A stretch of DNA of 42,887 nt from Lachnospiraceae bacterium (GTDB taxonomy: Bacteria; Bacillota; Clostridia; Lachnospirales; Lachnospiraceae), in contig JAAUZZ010000008.1 in NCBI GenBank assembly GCA_014804345.1, positions 7,199 through 50,085 on the forward strand, in the 5' to 3' direction. This document shows positions 1 to 42,887 of the stretch, in pieces; within the stretch, counting starts at the first letter, position 1, and the number at the start of each line of letters is the position of its first letter. The position numbers were made by a program, and so were the translations under genes. The notes beneath the pieces are model-generated. The model was not told the DNA's origin. It worked only from the letters and a program-made list of their open reading frames with translations, and did not search any database.

Positions 1-387
1 GGCTTTTCAAAAGAATATTACAATAAATTACTTTGTATCTCATCACAGAAGTGTACTTTAGTTGATTGTAAAACAGGCATTATTGATGAATGTGATTGTG
101 AATATGATGAATTAACACACACAGCACTATGTAGTCTGCTTCCTAACGAGGTGATAAATATTTCTGGGCAATATGGGGGGGAAATTTCACATTCTACTCA
201 GAAAAATGATAAAGTTAGAATTGAAATATTCGCAGATAATCAGACAGCGATCTATTTTGCAAGTGATTCACAATTTGAAACGGTTATATTTGAAAATTAT
301 GGGTTTTATACCTGTGGATTTAGTTATGATGGCGAGTATTTTGTGTTTGCACAAGATGCCGGAATTACTTTGCTAAGAAGAGTATAA
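1..387 (+). CDS. Unknown protein, 3' end only
   Basis: The frame is open from the first base of the window to the TAA ending at 387, so this is the last 128 codons of a gene that starts outside the window. A GTG at 151 lies inside this open frame and is not a likely start. The C-terminal part is rich in aromatic residues and glycine and ends in short beta-like segments (FETVIFENYGFYTCGFSYDG), as in beta-propeller or WD-like blades, but no family is recognised. Cysteines cluster near residues 12-37. No terminator with a clear U-tract follows. Confidence 0.6.
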   Translation, partial: GFSKEYYNKLLCISSQKCTLVDCKTGIIDECDCEYDELTHTALCSLLPNEVINISGQYGGEISHSTQKNDKVRIEIFADNQTAIYFASDSQFETVIFENYGFYTCGFSYDGEYFVFAQDAGITLLRRV

Positions 388-594
388 CTTCAGTAGTTAA
401 TAAGAACACTTTTCCGAAAAGGGAGAAAAACAAAGGTGGCATACAGGCGGCGAAGATGTTAAAATAATTTTGATTTATCTATGCAGGGATGCGGCTTACT
501 CAGGAAGGCTTTCGCATGACACTTTTTTATGGTGCGGGCTTAACAGTATTATCATGTCGAAGCAGATGGACATTTTGCAGAATGGAGAGGTAAG

Positions 595-1401
595 ATGGTA
601 ATAGAATTAAGGTATTCCAACACAAATACATATCTTATCCGGGGAACGAATGGCAGCATTCTTTTTGATACGGGATGGGCAGGCTCTTTTTTGCAGTTCT
701 GCAAGGCGCTGGGCGAAGCGGGGGCGACAGTGCAGGAAATCCGATACCTGTTTATTTCTCATTTCCATCCGGACCACATGGGAATTGCACAGAAGATTGC
801 CGGCTGCGGTGTGAGAATCGTGGTGGCTGATGTGCAGCGGGCGCATATCCATGAGGCAGACAGAGTGTTTGCGAAGGAGGAGAATCGCCTTTATCTGCCG
901 ATTGCGGATGAGGATATCCGGGTCATTTCCTGCGGGGAGAGCCGTCAGCTTTTGGAGGAATGCGGGATTGCAGGGGAAGTGGTACATACGCCGGGGCATA
1001 GCGAAGACAGCATTTCTTTATGCCTGGATGAGGGGTTGCTGTTTGTGGGCGATTTGAATCCCCTGTATGAATTGGATATTCACAGGGGAACGCAGATTGG
1101 GGACAGTTGGAACAAATTACTGGCGCGAAATCCCATTAAGGTGTACTATGGTCATGCGAAAGCGGCGGAGTTAAGCGGGGAGCGGAGAACGCCGAAAAAA
1201 GAGTCTGGACATTCTAAAGATATTTTCCGGCTTGTGAAAAAGATTATGAAATACATAGACAAGGGTTATACGTTGGAGGACATTGGGCGGGCAACGGGCG
1301 CGGACAAAACATTTCTGGAGGATGTGGCGAGGATGTATCTGACACACAGGAATATAAGTGTACAGGGAATTTTAGACAGAATTGAGATTAAGGGGAAATG
1401 A
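595..1401 (+). CDS. MBL-fold metallo-hydrolase
   Basis: A 268-residue metallo-beta-lactamase-fold hydrolase. The metal-binding motif HFHPDH is at residues 56-61 (H56, H58, D60, H61). The further ligands H131 or H135 (HTPGHSEDS), D153 (VGDL) and H187 (YYGHAK) are all visible, so the two-metal site looks intact. The last 60 residues form a helical tail after the catalytic domain. The ATG at 595 follows GGAGAGG at normal spacing. The substrate cannot be told from sequence; the family includes thiolesterases, glyoxalase II-like enzymes and phosphodiesterases. The start overlaps the stop of an upstream open frame (404-601) that has no start codon of its own. Confidence 0.88.
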   Translation: MVIELRYSNTNTYLIRGTNGSILFDTGWAGSFLQFCKALGEAGATVQEIRYLFISHFHPDHMGIAQKIAGCGVRIVVADVQRAHIHEADRVFAKEENRLYLPIADEDIRVISCGESRQLLEECGIAGEVVHTPGHSEDSISLCLDEGLLFVGDLNPLYELDIHRGTQIGDSWNKLLARNPIKVYYGHAKAAELSGERRTPKKESGHSKDIFRLVKKIMKYIDKGYTLEDIGRATGADKTFLEDVARMYLTHRNISVQGILDRIEIKGK

Positions 1402-1496
1402 ACGGGGAAGAAATCCTACATTGCAAGAAGGGATTCTGCATGATAAAATAGCGAAATAACAATAAAGTAAATCGAATGAAAAAGGAGCATATTTTC

Positions 1497-1913
1497 ATGA
1501 AAAAAATAAATCCCGAAGCCGAAAAAATTATGATTGAGCGTTTTGGAAAAGACTCTGTTATCGCATTGGCAACAACAGAAAATGGAGTGCCTTATGTACG
1601 AAATGTAAACGCTTATTATGAAGATGGTGCATTTTATATTATTACATATGCCCGTTCCAATAAAATTAAACATATCAAAAACAATCCTATTGTTGCAATC
1701 GCTGGAGATTGGTTTACGGCACATGGAAAGGGTATAAATTTGGGTTATTTTGGAAAAAAAGAAAATGAAATGATTGTCGAAAAGCTAAAGATTGCTTTTG
1801 CAGAATGGATTAACAACGGACATACTAATTTTGATGATGAAAATACAATCATTCTTTGCGTGGAATTAACAGACGGGCTGCTGCTTTCACATGGTACAAG
1901 ATATGAAATTTAA
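1497..1913 (+). CDS. Pyridoxamine 5'-phosphate oxidase-family flavin protein
   Basis: A 138-residue protein resembling the PPOX / split-barrel flavin-binding family, which includes FMN-dependent oxidases and NimA-like nitroreductases. Residues 8-60 hold the typical opening strands (VIALATTENGVPYVRNVNAYYEDGAF is the core, positions about 17-42), followed by a strand ending in an NKIKHIKNNP segment that usually contacts FMN phosphate. An ATG at 1476 is in frame, but the AAAGGAG at 1481-1487 lies inside that longer version and nine bases before the ATG at 1497, so 1497 is chosen. It is a monocistronic gene convergent with the Rpn nuclease. The substrate is unknown. Confidence 0.8.
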   Translation: MKKINPEAEKIMIERFGKDSVIALATTENGVPYVRNVNAYYEDGAFYIITYARSNKIKHIKNNPIVAIAGDWFTAHGKGINLGYFGKKENEMIVEKLKIAFAEWINNGHTNFDDENTIILCVELTDGLLLSHGTRYEI

Positions 1914-1949
1914 TTAAAAGAGAAATGTTTTATTATGCTTTAATTGTCA

Positions 1950-1994
1950 AGAAACTCACTTCTATGAGTGATATTCTCTTAGAAATGAGTTCCT
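1950..1994. terminator. Hairpin between convergent genes
   Basis: Two 15-base arms at 1950-1964 and 1980-1994 pair at 13 of 15 positions. The hairpin sits between the stops of convergent genes at 1913 and 2009 and probably ends transcription in both directions. The U-tract is poor on both strands. Confidence 0.5.
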
Positions 1995-2008
1995 GTCTAT
2001 TGTAAAAA

Positions 2009-2791
2009 TTAGTCAACTATTTCTTCTGGAAGTAATTCCTTAATGAGTTTTTCTTGAAATTCATGATCTTCTGCAGCACGTTGCAAGTCATCATAACGTT
2101 TATTTTTTATCAAAATAACATTTAATTTATTAATTCTATTTCTTTCTTCTGCTGTAAGTCTTTCCATAATTTCGCACATAGCATTCAAGCCTCCTTCCGT
2201 TTCCTTATAGCGATGTTTGCTATCAGAAGTTTTTGGAAATTTGCTGTTATAAGCATTATCGTTTACAAATACTTCCATAAGCTCGGATATTTCAGAATTA
2301 TTTTTAATCTTTGTATTCACATAAACCTCTTCAAAGCCATTATTGACAACTTTTCCTGTTTCTCTCACCACACGGTCAACATGATAGAGTGGAAGATTTC
2401 CCTCAAACATATCAAACTTGGAAATGAATACAACACATACATTGGGAACTTTCTCAAACTTAATGCCCGGATCAGCAATATTTGTTGTAAGAATAGCGCC
2501 ATTATAGCGAACTCTACGTTGATGATCGTCATCATCTGCTTTTTGTACTTCAATGTCCACCTGAGTGCCATTGCCCTTAATACACTTTGCATCAAGGATA
2601 ACAGAACGACCCTGCAAATTTGCTCCAGTCCATTGTGGAATGGATTCAAGTACGATTAGTTTATTATCTTCAAGAATGACACGGAGTATTTCTTGGCAAA
2701 ATTCTTTATCTTCTGCCATTTTGCGGAACATCAAGTCATCAATCGGATTTAATTTCTTGGCCTCTTCTCGTATTTTTGCTTTATTACTCAT
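2009..2791 (-). CDS. Rpn family PD-(D/E)XK nuclease / putative transposase
   Basis: A 260-residue protein of the Rpn (recombination-promoting nuclease) family, also annotated as PD-(D/E)XK nuclease family transposase. The N-terminal NPIDDLMFRKM block (residues about 15-25) is the family hallmark. The nuclease core follows, with an aspartate in VILDAKC (about 64-70) and an ExQ in DIEVQKAD (about 79-86). The C-terminal 60 residues are charged helix. In Rpn proteins the core cuts DNA in a Ca2+-stimulated way and promotes RecA-independent recombination. The start ATG follows AAAGGAT. A second, distant Rpn gene lies at 28819-29676. It has no transposon ends or neighbours, so it is probably a solo gene. 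Confidence 0.82.
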   Translation of the reverse strand: MSNKAKIREEAKKLNPIDDLMFRKMAEDKEFCQEILRVILEDNKLIVLESIPQWTGANLQGRSVILDAKCIKGNGTQVDIEVQKADDDDHQRRVRYNGAILTTNIADPGIKFEKVPNVCVVFISKFDMFEGNLPLYHVDRVVRETGKVVNNGFEEVYVNTKIKNNSEISELMEVFVNDNAYNSKFPKTSDSKHRYKETEGGLNAMCEIMERLTAEERNRINKLNVILIKNKRYDDLQRAAEDHEFQEKLIKELLPEEIVD

Positions 2792-3074
2792 ATTAAATCC
2801 TTTCGTTATACTTAGAATAAACTATTCTTAGTAACAGTATATCATGTTTGGTTAATTCGGCAACTTAAATTTTTGTGGACTTTAAAGGTGTGGCAAGTCC
2901 AATGTATTTGTTCAGAGGTTAATTTGTAACTGATTGTACTCTTTTTATAAATATACATTTATATTTATTGTGTTTTTTCTAAGATTTTGCCATAATTACA
3001 ATAAGAAAATTTTGACAATTACAAAGGCACAAAATACGATCCTGTAAAGGAAGAAAGCAAAGGAGCCATTTCAT
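2792..3074. other. AT-rich intergenic region
   Basis: Divergent spacer between the Rpn gene and the phosphorylase remnant. It is very AT-rich around 2940-3010 and has TTTTGACAATTAC near 3010-3023, a possible -35 element for the remnant. No other structure seen. Confidence 0.4.
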
Positions 3075-3301
3075 ATGCCAATATTCAAAAATGAGATACC
3101 GATATTAGAATTTGATACAGAACAAAGTGCAGTTATAATGCCAGAAAATTGTTATGATTATCACTTTCCGCACAAAGCGGTAATGCTGTTTATGGAACCG
3201 GAAATAGACGATTTTGTAGCTAAAAATAAATGTGAAATTGTCGGAATGATTTCTTTGCAGCAGCGATGAAACTTGCAATGGAAGCAATAACGGAACTGTA
3301 A
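3075..3301 (+). pseudogene. Nucleoside phosphorylase remnant with internal deletion
   Basis: The first about 57 codons (MPIFKNEIPILEFDTE..., then VIMPENC and an acidic DDFVAKNK helix) match the N-terminal part of the purine/uridine phosphorylase superfamily proteins common in Clostridia, which are about 250 residues long. The frame then stops at 3267-3269. In a shifted frame from about 3240 to 3301 the sequence reads DFFAAAMKLAMEAITEL-stop, the typical C-terminus of the same family. So the gene has lost about 180 codons in the middle and shifted frame. AAAGGAG before 3075 is still intact. The catalytic core is gone and no activity is expected. Confidence 0.7.
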
Positions 3302-3306
3302 AACGG

Positions 3307-3337
3307 TTGACAATTTTGGAGTATCGTTTAATATTAT
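3307..3337 (+). promoter_or_regulatory. Putative sigma-A promoter before the MFS gene
   Basis: TTGACA at 3307-3312, and TATTAT at 3332-3337 with a 19-base spacer (AATATT at 17). It lies upstream of a 5-codon reading frame with an SD (3369-3386, MGHPI) and the MFS transporter. The -10 is imperfect. Confidence 0.45.
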
Positions 3338-3475
3338 AGTTAGAATAGTTGATAAGCGAGGTAAATTCATGGGCCATCCGATTTGATTACGTTCAAAAGG
3401 TTTGATTTACCGTGGAGATTAAAAAACTCTATGGTTCTTTTGTCGTATTCAAATGCAATTGAAAGGGTGGTACTC

Positions 3476-4618
3476 ATGAAAAGAAATCTTTTGTTTATGT
3501 ATGCCATATCCTTTTTTCAGGGTATGGTTTTTTATGCGTCAATCGCAACACTGTATCGTCAGGCTGCCGGGATTTCGATCTTTCAGATTACTTTGATAGA
3601 AAGCATTTCTTTGGTGCTTTCGTTAGCCTTTGAAATCCCTTGGGGTGTCTTGGCGGACCGCATTGGTTACAAGCGCACAATGATTGTTTGCAGCGCTCTG
3701 TATTTTATTTCCAAAATCATTTTCTGGAAGTCGCAGAACTTTGCGGATTTCCTTTTGGAAAGGGTACTTCTTGCAATCGTCGTTTCCGGTCTTTCGGGTG
3801 TGGATACAAGTATTCTATATTTGTCATGTAGCGAGGACGATTCCCAACGTGCTTTCGGTATTTATGAAGGTCTTAGCACGGCCGGACTTTTGTCTGCCGC
3901 CGCAATTTATATGGTATTTATTGAAGACAACTATCGTGCTGCTGGTTTTTTTACGGTTATCAGTTATGGTATAGCGTTCATGCTCAGCTTTGGACTGAAA
4001 GAGGTCAAGGTTGTCGAGAAGGGCGAACGGATGTCTTTTGGACATTCCCTTACGATTTTAAAAGAAACGCTTTTGAACCGGAATCTGCTTTTTCTGATTG
4101 CCGGTGTTGCGCTTCTACGTGAAGTGAATCAAACGATAACCGTATTTTTCAATCAACTTCAATATACAAAAGCAGGTATGTCGGCTAGACACATTTCAGG
4201 CGTTTATATTCTGATGACGCTTTCCGGTTTGGTAAGTGTGTTTTCCGCGCCCCTCACAAAAAAGTTGAGGCCGCGATTCTTTGGGGCAATGCTTTTTGTT
4301 GTTTGTAGTTTTTCCTGTCTAATATTGGCATTTACGGAAAATCCGGTTGTTTCGGTTTTTGGCATTCTGCTGATCCGTGTCTGTTTCAGCTTAATGTCTC
4401 CGCTGGGAACAGAACTGCAAAATAAAGCAATCACAACGATTGACCGTGCGACTGCACTTAGTATGAGTACATTGATTATGGATCTGCTGGCGGTCTTTAC
4501 AAATCTTGTTTTCGGGAAATTAGCCGAATTTGAGCTGAGCGCTGCGATGTGCTTTGGCGGGTTTCTCTGTATACTCGGAGTGAGTTTGTATCTGAGCGGG
4601 CTTAAAAAGACCGATTAA
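3476..4618 (+). CDS. MFS transporter
   Basis: A 380-residue, very hydrophobic protein with about 12 predicted membrane segments and the MFS motif A between segments 2 and 3 (GVLADRIGYKRT, residues about 57-68). It is probably a proton-driven efflux permease; the ligand is unknown. The frame extends upstream to 3383. The ATG at 3476 is preferred because GAAAGGGTGG ends five bases before it and the protein then starts at the first membrane helix (MKRNLLFMYAISFF). It is convergent with the aminotransferase; only ten bases separate the stops, with no clear terminator hairpin. Confidence 0.85.
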   Translation: MKRNLLFMYAISFFQGMVFYASIATLYRQAAGISIFQITLIESISLVLSLAFEIPWGVLADRIGYKRTMIVCSALYFISKIIFWKSQNFADFLLERVLLAIVVSGLSGVDTSILYLSCSEDDSQRAFGIYEGLSTAGLLSAAAIYMVFIEDNYRAAGFFTVISYGIAFMLSFGLKEVKVVEKGERMSFGHSLTILKETLLNRNLLFLIAGVALLREVNQTITVFFNQLQYTKAGMSARHISGVYILMTLSGLVSVFSAPLTKKLRPRFFGAMLFVVCSFSCLILAFTENPVVSVFGILLIRVCFSLMSPLGTELQNKAITTIDRATALSMSTLIMDLLAVFTNLVFGKLAEFELSAAMCFGGFLCILGVSLYLSGLKKTD

Positions 4619-4628
4619 TATTTTAAAA

Positions 4629-5816
4629 TTAAGGGAGAAAGTCTTTTAACAAATCACCTAATCGACGAATCCCTTCTGTAATCGTTTCACAATCCGCATT
4701 GGTGTAGTTTAGGCGCATTGTGTTAGCGTTTTCGATTCCGATATAGAACGGATCTCCCGGAACAAACGCAACTTTTTTCTCTAAAGCCTTTGGGAACAAG
4801 GACATTGCGCTCACGCCTTCGGGAAGTGTTACCCATAAAAACATACCACCATGCGGTTTTGTGTACGTTACGGTTGACGGGAAATATTGATCCATCGCGT
4901 CCATCATTGCCTGCGCCTGTTTTTGATACAACGCTTTTATCTTTGCAATGTGCATATCCAAATCATTGTTTTTCAGATAATCCCAAATCAAATATTGCGA
5001 AAAAATATTGGTGTGCAGGTCGCTCGCCTCTTTTGCAATGGAAAGGTATTTCAGCAAATCCTTGTTTTCAGAAATGATAAAGCCTGTGCGCATACCCGGC
5101 GTAACCGTTTTTGAAAACGTTCCGAGCAGAATGCTGTTCGGAAGCTTTCCGGCGCCGATATAAGGCAGACGCTCCCCGTCAAAACGCAATTCACCGTATG
5201 GATCATCTTCGATTAAAACAATCTCACGGTCTTTCAGAATTTCATAAATGCATTTCCGATTTTCGGCAGAATAAGTGAGTCCTGTCGGATTTTGAAAATC
5301 GGGGATTGCGTAGATAAATTTAACGGGATTTTGCAATGCTTCTGTAAGCTGTTCGGGATTCATGCCTTCTTCGGTTAATTCAACTGGATAAAATGTCGGA
5401 CGATGCATGGAAAAAGCCTGTATTGCGGCAAGGTAAGTCGGCTTTTCGACAATGATGCCGTCGCCCTTATTAAGTAGAACTTTTCCAATCAGGTCAAGCG
5501 CTTGTTGGGAGCCGGTAGTAATGATAATATTGTCGATTGTAAGGTGCAGATCAAAAATCCGATTGTATCGGTCTGCGATGTATTGTCTAAGTTCCGGCAG
5601 TCCGGCGGTAATGGAGTACTGAAAGACATTGCTTCCGTAAGTTTTTACAATGCGTTCCATAGACTGCAAAAGTTCCTCTTGCGGAAAAGAAATCGGGTTG
5701 GGCAGACCACCGGCAAAGGAGATCACACTTGGATCGGAAGCCGCCTTTAAGATACCTCTGACAAAAGACGGCGGAGTTGCTTTGATACCTTCGGATAATA
5801 AATTTTCGATGCGCAT
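4629..5816 (-). CDS. PLP-dependent aminotransferase (fold I, 2-aminoadipate/aromatic type)
   Basis: A 395-residue class I/II aminotransferase of fold type I. Visible motifs are GGLPNP (36-41), PDFQNPTG (172-179) that places the PLP-facing Asn, IEDDPYGEL (202-210) with the PLP-ring Asp, the Schiff-base Lys236 in GTFSKT, and GMRTGF (241-246) with the phosphate Arg. It resembles LysN/2-aminoadipate transaminases and the C-terminal half of MocR regulators. The start follows AAAGGAGG with an ideal gap. It is divergent from a MocR regulator at 6165, which by general MocR behaviour is the likely regulator of this gene. Two hairpins lie in its 5' leader (5872-5924). Confidence 0.9.
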   Translation of the reverse strand: MRIENLLSEGIKATPPSFVRGILKAASDPSVISFAGGLPNPISFPQEELLQSMERIVKTYGSNVFQYSITAGLPELRQYIADRYNRIFDLHLTIDNIIITTGSQQALDLIGKVLLNKGDGIIVEKPTYLAAIQAFSMHRPTFYPVELTEEGMNPEQLTEALQNPVKFIYAIPDFQNPTGLTYSAENRKCIYEILKDREIVLIEDDPYGELRFDGERLPYIGAGKLPNSILLGTFSKTVTPGMRTGFIISENKDLLKYLSIAKEASDLHTNIFSQYLIWDYLKNNDLDMHIAKIKALYQKQAQAMMDAMDQYFPSTVTYTKPHGGMFLWVTLPEGVSAMSLFPKALEKKVAFVPGDPFYIGIENANTMRLNYTNADCETITEGIRRLGDLLKDFLP

Positions 5817-5871
5817 AGTGTTGTACCTCCTTTTTTTATGCTTTATTGCGGCAATCGTAGTGGCAGTTAGG

Positions 5872-5924
5872 AAAGAATTTGCTTTGCAAATTCTTTGAAA
5901 GCAAGCTGCTGAGCTTGCTTTTTT
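5872..5924. promoter_or_regulatory. Two adjacent hairpins in the aminotransferase leader
   Basis: A perfect 11-base stem with a 3-base loop (5872-5882 / 5886-5896) is followed directly by a perfect 9-base stem with a 4-base loop (5899-5907 / 5912-5920). On the plus strand the second hairpin is followed by T's to 5924 and looks like a terminator; on the minus strand both lie in the untranslated leader of the aminotransferase. They may insulate the divergent units or control the aminotransferase mRNA. Confidence 0.55.
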
Positions 5925-5933
5925 ATTCTAATC

Positions 5934-5962
5934 TTGAACCCAAAAGAAAACAATGATAAAAT
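5934..5962 (+). promoter_or_regulatory. Promoter of the MocR regulator gene
   Basis: TTGAAC (5934-5939), 17-base spacer, TAAAAT (5957-5962). It points towards the MocR gene at 6165. The palindrome at 5959-5979 overlaps its -10 box and the expected start of transcription. Confidence 0.6.
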
Positions 5963-5999
5963 TGTATGACATACAATTTAAATTATTGTACAATACAAT
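5959..5999. promoter_or_regulatory. Probable MocR operator: two TTGTA/TACAA dyads
   Basis: Positions 5959-5979 form a perfect palindrome with 10-base arms around a central A; the core is TTGTATGACATACAA. A second dyad, ATTGTA-CAA-TACAAT, follows at 5985-5999. The half-sites repeat at 23-26-base spacing, about two helical turns. The location between divergent genes, one of them a GntR/MocR regulator, makes this the likely binding site. Binding by this MocR is an inference. Confidence 0.65.
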
Positions 6000-6017
6000 T
6001 CAATAGAAAGGTTATGG

Positions 6018-6147
6018 TTATTGTTCATACAGGAATTAGCATTTACTGCTAATTCCGTAAGAAAACGTATCGGAGTAAGTAAAAATCCATCACCGAAGGT
6101 GATTTTGCATGGATTTTTACCTATTACTGGAACGGAGTGAACAGTAA
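6018..6147. repeat. Three-hairpin palindromic repeat, copy A
   Basis: A 130-bp element bounded by TTATTGTTCA and TGAACAGTAA (one mismatch as inverted repeats). Inside are GGAATTAGCA/TGCTAATTCC (6032-6041 / 6047-6056) and a long stem GTAAAAATCCA-TCACC/GGTGA...TGGATTTTTAC (6079-6120). The same element occurs at 25893-26038. No coding capacity. It resembles a MITE- or REP-like dispersed palindromic element. Here it lies in the 5' leader of the MocR gene, ending 17 bases before the start codon. Confidence 0.75.
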
Positions 6148-6164
6148 CAGGTAGGAACAAAACT

Positions 6165-7547
6165 ATGCCGGTAAATTCATTTGACAACTATCCGATGAGT
6201 TGGAAACCTGATTTGAGCAAAACAACAGGCGCCAAATATCTTGCATTGGCGGAATTATTGGAAAGTGATATTAAAAACGGAAAACTGAAAGCGGGAACGA
6301 AACTGCCGCCGCAGCGGGAGCTTGCGGACTTTTTGGATTTGAATCTGAGTACAATATCAAAGGCTTATAAATTGTGCGAACAGAGAGGTTTGCTCTCAGC
6401 GTCTGTCGGCAATGGCACTTACGTTTCTTCTGATGCAACCGCCGAGCACGTGTTGCTTTGCGGAAAAGAAGATTCGCACATGATTGAAATGGGTGCAATC
6501 GTTCCCTTTGTGACAAGTAATTTGAAGGTGAAACAATATACGGAAAGTCTGATGAAAAAGCCCGATGCGCTGAATTTGTTTTCTTACGGTGCACCCGAAG
6601 GCACAAGAAGACAGCGTGAGGCGGGCGTGGCATGGTTTGAAAAATCGGGATTTTATACGGATAAAGAGCACATTGTTCCGGCAGCAGGCGGACAAAATGC
6701 AATTACGGCGGCTTTGGCAGCATGCTTTGGAACGCATGACAAAATCGGAACAGAGCCAATGACGTATCCCGGTGTAAAATCAGCGGCGAAGCTATTCGGA
6801 ATCCATTTAGTGCCTGTCCAGAGCGATTATAACGAAATGACAGAGGAGGGAATTCGCTACGCGGCGCAGAATGAAAATATAAAGGGTCTTTATGTTATAC
6901 CCGATTACCAAAATCCGACAGCACATATCATGTCTTTGGAAACAAGAAAAATGATTGCAAGGGTGGCAAAAGACGAGAATCTGCTTGTGATAGAGGATGG
7001 CATCAATAATCTTCTGGTGGACCGACCGATGCCGCCCATTGCGTCCTTTGCGCCAGAACAGGTGGTTTATATCTCAAGCCTTTCCAAAACGATTTCGCCG
7101 GGACTGCGAACGGCATTTGTTCATGTTCCGGATAAATATCATGAAAAGTTGGTGACGGCATTATATTCTTTAAATATATCGATTTCGCCGCTTCTTGCAA
7201 CGGTATCTGCCGCTTTGATTGAAGACGGCGCCGCTGACGAAATCCTTGCTGAACGCAAAAAAGGGATTGCAGAGCGAAATTTGATTATTAATCAGATTTT
7301 AGACGGATTTGTTACACCAAGCAGGCTTACGGCGCCGCTTCGATACATCCAGTTACCAGAATATTTTACAGGGAAGAGTTTTGAAATCTGTGCGAAACAA
7401 GCGGGGGTAGAAGTTTGTGGGGCAGAGCGGTTTGCTGTTGGAAATAAAATGCCTGAAAAAACCGTCCGGATTTCCGTGACAACGCCGCCGACTTTAGAAA
7501 TATTGACGGACGGGGTGAAGAGGTTAAGGGAGCTGTTGCGACAGTGA
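6165..7547 (+). CDS. MocR-family regulator: GntR DNA-binding domain fused to aminotransferase domain
   Basis: A 460-residue two-domain protein. Residues about 18-88 form a GntR winged helix (LPPQRELADFLDLNLSTISK, ending GNGTYVSS). Residues about 105-460 are a fold-type-I aminotransferase domain with PDYQNPTAH (246-254), IEDGINN (276-282) and the PLP lysine K308 in SSLSKT, followed by SPGLRTAF. MocR proteins use PLP or an amino-acid/PLP adduct as effector and usually control a divergent neighbour; here that would be the aminotransferase at 4629. In IEDGINN the usual Tyr after the Asp is missing. The ATG at 6165 has a weak SD (GGTAGG); ATG 6195 is an alternative without one. Confidence 0.88.
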   Translation: MPVNSFDNYPMSWKPDLSKTTGAKYLALAELLESDIKNGKLKAGTKLPPQRELADFLDLNLSTISKAYKLCEQRGLLSASVGNGTYVSSDATAEHVLLCGKEDSHMIEMGAIVPFVTSNLKVKQYTESLMKKPDALNLFSYGAPEGTRRQREAGVAWFEKSGFYTDKEHIVPAAGGQNAITAALAACFGTHDKIGTEPMTYPGVKSAAKLFGIHLVPVQSDYNEMTEEGIRYAAQNENIKGLYVIPDYQNPTAHIMSLETRKMIARVAKDENLLVIEDGINNLLVDRPMPPIASFAPEQVVYISSLSKTISPGLRTAFVHVPDKYHEKLVTALYSLNISISPLLATVSAALIEDGAADEILAERKKGIAERNLIINQILDGFVTPSRLTAPLRYIQLPEYFTGKSFEICAKQAGVEVCGAERFAVGNKMPEKTVRISVTTPPTLEILTDGVKRLRELLRQ

Positions 7548-7563
7548 TTTTTTTAGTATTTCA

Positions 7564-7592
7564 TTGACAATTTTTTTGAATAAGCATATAAT
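7564..7592 (+). promoter_or_regulatory. Consensus sigma-A promoter of the higBA operon
   Basis: TTGACA (7564-7569), exactly 17 bases, TATAAT (7587-7592). Both hexamers match the consensus at every base, the strongest promoter in the window. It is followed at once by an inverted repeat. Confidence 0.8.
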
Positions 7593-7593
7593 A

Positions 7594-7614
7594 AAATTAC
7601 TCGATAGGTAATTT
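7594..7614. promoter_or_regulatory. Probable HigA operator
   Basis: Inverted repeat AAATTAC - TCGATAG - GTAATTT with perfect 7-base arms, starting two bases after the -10 box, across the expected transcription start. Antitoxins of this type repress their own operon, so this is the expected binding site of the HTH domain of the downstream HigA-like protein. Confidence 0.65.
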
Positions 7615-7635
7615 GAACAAACGAGGAGAGAAGAT

Positions 7636-8007
7636 TTGGAACTGGTTTACGTGACCGATAAAGTTGAAACACAATGTACGAGCGTAAAAGCAGCTAAAAA
7701 GTTATTTGGTGGAGATGCGATGTTAGCTCGAAGTCTTTTAGCGAGGATAAATGCTTTAAAAGAGGCTGATACAATAAAAGATATTATTGTTCAGCCGACG
7801 TTTCATTTTCATAAACTTGAAAATAAAAATGGAAAAAACTTAGAAGGATATTTTGCAATTGATGTAAAAACAAGGCGCGAACAATGGAGAATAATACTTC
7901 AGCTGTTGGATGAAAGTAAGAATCCATATCAGCCTTGTAATATTGACCAAATTGCAGGAGTAGTTAAAATAGTAGAGATTTCGGAGGTAAGCAAACATTA
8001 TGAGTAA
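7636..8007 (+). CDS. higB: HigB/RelE-like type II toxin
   Basis: A 123-residue basic protein of the RelE/ParE fold, plasmid-maintenance killer (HigB) type; family members cut mRNA on the ribosome. The central HFHKLENKNGKNLEGYFAID block, then a strand RREQWRIILQL, matches the core strands that carry the catalytic basic residues in HigB. The start is TTG at 7636 behind GAGGAG. The last eight bases overlap the start of the antitoxin gene, so the two are translationally coupled. The toxin-first gene order is typical of HigBA. Confidence 0.8.
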   Translation: MELVYVTDKVETQCTSVKAAKKLFGGDAMLARSLLARINALKEADTIKDIIVQPTFHFHKLENKNGKNLEGYFAIDVKTRREQWRIILQLLDESKNPYQPCNIDQIAGVVKIVEISEVSKHYE

Positions 8008-9079
8008 CTATATAGAATATAATGATACAATTGCCTTTCATCCCGGGTATTATATAAAAGAAATTATTGAAGAAAGCGGGCTTACACAAGAAGATTTTGC
8101 TAAAAGATTAGACACAACACCTAAGAACCTCAGTCTTTTAGTCAGAGGCGAGCAAAGCCTTTCTATTGATATTGCTATGAAGCTTTCCAGAATGATTGGA
8201 ACAAGTGTTAATTATTGGCTCAATCTTCAAAACGCTTATGATGCTTTAATCGCTGAATTTAAATCGCAAGAAGAATTGGTGGAAGAACGTAAAGTATTTG
8301 AATATTTTGATTATAAGTATTTTAGGGATAACTATGGATTGCCGGACCTTCCACGGAAAAAAGATGAACAGATTAAAAAGGTAAGAGAATTTCTCAATGT
8401 TGCAACACTTTCTGTTTTTGCCAAGAGAGATATGGCTGTAAGCTTTAGAAGTTCAACGCAGGAACTTACGCAAGCAAGTACGATTAAAGCGAATGTAATG
8501 GTACAGATTGCAACGAATAAGGCATTGAAAACTGAGGCGCCAAAGTTCAATAAAAAGAAGTTTGAAGAAGCTGTTGCATATGCTTTGACACTTACCAGAA
8601 ATCATGGAGAATTTTATTCACTAATTAGAAAATCTTTTAATGATGCAGGGGTGATATTTATTATATTGCCAAATATTTCCGGTTCTAAAACAAATGGGGC
8701 AACCAAAAAAGTTGGTGATAATATAATGCTTATGGTGAATGATAGACGCCTTTATGCAGATTCATTTTGGTTTACACTATTTCATGAAATAGGACATATT
8801 TTGAATGGGGATTATGGGATTTCATTTGAAACGGAAACAGGGGAACAGGAAGAAGCCGCAGATAAGTTTGCAGAGGATAGCTTGATCCCACCCGAAAAAT
8901 ATCAGGAATTTGTGGAGAAAAGGCAGTATGATCTGCAGGCAATTAGATTATTTGCAAATCAGATAGAACGTGATCCGGGAATTGTACTTGGAAGATTACA
9001 GAATGATGGGATTGTAGGGTTTGATGATTGGACTATGAAACCATTAAGACATAAGTACAAGGTTAAAACAGTAAGGTGA
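8000..9079 (+). CDS. higA: HigA-like antitoxin: XRE HTH fused to ImmA/IrrE metallopeptidase
   Basis: A 359-residue fusion. Residues about 12-85 form an XRE helix-turn-helix (HPGYYIKEIIEESGLTQEDF opens the HigA-type domain). Residues about 200-320 form an ImmA/IrrE-type zinc peptidase with HEIGH at 262-266 and an acidic EQEEAADKFA segment (282-291) giving the third ligand. In ImmA the peptidase cleaves a repressor to induce a mobile element; in this architecture the domain may allow the antitoxin to be inactivated under stress. That is inference. It overlaps the toxin gene by eight bases. It is about three times longer than a plain HigA. Confidence 0.85.
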   Translation: MSNYIEYNDTIAFHPGYYIKEIIEESGLTQEDFAKRLDTTPKNLSLLVRGEQSLSIDIAMKLSRMIGTSVNYWLNLQNAYDALIAEFKSQEELVEERKVFEYFDYKYFRDNYGLPDLPRKKDEQIKKVREFLNVATLSVFAKRDMAVSFRSSTQELTQASTIKANVMVQIATNKALKTEAPKFNKKKFEEAVAYALTLTRNHGEFYSLIRKSFNDAGVIFIILPNISGSKTNGATKKVGDNIMLMVNDRRLYADSFWFTLFHEIGHILNGDYGISFETETGEQEEAADKFAEDSLIPPEKYQEFVEKRQYDLQAIRLFANQIERDPGIVLGRLQNDGIVGFDDWTMKPLRHKYKVKTVR

Positions 9080-9117
9080 AATTTTACTGAAATAATTCAT
9101 TAAGGAGGAAGCTGAGT

Positions 9118-9153
9118 ATGGGACTTGATAAAATTCATGATTTTGAAAAATAG
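9118..9153 (+). pseudogene. 11-codon start fragment with perfect SD
   Basis: AAGGAGG at 9102-9108, then ATG and 10 more codons (MGLDKIHDFEK) to TAG. The SD is stronger than that of most real genes here. It is either the surviving 5' end of a deleted gene or a leader peptide for the histidine phosphatase 34 bases downstream. The sequence reads like an ordinary protein start, so remnant is preferred. Confidence 0.4.
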
Positions 9154-9187
9154 AACATTTCCAGACGAAAAGGAGTATTACATAACT

Positions 9188-9766
9188 ATGACAAAAGTGT
9201 ATTTTGTACGTCACGCACAACCGGAGCATAAGTGGGAGGATGACAGAACCAGACCTTTAACTGCTGAGGGAAAACAAGATTCTAAGATTGTATTGGACTT
9301 TTTGAAGGATAAAAAGATAGATGTCTTTTATTGCAGTCCTTATCAGAGAAGTCTTGATACGATTGCAGATACGGCAGCTTTTTATGGAAAGAAAATGATT
9401 ACGGATGAAAGACTGCGTGAAAGAGAAAAGGGGATCAACGGCAACAATCACGGTATGTTTGAAAAGCGGTGGGCTGACCATGATTATCATGAGGAAAACG
9501 GTGAATCAATCAATATGGTGCAAAAAAGAAATATAGCTGCGCTTACTGAGATATTGGCAGAAAATAAGGACAAGAATATTGTGATTGGTACGCATGGAAC
9601 AGTGCTTAGTACCGTTTTAAACTTTTATAATCCGGAGTTTGGCTGTCAGGACTTTCTGCGTATTATAGATTGGATGCCTTATGTTATAGAACTTGATTTT
9701 GAAGAGGATAAGCTATTAGCAATTAAAGAGCATTGTCACATAGAGAAAGAATTTAAAAAACACTAA
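9188..9766 (+). CDS. Histidine phosphatase family protein
   Basis: A 192-residue member of the phosphoglycerate mutase-like histidine phosphatase superfamily. RHAQPEH (residues 8-14) carries the nucleophilic His and first Arg. A second Arg is in SPYQRSLDTI (about 52-61), an acidic residue follows in DERLRER (about 74-80), and the second His is in IGTHGTVLS (about 137-145). The substrate cannot be inferred; relatives dephosphorylate sugar phosphates, cobalamin precursors or proteins. The frame opens at 9125, but AAAAGGAG ends nine bases before ATG 9188 and the domain begins directly there (MTKVYFVRHA). Convergent with the HAD gene, separated by a hairpin. Confidence 0.87.
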   Translation: MTKVYFVRHAQPEHKWEDDRTRPLTAEGKQDSKIVLDFLKDKKIDVFYCSPYQRSLDTIADTAAFYGKKMITDERLREREKGINGNNHGMFEKRWADHDYHEENGESINMVQKRNIAALTEILAENKDKNIVIGTHGTVLSTVLNFYNPEFGCQDFLRIIDWMPYVIELDFEEDKLLAIKEHCHIEKEFKKH

Positions 9767-9787
9767 ATCATTATTAGAAGCTGTTTG

Positions 9788-9820
9788 TGGAAACATTTTT
9801 ACTGTTTCCATACGCCTTTT
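9788..9820. terminator. Terminator between convergent genes
   Basis: TGGAAACA (9788-9795), 7-base loop, TGTTTCCA (9803-9810), then CTTTTTC downstream on the plus strand and an A-rich stretch before it. Lies between the stops at 9766 and 9864. Confidence 0.55.
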
Positions 9821-9863
9821 TCTCTATTATATTGATAAGTTGTTATTTGCATAATTTATAAAT

Positions 9864-10529
9864 TCATTTAAAATAATCCATATCATAGATTTGCAGTAGA
9901 TTCTCAACGGCATTAATACCCTCTGGAATTTCTTTACCACTTCGATTTATCCATATTGCGTTTATTCCAACAGAGGAAGCGCCTTTGATATCGCTGCTCA
10001 GCGAATCCCCAATATGTACAACCTCTTTCGCAGATAAGCCTGTATTCTCTAATGCAAATTCAAATAATTCCTTTCTTGGTTTATATGATTTTGCATCTTC
10101 GCTTGTAAATACTTCTACAGGCTTTAATCCATGAACTTTTATTGCTTGTAAGATATCTGCCCGATCAATATTTGACACGATATAAACAGGTACCGGACAA
10201 CTTTCAAAAAACTGTTTTGATTCCTCAAAAATAGGTGGTTTTATCCAATGCTCAAACATCAGTTCACTCATTGCCCTTGCATCAGCAGTTGAATGAAAAT
10301 GTTGTATTGTTTTTTGCAAAGATTGATATTCTAACTGTCTTTGCGTTTCAAAGGAATCACCATAAGCGGAAATAAATGCTGTTTGAAATGCTTTCCACCA
10401 ATAGGAATCAATTTCCGATAGATTCTTTGCAATGCCGGTATCGAATATTTCTTGTGATATTTTCCGAACAATATCTCCATCTTCATGGACCACTGTTCCA
10501 TAAAAATCTATAAAGACTGCTTTAATCAT
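9864..10529 (-). CDS. HAD family hydrolase (subfamily IA)
   Basis: A 221-residue haloacid dehalogenase-like hydrolase. Motif I is VFIDFYGTVV (residues 5-14) with nucleophile D9; the usual second Asp is Tyr, as in haloacid dehalogenases and some YjjG-like enzymes, so a classic phosphatase mechanism is not certain. Motif II is IVSNID (about 115-120), motif III the Lys in SYKPRKELF (about 145-153), and motif IV GDSLSSDIKGASSVGINAIWI. The cap between motifs I and II is all-helical (class C1). It lies 26 bases downstream of the 208-residue gene on the same strand and is probably co-transcribed with it. The substrate is unknown. Confidence 0.83.
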   Translation of the reverse strand: MIKAVFIDFYGTVVHEDGDIVRKISQEIFDTGIAKNLSEIDSYWWKAFQTAFISAYGDSFETQRQLEYQSLQKTIQHFHSTADARAMSELMFEHWIKPPIFEESKQFFESCPVPVYIVSNIDRADILQAIKVHGLKPVEVFTSEDAKSYKPRKELFEFALENTGLSAKEVVHIGDSLSSDIKGASSVGINAIWINRSGKEIPEGINAVENLLQIYDMDYFK

Positions 10530-10555
10530 CTTAGTAGGAACCTTTCTTTAGATCC

Positions 10556-11182
10556 TTAGTAATTAAACTCCGCTGAATCAATGGCTTCCCATGTTTTATC
10601 AGAAATCATAAATGCCAGCATATCAAGCTTTTCTACAGGTACATAGAGAATACCTGTAATCAGATCCTCATAAAACTTGGCGATAAGCGGCATTGCATCG
10701 CCGTCTTCAAATTTGAGAAGGGCTTTGCCAAGTGCAGCTATTATAAATGGCGGATAACCGATAGCGATGCAAATGTCCTTCATATTTTTTGATTTCGTTG
10801 CTTTCATTACAGCTTCGTGTGCAACGATTCGTGCTTTCTCCCATCCATTATTGAGGTTATCTTCCATACATTTCATAAATAAACTATGTTTTAAACCTGC
10901 TAAATAAGCAGCCCGAAAGGTCATAGCATCCGGATAACAGATACAAGGTATCCGTTTGCAGATTCCATTCCCTGATGCTTTTGTAAACTGCTTGCGCCAA
11001 TCGTCAAATAATTTATGTAAATCGGTATGCTGCCAAGACTGAATCGGGCAGCATACATAATCAGGAGCATCGTCGTATTCAACCGCTTTCTCAGGCAGCA
11101 GCGCTACCTGTTTCACGATAAAATTTTGTTTTTGGTATATGATTTTACCATATGGTCTCCAATCATTCGGCTCAACTTTCAT
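10556..11182 (-). CDS. Uncharacterised 208-residue protein
   Basis: Family not recognised. The ATG follows TGGAGGACACATA, a good SD. The first 70 residues are strand-like with many aromatics and three cysteines (YVCCPIQSW, CKRIPCICYPD); residues 85-165 are mostly amphipathic helix (AYLAGLKHSLFMKCME..., VAHEAVMKATKSK). No signal peptide or membrane segment. It is the first gene of a two-gene unit with the HAD hydrolase. Codon use looks like that of its neighbours and the length and SD support a real gene. Confidence 0.65.
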   Translation of the reverse strand: MKVEPNDWRPYGKIIYQKQNFIVKQVALLPEKAVEYDDAPDYVCCPIQSWQHTDLHKLFDDWRKQFTKASGNGICKRIPCICYPDAMTFRAAYLAGLKHSLFMKCMEDNLNNGWEKARIVAHEAVMKATKSKNMKDICIAIGYPPFIIAALGKALLKFEDGDAMPLIAKFYEDLITGILYVPVEKLDMLAFMISDKTWEAIDSAEFNY

Positions 11183-11324
11183 TATGTGTCCTCCATTGCT
11201 TTTTCAATAGAATTATGATACCATAACTGCAAAGGAATTATGGTAAGTTTATGCCCATTCGGGCACGTATAAAATCTATCGACATTATACTATGAAAAAA
11301 GAAAATTGGAAAGGGGATTATTTT

Positions 11325-11351
11325 ATGAAACGATATGTTATGTCTGCATAG
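11325..11351 (+). CDS. 8-residue leader peptide 1 (MKRYVMSA)
   Basis: ATG with the SD AAAGGGGA (11310-11317) and eight codons ending GCA TAG. It lies about 80 bases before the CD3324-family start. The final Ala codon and stop are part of the first arm of a hairpin. A second leader of the same length, also ending GCA TAG before the same sequence block, occurs at 11811. Two independent copies with good SDs make translation likely; a role in ribosome-dependent control is inferred. Confidence 0.6.
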   Translation: MKRYVMSA

Positions 11352-11393
11352 CATTGGCTATTGCAATGAAAATGAAATTGTTATAGCCAATGC
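11345..11393 (+). promoter_or_regulatory. Alternative hairpins before the CD3324-family gene
   Basis: Structure 1 pairs TGCATAGC (11345-11352), which contains the leader's last codon and stop, with GCTATTGCA (11357-11365), one bulge. Structure 2 pairs GCATTGGCTAT (11351-11361) with ATAGCCAATGC (11383-11393), a perfect 11-base stem. They share bases 11351-11361 and cannot form together. This is the layout of an attenuator whose fold depends on a ribosome at the leader stop codon. There is no U-tract after structure 2, so translational or RNA-stability control is more likely than termination. Confidence 0.6.
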
Positions 11394-11428
11394 GATTCCT
11401 AAAAAAATATGAATTTAGGGAGGCAGAC

Positions 11429-11710
11429 ATGGGCTATATAAGAGCAGAAGAAATTCTGCCCGTTGAGGTAGTGGAACTGATACAACAGTATGTTGACGGA
11501 ACAAACATCTATATTCCAAGAAAGCAGGAAAACCGGCAGGAATGGGGAACCAAAACCGCATACAAATATGAACTGCAGATCAGGAATGATTTCATTTATA
11601 AAGAGTATTTGTCCGGCGCGACAATTTCCGCGTTGGCAGAAAGCTATTTTTTATCCGAAAAAAGCATACAACGGATTATCAGACAAAAAAGAGTATCAAA
11701 TGTGAGCTGA
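11429..11710 (+). CDS. CD3324 family protein, putative HTH regulator
   Basis: A 93-residue protein of the CD3324 family (Mor-activator-like) found in Clostridia. The N-terminus MGYIRAEEILPVEVVELIQQ is typical, followed by VDGTNIYIPRK and a C-terminal helix-turn-helix (residues about 62-90: SGATISALAESYFLSEKSIQ, ending in a basic RQKR). The fold suggests a small DNA-binding regulator; the target is unknown. AGGGAGG lies six bases before ATG 11429; the frame continues upstream to 11390 without an SD. It follows leader peptide 1 and its alternative hairpins and is closed by a terminator. Confidence 0.75.
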   Translation: MGYIRAEEILPVEVVELIQQYVDGTNIYIPRKQENRQEWGTKTAYKYELQIRNDFIYKEYLSGATISALAESYFLSEKSIQRIIRQKRVSNVS

Positions 11711-11733
11711 CAGAAGTTGGCTCATATTTTTTT
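11703..11733 (+). terminator. Terminator of the CD3324-family gene
   Basis: TGAGC...GCTCA stem (about 11703-11724) with partly paired inner bases, then ATATTTTTTT. The stem overlaps the stop codon. Confidence 0.7.
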
Positions 11734-11810
11734 ATAAGAAAGTTTAAGGTAGGTATGCTTGTAAATCTTTGTTAAACTATAGATAAATCGATAGGAAAGG
11801 AGCTTGATTT

Positions 11811-11837
11811 ATGACAACACCCGTTTACTTTGCATAG
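11811..11837 (+). CDS. 8-residue leader peptide 2 (MTTPVYFA)
   Basis: AAAGGAG (11796-11802), eight bases, ATG, eight codons ending GCA TAG. Same length and same last two codons as leader 1, but a different peptide, so what is kept is the end of the frame and the RNA downstream, not the peptide sequence. It precedes the DUF1062 gene. Confidence 0.6.
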   Translation: MTTPVYFA

Positions 11838-11889
11838 CGCGGCTATTGCAAATATTTAAAAAGGTAATAAGGAATGTAATAGCCTGCGC
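11829..11889 (+). promoter_or_regulatory. Alternative hairpins before the DUF1062 gene
   Basis: Structure 1 pairs TTTGCATAGC (11829-11838, including the leader's last codons and stop) with GCTATTGCAAA (11842-11852), ten pairs with one bulge. Structure 2 pairs GCGCGGCTATT (11837-11847) with AATAGCCTGCGC (11878-11889), one bulge. They are mutually exclusive. The block TGCATAGC-nnn-GGCTATTGCAA is shared with 11345-11366 upstream of the CD3324-family gene. Confidence 0.6.
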
Positions 11890-11919
11890 ATCAAACTATA
11901 AATGATATAGGAGATGCAA

Positions 11920-12501
11920 ATGAGTTATTTAAAGAAAATTGAATTTGAAATGATACAACAAGAATCTTTTTTTGTGATTCGAAACTGTTCCAAATGCGGG
12001 AAAAAGACACATTTTAAAAACACAAAAAAATTCCGCGTTAATGCCAATGGGAATAAATTGGACGTTTGGTTGATCTATCAATGTGAGCAGTGTAAGCATA
12101 CGCTTAATCTTGCAATTTATGAGAGGCAAAAAATATCTTCCATACCAAAGGATGAATACGAGCGCTTTTTAGACAATGATGAGCAGCTTGCAGAACTGTA
12201 TGGGAAAAAGATGCAATTGTTTCAGAAAAACAAAGCAGTTATTGATTTAAACAGATTACATTACGACTTTGTAAAGCTGCATGAAACAACAGAAAACAGC
12301 GATTGTAACGAGCGGATTTTACTGCAAATACATAATGCTTATGAACTAAAAATACGCCCCGAAAAACAAATTGCCGTGGTTTTAGGATTGTCCAAAAGTC
12401 AGGTTCAAAAAATGATACAACAAGGAGAAATCGAACTGATAAATGTTACTTCACAATGTGTGTCTGCTTATGTAAATCTTATTGTATGTTATATACAATA
12501 A
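11920..12501 (+). CDS. DUF1062 domain-containing protein
   Basis: A 193-residue protein of the DUF1062 family. A probable zinc ribbon is formed by C23-x2-C26 (NCSKCGKK) and C55-x2-C58 (CEQCKHT), and a conserved block FRVNANGNKLDVWLIYQ lies between them. The C-terminal 50 residues contain an HTH-like segment (PEKQIAVVLGLSKSQVQKMI, residues about 147-166), so it may bind DNA or RNA. Molecular function is not established for the family. ATG 11920 is chosen because AGGAG ends six bases before it; ATG 11914 directly abuts the SD. It follows leader peptide 2 and its alternative hairpins. Confidence 0.75.
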   Translation: MSYLKKIEFEMIQQESFFVIRNCSKCGKKTHFKNTKKFRVNANGNKLDVWLIYQCEQCKHTLNLAIYERQKISSIPKDEYERFLDNDEQLAELYGKKMQLFQKNKAVIDLNRLHYDFVKLHETTENSDCNERILLQIHNAYELKIRPEKQIAVVLGLSKSQVQKMIQQGEIELINVTSQCVSAYVNLIVCYIQ

Positions 12502-12550
12502 CCGTTATAATAAGATTAATACCTTAAATAAAGAAATTGGAGCATGCGAA

Positions 12551-12655
12551 ATGTCAGATATTAAACCAATATCTGATTTGAGAAATTATACAGCAGTTGT
12601 GAACAAAGTATCCTATGGAAACAGAGTTTATCTTACTATGGAAAGAATAACATAA
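12551..12655 (+). pseudogene. Phd/YefM-type antitoxin, truncated after about 30 codons
   Basis: Reads MSDIKPISDLRNYTAVVNKV, then SYGNRVYLT. This is the standard opening of Phd/YefM antitoxins (Ile-Lys-Pro-Ile-Ser-Asp-Leu-Arg-Asn-Tyr, then VYLT). The family normally continues with KNGRGxYAIVD and about 50 further codons. Here the frame runs into MERIT-stop, so the dimer and toxin-binding parts are missing. No RelE/YoeB partner follows; a terminator comes directly after. Not functional as an antitoxin, though the N-terminal DNA-binding part is partly present. Confidence 0.7.
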
Positions 12656-12659
12656 TAGG

Positions 12660-12698
12660 AACGGGAGAACGCAGTTTGTGCGTCCTCCCGTTTAGTTC
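12660..12698 (+). terminator. Strong terminator
   Basis: AACGGGAG ... CTCCCGTT stem (12660-12692) with an inner CGCA/TGCG pairing, followed by TTTAGTT. It ends the DUF1062/antitoxin-remnant transcript. Confidence 0.65.
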
Positions 12699-12845
12699 AT
12701 TAAAATGGCTGATTTTATAGAGTTCTCCAAAATGGAGAGCCATTCTCCCGCTTGGAGGTTGCTTGTAAGATTATACTGATATATACTTTCAATACAGCGC
12801 TTGGCTGTAAGAATAACATCTGTGGTATTACTGGGAGGTAAAGTG

Positions 12846-13940
12846 ATGGATCAAATTAAAATCGAAAAATTCATCTCAGATATGAGGAGAAAGCAAGGTA
12901 TGACGCAGAAGCAGCTGGCAGAGCAGCTCAATGTGACAGATAAGACTGTATCCAAGTGGGAGACCGGATACAGACTGCCGGATGCCGCGATTCTTTTAGA
13001 ACTCAGTTCCGTGCTGAAGGTAGATATTAACGAGCTTCTTGCGGGAGAGGAATTTTTACCCAAAGAGCTTTCACAGGAAGAATATGAAAAAAAGACCGAG
13101 CGCAGTATTGTTGGTCTGGTCAGCGAATTGAATGAAATTGACAAGCGAAGCAAGAGTAAGAGCATTGGTACGATTGCAGGCATTTCACTGATTGGTCTGG
13201 CTCTTTTGCTACTCTTTACTTCGTCGTTGCGAGAGGGGAGATTCCTCGATATTATTGATATGCCAACTCTGATTTATCTGCTCGGACTGAAATTTTCTGT
13301 TCTGTCTATTTCCGGCTGGTTTCATGACTATCTGAATGTCTGGAAAGCGTGCTTGCTCGGAAAGGTTATACGGATGGTCACAAATAATTTGGATCAATTT
13401 GTACAGGGGGGCAACGCATATGGAGACTATATGCTTGTCCTCTCAAACGGAACAGATAAATGGGAATACGCAAAGGAATTGGCGGAGAAATATAATGGAC
13501 AGTTTTCTTTCATCGCATCAAAGTCAAACGGAGAAAATATTTCAGGCGCTCTGAAGCCTGCTGTCTGGACCATTTTGATGTTCCTGCTTCTTGTTACAAT
13601 CTTGACCACCGTAAACCTAACCTTTATTTTAATCCGGCGGGAACAGCGGCTTATTGGTTTGCTGAAAGCCCTGGGAATGACATCCTGGCAGATCCTAAGG
13701 ATTTATTCATGGAGGAATTGTTTGTCGGCCTTAGTGGGGACCAGTCTGGGGATTGTACTTGGGATATTCGTGACCCCCGGTTTGCTGACTCCATATGCCA
13801 TTACGGAATTTCCATTTATAAATTCTCTGACAGGAATGGTAATAAGTTTTGCTTTGCTCCCGCACTGTATGCTCCTAAGTACATCCGCAGTTATAAAAGT
13901 AATCAGTACAGTATCTGTAAAGCAACTGGTGAGTGAGTGA
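12846..13940 (+). CDS. Chimera: XRE-type membrane regulator fused to FtsX-like ABC permease C-terminus
   Basis: One open frame of 364 residues with two unrelated halves. Residues 1-70 are an XRE helix-turn-helix (MTQKQLAEQLNVTDKTVSKW), followed by a linker, one membrane helix (about 122-138) and part of a second segment to about 165. From about residue 172 (VIRMVTNNLDQFV...) the sequence is the C-terminal part of a FtsX-like permease: an extracytoplasmic segment ending SGALKP, then four membrane helices with the typical RREQRLIGLLKALGMTSWQI (about 260-279) and a final VSVKQLV. No ATPase or permease N-terminus is nearby. It probably arose by an in-frame deletion between a regulator and a neighbouring ABC permease. 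GGGAGG precedes ATG 12846. Confidence 0.75.
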   Translation: MDQIKIEKFISDMRRKQGMTQKQLAEQLNVTDKTVSKWETGYRLPDAAILLELSSVLKVDINELLAGEEFLPKELSQEEYEKKTERSIVGLVSELNEIDKRSKSKSIGTIAGISLIGLALLLLFTSSLREGRFLDIIDMPTLIYLLGLKFSVLSISGWFHDYLNVWKACLLGKVIRMVTNNLDQFVQGGNAYGDYMLVLSNGTDKWEYAKELAEKYNGQFSFIASKSNGENISGALKPAVWTILMFLLLVTILTTVNLTFILIRREQRLIGLLKALGMTSWQILRIYSWRNCLSALVGTSLGIVLGIFVTPGLLTPYAITEFPFINSLTGMVISFALLPHCMLLSTSAVIKVISTVSVKQLVSE

Positions 13941-14122
13941 ATATTATCCTCCTTGGGAGCCATCAGTTTCACGCTTGAGAGGAACCCCAGATACAAGATA
14001 TAGCGCTACTGCCCCTGCCGCTTAAAAATGCGACAGTATTTCTGTTAAAAATGTGAAATCACAATCGGAATGGGTGGAGATTATATTTTCTGATATATGG
14101 TAAAGGTGAGTGAGATAAGTTT

Positions 14123-14509
14123 ATGAAAGAAAGCTTAAAAAATTTTTATAGATATAATGCATCAGATGAAGAATTATTGACGTATATTCGTATCAATGCC
14201 GGTAGATGGAATGAGAACTCATTTCTTCAAATGAAAAAAATAATCAAAGAAGTAATGAAAGATTATAAGAACGAAGATTGTTATCCAAAAGTATTTGTAA
14301 GTTATTTTGTTACAAATATACCATCCATTATCAATATTTTGTCCGATTTTAAAGGTTGTACAGATGAAGAAATTCGAGAAGGTTACACGGAAGAAATGTA
14401 TTTAAGCATGATTGCTGAAAAGATAAAAGAATTAAAAAATCTTCACCTTGAATTTATACATTCTTTATCTGAACAATATGAATTATGGGTTCAAGATATT
14501 TTTGATTAA
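14123..14509 (+). CDS. Uncharacterised 128-residue helical protein
   Basis: Not recognised. Acidic, almost entirely helical (MKESLKNFYRYNASDEELLTYI..., KIKELKNLHLEFIHSLSEQY), no membrane segment or signal. AAAGGTGAG precedes the ATG at slightly long spacing. Size, charge and its place among other orphans with no obvious operon would suit an immunity-type protein, but no family motif supports this. Its stop overlaps the stop of the convergent kinase gene (14506-14509). Confidence 0.55.
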   Translation: MKESLKNFYRYNASDEELLTYIRINAGRWNENSFLQMKKIIKEVMKDYKNEDCYPKVFVSYFVTNIPSIINILSDFKGCTDEEIREGYTEEMYLSMIAEKIKELKNLHLEFIHSLSEQYELWVQDIFD

Positions 14510-15447
14510 ATGGAATAACATATTATTTTCTCATATTCCGGTTCCAGTATCAGCTCCAGCCGTATAGCCAACGATTGTTTATAAAATTCTTTTCTGACTG
14601 GGCTGCAAGCTTTGTCAGGAAGTTCATCAATCAGATGATAGAAATTTTCCAAATTTTCTTTGATTTTCGGAACATTTTTCACAATAGCTTGCCGCAGTTC
14701 GGGAATATCTAATTTTATGATATCTTTTGAAAGGAAGGGTTTACCTTCCTTTCCGAATACTGTAATTCCGTTCACAATGCTGTCTTTCATGATATTTTCG
14801 GACTTCATCATCCGTTCTAACCTGCTGTCAGGTGTTTTGCCATTAAAGGAACCGCCATTGTCAAAAATAGGAGCCGGACGGTCAGGGTGTCCGGGGCTTC
14901 TGATGATTCCCCAGTTGCCGTTATTCCGGTCACTGTTGTTGATAAAAATATCTACGACCAGCATATCATAAAATAGTTCTTTCAGGCCATCAACATTTGT
15001 CAAGATTTCGTTATGCTCTAAATGCAGCAACAGTTCTTCAAAATTAACAACATGTGTCGAGCCAGTACTGTTAAAATCGCGTTCCAATATTGTTGCAAGC
15101 TGCTCATTAATAGCATTTTTAATCGCTCGTATCTCTATGAGCCTTTCTCTGGCAGTATCATCAATAAAGTCCTTGCACGCAACAGCAATCTTATTTTTTC
15201 TTTCTACCAGCATTGTTTCGTGTACGGAATAGCCGAGAAGTTCATAAATATGGCTTCCCAGATATTCCGAAACGGGGTCATTTGTATAAGACATCTCTTC
15301 GTGTCGGGACAAGTAGGAAGCATTTTTAGGGTATTTGACAATCCAATCCTGTCCATCAATAATCAATCCGTCTTTGAAGCCGGATGCTCCTGTGTATGTT
15401 CCATGTTTTTCACTGTAAGGTGCATTGTCTACATTACGAATGTTCAT
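14506..15447 (-). CDS. HipA/CtkA-like protein kinase
   Basis: A 313-residue kinase of the HipA-C / CtkA type. Motifs in order: an ATP-lysine candidate in WIVKYPKN (K38), a catalytic loop DIFINNSDRNNGNWGII (residues 166-182; catalytic D173, metal-binding N178), and IFDNGGSF (194-201) with the metal-binding D196. HipA-type kinases phosphorylate translation factors or other proteins and act as growth-arrest toxins. ATG 15447 is chosen over 15477 because it forms an ATGA overlap with the stop of the upstream 76-residue gene and has AAAGAAGG before it. It lacks the N-terminal HipA-N1 domain, as CtkA-like forms do. Confidence 0.78.
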   Translation of the reverse strand: MNIRNVDNAPYSEKHGTYTGASGFKDGLIIDGQDWIVKYPKNASYLSRHEEMSYTNDPVSEYLGSHIYELLGYSVHETMLVERKNKIAVACKDFIDDTARERLIEIRAIKNAINEQLATILERDFNSTGSTHVVNFEELLLHLEHNEILTNVDGLKELFYDMLVVDIFINNSDRNNGNWGIIRSPGHPDRPAPIFDNGGSFNGKTPDSRLERMMKSENIMKDSIVNGITVFGKEGKPFLSKDIIKLDIPELRQAIVKNVPKIKENLENFYHLIDELPDKACSPVRKEFYKQSLAIRLELILEPEYEKIICYSI

Positions 15448-15674
15448 AACAGATACCTTCTTTCCATCGCTTCCCATTGTTTTTTTGTCAGATGACCTTG
15501 GACATAAGCCTCTTTACAGAGCGTATCAAGGAAATATTCTGCAAGATTGCCGTATAATCCATAATTATCTTGCAAATCTGCTTCTTCACACATTTCCATA
15601 ACATTTTTTACATCTCTAGGTACGTTAAAATCAATTTTTACTGTATCATCTATATAATGATAGGTTGTTTCCAT
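15444..15674 (-). CDS. Small partner of the HipA-like kinase (possible antitoxin)
   Basis: 76 residues, acidic in the middle and basic at the end (KKQWEAMERRYLL). Good SD (GAGGAG) before the ATG, and an ATGA overlap with the kinase start. It has no helix-turn-helix like HipB; the first 30 residues (YIDDTVKIDFNVPRDVKNVM) look like a ribbon-type N-terminus followed by helices. By position it should be the cognate antitoxin or regulator, but that is only inferred from context. Confidence 0.65.
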   Translation of the reverse strand: METTYHYIDDTVKIDFNVPRDVKNVMEMCEEADLQDNYGLYGNLAEYFLDTLCKEAYVQGHLTKKQWEAMERRYLL

Positions 15675-15824
15675 GATCGGTTCTCCTCTTATAAAGAAGT
15701 TGTTTGTATTTTTCCTATTGTAAATATTATATCAAATGTTTTATACTGAAACAATGAAATTGGACAGTTTTTATTTTGTTCTTTGCAAATGCAGAAGTCC
15801 TTCTTTTATAAGAAAAATATCCTA

Positions 15825-15867
15825 AACACAAGATGTTTTGCCTGTTACGGCCAAAACACGCTGTGTT
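15825..15867. other. Long hairpin in intergenic region
   Basis: AACACA-agat-GTTTTG (15825-15840) pairs with CAAAAC-acgc-TGTGTT (15852-15867), giving two 6-base stems around a symmetric 4x4 loop. No clear U-tract. It lies in the 220-base spacer upstream of the kinase operon and the broken frame at 15894. Confidence 0.4.
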
Positions 15868-15893
15868 ATATATCATTCATTCCTAAAAAATGG

Positions 15894-16073
15894 ATGAAAA
15901 TACATATTGCAGATACTGTAATTAAATATTTTGATTACAATGACGAATGACATTATCGCAGATTGCCAGAATTAGTGAATATGGAAATTCCGGAAGTAAT
16001 GAATGAAATGCTCGAAATCAATAAAGCATCAGATCAAGAAGAGATTCTTGAATGCATAGAAGATTTCCAATAA
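15894..16073 (+). pseudogene. 59-codon frame interrupted by TGA
   Basis: MKIHIADTVIKYFDYNDE, then TGA at 15948-15950, then in the same frame HYRRLPELVNMEIPEVMNEM... to the TAA at 16071-16073. The downstream part reads like a real protein (acidic helices, NKASDQEEILECIEDFQ), so this looks like a gene broken by one nonsense mutation. No SD is seen. The family is not recognised. It ends 23 bases before the 115-residue orphan. Confidence 0.4.
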
Positions 16074-16096
16074 ATTTTGAATTATGAGGGAGAAAT

Positions 16097-16444
16097 ATGA
16101 TGACCGCAGAAGAAGTTTTTTATGATTTAAACCAAAAGTATGGAGAAGAATTTAATTGGAGAATGCTTCCTCTTACAGATAAGGGCTTCGTTGAGGAATT
16201 AATGAAAGAGTTAGGTCAAGAGCATCCTATATTTGAAAAAAGCGTCTATACAGTTGCGCGAAGTGATTCAAATGATGATGTTTTATATCTCCTTTGCGGG
16301 GATAGCCGAGGAGATGTATATCGGATTTATCATTTGACTTATTCTAATATAAATACAGAGGGTTATCCTCGATATGAGGAGTTTGTAGGTATTCAAGCGG
16401 TAAAAGAATATATTGAAGAACAATTTATCAATGAATATTTATAA
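16097..16444 (+). CDS. Uncharacterised 115-residue protein, possibly immunity-like
   Basis: A good SD (GAGGGAG) precedes ATGATG. The sequence is an alpha/beta mix with a central set of strands (VYTVARSDSNDDVLYLLCGD, then VYRIYHLTY) and a C-terminal amphipathic helix (GIQAVKEYIEEQFINEYL). Acidic, cytosolic, no known motif. The pattern of strands with a closing helix is common in single-domain immunity proteins of polymorphic toxins, but no toxin is nearby. Function unknown. Confidence 0.6.
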   Translation: MMTAEEVFYDLNQKYGEEFNWRMLPLTDKGFVEELMKELGQEHPIFEKSVYTVARSDSNDDVLYLLCGDSRGDVYRIYHLTYSNINTEGYPRYEEFVGIQAVKEYIEEQFINEYL

Positions 16445-16507
16445 ATAGCAAATTTAGATTAGCACAAAATTATAAAAAATAGGGCACTGTCCCTTGATTC
16501 TTGCTTA

Positions 16508-16618
16508 TTACCATAATTCCATAGGATCCTCCGTATCTATCCACATCTGCATATTGCTCTCAAGGTAAAGACGAGCATATTCTAATGGTTTATCAATAGC
16601 AAAGCATTTAAGGTGCAT
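16508..16618 (-). pseudogene. 36-codon C-terminal-like fragment
   Basis: MHLKCFAIDKPLEYARLYLE, then SNMQMWIDTEDPMELW-stop. Tryptophan- and methionine-rich, protein-like, no SD and no recognised family. Most likely the tail of a lost gene. Confidence 0.3.
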
Positions 16619-16623
16619 TCTAA

Positions 16624-16725
16624 CATTTTAAGGCAGAAAAAGTTGCCAATAGCGAAGATGTTTTTGCAATATCTGAGAGGTTGATAAAACAAAATATGGA
16701 GGCATATGAAGTTCTTGCAAAATGA
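16624..16725 (+). pseudogene. C-terminal remnant of the antitoxin partner of Doc
   Basis: Stop-bounded frame ending KAEKVANSEDVFAISERLIK, then QNMEAYEVLAK. This matches the C-terminal style of the small antitoxins that precede Doc genes. Its TGA overlaps the ATG of the Doc fragment (ATGA), as expected for an original operon. The N-terminal half is missing. Confidence 0.55.
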
Positions 16726-16826
16726 TTATATTAAGCAAAGAACAAATATTAAAGCTTCATGAAAGTTTGATAAATGCTACTGGTGGAAGCGCTGGTATTT
16801 GCGATGAAGGAATGTTGGATATATAA
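16722..16826 (+). pseudogene. Fic/Doc toxin, only the first 34 codons remain
   Basis: MIILSKEQILKLHESLINAT, then GGSAGICDEGMLDI and TAA. This is the standard opening of Doc (death-on-curing) toxins, in which the GGSxGIRDEGLLDSAL segment leads to the HPFxxGNKR active site further on. The frame ends before that motif, so the AMP/phosphate-transfer site is gone. With the fragment at 16624 it marks a decayed Phd/Doc-type module. Confidence 0.75.
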
Positions 16827-16898
16827 GTTTTTAGCATATGAAAGTAAAATCCGCTTATTGCACAAATTTCATTTATGTAATGGGATATAAAAAGCGAT

Positions 16899-17423
16899 AT
16901 GAAGAAAATTAATTATTTATATTTTATAATTATAACATTGATGTGGTTAGGGGTAGATAAACTGTTGTCTATATTAACACCTTATCATCCGGCATGGCTG
17001 CTGTTATTGCCTGCTTATAGCTGTTGGTATATCGTATCAGCGCCTCTTTTTTATTTCATCAGGAAAGGAAAAGGGGTCAAGAGTGAGTTTATAGCTTCTT
17101 ATTATGTACAGACGCAATGGACCACATTTTGGATTGATTGCTCAAACAAAGAGCTGGCATATTTGTGTATGTTTAATCCATTCAGAATACATTACATGCC
17201 GTTAAATACTATTAATAACGCAAAGATAGAAGTATATTATTCAAAGAACAAAGAGTATATTTATTTTGTAAATTGTAGTTTTGATATTAAGGGTAAACGG
17301 AATAAAATCCGCGTGGATACGAGTGGGCGCGGTCATGTATTCAATACAGAAACAAATGGAAAAGAAGTTATTGACAAGGCACAGAAATTTGTGGATTTAT
17401 TAAATGGAGACTATGAACTATAA
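16899..17423 (+). CDS. Uncharacterised membrane protein, 174 residues
   Basis: Two N-terminal membrane helices (about residues 6-24 and 34-54) followed by a basic loop (FIRKGKGVKSE) and a 115-residue soluble domain of alternating strands (IEVYYSKNKEYIYFVNCSFD), probably cytosolic. Family not recognised; the layout resembles a PH-like domain behind two helices. The SD is weak (GGGATATAAAAAGCGAT). It is followed after 27 bases by the 163-residue gene. Confidence 0.6.
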   Translation: MKKINYLYFIIITLMWLGVDKLLSILTPYHPAWLLLLPAYSCWYIVSAPLFYFIRKGKGVKSEFIASYYVQTQWTTFWIDCSNKELAYLCMFNPFRIHYMPLNTINNAKIEVYYSKNKEYIYFVNCSFDIKGKRNKIRVDTSGRGHVFNTETNGKEVIDKAQKFVDLLNGDYEL

Positions 17424-17450
17424 AGTTGTTAAATACAAGGAAATACAGAA

Positions 17451-17942
17451 ATGATTACAGGTGCAATTCTTGAAAATGGAGAGATTGGATACACATATCT
17501 TAAAAATTTATTTCATGTAATGGATAATTTCCAAAAAAATTATAATTGGCTTATAACAGATTGTGAAGCTTATCCTAAAAGGTTGGGACATCGTATTCGT
17601 ATTGTTCAGTCAAAATATAATAACTATGCTTGGATAAACGGAGAAGAACTGACCAATATTGTAAATAGAGATGATTTTCAATGGATTTGGGCAGTATTAT
17701 CCGGATTTGACAAGAATATTTCAAAAGCTGATATTCTTAAATATGAATTGCCTTATGCAGATGGCTATAAAGGGTTTTGGGAAGAAAACATAACAATACA
17801 ACATCCTTTGGCATCTATTGAGTTGGTGGCATGGGATAGTAGTTGTACATTACTAATTAGCAAGCATCTTTCAATTATAAAAAAATTTAGAGAAGCGTTT
17901 CCTTTGAGTGAGGATTTAAAAAAATATAACGGATCCTATTAA
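17451..17942 (+). CDS. Uncharacterised 163-residue protein, possibly immunity-like
   Basis: An SD (AAGGAA) precedes the ATG. Aromatic-rich (at least seven Trp) alpha/beta protein: an opening ITGAILENGEIGYTYLKNLF, a central NNYAWINGEELTNIVNRDDF and a closing strand-helix SCTLLISKHLSIIKKFREAF. No membrane segment. It resembles small orphan proteins (DUF2691- or Imm-like) often found singly in Firmicutes, but I cannot place it with certainty. Confidence 0.55.
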   Translation: MITGAILENGEIGYTYLKNLFHVMDNFQKNYNWLITDCEAYPKRLGHRIRIVQSKYNNYAWINGEELTNIVNRDDFQWIWAVLSGFDKNISKADILKYELPYADGYKGFWEENITIQHPLASIELVAWDSSCTLLISKHLSIIKKFREAFPLSEDLKKYNGSY

Positions 17943-17971
17943 ATGAACTTCTGAAAATAAAAAGGAGTAAA

Positions 17972-18070
17972 ATGACAACGATTAAACTTGATTCCATAAC
18001 ATTCCGATTAAAAGAACCTCACGATTTTAGCTGGCTTAAAAAATACGGCAAAGCTGATTTCTTCTTTTAG
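17972..18070 (+). pseudogene. N-terminal remnant of a kinase/phosphotransferase-like gene
   Basis: AAAGGAG, then MTTIKLDSITFRLKEPHDFS and WLKKYGKADFFF-stop. The first 27 residues look like the start of the serine/threonine-kinase or aminoglycoside-phosphotransferase-like proteins of Firmicutes, in which HDFSWLKKYGKVF leads to the ATP-binding lobe. Here the frame ends at once. Everything after codon about 28 is lost. Confidence 0.5.
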
Positions 18071-18191
18071 AATCTCACCAATATAATCAATTCCCTCCTA
18101 GTAACACACTCTTTTAACCGACTGAATTATATCATAACTGCTTAACAAGTGACAAGTTATGGTATAAAAAAGAAAAACTTGGAAAAATTGA

Positions 18192-18220
18192 TTGACAAAA
18201 CAAAATAGATTGTGTACAAT
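18192..18220 (+). promoter_or_regulatory. Promoter of the peroxidase operon
   Basis: TTGACA (18192-18197), 17 bases, TACAAT (18215-18220). The start codon of the first peroxidase gene is at 18273 after AAAAGGAGG. Confidence 0.75.
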
Positions 18221-18239
18221 CTAATTAAGTTTTATACAA
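18207..18239. promoter_or_regulatory. Probable OhrR operator
   Basis: AGATTGT-GT-ACAATCT (18207-18222), perfect 7-base arms, overlaps the -10 box. A further TATACAATTAAAT half-site follows at 18234-18246. The TACAAT(T) core is that of the Bacillus OhrR operator. An OhrR-type regulator is the last gene of this operon, so autoregulation by peroxide is the likely reading. Confidence 0.65.
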
Positions 18240-18272
18240 TTAAATAGCAAACAATTTAAAAGGAGGTAAGAT

Positions 18273-18746
18273 ATGGACATTTATGGTTATTCTGTAAAGG
18301 CACAGGACGGCAGTGAAGTTTCACTTGCAGATTATCAAGGCAAAGTTCTTTTGATCGTAAACACGGCCACAGGTTGTGGTTTTACGCCGCAATATGAAGG
18401 ATTACAGGATTTGTATGAGAAGTACCAGTCACAGGGGTTAGAAATCCTTGACTTTCCCTGCAATCAGTTTGGACATCAGGCGCCCGGAAGCGACGAAGAA
18501 ATCACAGACTTTTGTCAGTCACGATATGGTGTAACCTTTCGGCAATTTAAGAAAATCGAGGTAAACGGAGAAGGCGAAGAACCCTTGTACACATTCTTAA
18601 AATCACAAAAGAAAGGCGTCATGGGCAATCAGATTAAATGGAATTTTACGAAATTTTTAGTTGATCGAAAAGGAACCGTCGTTGAACGTTTTGCCCCCAC
18701 AGTTACACCGGAAAAGATAGAGGAACAAATAAAAGAACTGTTATAA
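18273..18746 (+). CDS. Glutathione peroxidase family (thiol peroxidase)
   Basis: A 157-residue GPx-family peroxidase; reduces hydrogen or organic peroxides, in bacteria usually with thioredoxin. Catalytic C35 is in NTATGCGFTPQY; the conserved FPCNQFGHQAPGS (about 62-74) holds the resolving-Cys candidate C63 and the catalytic Gln; the Trp-Asn pair is in KWNFTKFL (about 130-137). The peroxidatic residue is Cys, encoded normally, not Sec. Full length for the family. First gene of an operon with a paralogue directly behind it (26-base gap). Confidence 0.9.
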   Translation: MDIYGYSVKAQDGSEVSLADYQGKVLLIVNTATGCGFTPQYEGLQDLYEKYQSQGLEILDFPCNQFGHQAPGSDEEITDFCQSRYGVTFRQFKKIEVNGEGEEPLYTFLKSQKKGVMGNQIKWNFTKFLVDRKGTVVERFAPTVTPEKIEEQIKELL

Positions 18747-18772
18747 AATTAAAAAAATGAAAGGATGATACG

Positions 18773-19600
18773 ATGAATATTTATGATTTTACTGTAAAAA
18801 ATGCAGAGGGTGTTGAAATTTCTTTAAAGGACTATGCCGGAAAAGTGATCTTAGTCATTAATTCCGCAACAGAGTGCGGTTTTACGCCGCAATATGATAG
18901 TTTACAGGATCTCTTTGAAAAGTACAGCGACGAGGGATTTGTCGTTTTGGATTTTCCATGTAACCAGTTCGGACATCAGGCGCCCGGAAGCGATGAGGAA
19001 ATTGTAAGTTTTTGCGATTCCACGTATGGCATTACATTTCCGATTTTCTCTAAAACAGAAGTAAATGGCAGTAACGAAAACCCGCTCTATACTTATTTAA
19101 AATCACAAAAAGGTTTTGCGGGATTTGATCCGGAGCACCCTTTAACACCCATGCTTGAAAGTTCTTTGGAAAGAACCGATCCGGATTATGCCAAAAGCAG
19201 TGATATTAAATGGAACTTTACAAAATTTCTCATTGACCGGCAAGGGAATGTCGTAGAACGTTTTGAGCCTACTACAGAGATAGCGACAGTGGAAGAACAG
19301 ATCATAAAGCTGTTAAAACCGAAAAAGGTTATGGAATATACATATAAAACACACGATACCTGCTCTAGCGAAATAAAACTCAATATTGATGGAAATGTGA
19401 TTACAAACATTTCTTTTACAGGGGGATGTAACGGAAATCTGAAAGCGATACCGCTTCTTGTGGATGGCTGGACAGTAGAAGAAATTGAGAAAAAATTATC
19501 GGGCGTAATTTGCGGGCGCAGACCAACTTCTTGTGCAGATCAGCTTGCGAAGGCTTGCAGAGCGGCATATGAAGAACAGAAAGAGAGGATGCAGGCATGA
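18773..19600 (+). CDS. Glutathione peroxidase fused to a TSCPD (TIGR03905) domain
   Basis: 275 residues. Residues 1-182 are a second GPx domain with catalytic C35 (NSATECGFTPQY), FPCNQFGHQAPGS (61-73) and KWNFTKFL (146-153); it has an extra about 27-residue insert (FAGFDPEHPLTPMLESSLER region). Residues 187-275 are a complete TSCPD domain of the TIGR03905 type, with GGCNGNL (217-223) and PTSCADQL (251-258), probably a metal- or thiol-binding module. The TSCPD part starts with its own Met (M187), as if a separate gene lost its upstream stop. The stop overlaps the flavodoxin start (ATGA). Confidence 0.88.
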   Translation: MNIYDFTVKNAEGVEISLKDYAGKVILVINSATECGFTPQYDSLQDLFEKYSDEGFVVLDFPCNQFGHQAPGSDEEIVSFCDSTYGITFPIFSKTEVNGSNENPLYTYLKSQKGFAGFDPEHPLTPMLESSLERTDPDYAKSSDIKWNFTKFLIDRQGNVVERFEPTTEIATVEEQIIKLLKPKKVMEYTYKTHDTCSSEIKLNIDGNVITNISFTGGCNGNLKAIPLLVDGWTVEEIEKKLSGVICGRRPTSCADQLAKACRAAYEEQKERMQA

Positions 19601-20004
19601 AAGTAGAAGTAAGGTATTACACAAGATCAGGGAATACAAAAAAGCTGGCAGAGGCAATTGCAAAAGCAGTTGGAGTAGAGGCAAAGACAGTTGATGAACC
19701 GCTTCGGGAAGATGTTGACGTATTGTTTCTTGGCAGTTCGGTCTATGCATATGGAGTAGACGACAATGTGAAAAAGTTTATTTCAAATATTAATGTAAAG
19801 GTAGGTAAGGTTGTAAATTTCAGTACGGCTGCTTTAGTAAAATCCACCTATAAGCAGGTAGGAAAGCTCCTTGCAGAAAAAGGAATTAAGCAGGCAGAGG
19901 AAGAATTTTACTGTAAAGGTTCTTTTAGTTTTATGCATAAAGGAAAACCGGATGAAAAGGATTGCATGGCGGCTGCAGTATTTGCAAAAAAAGTCATATC
20001 GTGA
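19597..20004 (+). CDS. Flavodoxin family protein
   Basis: A 135-residue flavodoxin-like protein. The FMN phosphate loop is YTRSGNTKKLA (residues 8-18; consensus T/S-x-T/S-G-N-T), and GSSVYAYG (46-53) forms the second FMN loop. Short-chain type, slightly below the usual 140-150 residues. It starts inside the stop of the GPx-TSCPD gene and is therefore translationally coupled to it. It probably carries electrons for a thiol/peroxide reductase step in this operon; the partner is not identified. Confidence 0.82.
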   Translation: MKVEVRYYTRSGNTKKLAEAIAKAVGVEAKTVDEPLREDVDVLFLGSSVYAYGVDDNVKKFISNINVKVGKVVNFSTAALVKSTYKQVGKLLAEKGIKQAEEEFYCKGSFSFMHKGKPDEKDCMAAAVFAKKVIS

Positions 20005-20041
20005 TAAATTATGTAGCATAAAATGATATTGGGGGATTGCT

Positions 20042-20479
20042 ATGCAAAAGAATAAATATGACTGCTTAAAACTTGAAAATCAGTTATGCTTTCCGCTCTA
20101 TGCTTGTTCCAAAGAAGTAATAAGAAGATATAAACCTTATCTTGACAAGCTTGATCTGACATATACCCAGTATATTGCAATGATGGTAATGTGGGAGAAA
20201 AAAGAGGTAACTGTCAAGGAGCTTGGAGAATGTCTTTATCTGGATTCGGGTACGCTTACTCCTCTGTTAAAGAAACTTGAAGAAAAAAATTATGTGGTAC
20301 GAAACCGCTCTAAAGAAGATGAACGTAATCTGATTGTTTCCGTTACAGAGGAAGGTGAGCGTCTAAAGGAACAGGCAATTCAGATACCTGAGAACCTGAG
20401 CGCTTGTGTTAATATGGAACCGCAGGAAGCGCAGCAACTATACCAGCTTCTGTATAAGCTGCTTGATGGGTTATCTTAA
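20042..20479 (+). CDS. ohrR: OhrR-type MarR family regulator
   Basis: A 145-residue MarR-family winged-helix protein very like Bacillus OhrR. LENQLCFPLYA (residues 11-21) contains the redox-sensing Cys (C16, equal to C15 of OhrR), with two more Cys (C8, C22). The recognition region YLDSGTLTPLLKKLEEKNYV and the wing NRSKEDERNLIVSVTEEG are typical. In OhrR, oxidation of this Cys by organic peroxide releases the operator. It sits 37 bases after the flavodoxin gene as the last gene of the peroxidase operon. Confidence 0.87.
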   Translation: MQKNKYDCLKLENQLCFPLYACSKEVIRRYKPYLDKLDLTYTQYIAMMVMWEKKEVTVKELGECLYLDSGTLTPLLKKLEEKNYVVRNRSKEDERNLIVSVTEEGERLKEQAIQIPENLSACVNMEPQEAQQLYQLLYKLLDGLS

Positions 20480-20553
20480 CACGGAAAAGAATTATTTATT
20501 ATATTTTTTGAAAAAACGTGAAGAAGGCAGACACAGGCGATGCATGGGATGTG

Positions 20554-20955
20554 CTACAAAGAGGCTTTATGAAGACTCCATATAAACCTCAAGTTACCCA
20601 GAACCAACGCAAACAAAACAAGGATTTGACCTCCCGTTATTACCGGAGAGCATCTCACTACGGAACGCTTGCGTTCTGGTGCATATCCCACGATGATTTT
20701 GTCGCCGACTATTTCACCATAAGCAAGTTCCACTTTTGCCTTTGCCACTGCCTTGCCTTGTTCCATTACAACCACCCGTACACGACGCGAAGTGCTAGGT
20801 TGTATATACGCCTCCCGTAACTCATATGCAGATTTATGGGGAAGGTAATGAAACAAATAGGTGCGGTTATTTGCCAGAAACACGATCAGCAAAAGAAGGA
20901 TACTGGTTAAGATATTTTTTTGGATAGCTTTTATGGTTTTTTCATCATTCCACAT
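20554..20955 (-). CDS. Uncharacterised membrane protein, 133 residues
   Basis: An N-terminal membrane helix (about residues 15-30), a charged middle region of strands (RRVRVVVMEQGKAVAKAKVE) and a C-terminal membrane helix (about 110-124). GGAG stands 11 bases before the ATG. Family not recognised. A 100-codon frame on the plus strand over the same bases has poor composition and no SD, so the minus frame is preferred. Confidence 0.55.
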   Translation of the reverse strand: MWNDEKTIKAIQKNILTSILLLLIVFLANNRTYLFHYLPHKSAYELREAYIQPSTSRRVRVVVMEQGKAVAKAKVELAYGEIVGDKIIVGYAPERKRSVVRCSPVITGGQILVLFALVLGNLRFIWSLHKASL

Positions 20956-21226
20956 CGTTTAAATCTCCAACAAATCGGCAAAGCCTATAGCTTCAGTTTG
21001 TGTTGCGTTAAAATAATATTCGAAAGGTATCTAATCATTATGAAACATACAGCACATTGTGTCAAGTAAGGCGCGCAAAATCCAAAAATCCAAAAACTGA
21101 AATATTGTATGTAAAATTATCCCAAATTTATCCCATAGCAAGTTATTTCTGGACGCAGATGGTTATTCTTGGTACAATTAATGATGCCAGACAATCTATT
21201 TTAGAAAATGTAAGGGAATAAAAAGA
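20956..21226. other. Divergent intergenic region
   Basis: 271 bases between the membrane protein and the lipoprotein. Contains the short direct repeat ATCCAAAAATCCAAAAA (21080-21096) and a stop-free plus frame to 21221 without a start. No convincing promoter or hairpin seen. Confidence 0.35.
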
Positions 21227-22174
21227 ATGAAGAAGAAAAACTTGGAAGTGATGTTAGTAATATTACTGATTTTTATAAGCATTACAGGCTGCACACCAAA
21301 AAGCGCCGAAAGTGAAAACGATATAAAAACCGTAGAGCGTATCATCAATGAGCGTGCATCAAACGTTGACATCGGCGCGGAAACAGAGGACGACGAGCAA
21401 ATTCCATCTCAGGCAAAGCCAGAAGATATCATCCAAAATTGGGATAACATGACATATGGGGATACTGTTCTAATGCGACAGGCACAGGCGGATCATGTGT
21501 GCATCGTGGTTCAACCTTCCGTATTGAGAAAATATAGCTTTTATTATTATATTCCCGAAGGTGAAGATCAGAAACAGCTTTTGGAATTTATGGAGGCCTT
21601 GCCGCTGGAAGAAAAGTCCTATGAGGGAAAATGGGAAGGAATGAAAGAAAAAGGCTGGCAGATTTCCTATCAGGATATGTGCTTTATGGTGTTTGAAGGA
21701 GGATATCTGGAGTATAGCTATATGGACGAAGAAACGGGAGAGCTTATGGAATATTTTGTAGAGGCTCCCAATTTATGTGGGTATATACAAAATATGCTGC
21801 AGGAAAAGTTAAATTATAATGTGTTTAATCCGGCCGATATTGAGAATATTGTATCTGCAAAACTGGACGTTTGCAGTAGAAATACAAATGATACATTTTA
21901 CAGTCAAACGATAACGGATGAGGAAACACTGCAGCTATTTGAAGACTGGTTTGGAAACGCGGAATACATTTTGGGTGGTGCGGACTGCGGCAATCAAGAT
22001 GCCTGTTTGGAGCTGACACTGGCTGACGGAGAAGTTGTTCGCTTATCGGTTGCGACAGACAGCTGCTCCAATTTCGGCATCAACGGAATATACTATGATT
22101 ACCGTCCGGCATCTAATTGGGATAACAGGGAATTTTTTGAGTGCTTTGATGCAATCCCTTGGGAGTGGGATTAA
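21227..22174 (+). CDS. Lipoprotein, unknown function, 315 residues
   Basis: Type II signal peptide: basic MKKKN, a hydrophobic stretch and lipobox ITGC (Cys at residue 22), so it is anchored to the outer face of the membrane. An acidic, Ser/Glu-rich linker follows (about 25-70), then a globular domain with many aromatics and an acidic C-terminal part holding a conserved-looking CGNQDACLELTLADGEVV segment (about 249-266). AAGGGA precedes the ATG. No enzyme motif is seen. It ends two bases before the stop of the convergent MerR gene. Confidence 0.75.
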   Translation: MKKKNLEVMLVILLIFISITGCTPKSAESENDIKTVERIINERASNVDIGAETEDDEQIPSQAKPEDIIQNWDNMTYGDTVLMRQAQADHVCIVVQPSVLRKYSFYYYIPEGEDQKQLLEFMEALPLEEKSYEGKWEGMKEKGWQISYQDMCFMVFEGGYLEYSYMDEETGELMEYFVEAPNLCGYIQNMLQEKLNYNVFNPADIENIVSAKLDVCSRNTNDTFYSQTITDEETLQLFEDWFGNAEYILGGADCGNQDACLELTLADGEVVRLSVATDSCSNFGINGIYYDYRPASNWDNREFFECFDAIPWEWD

Positions 22175-22175
22175 A

Positions 22176-23021
22176 TCATTGCTTGTAAAATGCCTCAATT
22201 GCCCGTGCAAAAAATTCGGCTGCGCCCTCCCCATACTTTTCATCTATTTTTGATTTCATTAACGCTCCCCGATAGCTATGTGCAATAGAGAGCATTAGCC
22301 CTTCTTCATTTTTGATCTGGCTAAACTGTTTCATTGCAAATCCATATTCGCCGATAAGCTCCTTGACCTCGAAAGAATCCACGGGACAATCGCGTTTGCT
22401 GATTAGCTTTTCTAAGATTGCGTCCAGTCGTTTATCGTAGCTATCTGCAACCTCTTTGCTGACAGGATTTTTTGCGACAGATAGATACTTGTCTTTTCCG
22501 CCGTACCATTCAACCACTTTTGCGTAGCTTTTTTGCATTTTTTCCGAGGACACCACCTCTATATAATGCTTTTTCCATTGTTCCATATTTCCGAACTCCT
22601 GTATTGCATGGTTTCTGATATCCTCCGGCATATGTTCAAACATCGCCTGAAATAGTTCTTCGATTTCTGTTTTGTCAAAAACTGCAAAATCCATTTTATT
22701 CTCTCCTTTCAAAATGCTGTCAATGCTTGCAATCAAACGCTCCATGCGTTCCTTTTTTGCGATGAGCATTTTTCGCTGCATTTGTAAAATCTGGTTTTTA
22801 TCAAGAGCAGAGTTTTCCATAAGGGCTTTGATTTCTTTGAGTGGAATATCAAACTCACGAAAGAACAAGATTTGTTGTAATATTTCTAAGGCTTTATCGT
22901 CATAAAGCCGGTATCCCGCTTCGCTTTTCTGCGTCGGAGCAAATAATCCGATTTTGTCGTAATAGTGAAGCGTCCGTGCACTGATACCTGTCAGTTCTGA
23001 TATTTGTTTTACAGTCATCAT
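22176..23021 (-). CDS. MerR family regulator, TipA type
   Basis: 281 residues. MerR winged helix at residues 1-70 (TVKQISELTGISARTLHYYDKIGL, then GYRLYDD), a dimerising coiled coil (about 80-112), and a C-terminal TipAS-like ligand domain (about 120-281) with the VVEWYGG... core and a final helical bundle. TipAS domains bind thiopeptides or other drugs and activate their own promoter. GGGAGG lies nine bases before ATG 23021; the frame continues upstream to 23054. The promoter in front has the 19-base spacer that MerR activators require. Confidence 0.87.
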   Translation of the reverse strand: MMTVKQISELTGISARTLHYYDKIGLFAPTQKSEAGYRLYDDKALEILQQILFFREFDIPLKEIKALMENSALDKNQILQMQRKMLIAKKERMERLIASIDSILKGENKMDFAVFDKTEIEELFQAMFEHMPEDIRNHAIQEFGNMEQWKKHYIEVVSSEKMQKSYAKVVEWYGGKDKYLSVAKNPVSKEVADSYDKRLDAILEKLISKRDCPVDSFEVKELIGEYGFAMKQFSQIKNEEGLMLSIAHSYRGALMKSKIDEKYGEGAAEFFARAIEAFYKQ

Positions 23022-23052
23022 AGCGATTATCCTCCCTGTTCCTGATATAGAC

Positions 23053-23083
23053 ACTATAATCTATAACGTTGCGTTAAGGTCAA
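23053..23083 (-). promoter_or_regulatory. MerR-type promoter with 19-base spacer and dyad
   Basis: On the minus strand: TTGACC (23083-23078), 19 bases, TATAGT (23058-23053). The palindrome TAACG-CAA-CGTTA lies within the spacer. A 19-base spacer with an internal dyad is the signature of promoters untwisted by MerR activators, so autoregulation is expected. Confidence 0.7.
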
Positions 23084-23120
23084 TAGAATTTTGAAAAAAT
23101 ATTTGTCATCAAGTAAAATG

Positions 23121-23149
23121 TTGAAGATGTCGTTTGGTTTGTATATAAT
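23121..23149 (+). promoter_or_regulatory. Promoter of the HAD/ATPase pair
   Basis: TTGAAG (23121-23126), 17 bases, TATAAT (23144-23149), about 137 bases before the HAD start codon. Confidence 0.6.
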
Positions 23150-23285
23150 AAAATGAAACTGAAAATATTTGGTGAATCTGTTTTTTACATAATGAATCAT
23201 TTTAGCACAAAGACAGAATTTGGGAAGGCGGTATTCTGAAAAAAGAGCCGCTAATGCAAAACATTATATAAGAGGTAACAATCCT

Positions 23286-23954
23286 ATGATAAAAGCAGTT
23301 ATATTTGATATGTACGAAACACTTATCACACATTTTCAAAGTCCTCTTTATTTTGGTGCGCAGATGGCAGCAGATGCCAGAATATCGGAACAAAAATTTC
23401 TAGAATTATGGGAGCCGACGGAAAATGACCGAACAATAGGAAAATTGACATTAGAGGATGCACTTGAAAACATTTTAAAAGAAAACAGGTGTTATTCTAA
23501 AGAGCTGTTCAATCGAATTGTTCAAAAACGGATCAAAGTAAAAGAAGAATGTTTTAACCATTTGCACGAGCAAATTATTCCTATGTTACGCGGCTTAAAA
23601 GAAAAAAGAATTCAAATAGGACTGATAAGCAATTGCTTTTCGGAGGAGGCAACGGTCATTCGAAAGAGCATTTTGTTTCCTTATTTTGATGCGGTATGCT
23701 TATCCTATGAACAAGGTTTAAAAAAACCCGACATAGAAATATACAGAAGATGCATCGATAAGCTGAATGTCGAGGCGGACGAATGCTTATATGTCGGCGA
23801 TGGAGGCAGTTCTGAATTGGAAGCGGCAAAATCAATCGGAATGAAAGCCGTTCAGGCAGTGTGGTACCTGCAAGACGGAACCGGTCAACCTTGTGGAAGA
23901 AAAGCAGACTTTGAACAAATGGAAAATCCGATGGATATTTTAAAGAAGATTTAA
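23286..23954 (+). CDS. HAD family hydrolase (subfamily IA)
   Basis: 222 residues. Motif I is VIFDMYETLI (residues 5-14), nucleophile D8; the usual second Asp is again Tyr, as in the HAD protein at 9864. Motif II is LISNCF (about 115-120), the motif III Lys is in GLKKPDIEIY (about 144-153), and motif IV is YVGDGGSSELEAAKSIGMKA. The cap is helical (C1). ATG 23286 is preferred over the longer frame from 23220 because AGAGGT precedes it and the protein then starts with the typical MIKAVIFD. It is followed after 35 bases by an ATPase gene. Confidence 0.84.
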   Translation: MIKAVIFDMYETLITHFQSPLYFGAQMAADARISEQKFLELWEPTENDRTIGKLTLEDALENILKENRCYSKELFNRIVQKRIKVKEECFNHLHEQIIPMLRGLKEKRIQIGLISNCFSEEATVIRKSILFPYFDAVCLSYEQGLKKPDIEIYRRCIDKLNVEADECLYVGDGGSSELEAAKSIGMKAVQAVWYLQDGTGQPCGRKADFEQMENPMDILKKI

Positions 23955-23989
23955 CAAAGGTTACACAAAAGAGAGGCCGGTACACTGAT

Positions 23990-24847
23990 ATGATCTATTT
24001 ATCTCATTTTGAGTTTCCAGGCAGAGAAAGAGAATACGATTTTACAATGAGGCTAAAACGTACTTGCTATGATACGATATATCCCTTTCTAATCCTGTCA
24101 GAGCATCAGTTGAAAATGCTTGATTTTGAGGAAGTGACAATTCTGTATGGCGGGAATGGTTCGGGAAAGACGACTGCATTAAATGTGATTGCGGAGAAGC
24201 TTGATCTTGCGCGTGATACATTGTATAACCGCTCAAATTTTTTTGAAGATTACACGAATATGTGTTCGTACAAAACAGTCGGAAAAATCCCGAAGGACAG
24301 CAGAATCATCACAAGCGATGATGTGTTTGATTTCATGTTGAATCTGCGGAGCATCAACGAGGGGATTGACCGAAAACGCGAAGAACTGTTCGAGGATTAT
24401 CTGGAAGCAAAATATTCTCATTTTCAAATGCATTCACTGGAGGATTACGAAACGCTGAAAAAGGTAAATTCGGCGCGCCGCAGCACACAATCAAAGTTCG
24501 TTCGCAATAATCTGCAGGATAACGTGCGGGAACATTCCAACGGGGAAAGCGCATTTCTCTATTTTGCGGATAAAATAAAGGAAAATGGTTTATATCTGTT
24601 AGATGAGCCGGAGAACAGTCTATCGCCGGAAAAACAACAGGAATTACTGCGATTTTTGGAGGATTCTGCCCGCTTTTTCCAATGTCAGTTTGTGATTGCC
24701 ACACACTCACCGTTTCTGCTTTCCATGAAGGGAGCAAAGATTTATGATCTGGACGAGGAAATAGTTGATGTAAAGCGTTGGACGGAACTTGGCAATGTGC
24801 GGGCATATTATGATTTTTTCAAGAAATATGAAAGGGAATTTCAATAA
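23990..24847 (+). CDS. AAA family ATPase (ABC/SMC-like, solo)
   Basis: 285 residues. Walker A GGNGSGKTT (54-62), an ABC-like signature with NGES near residue 184, Walker B YLLDEPENSLSP (about 203-214) with the catalytic Glu, and a switch His in IATHSPF (about 239-245). The insert between Walker A and the signature is short and helical. It is the AAA_21/OLD-like class that occurs alone or in defence and toxin systems. No nuclease or methylase partner is next to it; the upstream gene is a HAD hydrolase. A role cannot be assigned. Confidence 0.8.
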   Translation: MIYLSHFEFPGREREYDFTMRLKRTCYDTIYPFLILSEHQLKMLDFEEVTILYGGNGSGKTTALNVIAEKLDLARDTLYNRSNFFEDYTNMCSYKTVGKIPKDSRIITSDDVFDFMLNLRSINEGIDRKREELFEDYLEAKYSHFQMHSLEDYETLKKVNSARRSTQSKFVRNNLQDNVREHSNGESAFLYFADKIKENGLYLLDEPENSLSPEKQQELLRFLEDSARFFQCQFVIATHSPFLLSMKGAKIYDLDEEIVDVKRWTELGNVRAYYDFFKKYEREFQ

Positions 24848-24883
24848 ACGATGAAACAAATACGGAAATTCGCTGTTTTCCTG

Positions 24884-24912
24884 TTGACATTCCTGTCAGG
24901 AAGTAGTATGAT
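24884..24912 (+). promoter_or_regulatory. Promoter of the mntP riboswitch transcript
   Basis: TTGACA (24884-24889), 17 bases, TATGAT (24907-24912), directly upstream of the riboswitch. Confidence 0.75.
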
Positions 24913-24918
24913 AAGTCG

Positions 24919-25008
24919 AAACGAAGTTCCCATGAGGGAGTAGCATGCACATAAAATGTGTAGCAAGTCAACATACTGACCGTAATGCGGTCTGGCTTGT
25001 TTTAAATT
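24919..25008 (+). ncRNA. yybP-ykoY manganese riboswitch aptamer
   Basis: Contains the two conserved internal loops of this RNA: GGGAGTAG at 24936-24943 and CAACATACTGACC around 24969-24981, with a CACAT/ATGTG stem and a GACCG/CGGTC stem. It lies between a strong promoter and a Mn2+ exporter of the MntP family. In studied examples Mn2+ binding turns expression on. Boundaries are approximate. Confidence 0.85.
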
Positions 25009-25011
25009 GCA

Positions 25012-25057
25012 AGACTCATGTATAACTGTGAAGCTATACATAGAGTCTATATTTTTT
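25012..25057 (+). terminator. Riboswitch expression-platform terminator
   Basis: AGACTC-ATGTATA pairs with TATACAT-A-GAGTCT (25012-25048), followed by ATTTTTT-rich sequence to 25057. It lies directly after the aptamer and before the gene, so the likely switch is transcriptional. Confidence 0.75.
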
Positions 25058-25063
25058 GAAGAT

Positions 25064-25105
25064 AAGACTTAAGTATAGCCGTTTGGTTGTGTTTAAGTCT
25101 TTTAT
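25064..25105 (+). terminator. Second terminator-like hairpin in the mntP leader
   Basis: AAGACTTAA (25064-25072) pairs perfectly with TTAAGTCTT (25093-25101), then TTTATT. A second stop signal between riboswitch and gene; the U-tract is weaker than that of the first. Confidence 0.5.
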
Positions 25106-25141
25106 TATGCACAGGGGCACCCAAAGGAGGAGGAATCAAAA

Positions 25142-25726
25142 ATGGAATGGAGCATGATGTTTGTCTTTAACAGTATTTTGCTGGGTGTAGGGCTTGCTAT
25201 GGATGCTTTTTCGGTATCGATGGCAAACGGCTTAAATGAGCCGAAAATGAAAAAAAGTAAAATGTGCGGAATTGCGGGTGTGTTTGCAGGATTTCAGTTT
25301 GCAATGCCTATGATTGGCTGGATTTGCGTTCATACGATCATCCAATATTTTACGGCTTTCGGGGCGTTTATCCCTTGGATTGCGCTTATTCTTCTTGCGT
25401 ACATCGGTGGTAAAATGTTGTATGAGGGTATTCGAAACAAGGATTCGGAAGAAGAAAAGTCAAGCCTTGGGATTGGAGCGCTGTTGATACAAGGTGTTGC
25501 CACTTCCATTGATGCATTATCTGTTGGCTTTACGATTGCCGAGTACGGTTGGCTTATGGCGTTTGTTGCCGCGCTGATTATTGCGGTTGTTACGTTTGTG
25601 ATTTGTATAGGGGGATTGGTGATCGGAAAGAAATTCGGAACAAAACTGTCCAATAAAGCACAGATTCTCGGCGGCGTTATTTTGATTGTGATTGGTATTG
25701 AAATTTTTATTACGGGAGTTTTCTGA
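25142..25726 (+). CDS. mntP: Manganese efflux pump MntP
   Basis: 194 residues, six membrane helices, typical DUF204/MntP. Each half carries a conserved acidic helix: AMDAFSVSMANG (about 20-31) and SIDALSVGF (about 121-129), which hold the metal-site Asp residues. It exports excess Mn2+ across the cell membrane. AAAGGAGGAGG precedes the ATG. It sits directly behind a yybP-ykoY riboswitch, which fits both the family and its known control. Confidence 0.92.
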   Translation: MEWSMMFVFNSILLGVGLAMDAFSVSMANGLNEPKMKKSKMCGIAGVFAGFQFAMPMIGWICVHTIIQYFTAFGAFIPWIALILLAYIGGKMLYEGIRNKDSEEEKSSLGIGALLIQGVATSIDALSVGFTIAEYGWLMAFVAALIIAVVTFVICIGGLVIGKKFGTKLSNKAQILGGVILIVIGIEIFITGVF

Positions 25727-25892
25727 GGAGGGAGATTTTCTTAAAACAGAGGACTTTATTTAAAATTATACAAAGCATTGCATGAAATTTTATTGAATTT
25801 TCAAGAAAATCCGACTATACATCTCATTTCCAAAGGAATATAATATAATTGGTTAGATTAGACAAACATATTTCTTTAAGTTTGCTTATAAG
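25727..25892. other. Spacer before repeat copy B
   Basis: AT-rich. Contains AATATAATATAATTGG near 25837-25852, a possible -10 region for the chemotaxis gene. No gene seen. Confidence 0.35.
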
Positions 25893-26038
25893 TTACTGTT
25901 CAGACAGGAATTAGCATTTACTGCAAATTATGGCTTTACAAGCCACGTGAGAAAACGTACCGCAGCCAAGTAAAAATCCATCACCGAAGGTGATTTTGCA
26001 TGGATTTTTACCTGTTACTGGAACGGAGTGAACAGTAA
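25893..26038. repeat. Three-hairpin palindromic repeat, copy B
   Basis: A 146-bp second copy of the element at 6018-6147. Ends TTACTGTTCA / TGAACAGTAA are a perfect inverted repeat. The 3' part with the GTAAAAATCCA/TGGATTTTTAC stem is almost identical to copy A. The left inner hairpin differs and has about 16 extra bases forming ATGGCTT/AAGCCA. The 3' end lies 67 bases before the chemotaxis receptor start. Confidence 0.75.
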
Positions 26039-26105
26039 CGCTTATAAAGGGGCACTGCGGAACAACTACCGCAAAATTAAAATTACGGGCAAAGGAGATG
26101 TTACA

Positions 26106-27566
26106 ATGACAAAGGAACAGTATAGGCGCGCAAATAAGGTTGTATTTCCTATTATGGTATTGATTTTGGGATATCTGTTATTTGCGATGGGGGCGCTTGC
26201 GTTGACGAAGTCGGATTCCGCAGGTTGGTATACCTATGTGGAAATGCTGGCTTCACTGGCCGGATTGATTCTTGTGGTGGTTATGTTTTTGACAAAGCAG
26301 GATACCAAGCTCTGCGGAGTTTGTATGATGGGTGCAGGGGCATTTGTATACATAGTGTTCCGGCTTATCGGCACTTCGGAGGGGACGAGCATTTATGGAT
26401 ACCCGATTCTGATAGCAAGCATGATGTATCTTAATGTAAAGATGGTCATTTGGGGAAACAGCGCTATTGTAGGTGCAAATATTATCAGGGTATTAATGCA
26501 TCTTGACAAACTGAGCGGTTCGGATGGAGAGGAAATGATCCTCAATCTGATTGTCAGCTTTCTTGTGGCATATGTATCGCTTAGTATAACAAAGCTTTTG
26601 GTGAAATTTAACGAAGAAAATGCCGACGAGATCATGGAAGCCGCAGAGAAACAGAAAGAAAGCAATGCAATTATGGTTACGGTTGCCGACAATATTATTA
26701 AACATTTTAGTGAGGCGATGGAACATTTCAATACATTGACGGATAGTCTCAACAATAGCCATGAATCTATGGAAAACATTGCGGGCAGTACGGAGAGCAC
26801 TGCGGAGGCAATACAGGATGAGGCAGTGCTCTGCGGTCAAATCCTTGGACAGGCTGATCAGGCGGGTGAGGCTACCGAGTCCATGATATCGGCTTCAGAG
26901 CGTGTAAGCAGTACTGTGGACAGCGGCGCTTCTTCCGTACAGGAGCTTGGCAGACAGGCAGACAATGTCAGCAGCAGTAGTAAGGTTGTAGAGGAAGTCA
27001 TTGCGGAGCTTACTTCTAAAGTACAGAAAGTGAGCAGTTTTGTTGACACGATCATCAGCATATCAAATCAGACAAATCTGCTTGCATTGAATGCTTCTAT
27101 CGAAGCGGCCAGAGCCGGTGAAGCAGGAAAAGGCTTTTCGGTAGTGGCAGATGAAATCAGGCAGCTTTCGGAGGACACAAAAGTAGCCTCAAACAATATT
27201 ACGAGTATTATTCAGGAATTGAATAATGATACCAAGCTTGCAAATGAAAGTATCGAAAACGCGGTTGATTCCGTAACAAGGCAAAACGAGTTGATTGATG
27301 AGACGAAAGAAAAATTTGATCAGGTTTCGCAGGAGGTAAGTCTTCTTTCTCAAAATATTGACGAAGTGAAAGAGTGTATGGAACAGACGAGGAGACTCTC
27401 AAACAATATTTATGACAGTGTTTCACAACTCTCCGCTACAAGTCAGGAGGTTGCGGCTTCATCCAGTGAAGGCTTGGAAAATTCTAACATTACAGTTCGT
27501 CAGGTAGAGGAATGCAAAGGAATATTTGAGGCTATTTATGAACTTGCGAAGGAGTTGAAAAATTAG
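26106..27566 (+). CDS. Methyl-accepting chemotaxis protein
   Basis: 486 residues. The N-terminal about 175 residues contain six membrane helices with short loops instead of a periplasmic ligand domain, so it probably senses membrane or intracellular signals. No clear HAMP domain follows. The rest is a long coiled-coil signalling domain with the strictly conserved tip [20 protein letters not shown] (about residues 319-338) and [14 protein letters not shown], which binds CheA/CheW. ATG 26106 has AAAGGAG; an upstream ATG at 26028 lies in the repeat element and is rejected. No other chemotaxis gene is in the window. Confidence 0.9.
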
Positions 27567-27603
27567 TAACATATATCGGAAAGCGATTACCAGCAAAATA
27601 CTT

Positions 27604-27632
27604 AAAAGGGTTGTGTTTGCACAACTCTTTTT
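27604..27632 (+). terminator. Terminator of the chemotaxis gene
   Basis: AAAAGGGTTGTG, TTTG loop, CACAACTCTTTTT: a 6-base core stem with A/T extension and a U-tract, 38 bases after the stop. Confidence 0.75.
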
Positions 27633-27779
27633 CTTATCAGTCATTATTCTCTTATCTCAAAGCCAAAGGAGAAGATAGAGTTGACTTTGCAAAGGGATGA
27701 CTGCTGCAATCAGAAGGAAGCGGAAATCAAAGACAATATGAAGCAGATTAACGACAAATTGTCAGGTAGGAGCGAAAAA

Positions 27780-28571
27780 ATGACATTGTTAGAAAAATAT
27801 CAAAGATTTCTCGTAAATCATACCAAACCGGGAATTGAGCCCAAATCGCTGGATCTTTCAGCGGAGGGATGGAAATTGTTGATTAGAGAAAATCTTACGC
27901 CACTGATCGAAGAAAAATTGCAAATGAGGCAAATCGATGATTATATTTGGGCGTCGGAATATGCAGACGGCAGAAGAAAGGTTCTTTCACTTTTTAAAAT
28001 AAATGATGCATTTGCAACCTTTCAATGGGGCTGGAATTTTGATTTTGTGCCAAGGATCACGTCGGGAAACAGGATTGTTTGGGCAAGAACGGATAAATCT
28101 GTGTATACGCATATTTTCGAGCTTTCGGAGGATTTTTCGGGATATGCTGTGCCAAAGAAGGAGAAAAAGAATCATTCTTTCAAATCACTTTTCGTAGTGA
28201 GAAACAAAAAGCAAAACGCAAGAGATATGACAATCATTTCAAGATATGGAATTGTTATCAAAAATCTTGAAAAAGCGTTGAATGAAAGAATAAAACAACA
28301 CAAATCCGTCTTTCTTCATCTACTGCCGCTCATTATGGAATATTATGAGGCAACAGCGACTTATGAAGAAATCCTGATCAGGATTGAACAGGATATGCAG
28401 ATCAATTACTATCGTTTGATAAACAGTGATAGCATGATTGTGTATCCTTTTATCGAAAAACATATGGGAATGCGAGAAAAAGCGCTTCGCGATTTTGAAG
28501 CGATTTCGTTTGCCGATGAGAAAATAAAAGCCAAACTTTTTGATTATTTAATCCGCTTAGGAGAAGATTGA
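27780..28571 (+). CDS. Uncharacterised protein, 263 residues
   Basis: Family not recognised. A TTG-started version from 27681 is possible (AAAGGAG nine bases before), but TAGGAG before ATG 27780 and the change in composition favour the shorter protein. The first 150 residues are alpha/beta with a conserved-looking FQWGWNFDFVPRI and RTDKSVYTHIFEL; the C-terminal 90 residues are helical (HLLPLIMEYYEATATYEEIL). No signal or membrane segment. Monocistronic between terminator and Rpn gene. Confidence 0.65.
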   Translation: MTLLEKYQRFLVNHTKPGIEPKSLDLSAEGWKLLIRENLTPLIEEKLQMRQIDDYIWASEYADGRRKVLSLFKINDAFATFQWGWNFDFVPRITSGNRIVWARTDKSVYTHIFELSEDFSGYAVPKKEKKNHSFKSLFVVRNKKQNARDMTIISRYGIVIKNLEKALNERIKQHKSVFLHLLPLIMEYYEATATYEEILIRIEQDMQINYYRLINSDSMIVYPFIEKHMGMREKALRDFEAISFADEKIKAKLFDYLIRLGED

Positions 28572-28601
28572 TTTTGTGTTTTGAATTATAATTAAGATTT
28601 G

Positions 28602-28625
28602 TTTTACATATGTAAATATGTAAAA
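28602..28625. promoter_or_regulatory. Perfect palindrome upstream of the second Rpn gene
   Basis: TTTTACATAT-GTAA-ATATGTAAAA: 10-base perfect arms, 4-base centre. It lies in the 247-base gap between 28571 and 28819. Could be an operator or a weak hairpin. Confidence 0.45.
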
Positions 28626-28818
28626 GTAATTTGAGGTCCCGTTAAAATGAGAATAACTGACAAATTTGACAGGATATTTTGTGGATAAAATTGTAAAATG
28701 TATTTCTGAAATGTCAAAAATCGTACTTGTTTTCCTAATTTGCACTGCGGACATCAAATATTCATATATTCAAATCTTAACATCTAAAAAATCAAATCAC
28801 AAAAGAAAGGACTATTCT

Positions 28819-29676
28819 ATGGATATCATTCAAGAAAACACATTTCAAAACGCTACCGGTAAAATTGATTACACACTTATGAACGACTATATGTTCCGAG
28901 CAGTTTTACAGGAAAACAAAAAAGTTTTAAAAGGACTAATCTGTTCCTTGCTTCATCTGTCTCCCGAAATAATCAAATCTACGGTCATTTTAAATCCGAT
29001 TGAACTTGGTAAAGGATATGATAGTAAAACCTTCGTTCTTGATGTCAAAGTCTTACTCAATGATGAAACAATCATTAATCTTGAAATGCAGGTCGCAAAA
29101 CAGGATTTTTGGACGAACCGTTCTCTATCCTATCTTTGCAGTATCTTCCAAAATCTTGAGAGTGGTGATGACTATTCAAAGGTTAAGCCCGTCTATCACA
29201 TCGGCATTCTAGATTTCTCTCCATTTCCCGACTACCCCGAATTTTATGCAACAAACAAAATGATAAACGTCAAAAAGCATTATATTTATAATGACAACTT
29301 TACTCTAAATGTGCTAGACTTAAATCAGATAGAACTTGCAACCGAAGAGGATAAAGCCTATAAAATTGATTATTGGGCGAAGCTTTTCAAAGCAAAGACA
29401 TGGGAGGATATAAAGATGCTGGCACAAAATGATACTGTTTTTGAAGAGGCCTGTGAAACCGTTTATAAAATGAATCAAAATGATGAAGTTCGGTATTTGT
29501 GCGAGATGCGTGAAGAGGGAGAGCGCATTCTGCGAACTTATCAAAATATGCTTAAGAGAAGCGCTGATACGATTGCTGAAAAGGATATTGCGCTTGCAGA
29601 GAAAGATGCGGCACTAAAGGAGAGCGCTGCTAAGATTGCAGAGCTTCAAGCCCAAATAAAGGCACTGCAACAGTAA
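28819..29676 (+). CDS. Rpn family PD-(D/E)XK nuclease with C-terminal coiled coil
   Basis: 285 residues. The family hallmark DYTLMNDYMFRAVLQENKKV (about 16-35) is followed by the nuclease core: D in FVLDVKVLL (about 73-81) and ExQ in NLEMQVAKQDFW (about 88-99). The C-terminal about 45 residues are an Ala/Glu/Lys-rich coiled coil with short repeats (IAEKDIALAEKDAALKES). It differs from the Rpn protein at 2009, so it is not a recent duplicate. AAAGGAC precedes ATG 28819; the frame opens upstream at 28666 without an SD. Confidence 0.82.
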   Translation: MDIIQENTFQNATGKIDYTLMNDYMFRAVLQENKKVLKGLICSLLHLSPEIIKSTVILNPIELGKGYDSKTFVLDVKVLLNDETIINLEMQVAKQDFWTNRSLSYLCSIFQNLESGDDYSKVKPVYHIGILDFSPFPDYPEFYATNKMINVKKHYIYNDNFTLNVLDLNQIELATEEDKAYKIDYWAKLFKAKTWEDIKMLAQNDTVFEEACETVYKMNQNDEVRYLCEMREEGERILRTYQNMLKRSADTIAEKDIALAEKDAALKESAAKIAELQAQIKALQQ

Positions 29677-29716
29677 TTTAGTAACGACGTGTAGGAAACG
29701 TAGAAAGGTGTCAAAA

Positions 29717-30409
29717 ATGAAACCATATATCAACAATTACGCAGACATTTTAGAATTGTTGGACGAAAAAGTTGAAAGTATCAATTGGAATAGCTTTTAT
29801 GAGGAAAGAAAACGCCCTGTTCCGTTTATTACACAAAATACAATGCCTGATGAAAATCTGGTTGCATTTTTGCACAGTCAAACTGGGATAAAATCCGCAA
29901 TAGAATTTGGCTGTGGGGAAGGCAGAAATGCTATTTATATGGCAAAGCAAGGAATTAAAGTAACAGCCTACGACCTTTCCGCAGTAGCAATAGAGAATGC
30001 TAAAAAAATAATGACAGATGCGGGAGTCAACGTAAATTTTGTCTGCAAAGATGTCATCAAATCAAACATAACGGACAAAGTTGATTTCGTATATGACTCG
30101 GGAATGTTTCACCATTTATCACCACATAGAAGAATTACTTATATAGAGCTTGTCAAAAAAATCTTAAAATCCGACGGATATTTTGGTCTGACTTGTTTTT
30201 CCTGGGGAACAAATTGTGCAGATGAAATCACCGACTGGGAATACTACAATCATAAATTTAATGCAGGAGTGGCTTTTACAAAAGAAAGATTAATAGAATT
30301 ATTTTTTCCTCATTTTGAAATTATCGAAATTCGAAACTATCAAAATGGCGTTCCGAATACCATTCAGGGATTAGAGTTTATGTGGGTTTGCCTGTTTAAA
30401 AGAACATAA
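29717..30409 (+). CDS. Class I SAM-dependent methyltransferase
   Basis: 230 residues. Motif I is AIEFGCGEGRNAIYMA (about 60-75), post-I Asp in VTAYDLSAVAIENA (about 81-94), and motif IV region VDFVYDSGMFHHL (about 121-133), a layout seen in TehB/Tam-like small-molecule methylases. The final strand FMWVCLFKR is typical. AAAGGTG precedes ATG 29717; a GTG at 29708 overlaps the SD. Substrate unknown. It follows the Rpn gene by 40 bases but is probably a separate function. Confidence 0.85.
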   Translation: MKPYINNYADILELLDEKVESINWNSFYEERKRPVPFITQNTMPDENLVAFLHSQTGIKSAIEFGCGEGRNAIYMAKQGIKVTAYDLSAVAIENAKKIMTDAGVNVNFVCKDVIKSNITDKVDFVYDSGMFHHLSPHRRITYIELVKKILKSDGYFGLTCFSWGTNCADEITDWEYYNHKFNAGVAFTKERLIELFFPHFEIIEIRNYQNGVPNTIQGLEFMWVCLFKRT

Positions 30410-30530
30410 TCTACCGGAAGGTAAGTTGTATTTTGCCGGTAAATTGTGTATACTAAAAATTATTCGAATAGTTTAATAAGTTACAAAATAATGCATTTTC
30501 ATTGTATCAAATTACGATCGGAGAATTATC

Positions 30531-30656
30531 TTGGACAAAAAATCATATAATTTACAAACAAATGACTATTATTCATTACTTAATTTGCATAAAATACTAT
30601 TAGAACCAAATTTTTACCCGAATTCTGTATATGCGGAAGCCATAGGAATAATTTAG
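30531..30656 (+). pseudogene. 41-codon frame with TTG start, possible gene fragment
   Basis: GGAG is seven bases before a TTG; the frame reads (M)DKKSYNLQTNDYYSLLNLHK, then ILLEPNFYPNSVYAEAIGII. Protein-like composition, no family recognised. The rest of 30410-30785 is promoter or leader sequence. Confidence 0.3.
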
Positions 30657-30706
30657 TGGACAAGACACGATGTACATACGAAATACTGAAACGAAAATGG
30701 AGCATA

Positions 30707-30759
30707 CTGTGAAAAATAAATTTTTCACAGGGCAAATTTGTGCTTGCGCCCAAATTCGC
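30707..30759 (+). promoter_or_regulatory. Conserved ABC-gene leader element, copy A
   Basis: A perfect hairpin CTGTGAAAAA-TAAA-TTTTTCACAG (30707-30730) is followed by a block starting GGCAAATTTGTGCT (30731-30744) and continuing GCGCCCAAATTCG, which can form a second stem (GCAAATTTG / CAAATTCGC). The same two-part element, with only a few differences, precedes the ABC-F gene at 37676. Each copy ends 27-28 bases before the start codon. Confidence 0.65.
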
Positions 30760-30785
30760 ACGTTACGCAAAAATGGAGGATTCTC

Positions 30786-32543
30786 ATGAAAAGTCTGTTA
30801 AAGTACATAAAAGATTACAAAAAGGAAAGTATCCTCGCCCCTTTATTTAAAATGCTCGAGGCATCCTTTGAGCTGATGGTGCCGCTTGTCATGGCATCTA
30901 TTATTGACCGCGGTATCGCAGACAATGATACGCCGCACATTATAAAAATGGGATTAATCCTTGTACTTTTGGCAGCAGTCGGCTTGATCAGCGCAGTGAC
31001 AGCGCAGTATTTTAGCGCAAAGGCAGCAGTCGGATTTGCGACAAAGCTACGGTCGGCGCTGTTTTCACACATTCAAAGTCTGTCCTACACAGAGCTTGAC
31101 ACAGTCGGGACAAATACACTTATCACGCGCATGACGAGCGATGTGAACCAGCTTCAAAATGGCGTAAACTTGACGCTCCGATTATTGCTGCGATCTCCCT
31201 TTATTGTGTTCGGCGCAATGATTATGGCGTTCACAGTGGACGTAAAGGCCGCACTCATTTTTGTAGTGGCGATTCCGCTGCTTTCGATTGTCGTATTCGG
31301 TATTATGATCGTCAGTATGCCGCTCTATAAAAAAGTACAGGCAGCCTTGGACAAAATACTTGGCAGAACACGTGAAAACCTTGCGGGCGCGCGCGTAATT
31401 CGGGCATTTTGTAACGAAGAATCCGAAATTGCTGAGTTTGAGCAGGAAAATGAACTGCTCCTAAACACACAAGTATTTGTGGGAAAAATATCGGCGGCAA
31501 TGAACCCCGTCACATATATCATTGTGAATATCGCGCTTGTAGTTCTTTTATGGACAGGCGCAATCCGCGTAGACAACGGCATTATCACACAGGGCGAGGT
31601 TGTCGCTCTCGTAAACTATATGTCGCAAATCCTCGTTGAGCTTATAAAATTAGCGAACCTCATTATCCAGCTTACAAAAGCGCTCGCGTGTGCAAAACGT
31701 GTGGAAGGTATTTTTGCCAAGACATCAAGTATGCGTGATGGTACTTTAGGGAAAGATGACACGAGTGTCATAAACAGTGAAACCGCTGAAAAGAATGCGG
31801 CAATTATCTTTGATCATGTAAGCCTTACGTACAGCGGAGGCGGTGATGAATCGCTTACGGATATCGATTTTACCGTGCAAAAGGGCGAAACCATCGGCAT
31901 CATCGGTGGTACAGGATCGGGAAAAACTTCCGTGGTAAATCTTATTCCGCGCTTTTATGACGCGACAAAAGGGCGCGTCATGATAGACGGCTTTAATGTG
32001 AAAGACTACGAGATCTCCGTATTGCGTGGAAAAGTTGGTATCGTACCGCAAAAGGCAGTCTTATTTAAGGGAACAATAAAGGAAAATCTTCTGTGGGGAA
32101 ATGAAAACGCCACAGCGGAAGATTTAGAGAAAGCGCTTGAAATTTCGCAGGCAAAAGAATTTGTGGATACAAAAGAAGGCAGATTGGACTTCCCGATAGC
32201 ACAAGGCGGAAAGAATCTTTCAGGCGGACAAAAACAGCGTTTGACAATCGCCCGCGCCATTGTTAAAAATCCGCAGATACTAATTTTGGATGACAGCGCA
32301 TCCGCGCTTGACTTTGCCACAGACGCAAAATTGAGACAGGCAATTAAAGGGATGGAAAGTGACATGAGTGTCATAATTGTTTCGCAGCGAGCCTCTTCCA
32401 TACAGTACGCGGATAAGATTATCGTGATGGACGACGGAAAGATGGCGGGTATCGGCACACACGATCAGTTGCTTGCGGAAAACGAAATTTATCAGGAGAT
32501 ATACTACTCTCAATTTCCAAAACAAAACGAAAAGAAACACTAA
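30786..32543 (+). CDS. Heterodimeric ABC exporter, subunit 1 (degenerate ATP site)
   Basis: 585 residues: six membrane helices (1-about 310), then an ATPase domain with Walker A GGTGSGKTS (about 376-384), signature LSGGQ, and Walker B ILILDDSASALD. The catalytic Glu is replaced by Asp (LDD), as in the degenerate subunit of heterodimeric exporters such as BmrCD and TM287/288. The partner follows at 32651. Such pairs export drugs or lipophilic compounds. GGAGG is six bases before ATG 30786. A conserved leader element precedes the gene. Confidence 0.9.
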   Translation: MKSLLKYIKDYKKESILAPLFKMLEASFELMVPLVMASIIDRGIADNDTPHIIKMGLILVLLAAVGLISAVTAQYFSAKAAVGFATKLRSALFSHIQSLSYTELDTVGTNTLITRMTSDVNQLQNGVNLTLRLLLRSPFIVFGAMIMAFTVDVKAALIFVVAIPLLSIVVFGIMIVSMPLYKKVQAALDKILGRTRENLAGARVIRAFCNEESEIAEFEQENELLLNTQVFVGKISAAMNPVTYIIVNIALVVLLWTGAIRVDNGIITQGEVVALVNYMSQILVELIKLANLIIQLTKALACAKRVEGIFAKTSSMRDGTLGKDDTSVINSETAEKNAAIIFDHVSLTYSGGGDESLTDIDFTVQKGETIGIIGGTGSGKTSVVNLIPRFYDATKGRVMIDGFNVKDYEISVLRGKVGIVPQKAVLFKGTIKENLLWGNENATAEDLEKALEISQAKEFVDTKEGRLDFPIAQGGKNLSGGQKQRLTIARAIVKNPQILILDDSASALDFATDAKLRQAIKGMESDMSVIIVSQRASSIQYADKIIVMDDGKMAGIGTHDQLLAENEIYQEIYYSQFPKQNEKKH

Positions 32544-32607
32544 GCTTGCAAAAGACGCAAGCTAAGAGTTTCTATATTTCGTTTCAAAGAAACGCAAGCG
32601 TTTCTTT
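32543..32607. promoter_or_regulatory. Two hairpins between the ABC exporter genes
   Basis: AGCTTGC/GCAAGCT (32543-32549 / 32557-32563) and the perfect AAAGAAACGC-AA-GCGTTTCTTT (32586-32607). Neither has a strong U-tract. They may separate the two messages, protect mRNA ends or reduce read-through. Confidence 0.45.
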
Positions 32608-32650
32608 ATATTGAATGAAAACAGTACAGAAAGGAGCACTGTTTACAGGC

Positions 32651-34396
32651 ATGAAAAACCAAAATAAAGGAATTCTGAAAAAGGTGCTGAACCATATCGG
32701 AAAATACAAATTTTTCCTGTTGTGTTCTATAGTATTAGCCGCGATTTCCGTCATACTTACATTATATATACCAATTCTTACAGGTAGGGCAGTTGACTGT
32801 ATTGTGGGCGCGGGAGCGGTAGATTTTGCCGGACTTTTGGAAATTCTAAAAGAAATGGCAGTCATCATTATTCTTACCGCAGTCGTGCAGTGGGTTATGA
32901 ACGCTTGCAACAACAAAATTGCCTATCAGGTTGTGCGCGACGTGCGTGACGAAGCGTTTAAAAAACTCGAAATCCTGCCGCTCAAATATATTGACGGACA
33001 TTCACATGGCGATATTGTAAGCCGTATTATAGCAGATGTAGATCAGTTTTCGGACGGCCTTCTCATGGGATTTACACAGCTTTTTACAGGCGTTGTCACC
33101 ATTATAGGCACACTGCTCTTTATGCTTTCCATCAATGTTTCGACGACGATTGTCGTGGTAATTCTGACACCGCTGTCATTTTTTATCGCGGGCTTTATCG
33201 CAAAACGTACCTTTAATATGTCAAAGCTTCAATCGGAAACAAGAGGCGAGCAGACCGCGCTGATCGACGAAATGATTGGAAACGAAAAAGTCGTAAAAGC
33301 ATTCAGTCACGAGGACAAAGTGATTGAACAGTTTGATGAGATTAATCACAGGCTGGAAAAGGCGAGCGTAAAGGCAATTTTCTTCTCTTCACTGACCAAT
33401 CCATGTACACGTTTTGTAAACAGCCTTGTCTACGCGGGCGTCGGAATTTTGGGCGCGTTTCTTGCCATCAAAGGACGCATCAGTGTTGGACAGCTTACCA
33501 GCTTTTTAAGCTATGCAAATCAGTACACAAAGCCTTTCAACGAAATTTCGGGCGTTGTGACGGAGCTTCAGACTGCGCTTGCCTGTGCGGGCAGAGTGTT
33601 TGAGTTTATCGAGGAGGAGCCTCAGATTCCCGATGCGCAGGATGCGGCTGTCTTGACTGCGCCAAAAGGGCAGATTACAATGGAAAATGTCAGCTTTTCC
33701 TATAATCCCGAGCAAAAGCTGATCTGCAATTTTAACTTGGAGGTAAAGCCGGGACAACGTGTCGCAATCGTAGGACCTACCGGCTGCGGAAAAACGACAG
33801 TCATAAATCTGCTGATGCGGTTCTATGATGTTAATAACGGAAGCATTAAAATTGATGGAACGGATATCAGAGATATGACGAGAAAAAGCTTGCGCGACAG
33901 CTTTGGAATGGTATTACAGGAAACGTGGCTGCACGCCGGCACAATCCGTGAGAATATTGTGATGGGCAAGCCCGACGCCACGGACGAGGAAGTCGTGGCA
34001 GCGGCAAAGGCAGCGCATGCCCACAGTTTTATCAAACGTCTGCCAAAGGGCTATGACACTGTGATTACCGAGGATGGCGGAAGCCTTTCACAGGGACAGA
34101 AACAGCTTTTGTGCATTACAAGAGTAATGCTTTGTCTGCCGCCAATGTTGATTTTGGACGAGGCAACGTCCTCGATCGATACGCGTACGGAAATTCGGAT
34201 TTCACAGGCGTTTCACACCATGATGAAAGGGAGAACAAGCTTTATTGTGGCGCACCGTCTGTCAACGATTAGAGAAGCAGACATTATTCTTGTTATGAAG
34301 GATGGCAATATTATCGAGCAGGGTGATCACGAAACACTGCTGAAAAAGGAAAACGGTTTTTACGCGAACCTGTATGCAAGCCAGTTTAGCGCATAA
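32651..34396 (+). CDS. Heterodimeric ABC exporter, subunit 2
   Basis: 581 residues: six membrane helices, then an ATPase with Walker A GPTGCGKTT (about 374-382), signature LSQGQ (the variant typical of the second subunit), Walker B LILDEATSSIDT with the catalytic Glu, and switch His in VAHRLST. With subunit 1 it forms one good and one degenerate ATP site. The start is uncertain: AAAGGAG stands 14 bases before ATG 32651, while ATG 32615 has no SD; the typical family N-terminus (MKNQNKGILKKVL) favours 32651. The downstream MraY-like gene starts 37 bases after the stop. Confidence 0.88.
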   Translation: MKNQNKGILKKVLNHIGKYKFFLLCSIVLAAISVILTLYIPILTGRAVDCIVGAGAVDFAGLLEILKEMAVIIILTAVVQWVMNACNNKIAYQVVRDVRDEAFKKLEILPLKYIDGHSHGDIVSRIIADVDQFSDGLLMGFTQLFTGVVTIIGTLLFMLSINVSTTIVVVILTPLSFFIAGFIAKRTFNMSKLQSETRGEQTALIDEMIGNEKVVKAFSHEDKVIEQFDEINHRLEKASVKAIFFSSLTNPCTRFVNSLVYAGVGILGAFLAIKGRISVGQLTSFLSYANQYTKPFNEISGVVTELQTALACAGRVFEFIEEEPQIPDAQDAAVLTAPKGQITMENVSFSYNPEQKLICNFNLEVKPGQRVAIVGPTGCGKTTVINLLMRFYDVNNGSIKIDGTDIRDMTRKSLRDSFGMVLQETWLHAGTIRENIVMGKPDATDEEVVAAAKAAHAHSFIKRLPKGYDTVITEDGGSLSQGQKQLLCITRVMLCLPPMLILDEATSSIDTRTEIRISQAFHTMMKGRTSFIVAHRLSTIREADIILVMKDGNIIEQGDHETLLKKENGFYANLYASQFSA

Positions 34397-34433
34397 TGTT
34401 GTTTGGCGCTTGGAAAGGAGCATGATTTTATCA

Positions 34434-35399
34434 ATGATCAATAATTATTTAAATGTTTCAAATTACAGTATAATAGGATTTTTGGGTGTTGTATTTTCCT
34501 ATCTTGGCACATGTCTCCTGTTAGGCACAGGCATGAATAAACTTCCGCGTGACCACGGCAGGGCATACGCGCATGACGGTTCTATTTCCGCCGGAAAGCC
34601 GCGCGGTGCGGGATTTGTGTTTATTCTGGTTTTCGTGTTGGCGGTACTGCTTTTTGGCAATGTCGACAGAGAGATGGTGATCTATCTGATTTTGACTGTG
34701 GCAGCTATGATGACAGGCTTTCTTGACGACTGTGCAAAGGTTTCCTGGGGTGAATTGCGAAAAGGTCTGCTTGACCTTGTCATCGCGATCATGACTGCAA
34801 TCACAGTAGTCAATTTCAACGGAAGCGACGTATTGATTTCGCTTACGGGACAAACAATCCGGTTTCATCCTGTGGTTTACGGCGTGCTGGCGGTAATCCT
34901 TGTGTGGGGTTCCATTAACGTGACAAACTGCGCGGACGGTGTGGACGGCTTGTCTGGAACGCTTTCCACAGTTACGCTCGGCACCATCTATGTAATTATG
35001 AATGCGAGGGGCACGGCTCCCGAATTTGCCTATACCATACTGTTGTTTGTTTCCTGTATATTGGGATATCTGTGGTACAATGCCACGCCAAGCTGCCTGA
35101 TGATGGGTGACGCGGGCTCCCGCGCGATCGGACTTTTTATCGCCATATCCGTAATTAAGACAGGCAGTCCGTTTTTGTATCTCTTGGTGGCATTTGTCTT
35201 AATGGTGGACGGCGGCATCGGGCTTGTCAAAGTGTCCCTCTTACGTTTTCTGAAAATCAAAATCCTCACAAAGGTACGCACTCCGCTCCACGATCATGTC
35301 CGCAAAAACCGCAACTGGTCCAACGCGCAGACTGTGTTTAAATTTGCGATTATACAGATTATGATATCAGCGGCAGTGCTCTGGCTGATTGTGATGTAG
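34434..35399 (+). CDS. MraY-like glycosyltransferase family 4 (phospho-sugar transferase) paralogue
   Basis: 321 residues, about nine to ten membrane helices. It keeps the key residues of MraY: GFLDDCAK (95-102, Asp pair), NVTNCADGVDG (162-172), MGDAGSRAIG (224-233) and a His motif HDH (286-288, HHH in MraY). The family moves a phospho-amino-sugar from UDP to undecaprenyl phosphate on the inner membrane face. It is divergent from housekeeping MraY and not in a cell-wall cluster, so it is a paralogue with a special substrate or a resistance role. AAAGGAG is 13 bases before ATG 34434; ATG 34422 is too close. Confidence 0.82.
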   Translation: MINNYLNVSNYSIIGFLGVVFSYLGTCLLLGTGMNKLPRDHGRAYAHDGSISAGKPRGAGFVFILVFVLAVLLFGNVDREMVIYLILTVAAMMTGFLDDCAKVSWGELRKGLLDLVIAIMTAITVVNFNGSDVLISLTGQTIRFHPVVYGVLAVILVWGSINVTNCADGVDGLSGTLSTVTLGTIYVIMNARGTAPEFAYTILLFVSCILGYLWYNATPSCLMMGDAGSRAIGLFIAISVIKTGSPFLYLLVAFVLMVDGGIGLVKVSLLRFLKIKILTKVRTPLHDHVRKNRNWSNAQTVFKFAIIQIMISAAVLWLIVM

Positions 35400-35477
35400 G
35401 GAAGATAAAAATAACCGTTCATTTTGTCAAAAAAGTGAATTCCGCATATACTAAAAGAAAACACTGGAATGACATCT

Positions 35478-36038
35478 ATGGATCAGAATTTTTTGACACA
35501 AATTACAAATGCGACGATTGAAACGGTTGAATCAAACAGAAATAATTCTTTTGTGCTGGTTTCCTATTCGGATTGTCCAAATTGCAATAGGGACAATCAG
35601 GTTATTCGCCTTAACATCACAGGAAATACAGTGATCATGGATGAGAACAGCAACAGAATACCGGTAACGGATTTAAGACCCGGAATGACGGTAAATGCTG
35701 CCTTTTCCAACGCTACGACAAGGAGTATCCCGCCACAGGCGGCAGCGTATGTGATACAAGTGATTAGAAGACAACAAAATAACAACAATGTAACAGTCGG
35801 CAGAATTGTTGACATAAACAGACAAAACAGAAGCTTTACAACAATAAGTGACAATAATCTGTCGTCGGTCGTTCGATTTAATGTGGCAGACAATGCGCAA
35901 ATCATAAACGGCTTTGGCAGACAGATGAATTTCTCGGGATTAGTTCCCGGATTGCGCGTAAGAGTGCGCCATGCCGCGTTTATGACCGCCAGCATACCGC
36001 CGCAGACAACCGCTTTCGAAGTCAGAGTGGTCAGATAA
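35478..36038 (+). CDS. Uncharacterised protein with an internal duplication
   Basis: 186 residues made of two related halves of about 80-90 residues. The first half ends RPGMTVNAAFSNATTRSIPP followed by QAAAYVIQVIRR; the second ends VPGLRVRVRHAAFMTASIPP followed by QTTAFEVRVVR. Each half looks like a small beta-barrel. A C-x2-C pair (DCPNC) lies only in the first half. No signal peptide; weak SD. It follows the MraY-like gene by 78 bases. Function unknown; the fold resembles bacterial OB-like or DUF5666-type repeats. Confidence 0.6.
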   Translation: MDQNFLTQITNATIETVESNRNNSFVLVSYSDCPNCNRDNQVIRLNITGNTVIMDENSNRIPVTDLRPGMTVNAAFSNATTRSIPPQAAAYVIQVIRRQQNNNNVTVGRIVDINRQNRSFTTISDNNLSSVVRFNVADNAQIINGFGRQMNFSGLVPGLRVRVRHAAFMTASIPPQTTAFEVRVVR

Positions 36039-36050
36039 GCAATGAAAAAT

Positions 36051-36110
36051 AAATATCCTTTCCCATTACCTGTCAAATTTCAACATAGCGTAATGAGAAA
36101 GGATATTTTT
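36051..36110. terminator. Bidirectional terminator
   Basis: A stem of up to 19 bases (36051-36069 with 36090-36107, one or two mismatches) ends in TTTTTTAT on the plus strand and starts after an A-rich run for the minus strand. It separates the convergent stops at 36038 and 36123. Confidence 0.75.
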
Positions 36111-36122
36111 TATCATACCTGC

Positions 36123-37676
36123 CTAAATCCGCAAACTCCACTCCGAGCAATCCCAAACATCCGTAGCAAGACCGTCGTAAAACTCCGGTTCATGGCAGAC
36201 CATCAAAATACTGCCCTTATATTCCTGTAAAGCCCGTTTCAATTCCGATTTGGCGTCCACATCCAAATGATTGGTCGGCTCGTCCAGCAGCAAAATATTC
36301 GTCGGCTTGTTAATTAATTTACAAAGCCGCACCTTCGCTTGCTCTCCACCGCTAAGTACTTTCACCTTGCTTTCAATATGCTTCGTCGTAAGTCCGCACT
36401 TTGCAAGAGCCGAGCGCACCTCATACTGCGTATATGAAGGAAATTCATTCCAAATCTCCTCAATGCAAGTCGTGGCAACTGACTGATCCATCTCCTGTTC
36501 AAAATACCCAATCTCAAGATAATCCCCAAGCTCCACACTGCCGGAAAGCGGCGGAATCAGACCTAAAATACTCTTTAAAAGCGTCGTCTTTCCAATCCCG
36601 TTCGCACCCGTAAGAACCACCTTCTGCCCTCGCTCCATCGAAAGATCCAAAGGCTTGGAAAGCGCTTCGTCGTATCCAATTACAAGCGATTTGGAAGTAA
36701 AAAGATACCTTCCACTCGTACGCGCCTCCTTAAAATGAAACACAGGCTTTGGCTTTTCCGATGCAAGCTCAATCACGTCCATCTTGTCAAGTTTCTTCTG
36801 ACGCGACATCGCCATATTCCTTGTCGCCACACGCGCTTTGTTGCGCGCCACGAAATCTTTCAAGTCGGCAATTTCCTTCTGTTGCTTATTATAGGCCGCC
36901 TCAAGCTGTGACTTCTTCATCGCATAGACTTCTTGAAACTTATCATAATCGCCCACATAGCGGTTCAACTCCGCATTATCCATATGATAAATAATATTAA
37001 CAACACTGTTCAAAAACGGAATATCATGCGAAATCAAGATAAATGCATTCTCATATTCCTGTAAATACCGTTTCAGCCATTCAATATGATTCTCATCAAG
37101 ATAGTTCGTCGGCTCGTCCAAAAGCAAAATATCCGGCTTTTCCAATAAAAGCTTTCCAAGCAGAAGCTTTGTCCGCTGTCCACCGCTCAAGTCAGTGACA
37201 TCCGTGTCAAGTCCAACATCAAGAATGCCAAGCGCACGCGCAACCTCCTCAATCTTTGCGTCAATCATATAAAAATCATGCTGATCCAAGAGCTCCTGAA
37301 TGGTGCCAAGCTCCTCCATATAAGCCTCAAGTTCCGTCTCCGACGCATCCCCCATCATATCGCATAGTTCATTCATGCGGCTTTCCATTTCAAATAAAAA
37401 ATCAAACGCAGACGCAAGCACGTCGCGCACCGACATGCCTTTCTCAAGCGCCGTATGCTGGTCAAGATATCCCACGCGCACATTCTTTGACCACTCCACT
37501 TTCCCCTCATCGGGCATCAATTTGTTCGTAATAATGTTCATAAAAGTAGACTTTCCCTCGCCGTTAGCCCCCACTAAACCGATATGTTCCCCTTTCAAAA
37601 GACGAAACGAAACATTCGTAAAAATCGTTCTGTCGCCAAATCCGTGAGAAAGATTTTCTACATTTAAAATACTCAT
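36123..37676 (-). CDS. ABC-F family ATPase
   Basis: 517 residues with two ABC ATPase domains and no membrane part. Domain 1: Walker A GANGEGKST (36-44), LSGGQRTKLLLGKLL, Walker B DILLLDEPTNYLD. A linker of about 80 charged residues follows (EVYAMKKSQLEAAYNKQQKE, the P-site tRNA interaction motif region). Domain 2: Walker A GANGIGKTT, LSGGEQAKVRLCKL, ILLLDEPTNHLD. ABC-F proteins act on the ribosome as translation factors or antibiotic-protection proteins. GGAGG precedes ATG 37676; the frame goes on to 37700. Its leader matches that of the ABC exporter. Confidence 0.9.
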   Translation of the reverse strand: MSILNVENLSHGFGDRTIFTNVSFRLLKGEHIGLVGANGEGKSTFMNIITNKLMPDEGKVEWSKNVRVGYLDQHTALEKGMSVRDVLASAFDFLFEMESRMNELCDMMGDASETELEAYMEELGTIQELLDQHDFYMIDAKIEEVARALGILDVGLDTDVTDLSGGQRTKLLLGKLLLEKPDILLLDEPTNYLDENHIEWLKRYLQEYENAFILISHDIPFLNSVVNIIYHMDNAELNRYVGDYDKFQEVYAMKKSQLEAAYNKQQKEIADLKDFVARNKARVATRNMAMSRQKKLDKMDVIELASEKPKPVFHFKEARTSGRYLFTSKSLVIGYDEALSKPLDLSMERGQKVVLTGANGIGKTTLLKSILGLIPPLSGSVELGDYLEIGYFEQEMDQSVATTCIEEIWNEFPSYTQYEVRSALAKCGLTTKHIESKVKVLSGGEQAKVRLCKLINKPTNILLLDEPTNHLDVDAKSELKRALQEYKGSILMVCHEPEFYDGLATDVWDCSEWSLRI

Positions 37677-37704
37677 TTTAATCCTCCATGAAGCCAACAA
37701 CCTT

Positions 37705-37767
37705 CAAATTTGGGCGTCAGCACAAATTTGCCGTGTGAAAAAACTGCCATATATGGTTTTTTCACAC
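37705..37767 (-). promoter_or_regulatory. Conserved ABC-gene leader element, copy B
   Basis: On the minus strand: a perfect 12-base hairpin GTGTGAAAAAAC / GTTTTTTCACAC (37767-37756 / 37744-37733), then GGCAAATTTGTGCT continuing GACGCCCAAATTTG (37732-37705), which can form a CAAATTTG stem. Same arrangement and nearly the same second block as 30707-30759, and the same spacing to SD and start codon. Confidence 0.65.
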
Positions 37768-37864
37768 TAGCCTTTCGTAATTTCAATCATGCCGCAAAAG
37801 CAGCACAAATCATTTTCCCACGGATAAGTATATATGGAAAAGATAAAATAAGCAATGGCTTTTA

Positions 37865-37893
37865 TTGGATTTGCGAAGCAATTATGGTAAGAT
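37865..37893 (+). promoter_or_regulatory. Promoter of the zinc-phospholipase-like gene
   Basis: TTGGAT (37865-37870), 17 bases, TAAGAT (37888-37893), 40 bases before the start codon at 37933. Confidence 0.55.
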
Positions 37894-37932
37894 AACAATG
37901 CAATAAATTTGAAGTTACGGAGGAATAAATCT

Positions 37933-38625
37933 ATGGCGTTTCAGATGATACATATGGAAGTAGCATATCGACTATTAAAGCGCATACCACAAATCTCAAA
38001 TGCCGCAGAATTTATTCTTGGCTCTGTAGCGCCTGATTCCGTACATATGAATTCGAATTATAATATTGATATGAAAGTGAGATCGCATATGTTTGAAGGC
38101 TGTGGAAAATGGAGCGATACGCAGGATTATCAACGATGGAAAAGAAATATTCATAATTTTTATGAAATTGTTGCCGGAAAAGAACAGGTTTATAGAGATT
38201 TTTGTATCGGAATATGCGTTCATTGCCTGACCGATTATTGGAATGATATAAAGATTTGGCGAAAACTTCAGAGTAAGTATATTCCGCCAATGAATATTGA
38301 TACGTTTCGAAAGGCATATTATCCGGAGGCGCAAGGCATTGATCTGTGGCTTTATCAAAATAGTAAGAATACAAAATTCATTCGAAAAATGCTTTTAGAA
38401 GCGCTTGCAATGGATGTAGAAGGGATTATTAATAAGGAGGATCTTGAGCGGCAAAGAAACCACTTACTAAATACACAATATGATGTTGATATGGTAGATA
38501 TATCAAAATATCAGTACTTATCAGCAAATGATATTGAGGATTTTATAGAATTTACTGTAAATGATATTGCAGAAACAATATTGGGGTGGTTCAGAGAATA
38601 TGATATAAATTGTGAAAATATTTAA
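37933..38625 (+). CDS. Zinc-dependent phospholipase C-like protein
   Basis: 230 residues, mostly helical. The His/Asp pattern of the zinc-PLC / S1-P1-like fold is visible: MIHMEVAYRLLKRIP (5-19), FILGSVAPDSVHMNS (28-42), VRSHMFEG (about 50-57) and CVHCLTDYWND (about 95-105), the last giving the HxxxD metal site. There is no signal peptide, so it probably works in the cytosol on an unknown substrate. GGAGG lies eight bases before ATG 37933; the frame starts at 37909 without an SD. Confidence 0.72.
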   Translation: MAFQMIHMEVAYRLLKRIPQISNAAEFILGSVAPDSVHMNSNYNIDMKVRSHMFEGCGKWSDTQDYQRWKRNIHNFYEIVAGKEQVYRDFCIGICVHCLTDYWNDIKIWRKLQSKYIPPMNIDTFRKAYYPEAQGIDLWLYQNSKNTKFIRKMLLEALAMDVEGIINKEDLERQRNHLLNTQYDVDMVDISKYQYLSANDIEDFIEFTVNDIAETILGWFREYDINCENI

Positions 38626-38698
38626 TGTTATGTAAAAATCAAACGTTTAGTTTTATGAGAAGATATAGAACGAAGGGCTTAAGGAAATCTTAATAGAA

Positions 38699-38727
38699 TT
38701 GTGTATTTGTTTGTGATAAAATAATAT
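38699..38727 (+). promoter_or_regulatory. Promoter of the lipoprotein gene at 38757
   Basis: TTGTGT (38699-38704), 17 bases, TAATAT (38722-38727). Confidence 0.5.
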
Positions 38728-38756
38728 AACGAAAAGGTTCCGTGGGAGGTATGATT

Positions 38757-39428
38757 ATGTTAAAGAAATCATGGACAGGAATTATACTTTTATTAATATC
38801 TGTATTATTACTAAGCGGATGTAGTATGTCCGTCAGACAAGAGGATTTGGACAATATTAAAAATGCGAGTATTGTTGATACTGGTGTGTCGAAAACGGAT
38901 AATGCAATCGTTTTATTAAAAAATGAAGATACTACTACTGATTTTGATAACAGTTATGAATATTATCTTACGGAAGAAGAACTTATTACAGATATTGAAC
39001 AGGGATATATTTTTCGTGTGGATACGGCATTTAGAAAACCGACCGTTCCTTATGTTTCACAAGGAAATTGGTCTTTTTATGTTCATGAGGAAAATACGGT
39101 CAACTTAGAGGTTGAATTTTCTGACCTGCTTATGAAGCCAAAAGAAAATATTTTTCCAACAAGCGAACAGGTTATAGTTGAAGTAATTTCGCCGGATGGA
39201 CAGAGCGTATATCATTTTGAAAAAATGGGAGAGGAAATTACAAAGGATACTTCTATACAAGAACAAATTTCTGTTACGCAAGGCGAATGGACGCTGAGAA
39301 TCGGCTTTGCATATGTTTGTGGGGAGACGCCCGCTCATTTGAAAATTGCAGCGAACTATGAAACACCATCGGAAGAGGATATTAACTGGCTAAAGGAGGA
39401 AAGACTAAATAATAAGGAAGGCTTATAA
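38757..39428 (+). CDS. Lipoprotein, unknown function, 223 residues
   Basis: Type II signal peptide with lipobox LLSGC (Cys about 22), so membrane-anchored on the outside. Two possible domains: acidic linker and strands to about 100, then a beta-rich region (VNLEVEFSDLL, EVISPDGQSVYHFEKMG, QGEWTLRIGFAYVCG) that looks like an immunoglobulin- or DUF-type sandwich. GGGAGG lies seven bases before ATG 38757; ATG 38742 and 38751 are too close to or before the SD. Convergent with the next gene. Confidence 0.72.
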   Translation: MLKKSWTGIILLLISVLLLSGCSMSVRQEDLDNIKNASIVDTGVSKTDNAIVLLKNEDTTTDFDNSYEYYLTEEELITDIEQGYIFRVDTAFRKPTVPYVSQGNWSFYVHEENTVNLEVEFSDLLMKPKENIFPTSEQVIVEVISPDGQSVYHFEKMGEEITKDTSIQEQISVTQGEWTLRIGFAYVCGETPAHLKIAANYETPSEEDINWLKEERLNNKEGL

Positions 39429-39446
39429 GATAAGTTGTTATATTGC

Positions 39447-39935
39447 TTAATCAACCCACAGCAGATCATACCATTCTTTGTACGCCTGATAAATTGTGAC
39501 AACCGTGTCAGTTTCTGTTTCATATACTCTGTAATAGCAGTATTCATCGTCGGTTATTCCGGAATGGTTATAATCATATTCTATTTCGCAGTATAAGATA
39601 TATTTCTTATCCGGCGAATAAATAGACTGGCGTATTTCATTGTCTGTTTCAATATAATCCTGTAATTCGTATATGGAATCATCTGATTCACAAAGGATCT
39701 CCGAAGAGTTCGATTGAGGATATTCAATTTTTTCCAATCCCCAAAAACATCGTTTATAACATTGCTGTTTCCAATTCTGCTTGAAAATAATATTTTCTAC
39801 ATCTTGTACATTCTTATAATCTTGAGAAATATCAATTGGCAATAAAAATTTTGCGCCGGAGTATAATATCCATACAAAAACAATTAGACTGATAAAAACG
39901 CCGATGCCAATTGAAAGTTTTTTAAGCCATTTCAT
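39447..39935 (-). CDS. Uncharacterised protein with one membrane helix, 162 residues
   Basis: N-terminal membrane anchor (about residues 6-28; lysines in front), then an extracytoplasmic domain of about 130 residues with several Cys and Tyr (KQQCYKRCFWGLEK, DDEYCYYRVYETETDTVVTI). AAAGGAT precedes the ATG. Family not recognised. The stop is 18 bases from the stop of the convergent lipoprotein. Confidence 0.62.
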   Translation of the reverse strand: MKWLKKLSIGIGVFISLIVFVWILYSGAKFLLPIDISQDYKNVQDVENIIFKQNWKQQCYKRCFWGLEKIEYPQSNSSEILCESDDSIYELQDYIETDNEIRQSIYSPDKKYILYCEIEYDYNHSGITDDEYCYYRVYETETDTVVTIYQAYKEWYDLLWVD

Positions 39936-40146
39936 ATGTTATCCTTTCCAAATCCGATTGATTGTTGTAATTATAATCTATTTTCAAAAAGAATGCAATT
40001 ATCTAAAACCGATGCTTTTGTCACAGAAGCAATAAGAGAAAATCTTGTACTATTCCATTGACGCAAACCCTTATAAATGTTATTATGTCTATAATTTCGT
40101 TGTTGGAAACAGTTTATTCCTTTGAGAAGGTACAGAAAGGTGTATT
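39936..40146. other. Divergent intergenic region
   Basis: AT-rich spacer of 211 bases. Nothing beyond ordinary promoter-like AT tracts is seen. Confidence 0.3.
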
Positions 40147-40500
40147 ATGAATAATTCTCAGAATAATGGTGAATATCCTACAGACTTGTTTTGGATGGGA
40201 TTCTTTATGAATATGACAAAAAACTTTTATCTCTTTTTTCCTGCTATTATTTTGCTTTTTATCGGTATTTGGAATATGCCGTGTTTGGTAATTGGTTGGA
40301 CTTTAATGATAGTAGATGTTGTTTTGTCCTATATTGAACAGTGTCAGATTCGCGACGGTATTAAGAACAGTAATAATCCCAATTTTGATGAATGGAAAAA
40401 TTCGATGCTTTCCTCTGACTGGAAAGAAAATGTTAAGGATATATTGGATTCCAAAATTGAAAATGCAAAAAAAGAAGATTCTGAGGATTCTCCCTTATAA
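40147..40500 (+). CDS. Small membrane protein, 117 residues
   Basis: Two hydrophobic helices (about residues 23-39 and 42-60) and a charged C-terminal tail ending in acidic KKEDSEDSPL. GAAAGGTG precedes the ATG. No family recognised. A terminator follows 23 bases after the stop. Confidence 0.6.
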   Translation: MNNSQNNGEYPTDLFWMGFFMNMTKNFYLFFPAIILLFIGIWNMPCLVIGWTLMIVDVVLSYIEQCQIRDGIKNSNNPNFDEWKNSMLSSDWKENVKDILDSKIENAKKEDSEDSPL

Positions 40501-40522
40501 GTGTTTTCGTATATGAAACGAG

Positions 40523-40551
40523 AAATCGGTCATTTATGAACCGATTTTTTT
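40523..40551 (+). terminator. Terminator of the small membrane protein gene
   Basis: AAATCGGTtcatttatgaACCGATTTTTTT: perfect 8-base stem and U-tract. Confidence 0.85.
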
Positions 40552-40646
40552 AGTTCTTTTTTGGTAAGTTTTGAGGTACTTTCGTAACCTGCAATAACTG
40601 ATTTAACATCTGCAAGCCATTCTTCTTTGGAAAGTGCTTTCTCCGT
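40530..40646 (-). pseudogene. C-terminal remnant of a phosphotransferase/kinase-like gene
   Basis: Stop-bounded minus frame TEKALSKEEWLADVKSVIAG, then YESTSKLTKKELKKSVHK-stop. The VIAGYESxxKLTxxE segment is typical of the C-lobe of CotS/aminoglycoside-phosphotransferase-like kinases. There is no start and the rest is missing. Its end overlaps the terminator of the neighbouring gene. Confidence 0.45.
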
Positions 40647-40722
40647 TCATAAATCTTGTGACAGCTGACTACGCATGATAAAATCACAATATAAGTTAAA
40701 ATTTGAAAAGGAAATAAAACAT

Positions 40723-41394
40723 ATGATGAATGATAACACCACGCCCATAACCGCAAAGGAATACGACCAAAAAATCAATAACACCATTCCATATTATTCG
40801 GAATTCTACAATCAAACGCTGGACATCGTAGAACAATGTAATTTTCAACAAATAAATTGGCTGGACTTAGGGTGTGGAACAGGTTCTTTAGAGCAACAGG
40901 CCTTTCAAAAATTTCCGACTGCTCAATTCGTACTGATTGATCCGTCAGAGAAAATGCTTGAGCAAGCAAAAGAAAAGCTAAAGGATAAGCCTATACAATA
41001 CATCTGCACCAGTTCCGATGCGATTTCTTTTGAAAACTGCTTTGAGGTTGTCACAGCAATTCAGTCACACCACTATTTCCACGAGAAAGAGCGCAAAAAA
41101 GCGACAGAATGCGTGTATCACGCACTGAGAAAAAATGGAATTTATATTTGCTTCGAAAATGTAATTCCGGAAAATGAAGAAGTGAAAACATTCGAACTGC
41201 AAAGATGGGGAAGATATCAAGAAAGACATGGAAAAACAAAAGAAGAAGCAAAAGCACATAACGCAAGATGCGACGTAAACTACTTTCCGCTGACGGTGGC
41301 ACAGCACATTCAATTATTGAAGGATGTCGGATTTTGCAAAGTGCAAGTGTTTTGGTATAGCTATATGCAGATGGGGATTTATGGAATAAAGTAA
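40723..41394 (+). CDS. Class I SAM-dependent methyltransferase
   Basis: 223 residues. Motif I is NWLDLGCGTGSLEQQA (about 45-60), post-I acidic Asp in FVLIDPSEKMLEQA (about 70-83), then FEVVTAIQSHHYF (about 107-119) and a strand with GIYICFENV. It is similar in size to small-molecule methylases. AAAAGGAA lies before ATG 40723 (ATGATG); the frame extends to 40675 without an SD. It is not related closely to the methyltransferase at 29717. Substrate unknown. Confidence 0.84.
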   Translation: MMNDNTTPITAKEYDQKINNTIPYYSEFYNQTLDIVEQCNFQQINWLDLGCGTGSLEQQAFQKFPTAQFVLIDPSEKMLEQAKEKLKDKPIQYICTSSDAISFENCFEVVTAIQSHHYFHEKERKKATECVYHALRKNGIYICFENVIPENEEVKTFELQRWGRYQERHGKTKEEAKAHNARCDVNYFPLTVAQHIQLLKDVGFCKVQVFWYSYMQMGIYGIK

Positions 41395-41414
41395 AGAAAT
41401 GAATGCAAAAAGTA

Positions 41415-41560
41415 TTGACATATAAGTTAGTTTATGCTAACCTAATATATGTAAGGAGAAAATAACTAAAGTTCGTTTGAACAAACATTAGAAAATTCTT
41501 CCTATCACTTATATCACACAACCTAGGAGAACCCTTTCACACAGGGTTCTTCTTTATTTG
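41415..41560 (+). promoter_or_regulatory. Promoter-operator-terminator locus without a gene
   Basis: TTGACA (41415-41420); inverted repeat TAAGTTAG-tttatg-CTAACCTA (41423-41444, one mismatch), resembling DtxR/IdeR/MntR-type metalloregulator sites; AAGGAG near 41452-41457 without a start codon; and a perfect terminator AGAACCCT/AGGGTTCT with T's (41528-41560). No open frame lies between them. It is either a decayed metal-regulated gene or a small regulatory RNA of about 100 bases. The -10 box is not clear. Confidence 0.45.
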
Positions 41561-41589
41561 TTGCACTCTAACAGGGCGTATGCTATAAT
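41561..41589 (+). promoter_or_regulatory. Promoter of azlCD
   Basis: TTGCAC (41561-41566), 17 bases, TATAAT (41584-41589). A hairpin CGTCCTT/AAGGACG follows at 41595-41618 in the leader. Confidence 0.65.
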
Positions 41590-41658
41590 TTCAACGTCCT
41601 TGCAAAGATAAAAGGACGCTGTTTCATAACAAAATAGGACAGAAGAGGAGAAATTAAG

Positions 41659-42378
41659 TTGCAAAAACAGAAACCTAATTCAAAATACATAAAAGCGCTA
41701 AAAGCAGCTTTTCCACATACAATCCCGATTTTTACCGGATTCTGGTTTCTTGGACTAACCTACGGCATTTATATGCGTGTATCTGGCTTTTCCTTTTGGT
41801 ATCCGATGTTGATGAGTTTGACCATTTTTGCCGGATCAATAGAATTTGTAACGGTCAATATGCTAATGGGAGCCTTTAATCCGCTGCAGGCACTTGTCAT
41901 GACGCTGATGATTAACGCAAGGCATCTCTTTTATGGAATCTCTATGCTGGACCGATACAAAGATACCGGCTGGAAAAAGATATATCTGATTTTCGGACTT
42001 TGCGACGAGACCTTTTCCATAAACTACACTGCCAATATTCCGGATGATGTAGATAAAGGCTGGTTTCTGTTTTTTGTTACGCTGCTCGATCATTTTTATT
42101 GGTTCTTCGGCTGCACGCTGGGCGGCATCTTCGGCGCACTGATTCATTTTAATACAGAAGGATTGGACTTTGTAATGATCGCAATGTTTGTCGTCATTTT
42201 TATGGAACAATGGCTGAAAGACAAAAATCATGTAAGCGCACTCCTTGGTACCGGACTTTCACTTTTATGCCTGATTGCCTTCGGCGCAGACAACTTTATT
42301 ATTCCGTCAATGATTGCTATCCTTGGCATGTTGACGCTGTTTCGTAAGCCCATAGAGAAAGGTGGTTTGGAAGAATGA
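41659..42378 (+). CDS. azlC: AzlC family branched-chain amino-acid exporter, large subunit
   Basis: 239 residues, about seven membrane helices. The family blocks [15 protein letters not shown] (about 25-39), [13 protein letters not shown] (about 57-69) and [13 protein letters not shown] (about 84-96) are clear. AzlC with AzlD exports branched-chain amino acids and analogues. The start is TTG at 41659 behind GAGGAG. The stop overlaps the azlD start by four bases, as in the known operon. Confidence 0.92.
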
Positions 42379-42707
42379 CAATGACGATTACACAACAACT
42401 CATAACAATCGGCATGGTTATTTTCGGAACCATGCTGACAAGATTTTTGCCGTTTCTTCTGTTTCCGGCAGGAAAGCCGACACCCAAATACATACAATAT
42501 TTAGGCAAAGTATTACCTGCCGCGGTGTTTGGTCTGCTGGTAATCTACAGTTTGAAAAATGTCAGCCTTTTTACTGGCAGTCATGGAATCCCCGAACTCA
42601 TTTCTATTATGATTGTAATCGGTTTGCATTTATGGAAACGACAGATGTTACTTTCTATTGCCGGCGGCACTTTCTGCTATATGCTACTTGTGCAATTTGT
42701 ATTTTAA
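42375..42707 (+). CDS. azlD: AzlD family small subunit
   Basis: 110 residues, three to four membrane helices. [10 protein letters not shown] (about 22-31) and [17 protein letters not shown] (about 42-58) are typical of AzlD. It forms the exporter with AzlC. It is translationally coupled to azlC by an ATGA overlap. Full length. Confidence 0.92.
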
Positions 42708-42767
42708 GAATATTCCATTCCAAAGAGATTCAAGTGTTTAGAGATCGTCCGGGCCTAACAACATTTC

Positions 42768-42811
42768 AAGGTGCATGATAAAGAGAAAAATCAGTATCAT
42801 GCACCTTTTCA
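42768..42811. terminator. Terminator after azlCD, bidirectional
   Basis: AAGGTGCATGATA (42768-42780) pairs perfectly with TATCATGCACCTT (42795-42807), then TTTTC. The minus strand carries a matching U-run for the convergent gene at the window edge. Confidence 0.85.
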
Positions 42812-42833
42812 ATTACAGAAATACTATTTCATC

Positions 42834-42887
42834 TTATCGCAACAATTCAAGCAATCCGTCAATCGACATCTCACCCATACTCTTGCT
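42834..42887 (-). CDS. C-terminal end of a gene running in from the right edge
   Basis: The minus frame from the last base reads SKSMGEMSIDGLLELLR-stop (TAA at 42834-42836). It is open to the window edge and followed by the terminator at 42768. Too short to name. Confidence 0.5.
   Translation of the reverse strand, partial: SKSMGEMSIDGLLELLR

Follow-up and report, generated by a model that had tools for sequence, protein, structure and literature searches.

Two copies of a single RNA element stand in the window (the whole 42,887-nucleotide stretch of Lachnospiraceae DNA analysed here), one before a gene of the CD3324 family and the other before a DUF1062 gene, and this element is best filed as a new RNA family working like a leader-peptide translational attenuator. 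We put the probability that it is such an attenuator at about 0.74. The finding is real and broader than had been stated in an earlier note on this DNA. The core of that note, a shared leader-plus-switch before the CD3324 and DUF1062 genes, has good support from its recurrence, from covariation and from the leaders found. Comparison of copies shows a leader, alternative helices, a Shine-Dalgarno sequence (SD) in arm 4 and a near-exclusive link to the two gene families.

Each copy has a short upstream ORF that carries its own SD and overlaps arm 1 (Table 1); the earlier note had described two eight-codon frames with strong SDs, both ending GCA TAG, and both are there. The two arms TGCATAGC and GGCTATTGCA form a small hairpin, helix 1:2, of -8.0 kcal/mol in copy 1 and -8.4 kcal/mol in copy 2. 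Alternatively, GGCTATT can pair with ATAGCC downstream, which gives the long stem 2:3. Both foldings were found in both copies, so the mutually exclusive hairpins proposed before hold; what had been missed is the decisive arm 4, which contains the SD region of the main gene and pairs with the strand that follows ATAGCC. In copy 1 this helix 3:4 joins 11391-11393 and 11396-11403 to 11423-11425 and 11414-11421 (TGC and TTCCTAAA with TTTAGGGA and GCA), and in copy 2 it joins 11888-11892 and 11896-11900 to 11913-11917 and 11906-11910 (GCATC and CTATA with TATAG and GATGC). The layout is that of ermC-type translational attenuators: helices 1:2 plus 3:4, with the SD hidden, versus helix 2:3, with the SD eased. 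When arms 1 and 2 are paired, arm 3 is free and the SD of both main genes is consequently hidden. Taken alone, the small 1:2 hairpins do not stand out from shuffled sequence (z -1.2 and -1.9). The folding of the whole elements does, by a wide margin (z -4.7 and -4.0; none of 200 shuffles is as good).

Table 1. Positions of the element copies, their leaders and the genes behind them in the window
Feature	Position	Strand	Details
Leader ORF 1, MKRYVMSA, 8 codons + TAG	11325..11351	+	SD AAGGGG 8 nt upstream; ATG 11325; TAG 11349-11351; ends GCA TAG
Copy 1 arm 1, TGCATAGC	11345..11352	+	contains end of leader ORF 1
Copy 1 arm 2, GGCTATTGCA	11356..11365	+	partner is arm 1, or arm 3 via 11351-11361 (with upstream neighbours)
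Copy 1 arm 3	11383..11403	+	11383-11393 with 11351-11361; 11391-11393 and 11396-11403 with arm 4
Copy 1 arm 4	11414..11425	+	contains SD GGGAGG (11418-11423) of CD3324 gene
CD3324-family (Mor-type HTH) gene, 93 aa	11429..11710	+	ATG 11429; NF040785 107.7 bits; Pfam Mor; fold like Mu Mor
Intrinsic-terminator-like hairpin at end of CD3324	11698..11729	+	
Leader ORF 2, MTTPVYFA, 8 codons + TAG	11811..11837	+	SD AAGGAG 8 nt upstream; ATG 11811; TAG 11835-11837; ends GCA TAG
Copy 2 arm 1, TGCATAGC	11831..11838	+	
Copy 2 arm 2, GGCTATTGCA	11841..11850	+	
Copy 2 arm 3	11875..11900	+	11875-11889 with 11837-11850; 11888-11892 and 11896-11900 with arm 4
Copy 2 arm 4	11906..11917	+	contains SD AGGAG (11909-11913) of DUF1062 gene
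DUF1062 gene, 193 aa	11920..12501	+	ATG 11920; PF06353 131 bits

A covariance model, R1, was built from 16 copies with the leader excluded, both window copies being among the 16. In the host genome it matched exactly the two window places. An earlier sequence pattern found copy 1 there, together with two places elsewhere that carry three mismatches; copy 2 escaped this pattern because its loop is shorter. In 391 genomes of the class, R1 had matches in 29, and 23 matches of at least 44 bits lay in 19 genomes. All 22 readable ones among these 23 strong matches finish where a CD3324 or DUF1062 gene starts. Loci were available for 10 of the 13 weak matches, and these contain neither gene within about 3 kb. 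Three of 398 genomes of the phylum, the host genome included, had a match at E 1e-4. Of 196 genomes of the order, 17 were found to have DUF1062 and 58 to have CD3324. Among CD3324 loci, 17 of 29 searched (30 were fetched) matched R1 beside the gene, many of the 17 having been used to build the model, and 12 of the 29 gave no match; L011 and L032 were left out of this count as sister copies.

A regular-expression scan of the fetched loci revealed the same block upstream of many DUF1062 and CD3324 genes, and a pattern scan of a genome collection yielded at least 117 stretches; the collection pattern has GCATAGC, GGCTATYGC and ATAGYC as fixed letters, whose conservation there holds by construction. 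Records among the matches listed include Lachnospiraceae, Oscillospiraceae, Clostridium, Clostridioides, Sporomusa, Pectinatus, Lysinibacillus, Heyndrickxia and Sporosarcina. After seven copies at locus ends had been set aside, 136 of the 139 distinct copies were seen to lie before a member of the two families (98 CD3324, 38 DUF1062). At L104 the element lies beside a hydrolase, without a CD3324 gene; the matches at L118 and L164 appear to be due to chance. Three loci within the 136 (L089, L105, L162) have broken CD3324 genes, with in-frame stops or a lost start, and an element that looks intact. Out of 100 sources searched, 97 had a match and 17 of those had two, so two copies per locus are common. 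The covariance-model search suggested in the earlier note finds strong matches recurring before CD3324 and DUF1062 genes, and the helices covary; lack of covariation and lack of recurrence, which that note had named as refuting its proposal, were not borne out.

The same note knew of no described RNA with this consensus. This agrees with our searches: no family of Rfam 15 matched in the window at or above its gathering cut-off (at E up to 10, positions 11200-12000 gave six weak matches only, to unrelated eukaryotic and viral families), and we found no description of this RNA in the open-licence literature on CD3324, DUF1062, leader peptides or attenuators. Two similar blocks 486 nt apart might also be taken for a repeat, a recombination site or an operator rather than an RNA switch. 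Such a reading is disfavoured and can hardly be right, as the element keeps a fixed orientation and distance to the start codon, shows pair covariation, carries a leader ORF and occurs in many genera; a CD3324 match (E 1e-5) turned up in no phage record and in two plasmid records.

An in-frame leader of exactly eight codons ending GCA or GCG TAG is present in 115 of the 139 copies, where the regular expression behind the copy set fixes GC(A/G)TAGC, and thereby the leader-final Ala codon and the TAG, not the eight-codon length, and where the leader script prefers an eight-codon start if an SD is present, under a loose SD rule. Since the TAG is fixed by the pattern in the 139 copies, the model-found set is the fairer one. 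It comprises 24 copies, 22 from the class search (both window copies included) and 2 from the phylum search. Of these, 21 have a leader of 7-14 codons that is preceded by an SD and stops within the hairpin, at the arm 1 TAG in 17 and at the end of arm 2 in 4. In controls, such leaders were seen at 172 of 4000 random positions and at 85 of 1327 (6.4%) other TAG sites in the same loci; control ORFs ending at the very TAG numbered 36 of 1327.

The main leader type before CD3324 is M(R/K/T)RYV(M/I)xA, and before DUF1062 it is MTTPVYFA. Further types are MTRDIFNA, MAVNKMCA and MFDLIFIFA, plus leaders that run through arm 1 in a different frame, as ..LC(I/V/A/L)A(K/R)A(I/V)A, and stop at the arm 2 end (L038, L045, L052, L054, L057, L063, L065; the variant leaders of L038, L045 and L063 were seen by eye only, and the leader scan accepted no start for L063). 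Several peptide types thus use one RNA scaffold, which extends to many copies what the earlier note had seen in two, namely that the peptides differ while the RNA block and the frame end are kept. Between the first Met and the final Ala, no amino acid is common to RRYV, TTPV, AVNK, TRDI and the other types, and a run of codons for one amino acid, as in leaders of the trp or his kind, was not seen among them. In the DUF1062 class, purifying selection on the peptide is visible, pN/pS of the leaders being 0.63 in frame versus 1.16 and 1.62 out of frame. For the pooled CD3324-class leaders such selection is not clear (0.93 in frame versus 1.28 and 0.75 out of frame). One CD3324 copy, L049 (1744-1820), has kept the leader MRRRYVNAQ, and all its arms are replaced by other, still complementary sequences.

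Leader typing, pN/pS, the outward extension of helix 1:2 and the arm 3:4 energies drew on 131 of the 139 copies: L104, L105, L118 and L164 were removed, and the others left out had no usable start within 130 nt. The kept copies, 128 of them distinct, were divided into CD3324 and DUF1062 classes by a rough text rule. In 114 aligned copies, 95% of the cells of helix 2:3 are paired and 5 of its 12 pairs have changed on both sides. The two-helix covariation score is 0.300 versus 0.139 in shuffles, with slid versions at 0.051 or less; none of 500 shuffles reaches it, part of the SD-helix covariation in this alignment being due to register shifts. Shuffles here and below ignore the relatedness of copies, and their fractions are not probabilities. 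Helix 1:2 is 98.7% paired and mostly invariant, its letters being largely fixed by the search pattern. Its outward extension, assessed on pattern-free bases of the 128 copies, holds 1.97 pairs on average versus 0.86 in shuffles (0 of 2000 reach it), and nine copies show a U-A to C-G swap in the helix. Helices 1:2 and 2:3 are mutually exclusive, and they covary.

The extended 3:4 contact is paired in 76% of cells, against 54% or less in slid controls. By pair percentage it does not clearly exceed shuffles (40 of 500 do as well), but its covariation score exceeds most of them (5 of 500 reach it) and lies well above slid versions. The arm 3:4 duplex amounts to -11.3 kcal/mol in the CD3324 class, versus -6.0 with shuffled arm 3, and to -9.4 versus -4.9 kcal/mol in the DUF1062 class, one copy with ambiguous bases being left out of these energies. 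The main-gene SD lies in arm 4, which is paired with arm 3; cognate arms beat swapped arms in the DUF1062 class (-9.4 vs -8.0, p 4e-6) and are no stronger than swapped ones in the CD3324 class (-11.3 vs -10.9, p 0.11).

The high conservation of the arm cores, in part a consequence of how the search was built, would also suit autogenous control, where the protein made, DUF1062 or CD3324, would attach to the hairpin in its own mRNA and repress translation, the leader being incidental or serving for tuning. DUF1062 would be an apt candidate, having a zinc-ribbon-like part and a weak likeness to a ribosomal protein and to S4 domains. We nevertheless consider autogenous control unlikely. Two unrelated proteins are preceded by the same RNA, a leader is found in 21 of the 24 model-found copies, and cores with two pairing partners should be frozen in any case, whereas positions with a single partner covary.

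For the attenuator, we infer translation of the leader, stalling on it, the direction of the switch and a drug as its signal. As long as the leader holds no ribosome, the end of its ORF (arm 1) would pair with arm 2; arm 3 would then be left free for arm 4, so that the main-gene SD would be hidden. Should a ribosome slow down or stall within the first half of the eight-codon leader, it would cover arm 1, and arm 2 would stay free. Free arm 2 would take arm 3 and so loosen arm 4, allowing production of the CD3324 regulator or of the DUF1062 protein. The likely signal would be an antibiotic that targets the ribosome, or some other block of early elongation. The output step, which the earlier note did not identify, is most likely SD sequestration.

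Ribosome positions were explored in a folding model that covers the copies with an eight-codon leader and a readable SD (73 CD3324, 32 DUF1062). Without a ribosome, the median cost of opening the SD is 7.3 kcal/mol for CD3324 and 4.2 for DUF1062. It is lowest with codon 4 in the P site (5.6 and 3.1 kcal/mol), and with the ribosome from codon 8 to the stop it comes to 8.6-8.8 and 7.1-7.2 kcal/mol. The SD is easiest to open at P-site codons 3-4, and the gain of the best ribosome position over none is only 1.0-1.7 kcal/mol. Since opening is cheapest at codons 3-4 and dearest at the stop, a ribosome stalled early should favour opening, and one at the stop should not. The energy model thus does not favour stalling at the GCA-TAG end, the site suggested in the earlier note: placed there, a ribosome covers arm 2 as well and makes the SD harder to open. 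In the minimum-energy fold without a ribosome, helix 2:3 is already present together with a shorter SD hairpin. Given this resting fold and the modest energy effect, co-transcriptional folding probably matters, and the model suggests that the switch probably needs either such kinetic folding or a modest energy effect.

It might instead be leader translation itself that sets the switch, through initiation rate, growth or termination at Ala-UAG, and not stalling by a drug; for example, reduced initiation would turn the genes off, or slow RF1-dependent termination would turn them on. The variation of peptides between lineages would fit this, as would the leader end at the arm 1 UAG in 17 of the 24 model-found copies, but that UAG is also demanded by the pairing, and 4 of the 24 leaders read through arm 1 in another frame to end at arm 2. 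Moreover, with the ribosome at the stop, arm 2 is predicted to be covered and the SD to stay closed. This explanation appears fairly unlikely to us, and we prefer the attenuator opened by early stalling.

Transcription attenuators are common for resistance genes in Bacillota, and alternative stems might act here by controlling an intrinsic terminator. A simple consensus scan detected no terminator-like site with a U-run in either leader region, the hairpin at 11698-11729 lying at the end of CD3324. The last hairpin of the element contains the SD, and no U-run follows it. Control of a terminator is therefore very improbable, even if cplR of Clostridioides difficile is described as combining both kinds of attenuation (PMC10201436). 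As a terminator-like hairpin closes CD3324, each gene probably has its own transcript and DUF1062 is probably a separate unit.

The translational attenuator of ermC has a short leader ORF, helices 1:2 and 3:4 versus 2:3, and the main-gene SD in arm 4, and the present element is like it in all of these. Unlike ermC-type systems, it has an eight-codon leader whose end is arm 1, and several leader peptides on one conserved RNA; the main genes of ermC-type systems are rRNA methyltransferases, those found here a Mor-type regulator and DUF1062.

Three published leaders offer further comparison. That of cplR is described as a very short uORF (MR[I/M]) with an anti-SD element, in which a stalled ribosome opens translational attenuation, CplR giving resistance to pleuromutilins, lincosamides and streptogramin A (PMC10201436). 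The likeness lies in the very short uORF, the anti-SD element and attenuation opened by stalling; unlike our element, cplR is also said there to have transcription attenuation, and its gene and sequence are others. The topAI uORF of E. coli, before a toxin-antitoxin operon, is reported to sense several classes of ribosome-targeting antibiotics (PMC12121999); it is likened here by description alone, and its gene and host differ. The uORFC-6-1 motif is presented as a conserved uORF plus structure before hflX, a ribosome-related gene, in Bacillales (PMC8632094), and resembles our element in that combination, but it has an Arg-Leu-Arg leader motif and another gene. DUF1062 does not appear in the main text of PMC8632094.

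As to the proteins, CD3324 is a Mor-type protein by profile and fold. The window member matches Pfam Mor with 35 bits, above the cut-off of 24.9, and Pfam Mor matched in 61 of 61 CD3324 members scanned (E up to 1). Its best Foldseek row is Mu Mor, with a probability of 0.96 but E 0.1. Mean pLDDT of the AlphaFold models is 91.7 for DUF1062 and 88.0 for CD3324. The N-terminal part of DUF1062 has four invariant cysteines (C23 C26 C55 C58) and is zinc-ribbon-like, and its C-terminal part is weakly S4- or winged-HTH-like. Matches to the S4 profile are weak (3 of 34 members, best E 0.0034; RsuA E 0.14), and helix-turn-helix or Xis-like matches are as good. Kinship of DUF1062 with a ribosomal protein, CarD or S4 cannot be claimed on a likeness this weak. 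Elsewhere in the window, 12801-13940 encodes an HTH_3 protein with an FtsX-like C-terminal part, and 8000-9079 a HigA-type HTH joined with an IrrE-like peptidase domain.

Among the loci listed (at least 117), genes neighbouring the element include relatives of two groups of GNAT acetyltransferases in 14 and 12 loci, two of methyltransferases in 12 and 5, DUF1062 in 45, an alpha/beta hydrolase in 7 and RsgA-RNHCP in 5, the families being single-linkage groups each named from one representative. They lie mostly downstream, on the strand of the element, and part of the CD3324 genes have the acetyltransferase, methyltransferase, hydrolase or RsgA-RNHCP genes behind them. All four MAVNK-type leaders in this survey adjoin the hydrolase, which relatedness could explain. 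At L152:5504-6733, downstream of CD3324, an RsgA GTPase is fused to an RNHCP domain; no open-licence literature with both RsgA and RNHCP was found. The acetyltransferase, methyltransferase, hydrolase and RsgA-RNHCP neighbours make a role of the regulated genes in drug response plausible, as far as gene content can tell.

About 60-230 nt before other CD3324 genes, we noticed a second arrangement, unrelated in sequence, with a longer leader, a GCAAAG-like arm, a later complement and an SD hairpin. It was recognised by eye in 9 of 12 loci devoid of R1 (L022, L029, L030, L034, L043, L044, L046, L050, L051). The far arm was reached by at most 5% of shuffles in 6 of 11 such loci tested (L030 left out), and not in the other 5.

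We also advance, tentatively and at less than even odds, a wider reading, in which the scaffold would be a general sensor of ribosome state, with exchangeable eight-codon peptides each tuned to a different inhibitor, and would control a defence regulon, inducible and so far undescribed, in Clostridia and Bacilli. The second leader class seen before other CD3324 genes, unrelated in sequence, would point in the same direction. If this reading is true, the regulon would consist of the Mor-type regulator CD3324, the ribosome-associated zinc protein DUF1062 and cargo enzymes acting on the drug or the ribosome, these being the acetyltransferases, methyltransferases, hydrolases and RsgA-RNHCP. More generally, the element would be a widespread RNA family marking genes induced by translation stress in gut and soil Bacillota. 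CD3324 and DUF1062, both families of unknown function, gain a testable role from it, and the adjacent enzymes become candidate antibiotic-response genes. Several peptides on one RNA, finally, offer a natural series on what pauses a ribosome after three or four residues.
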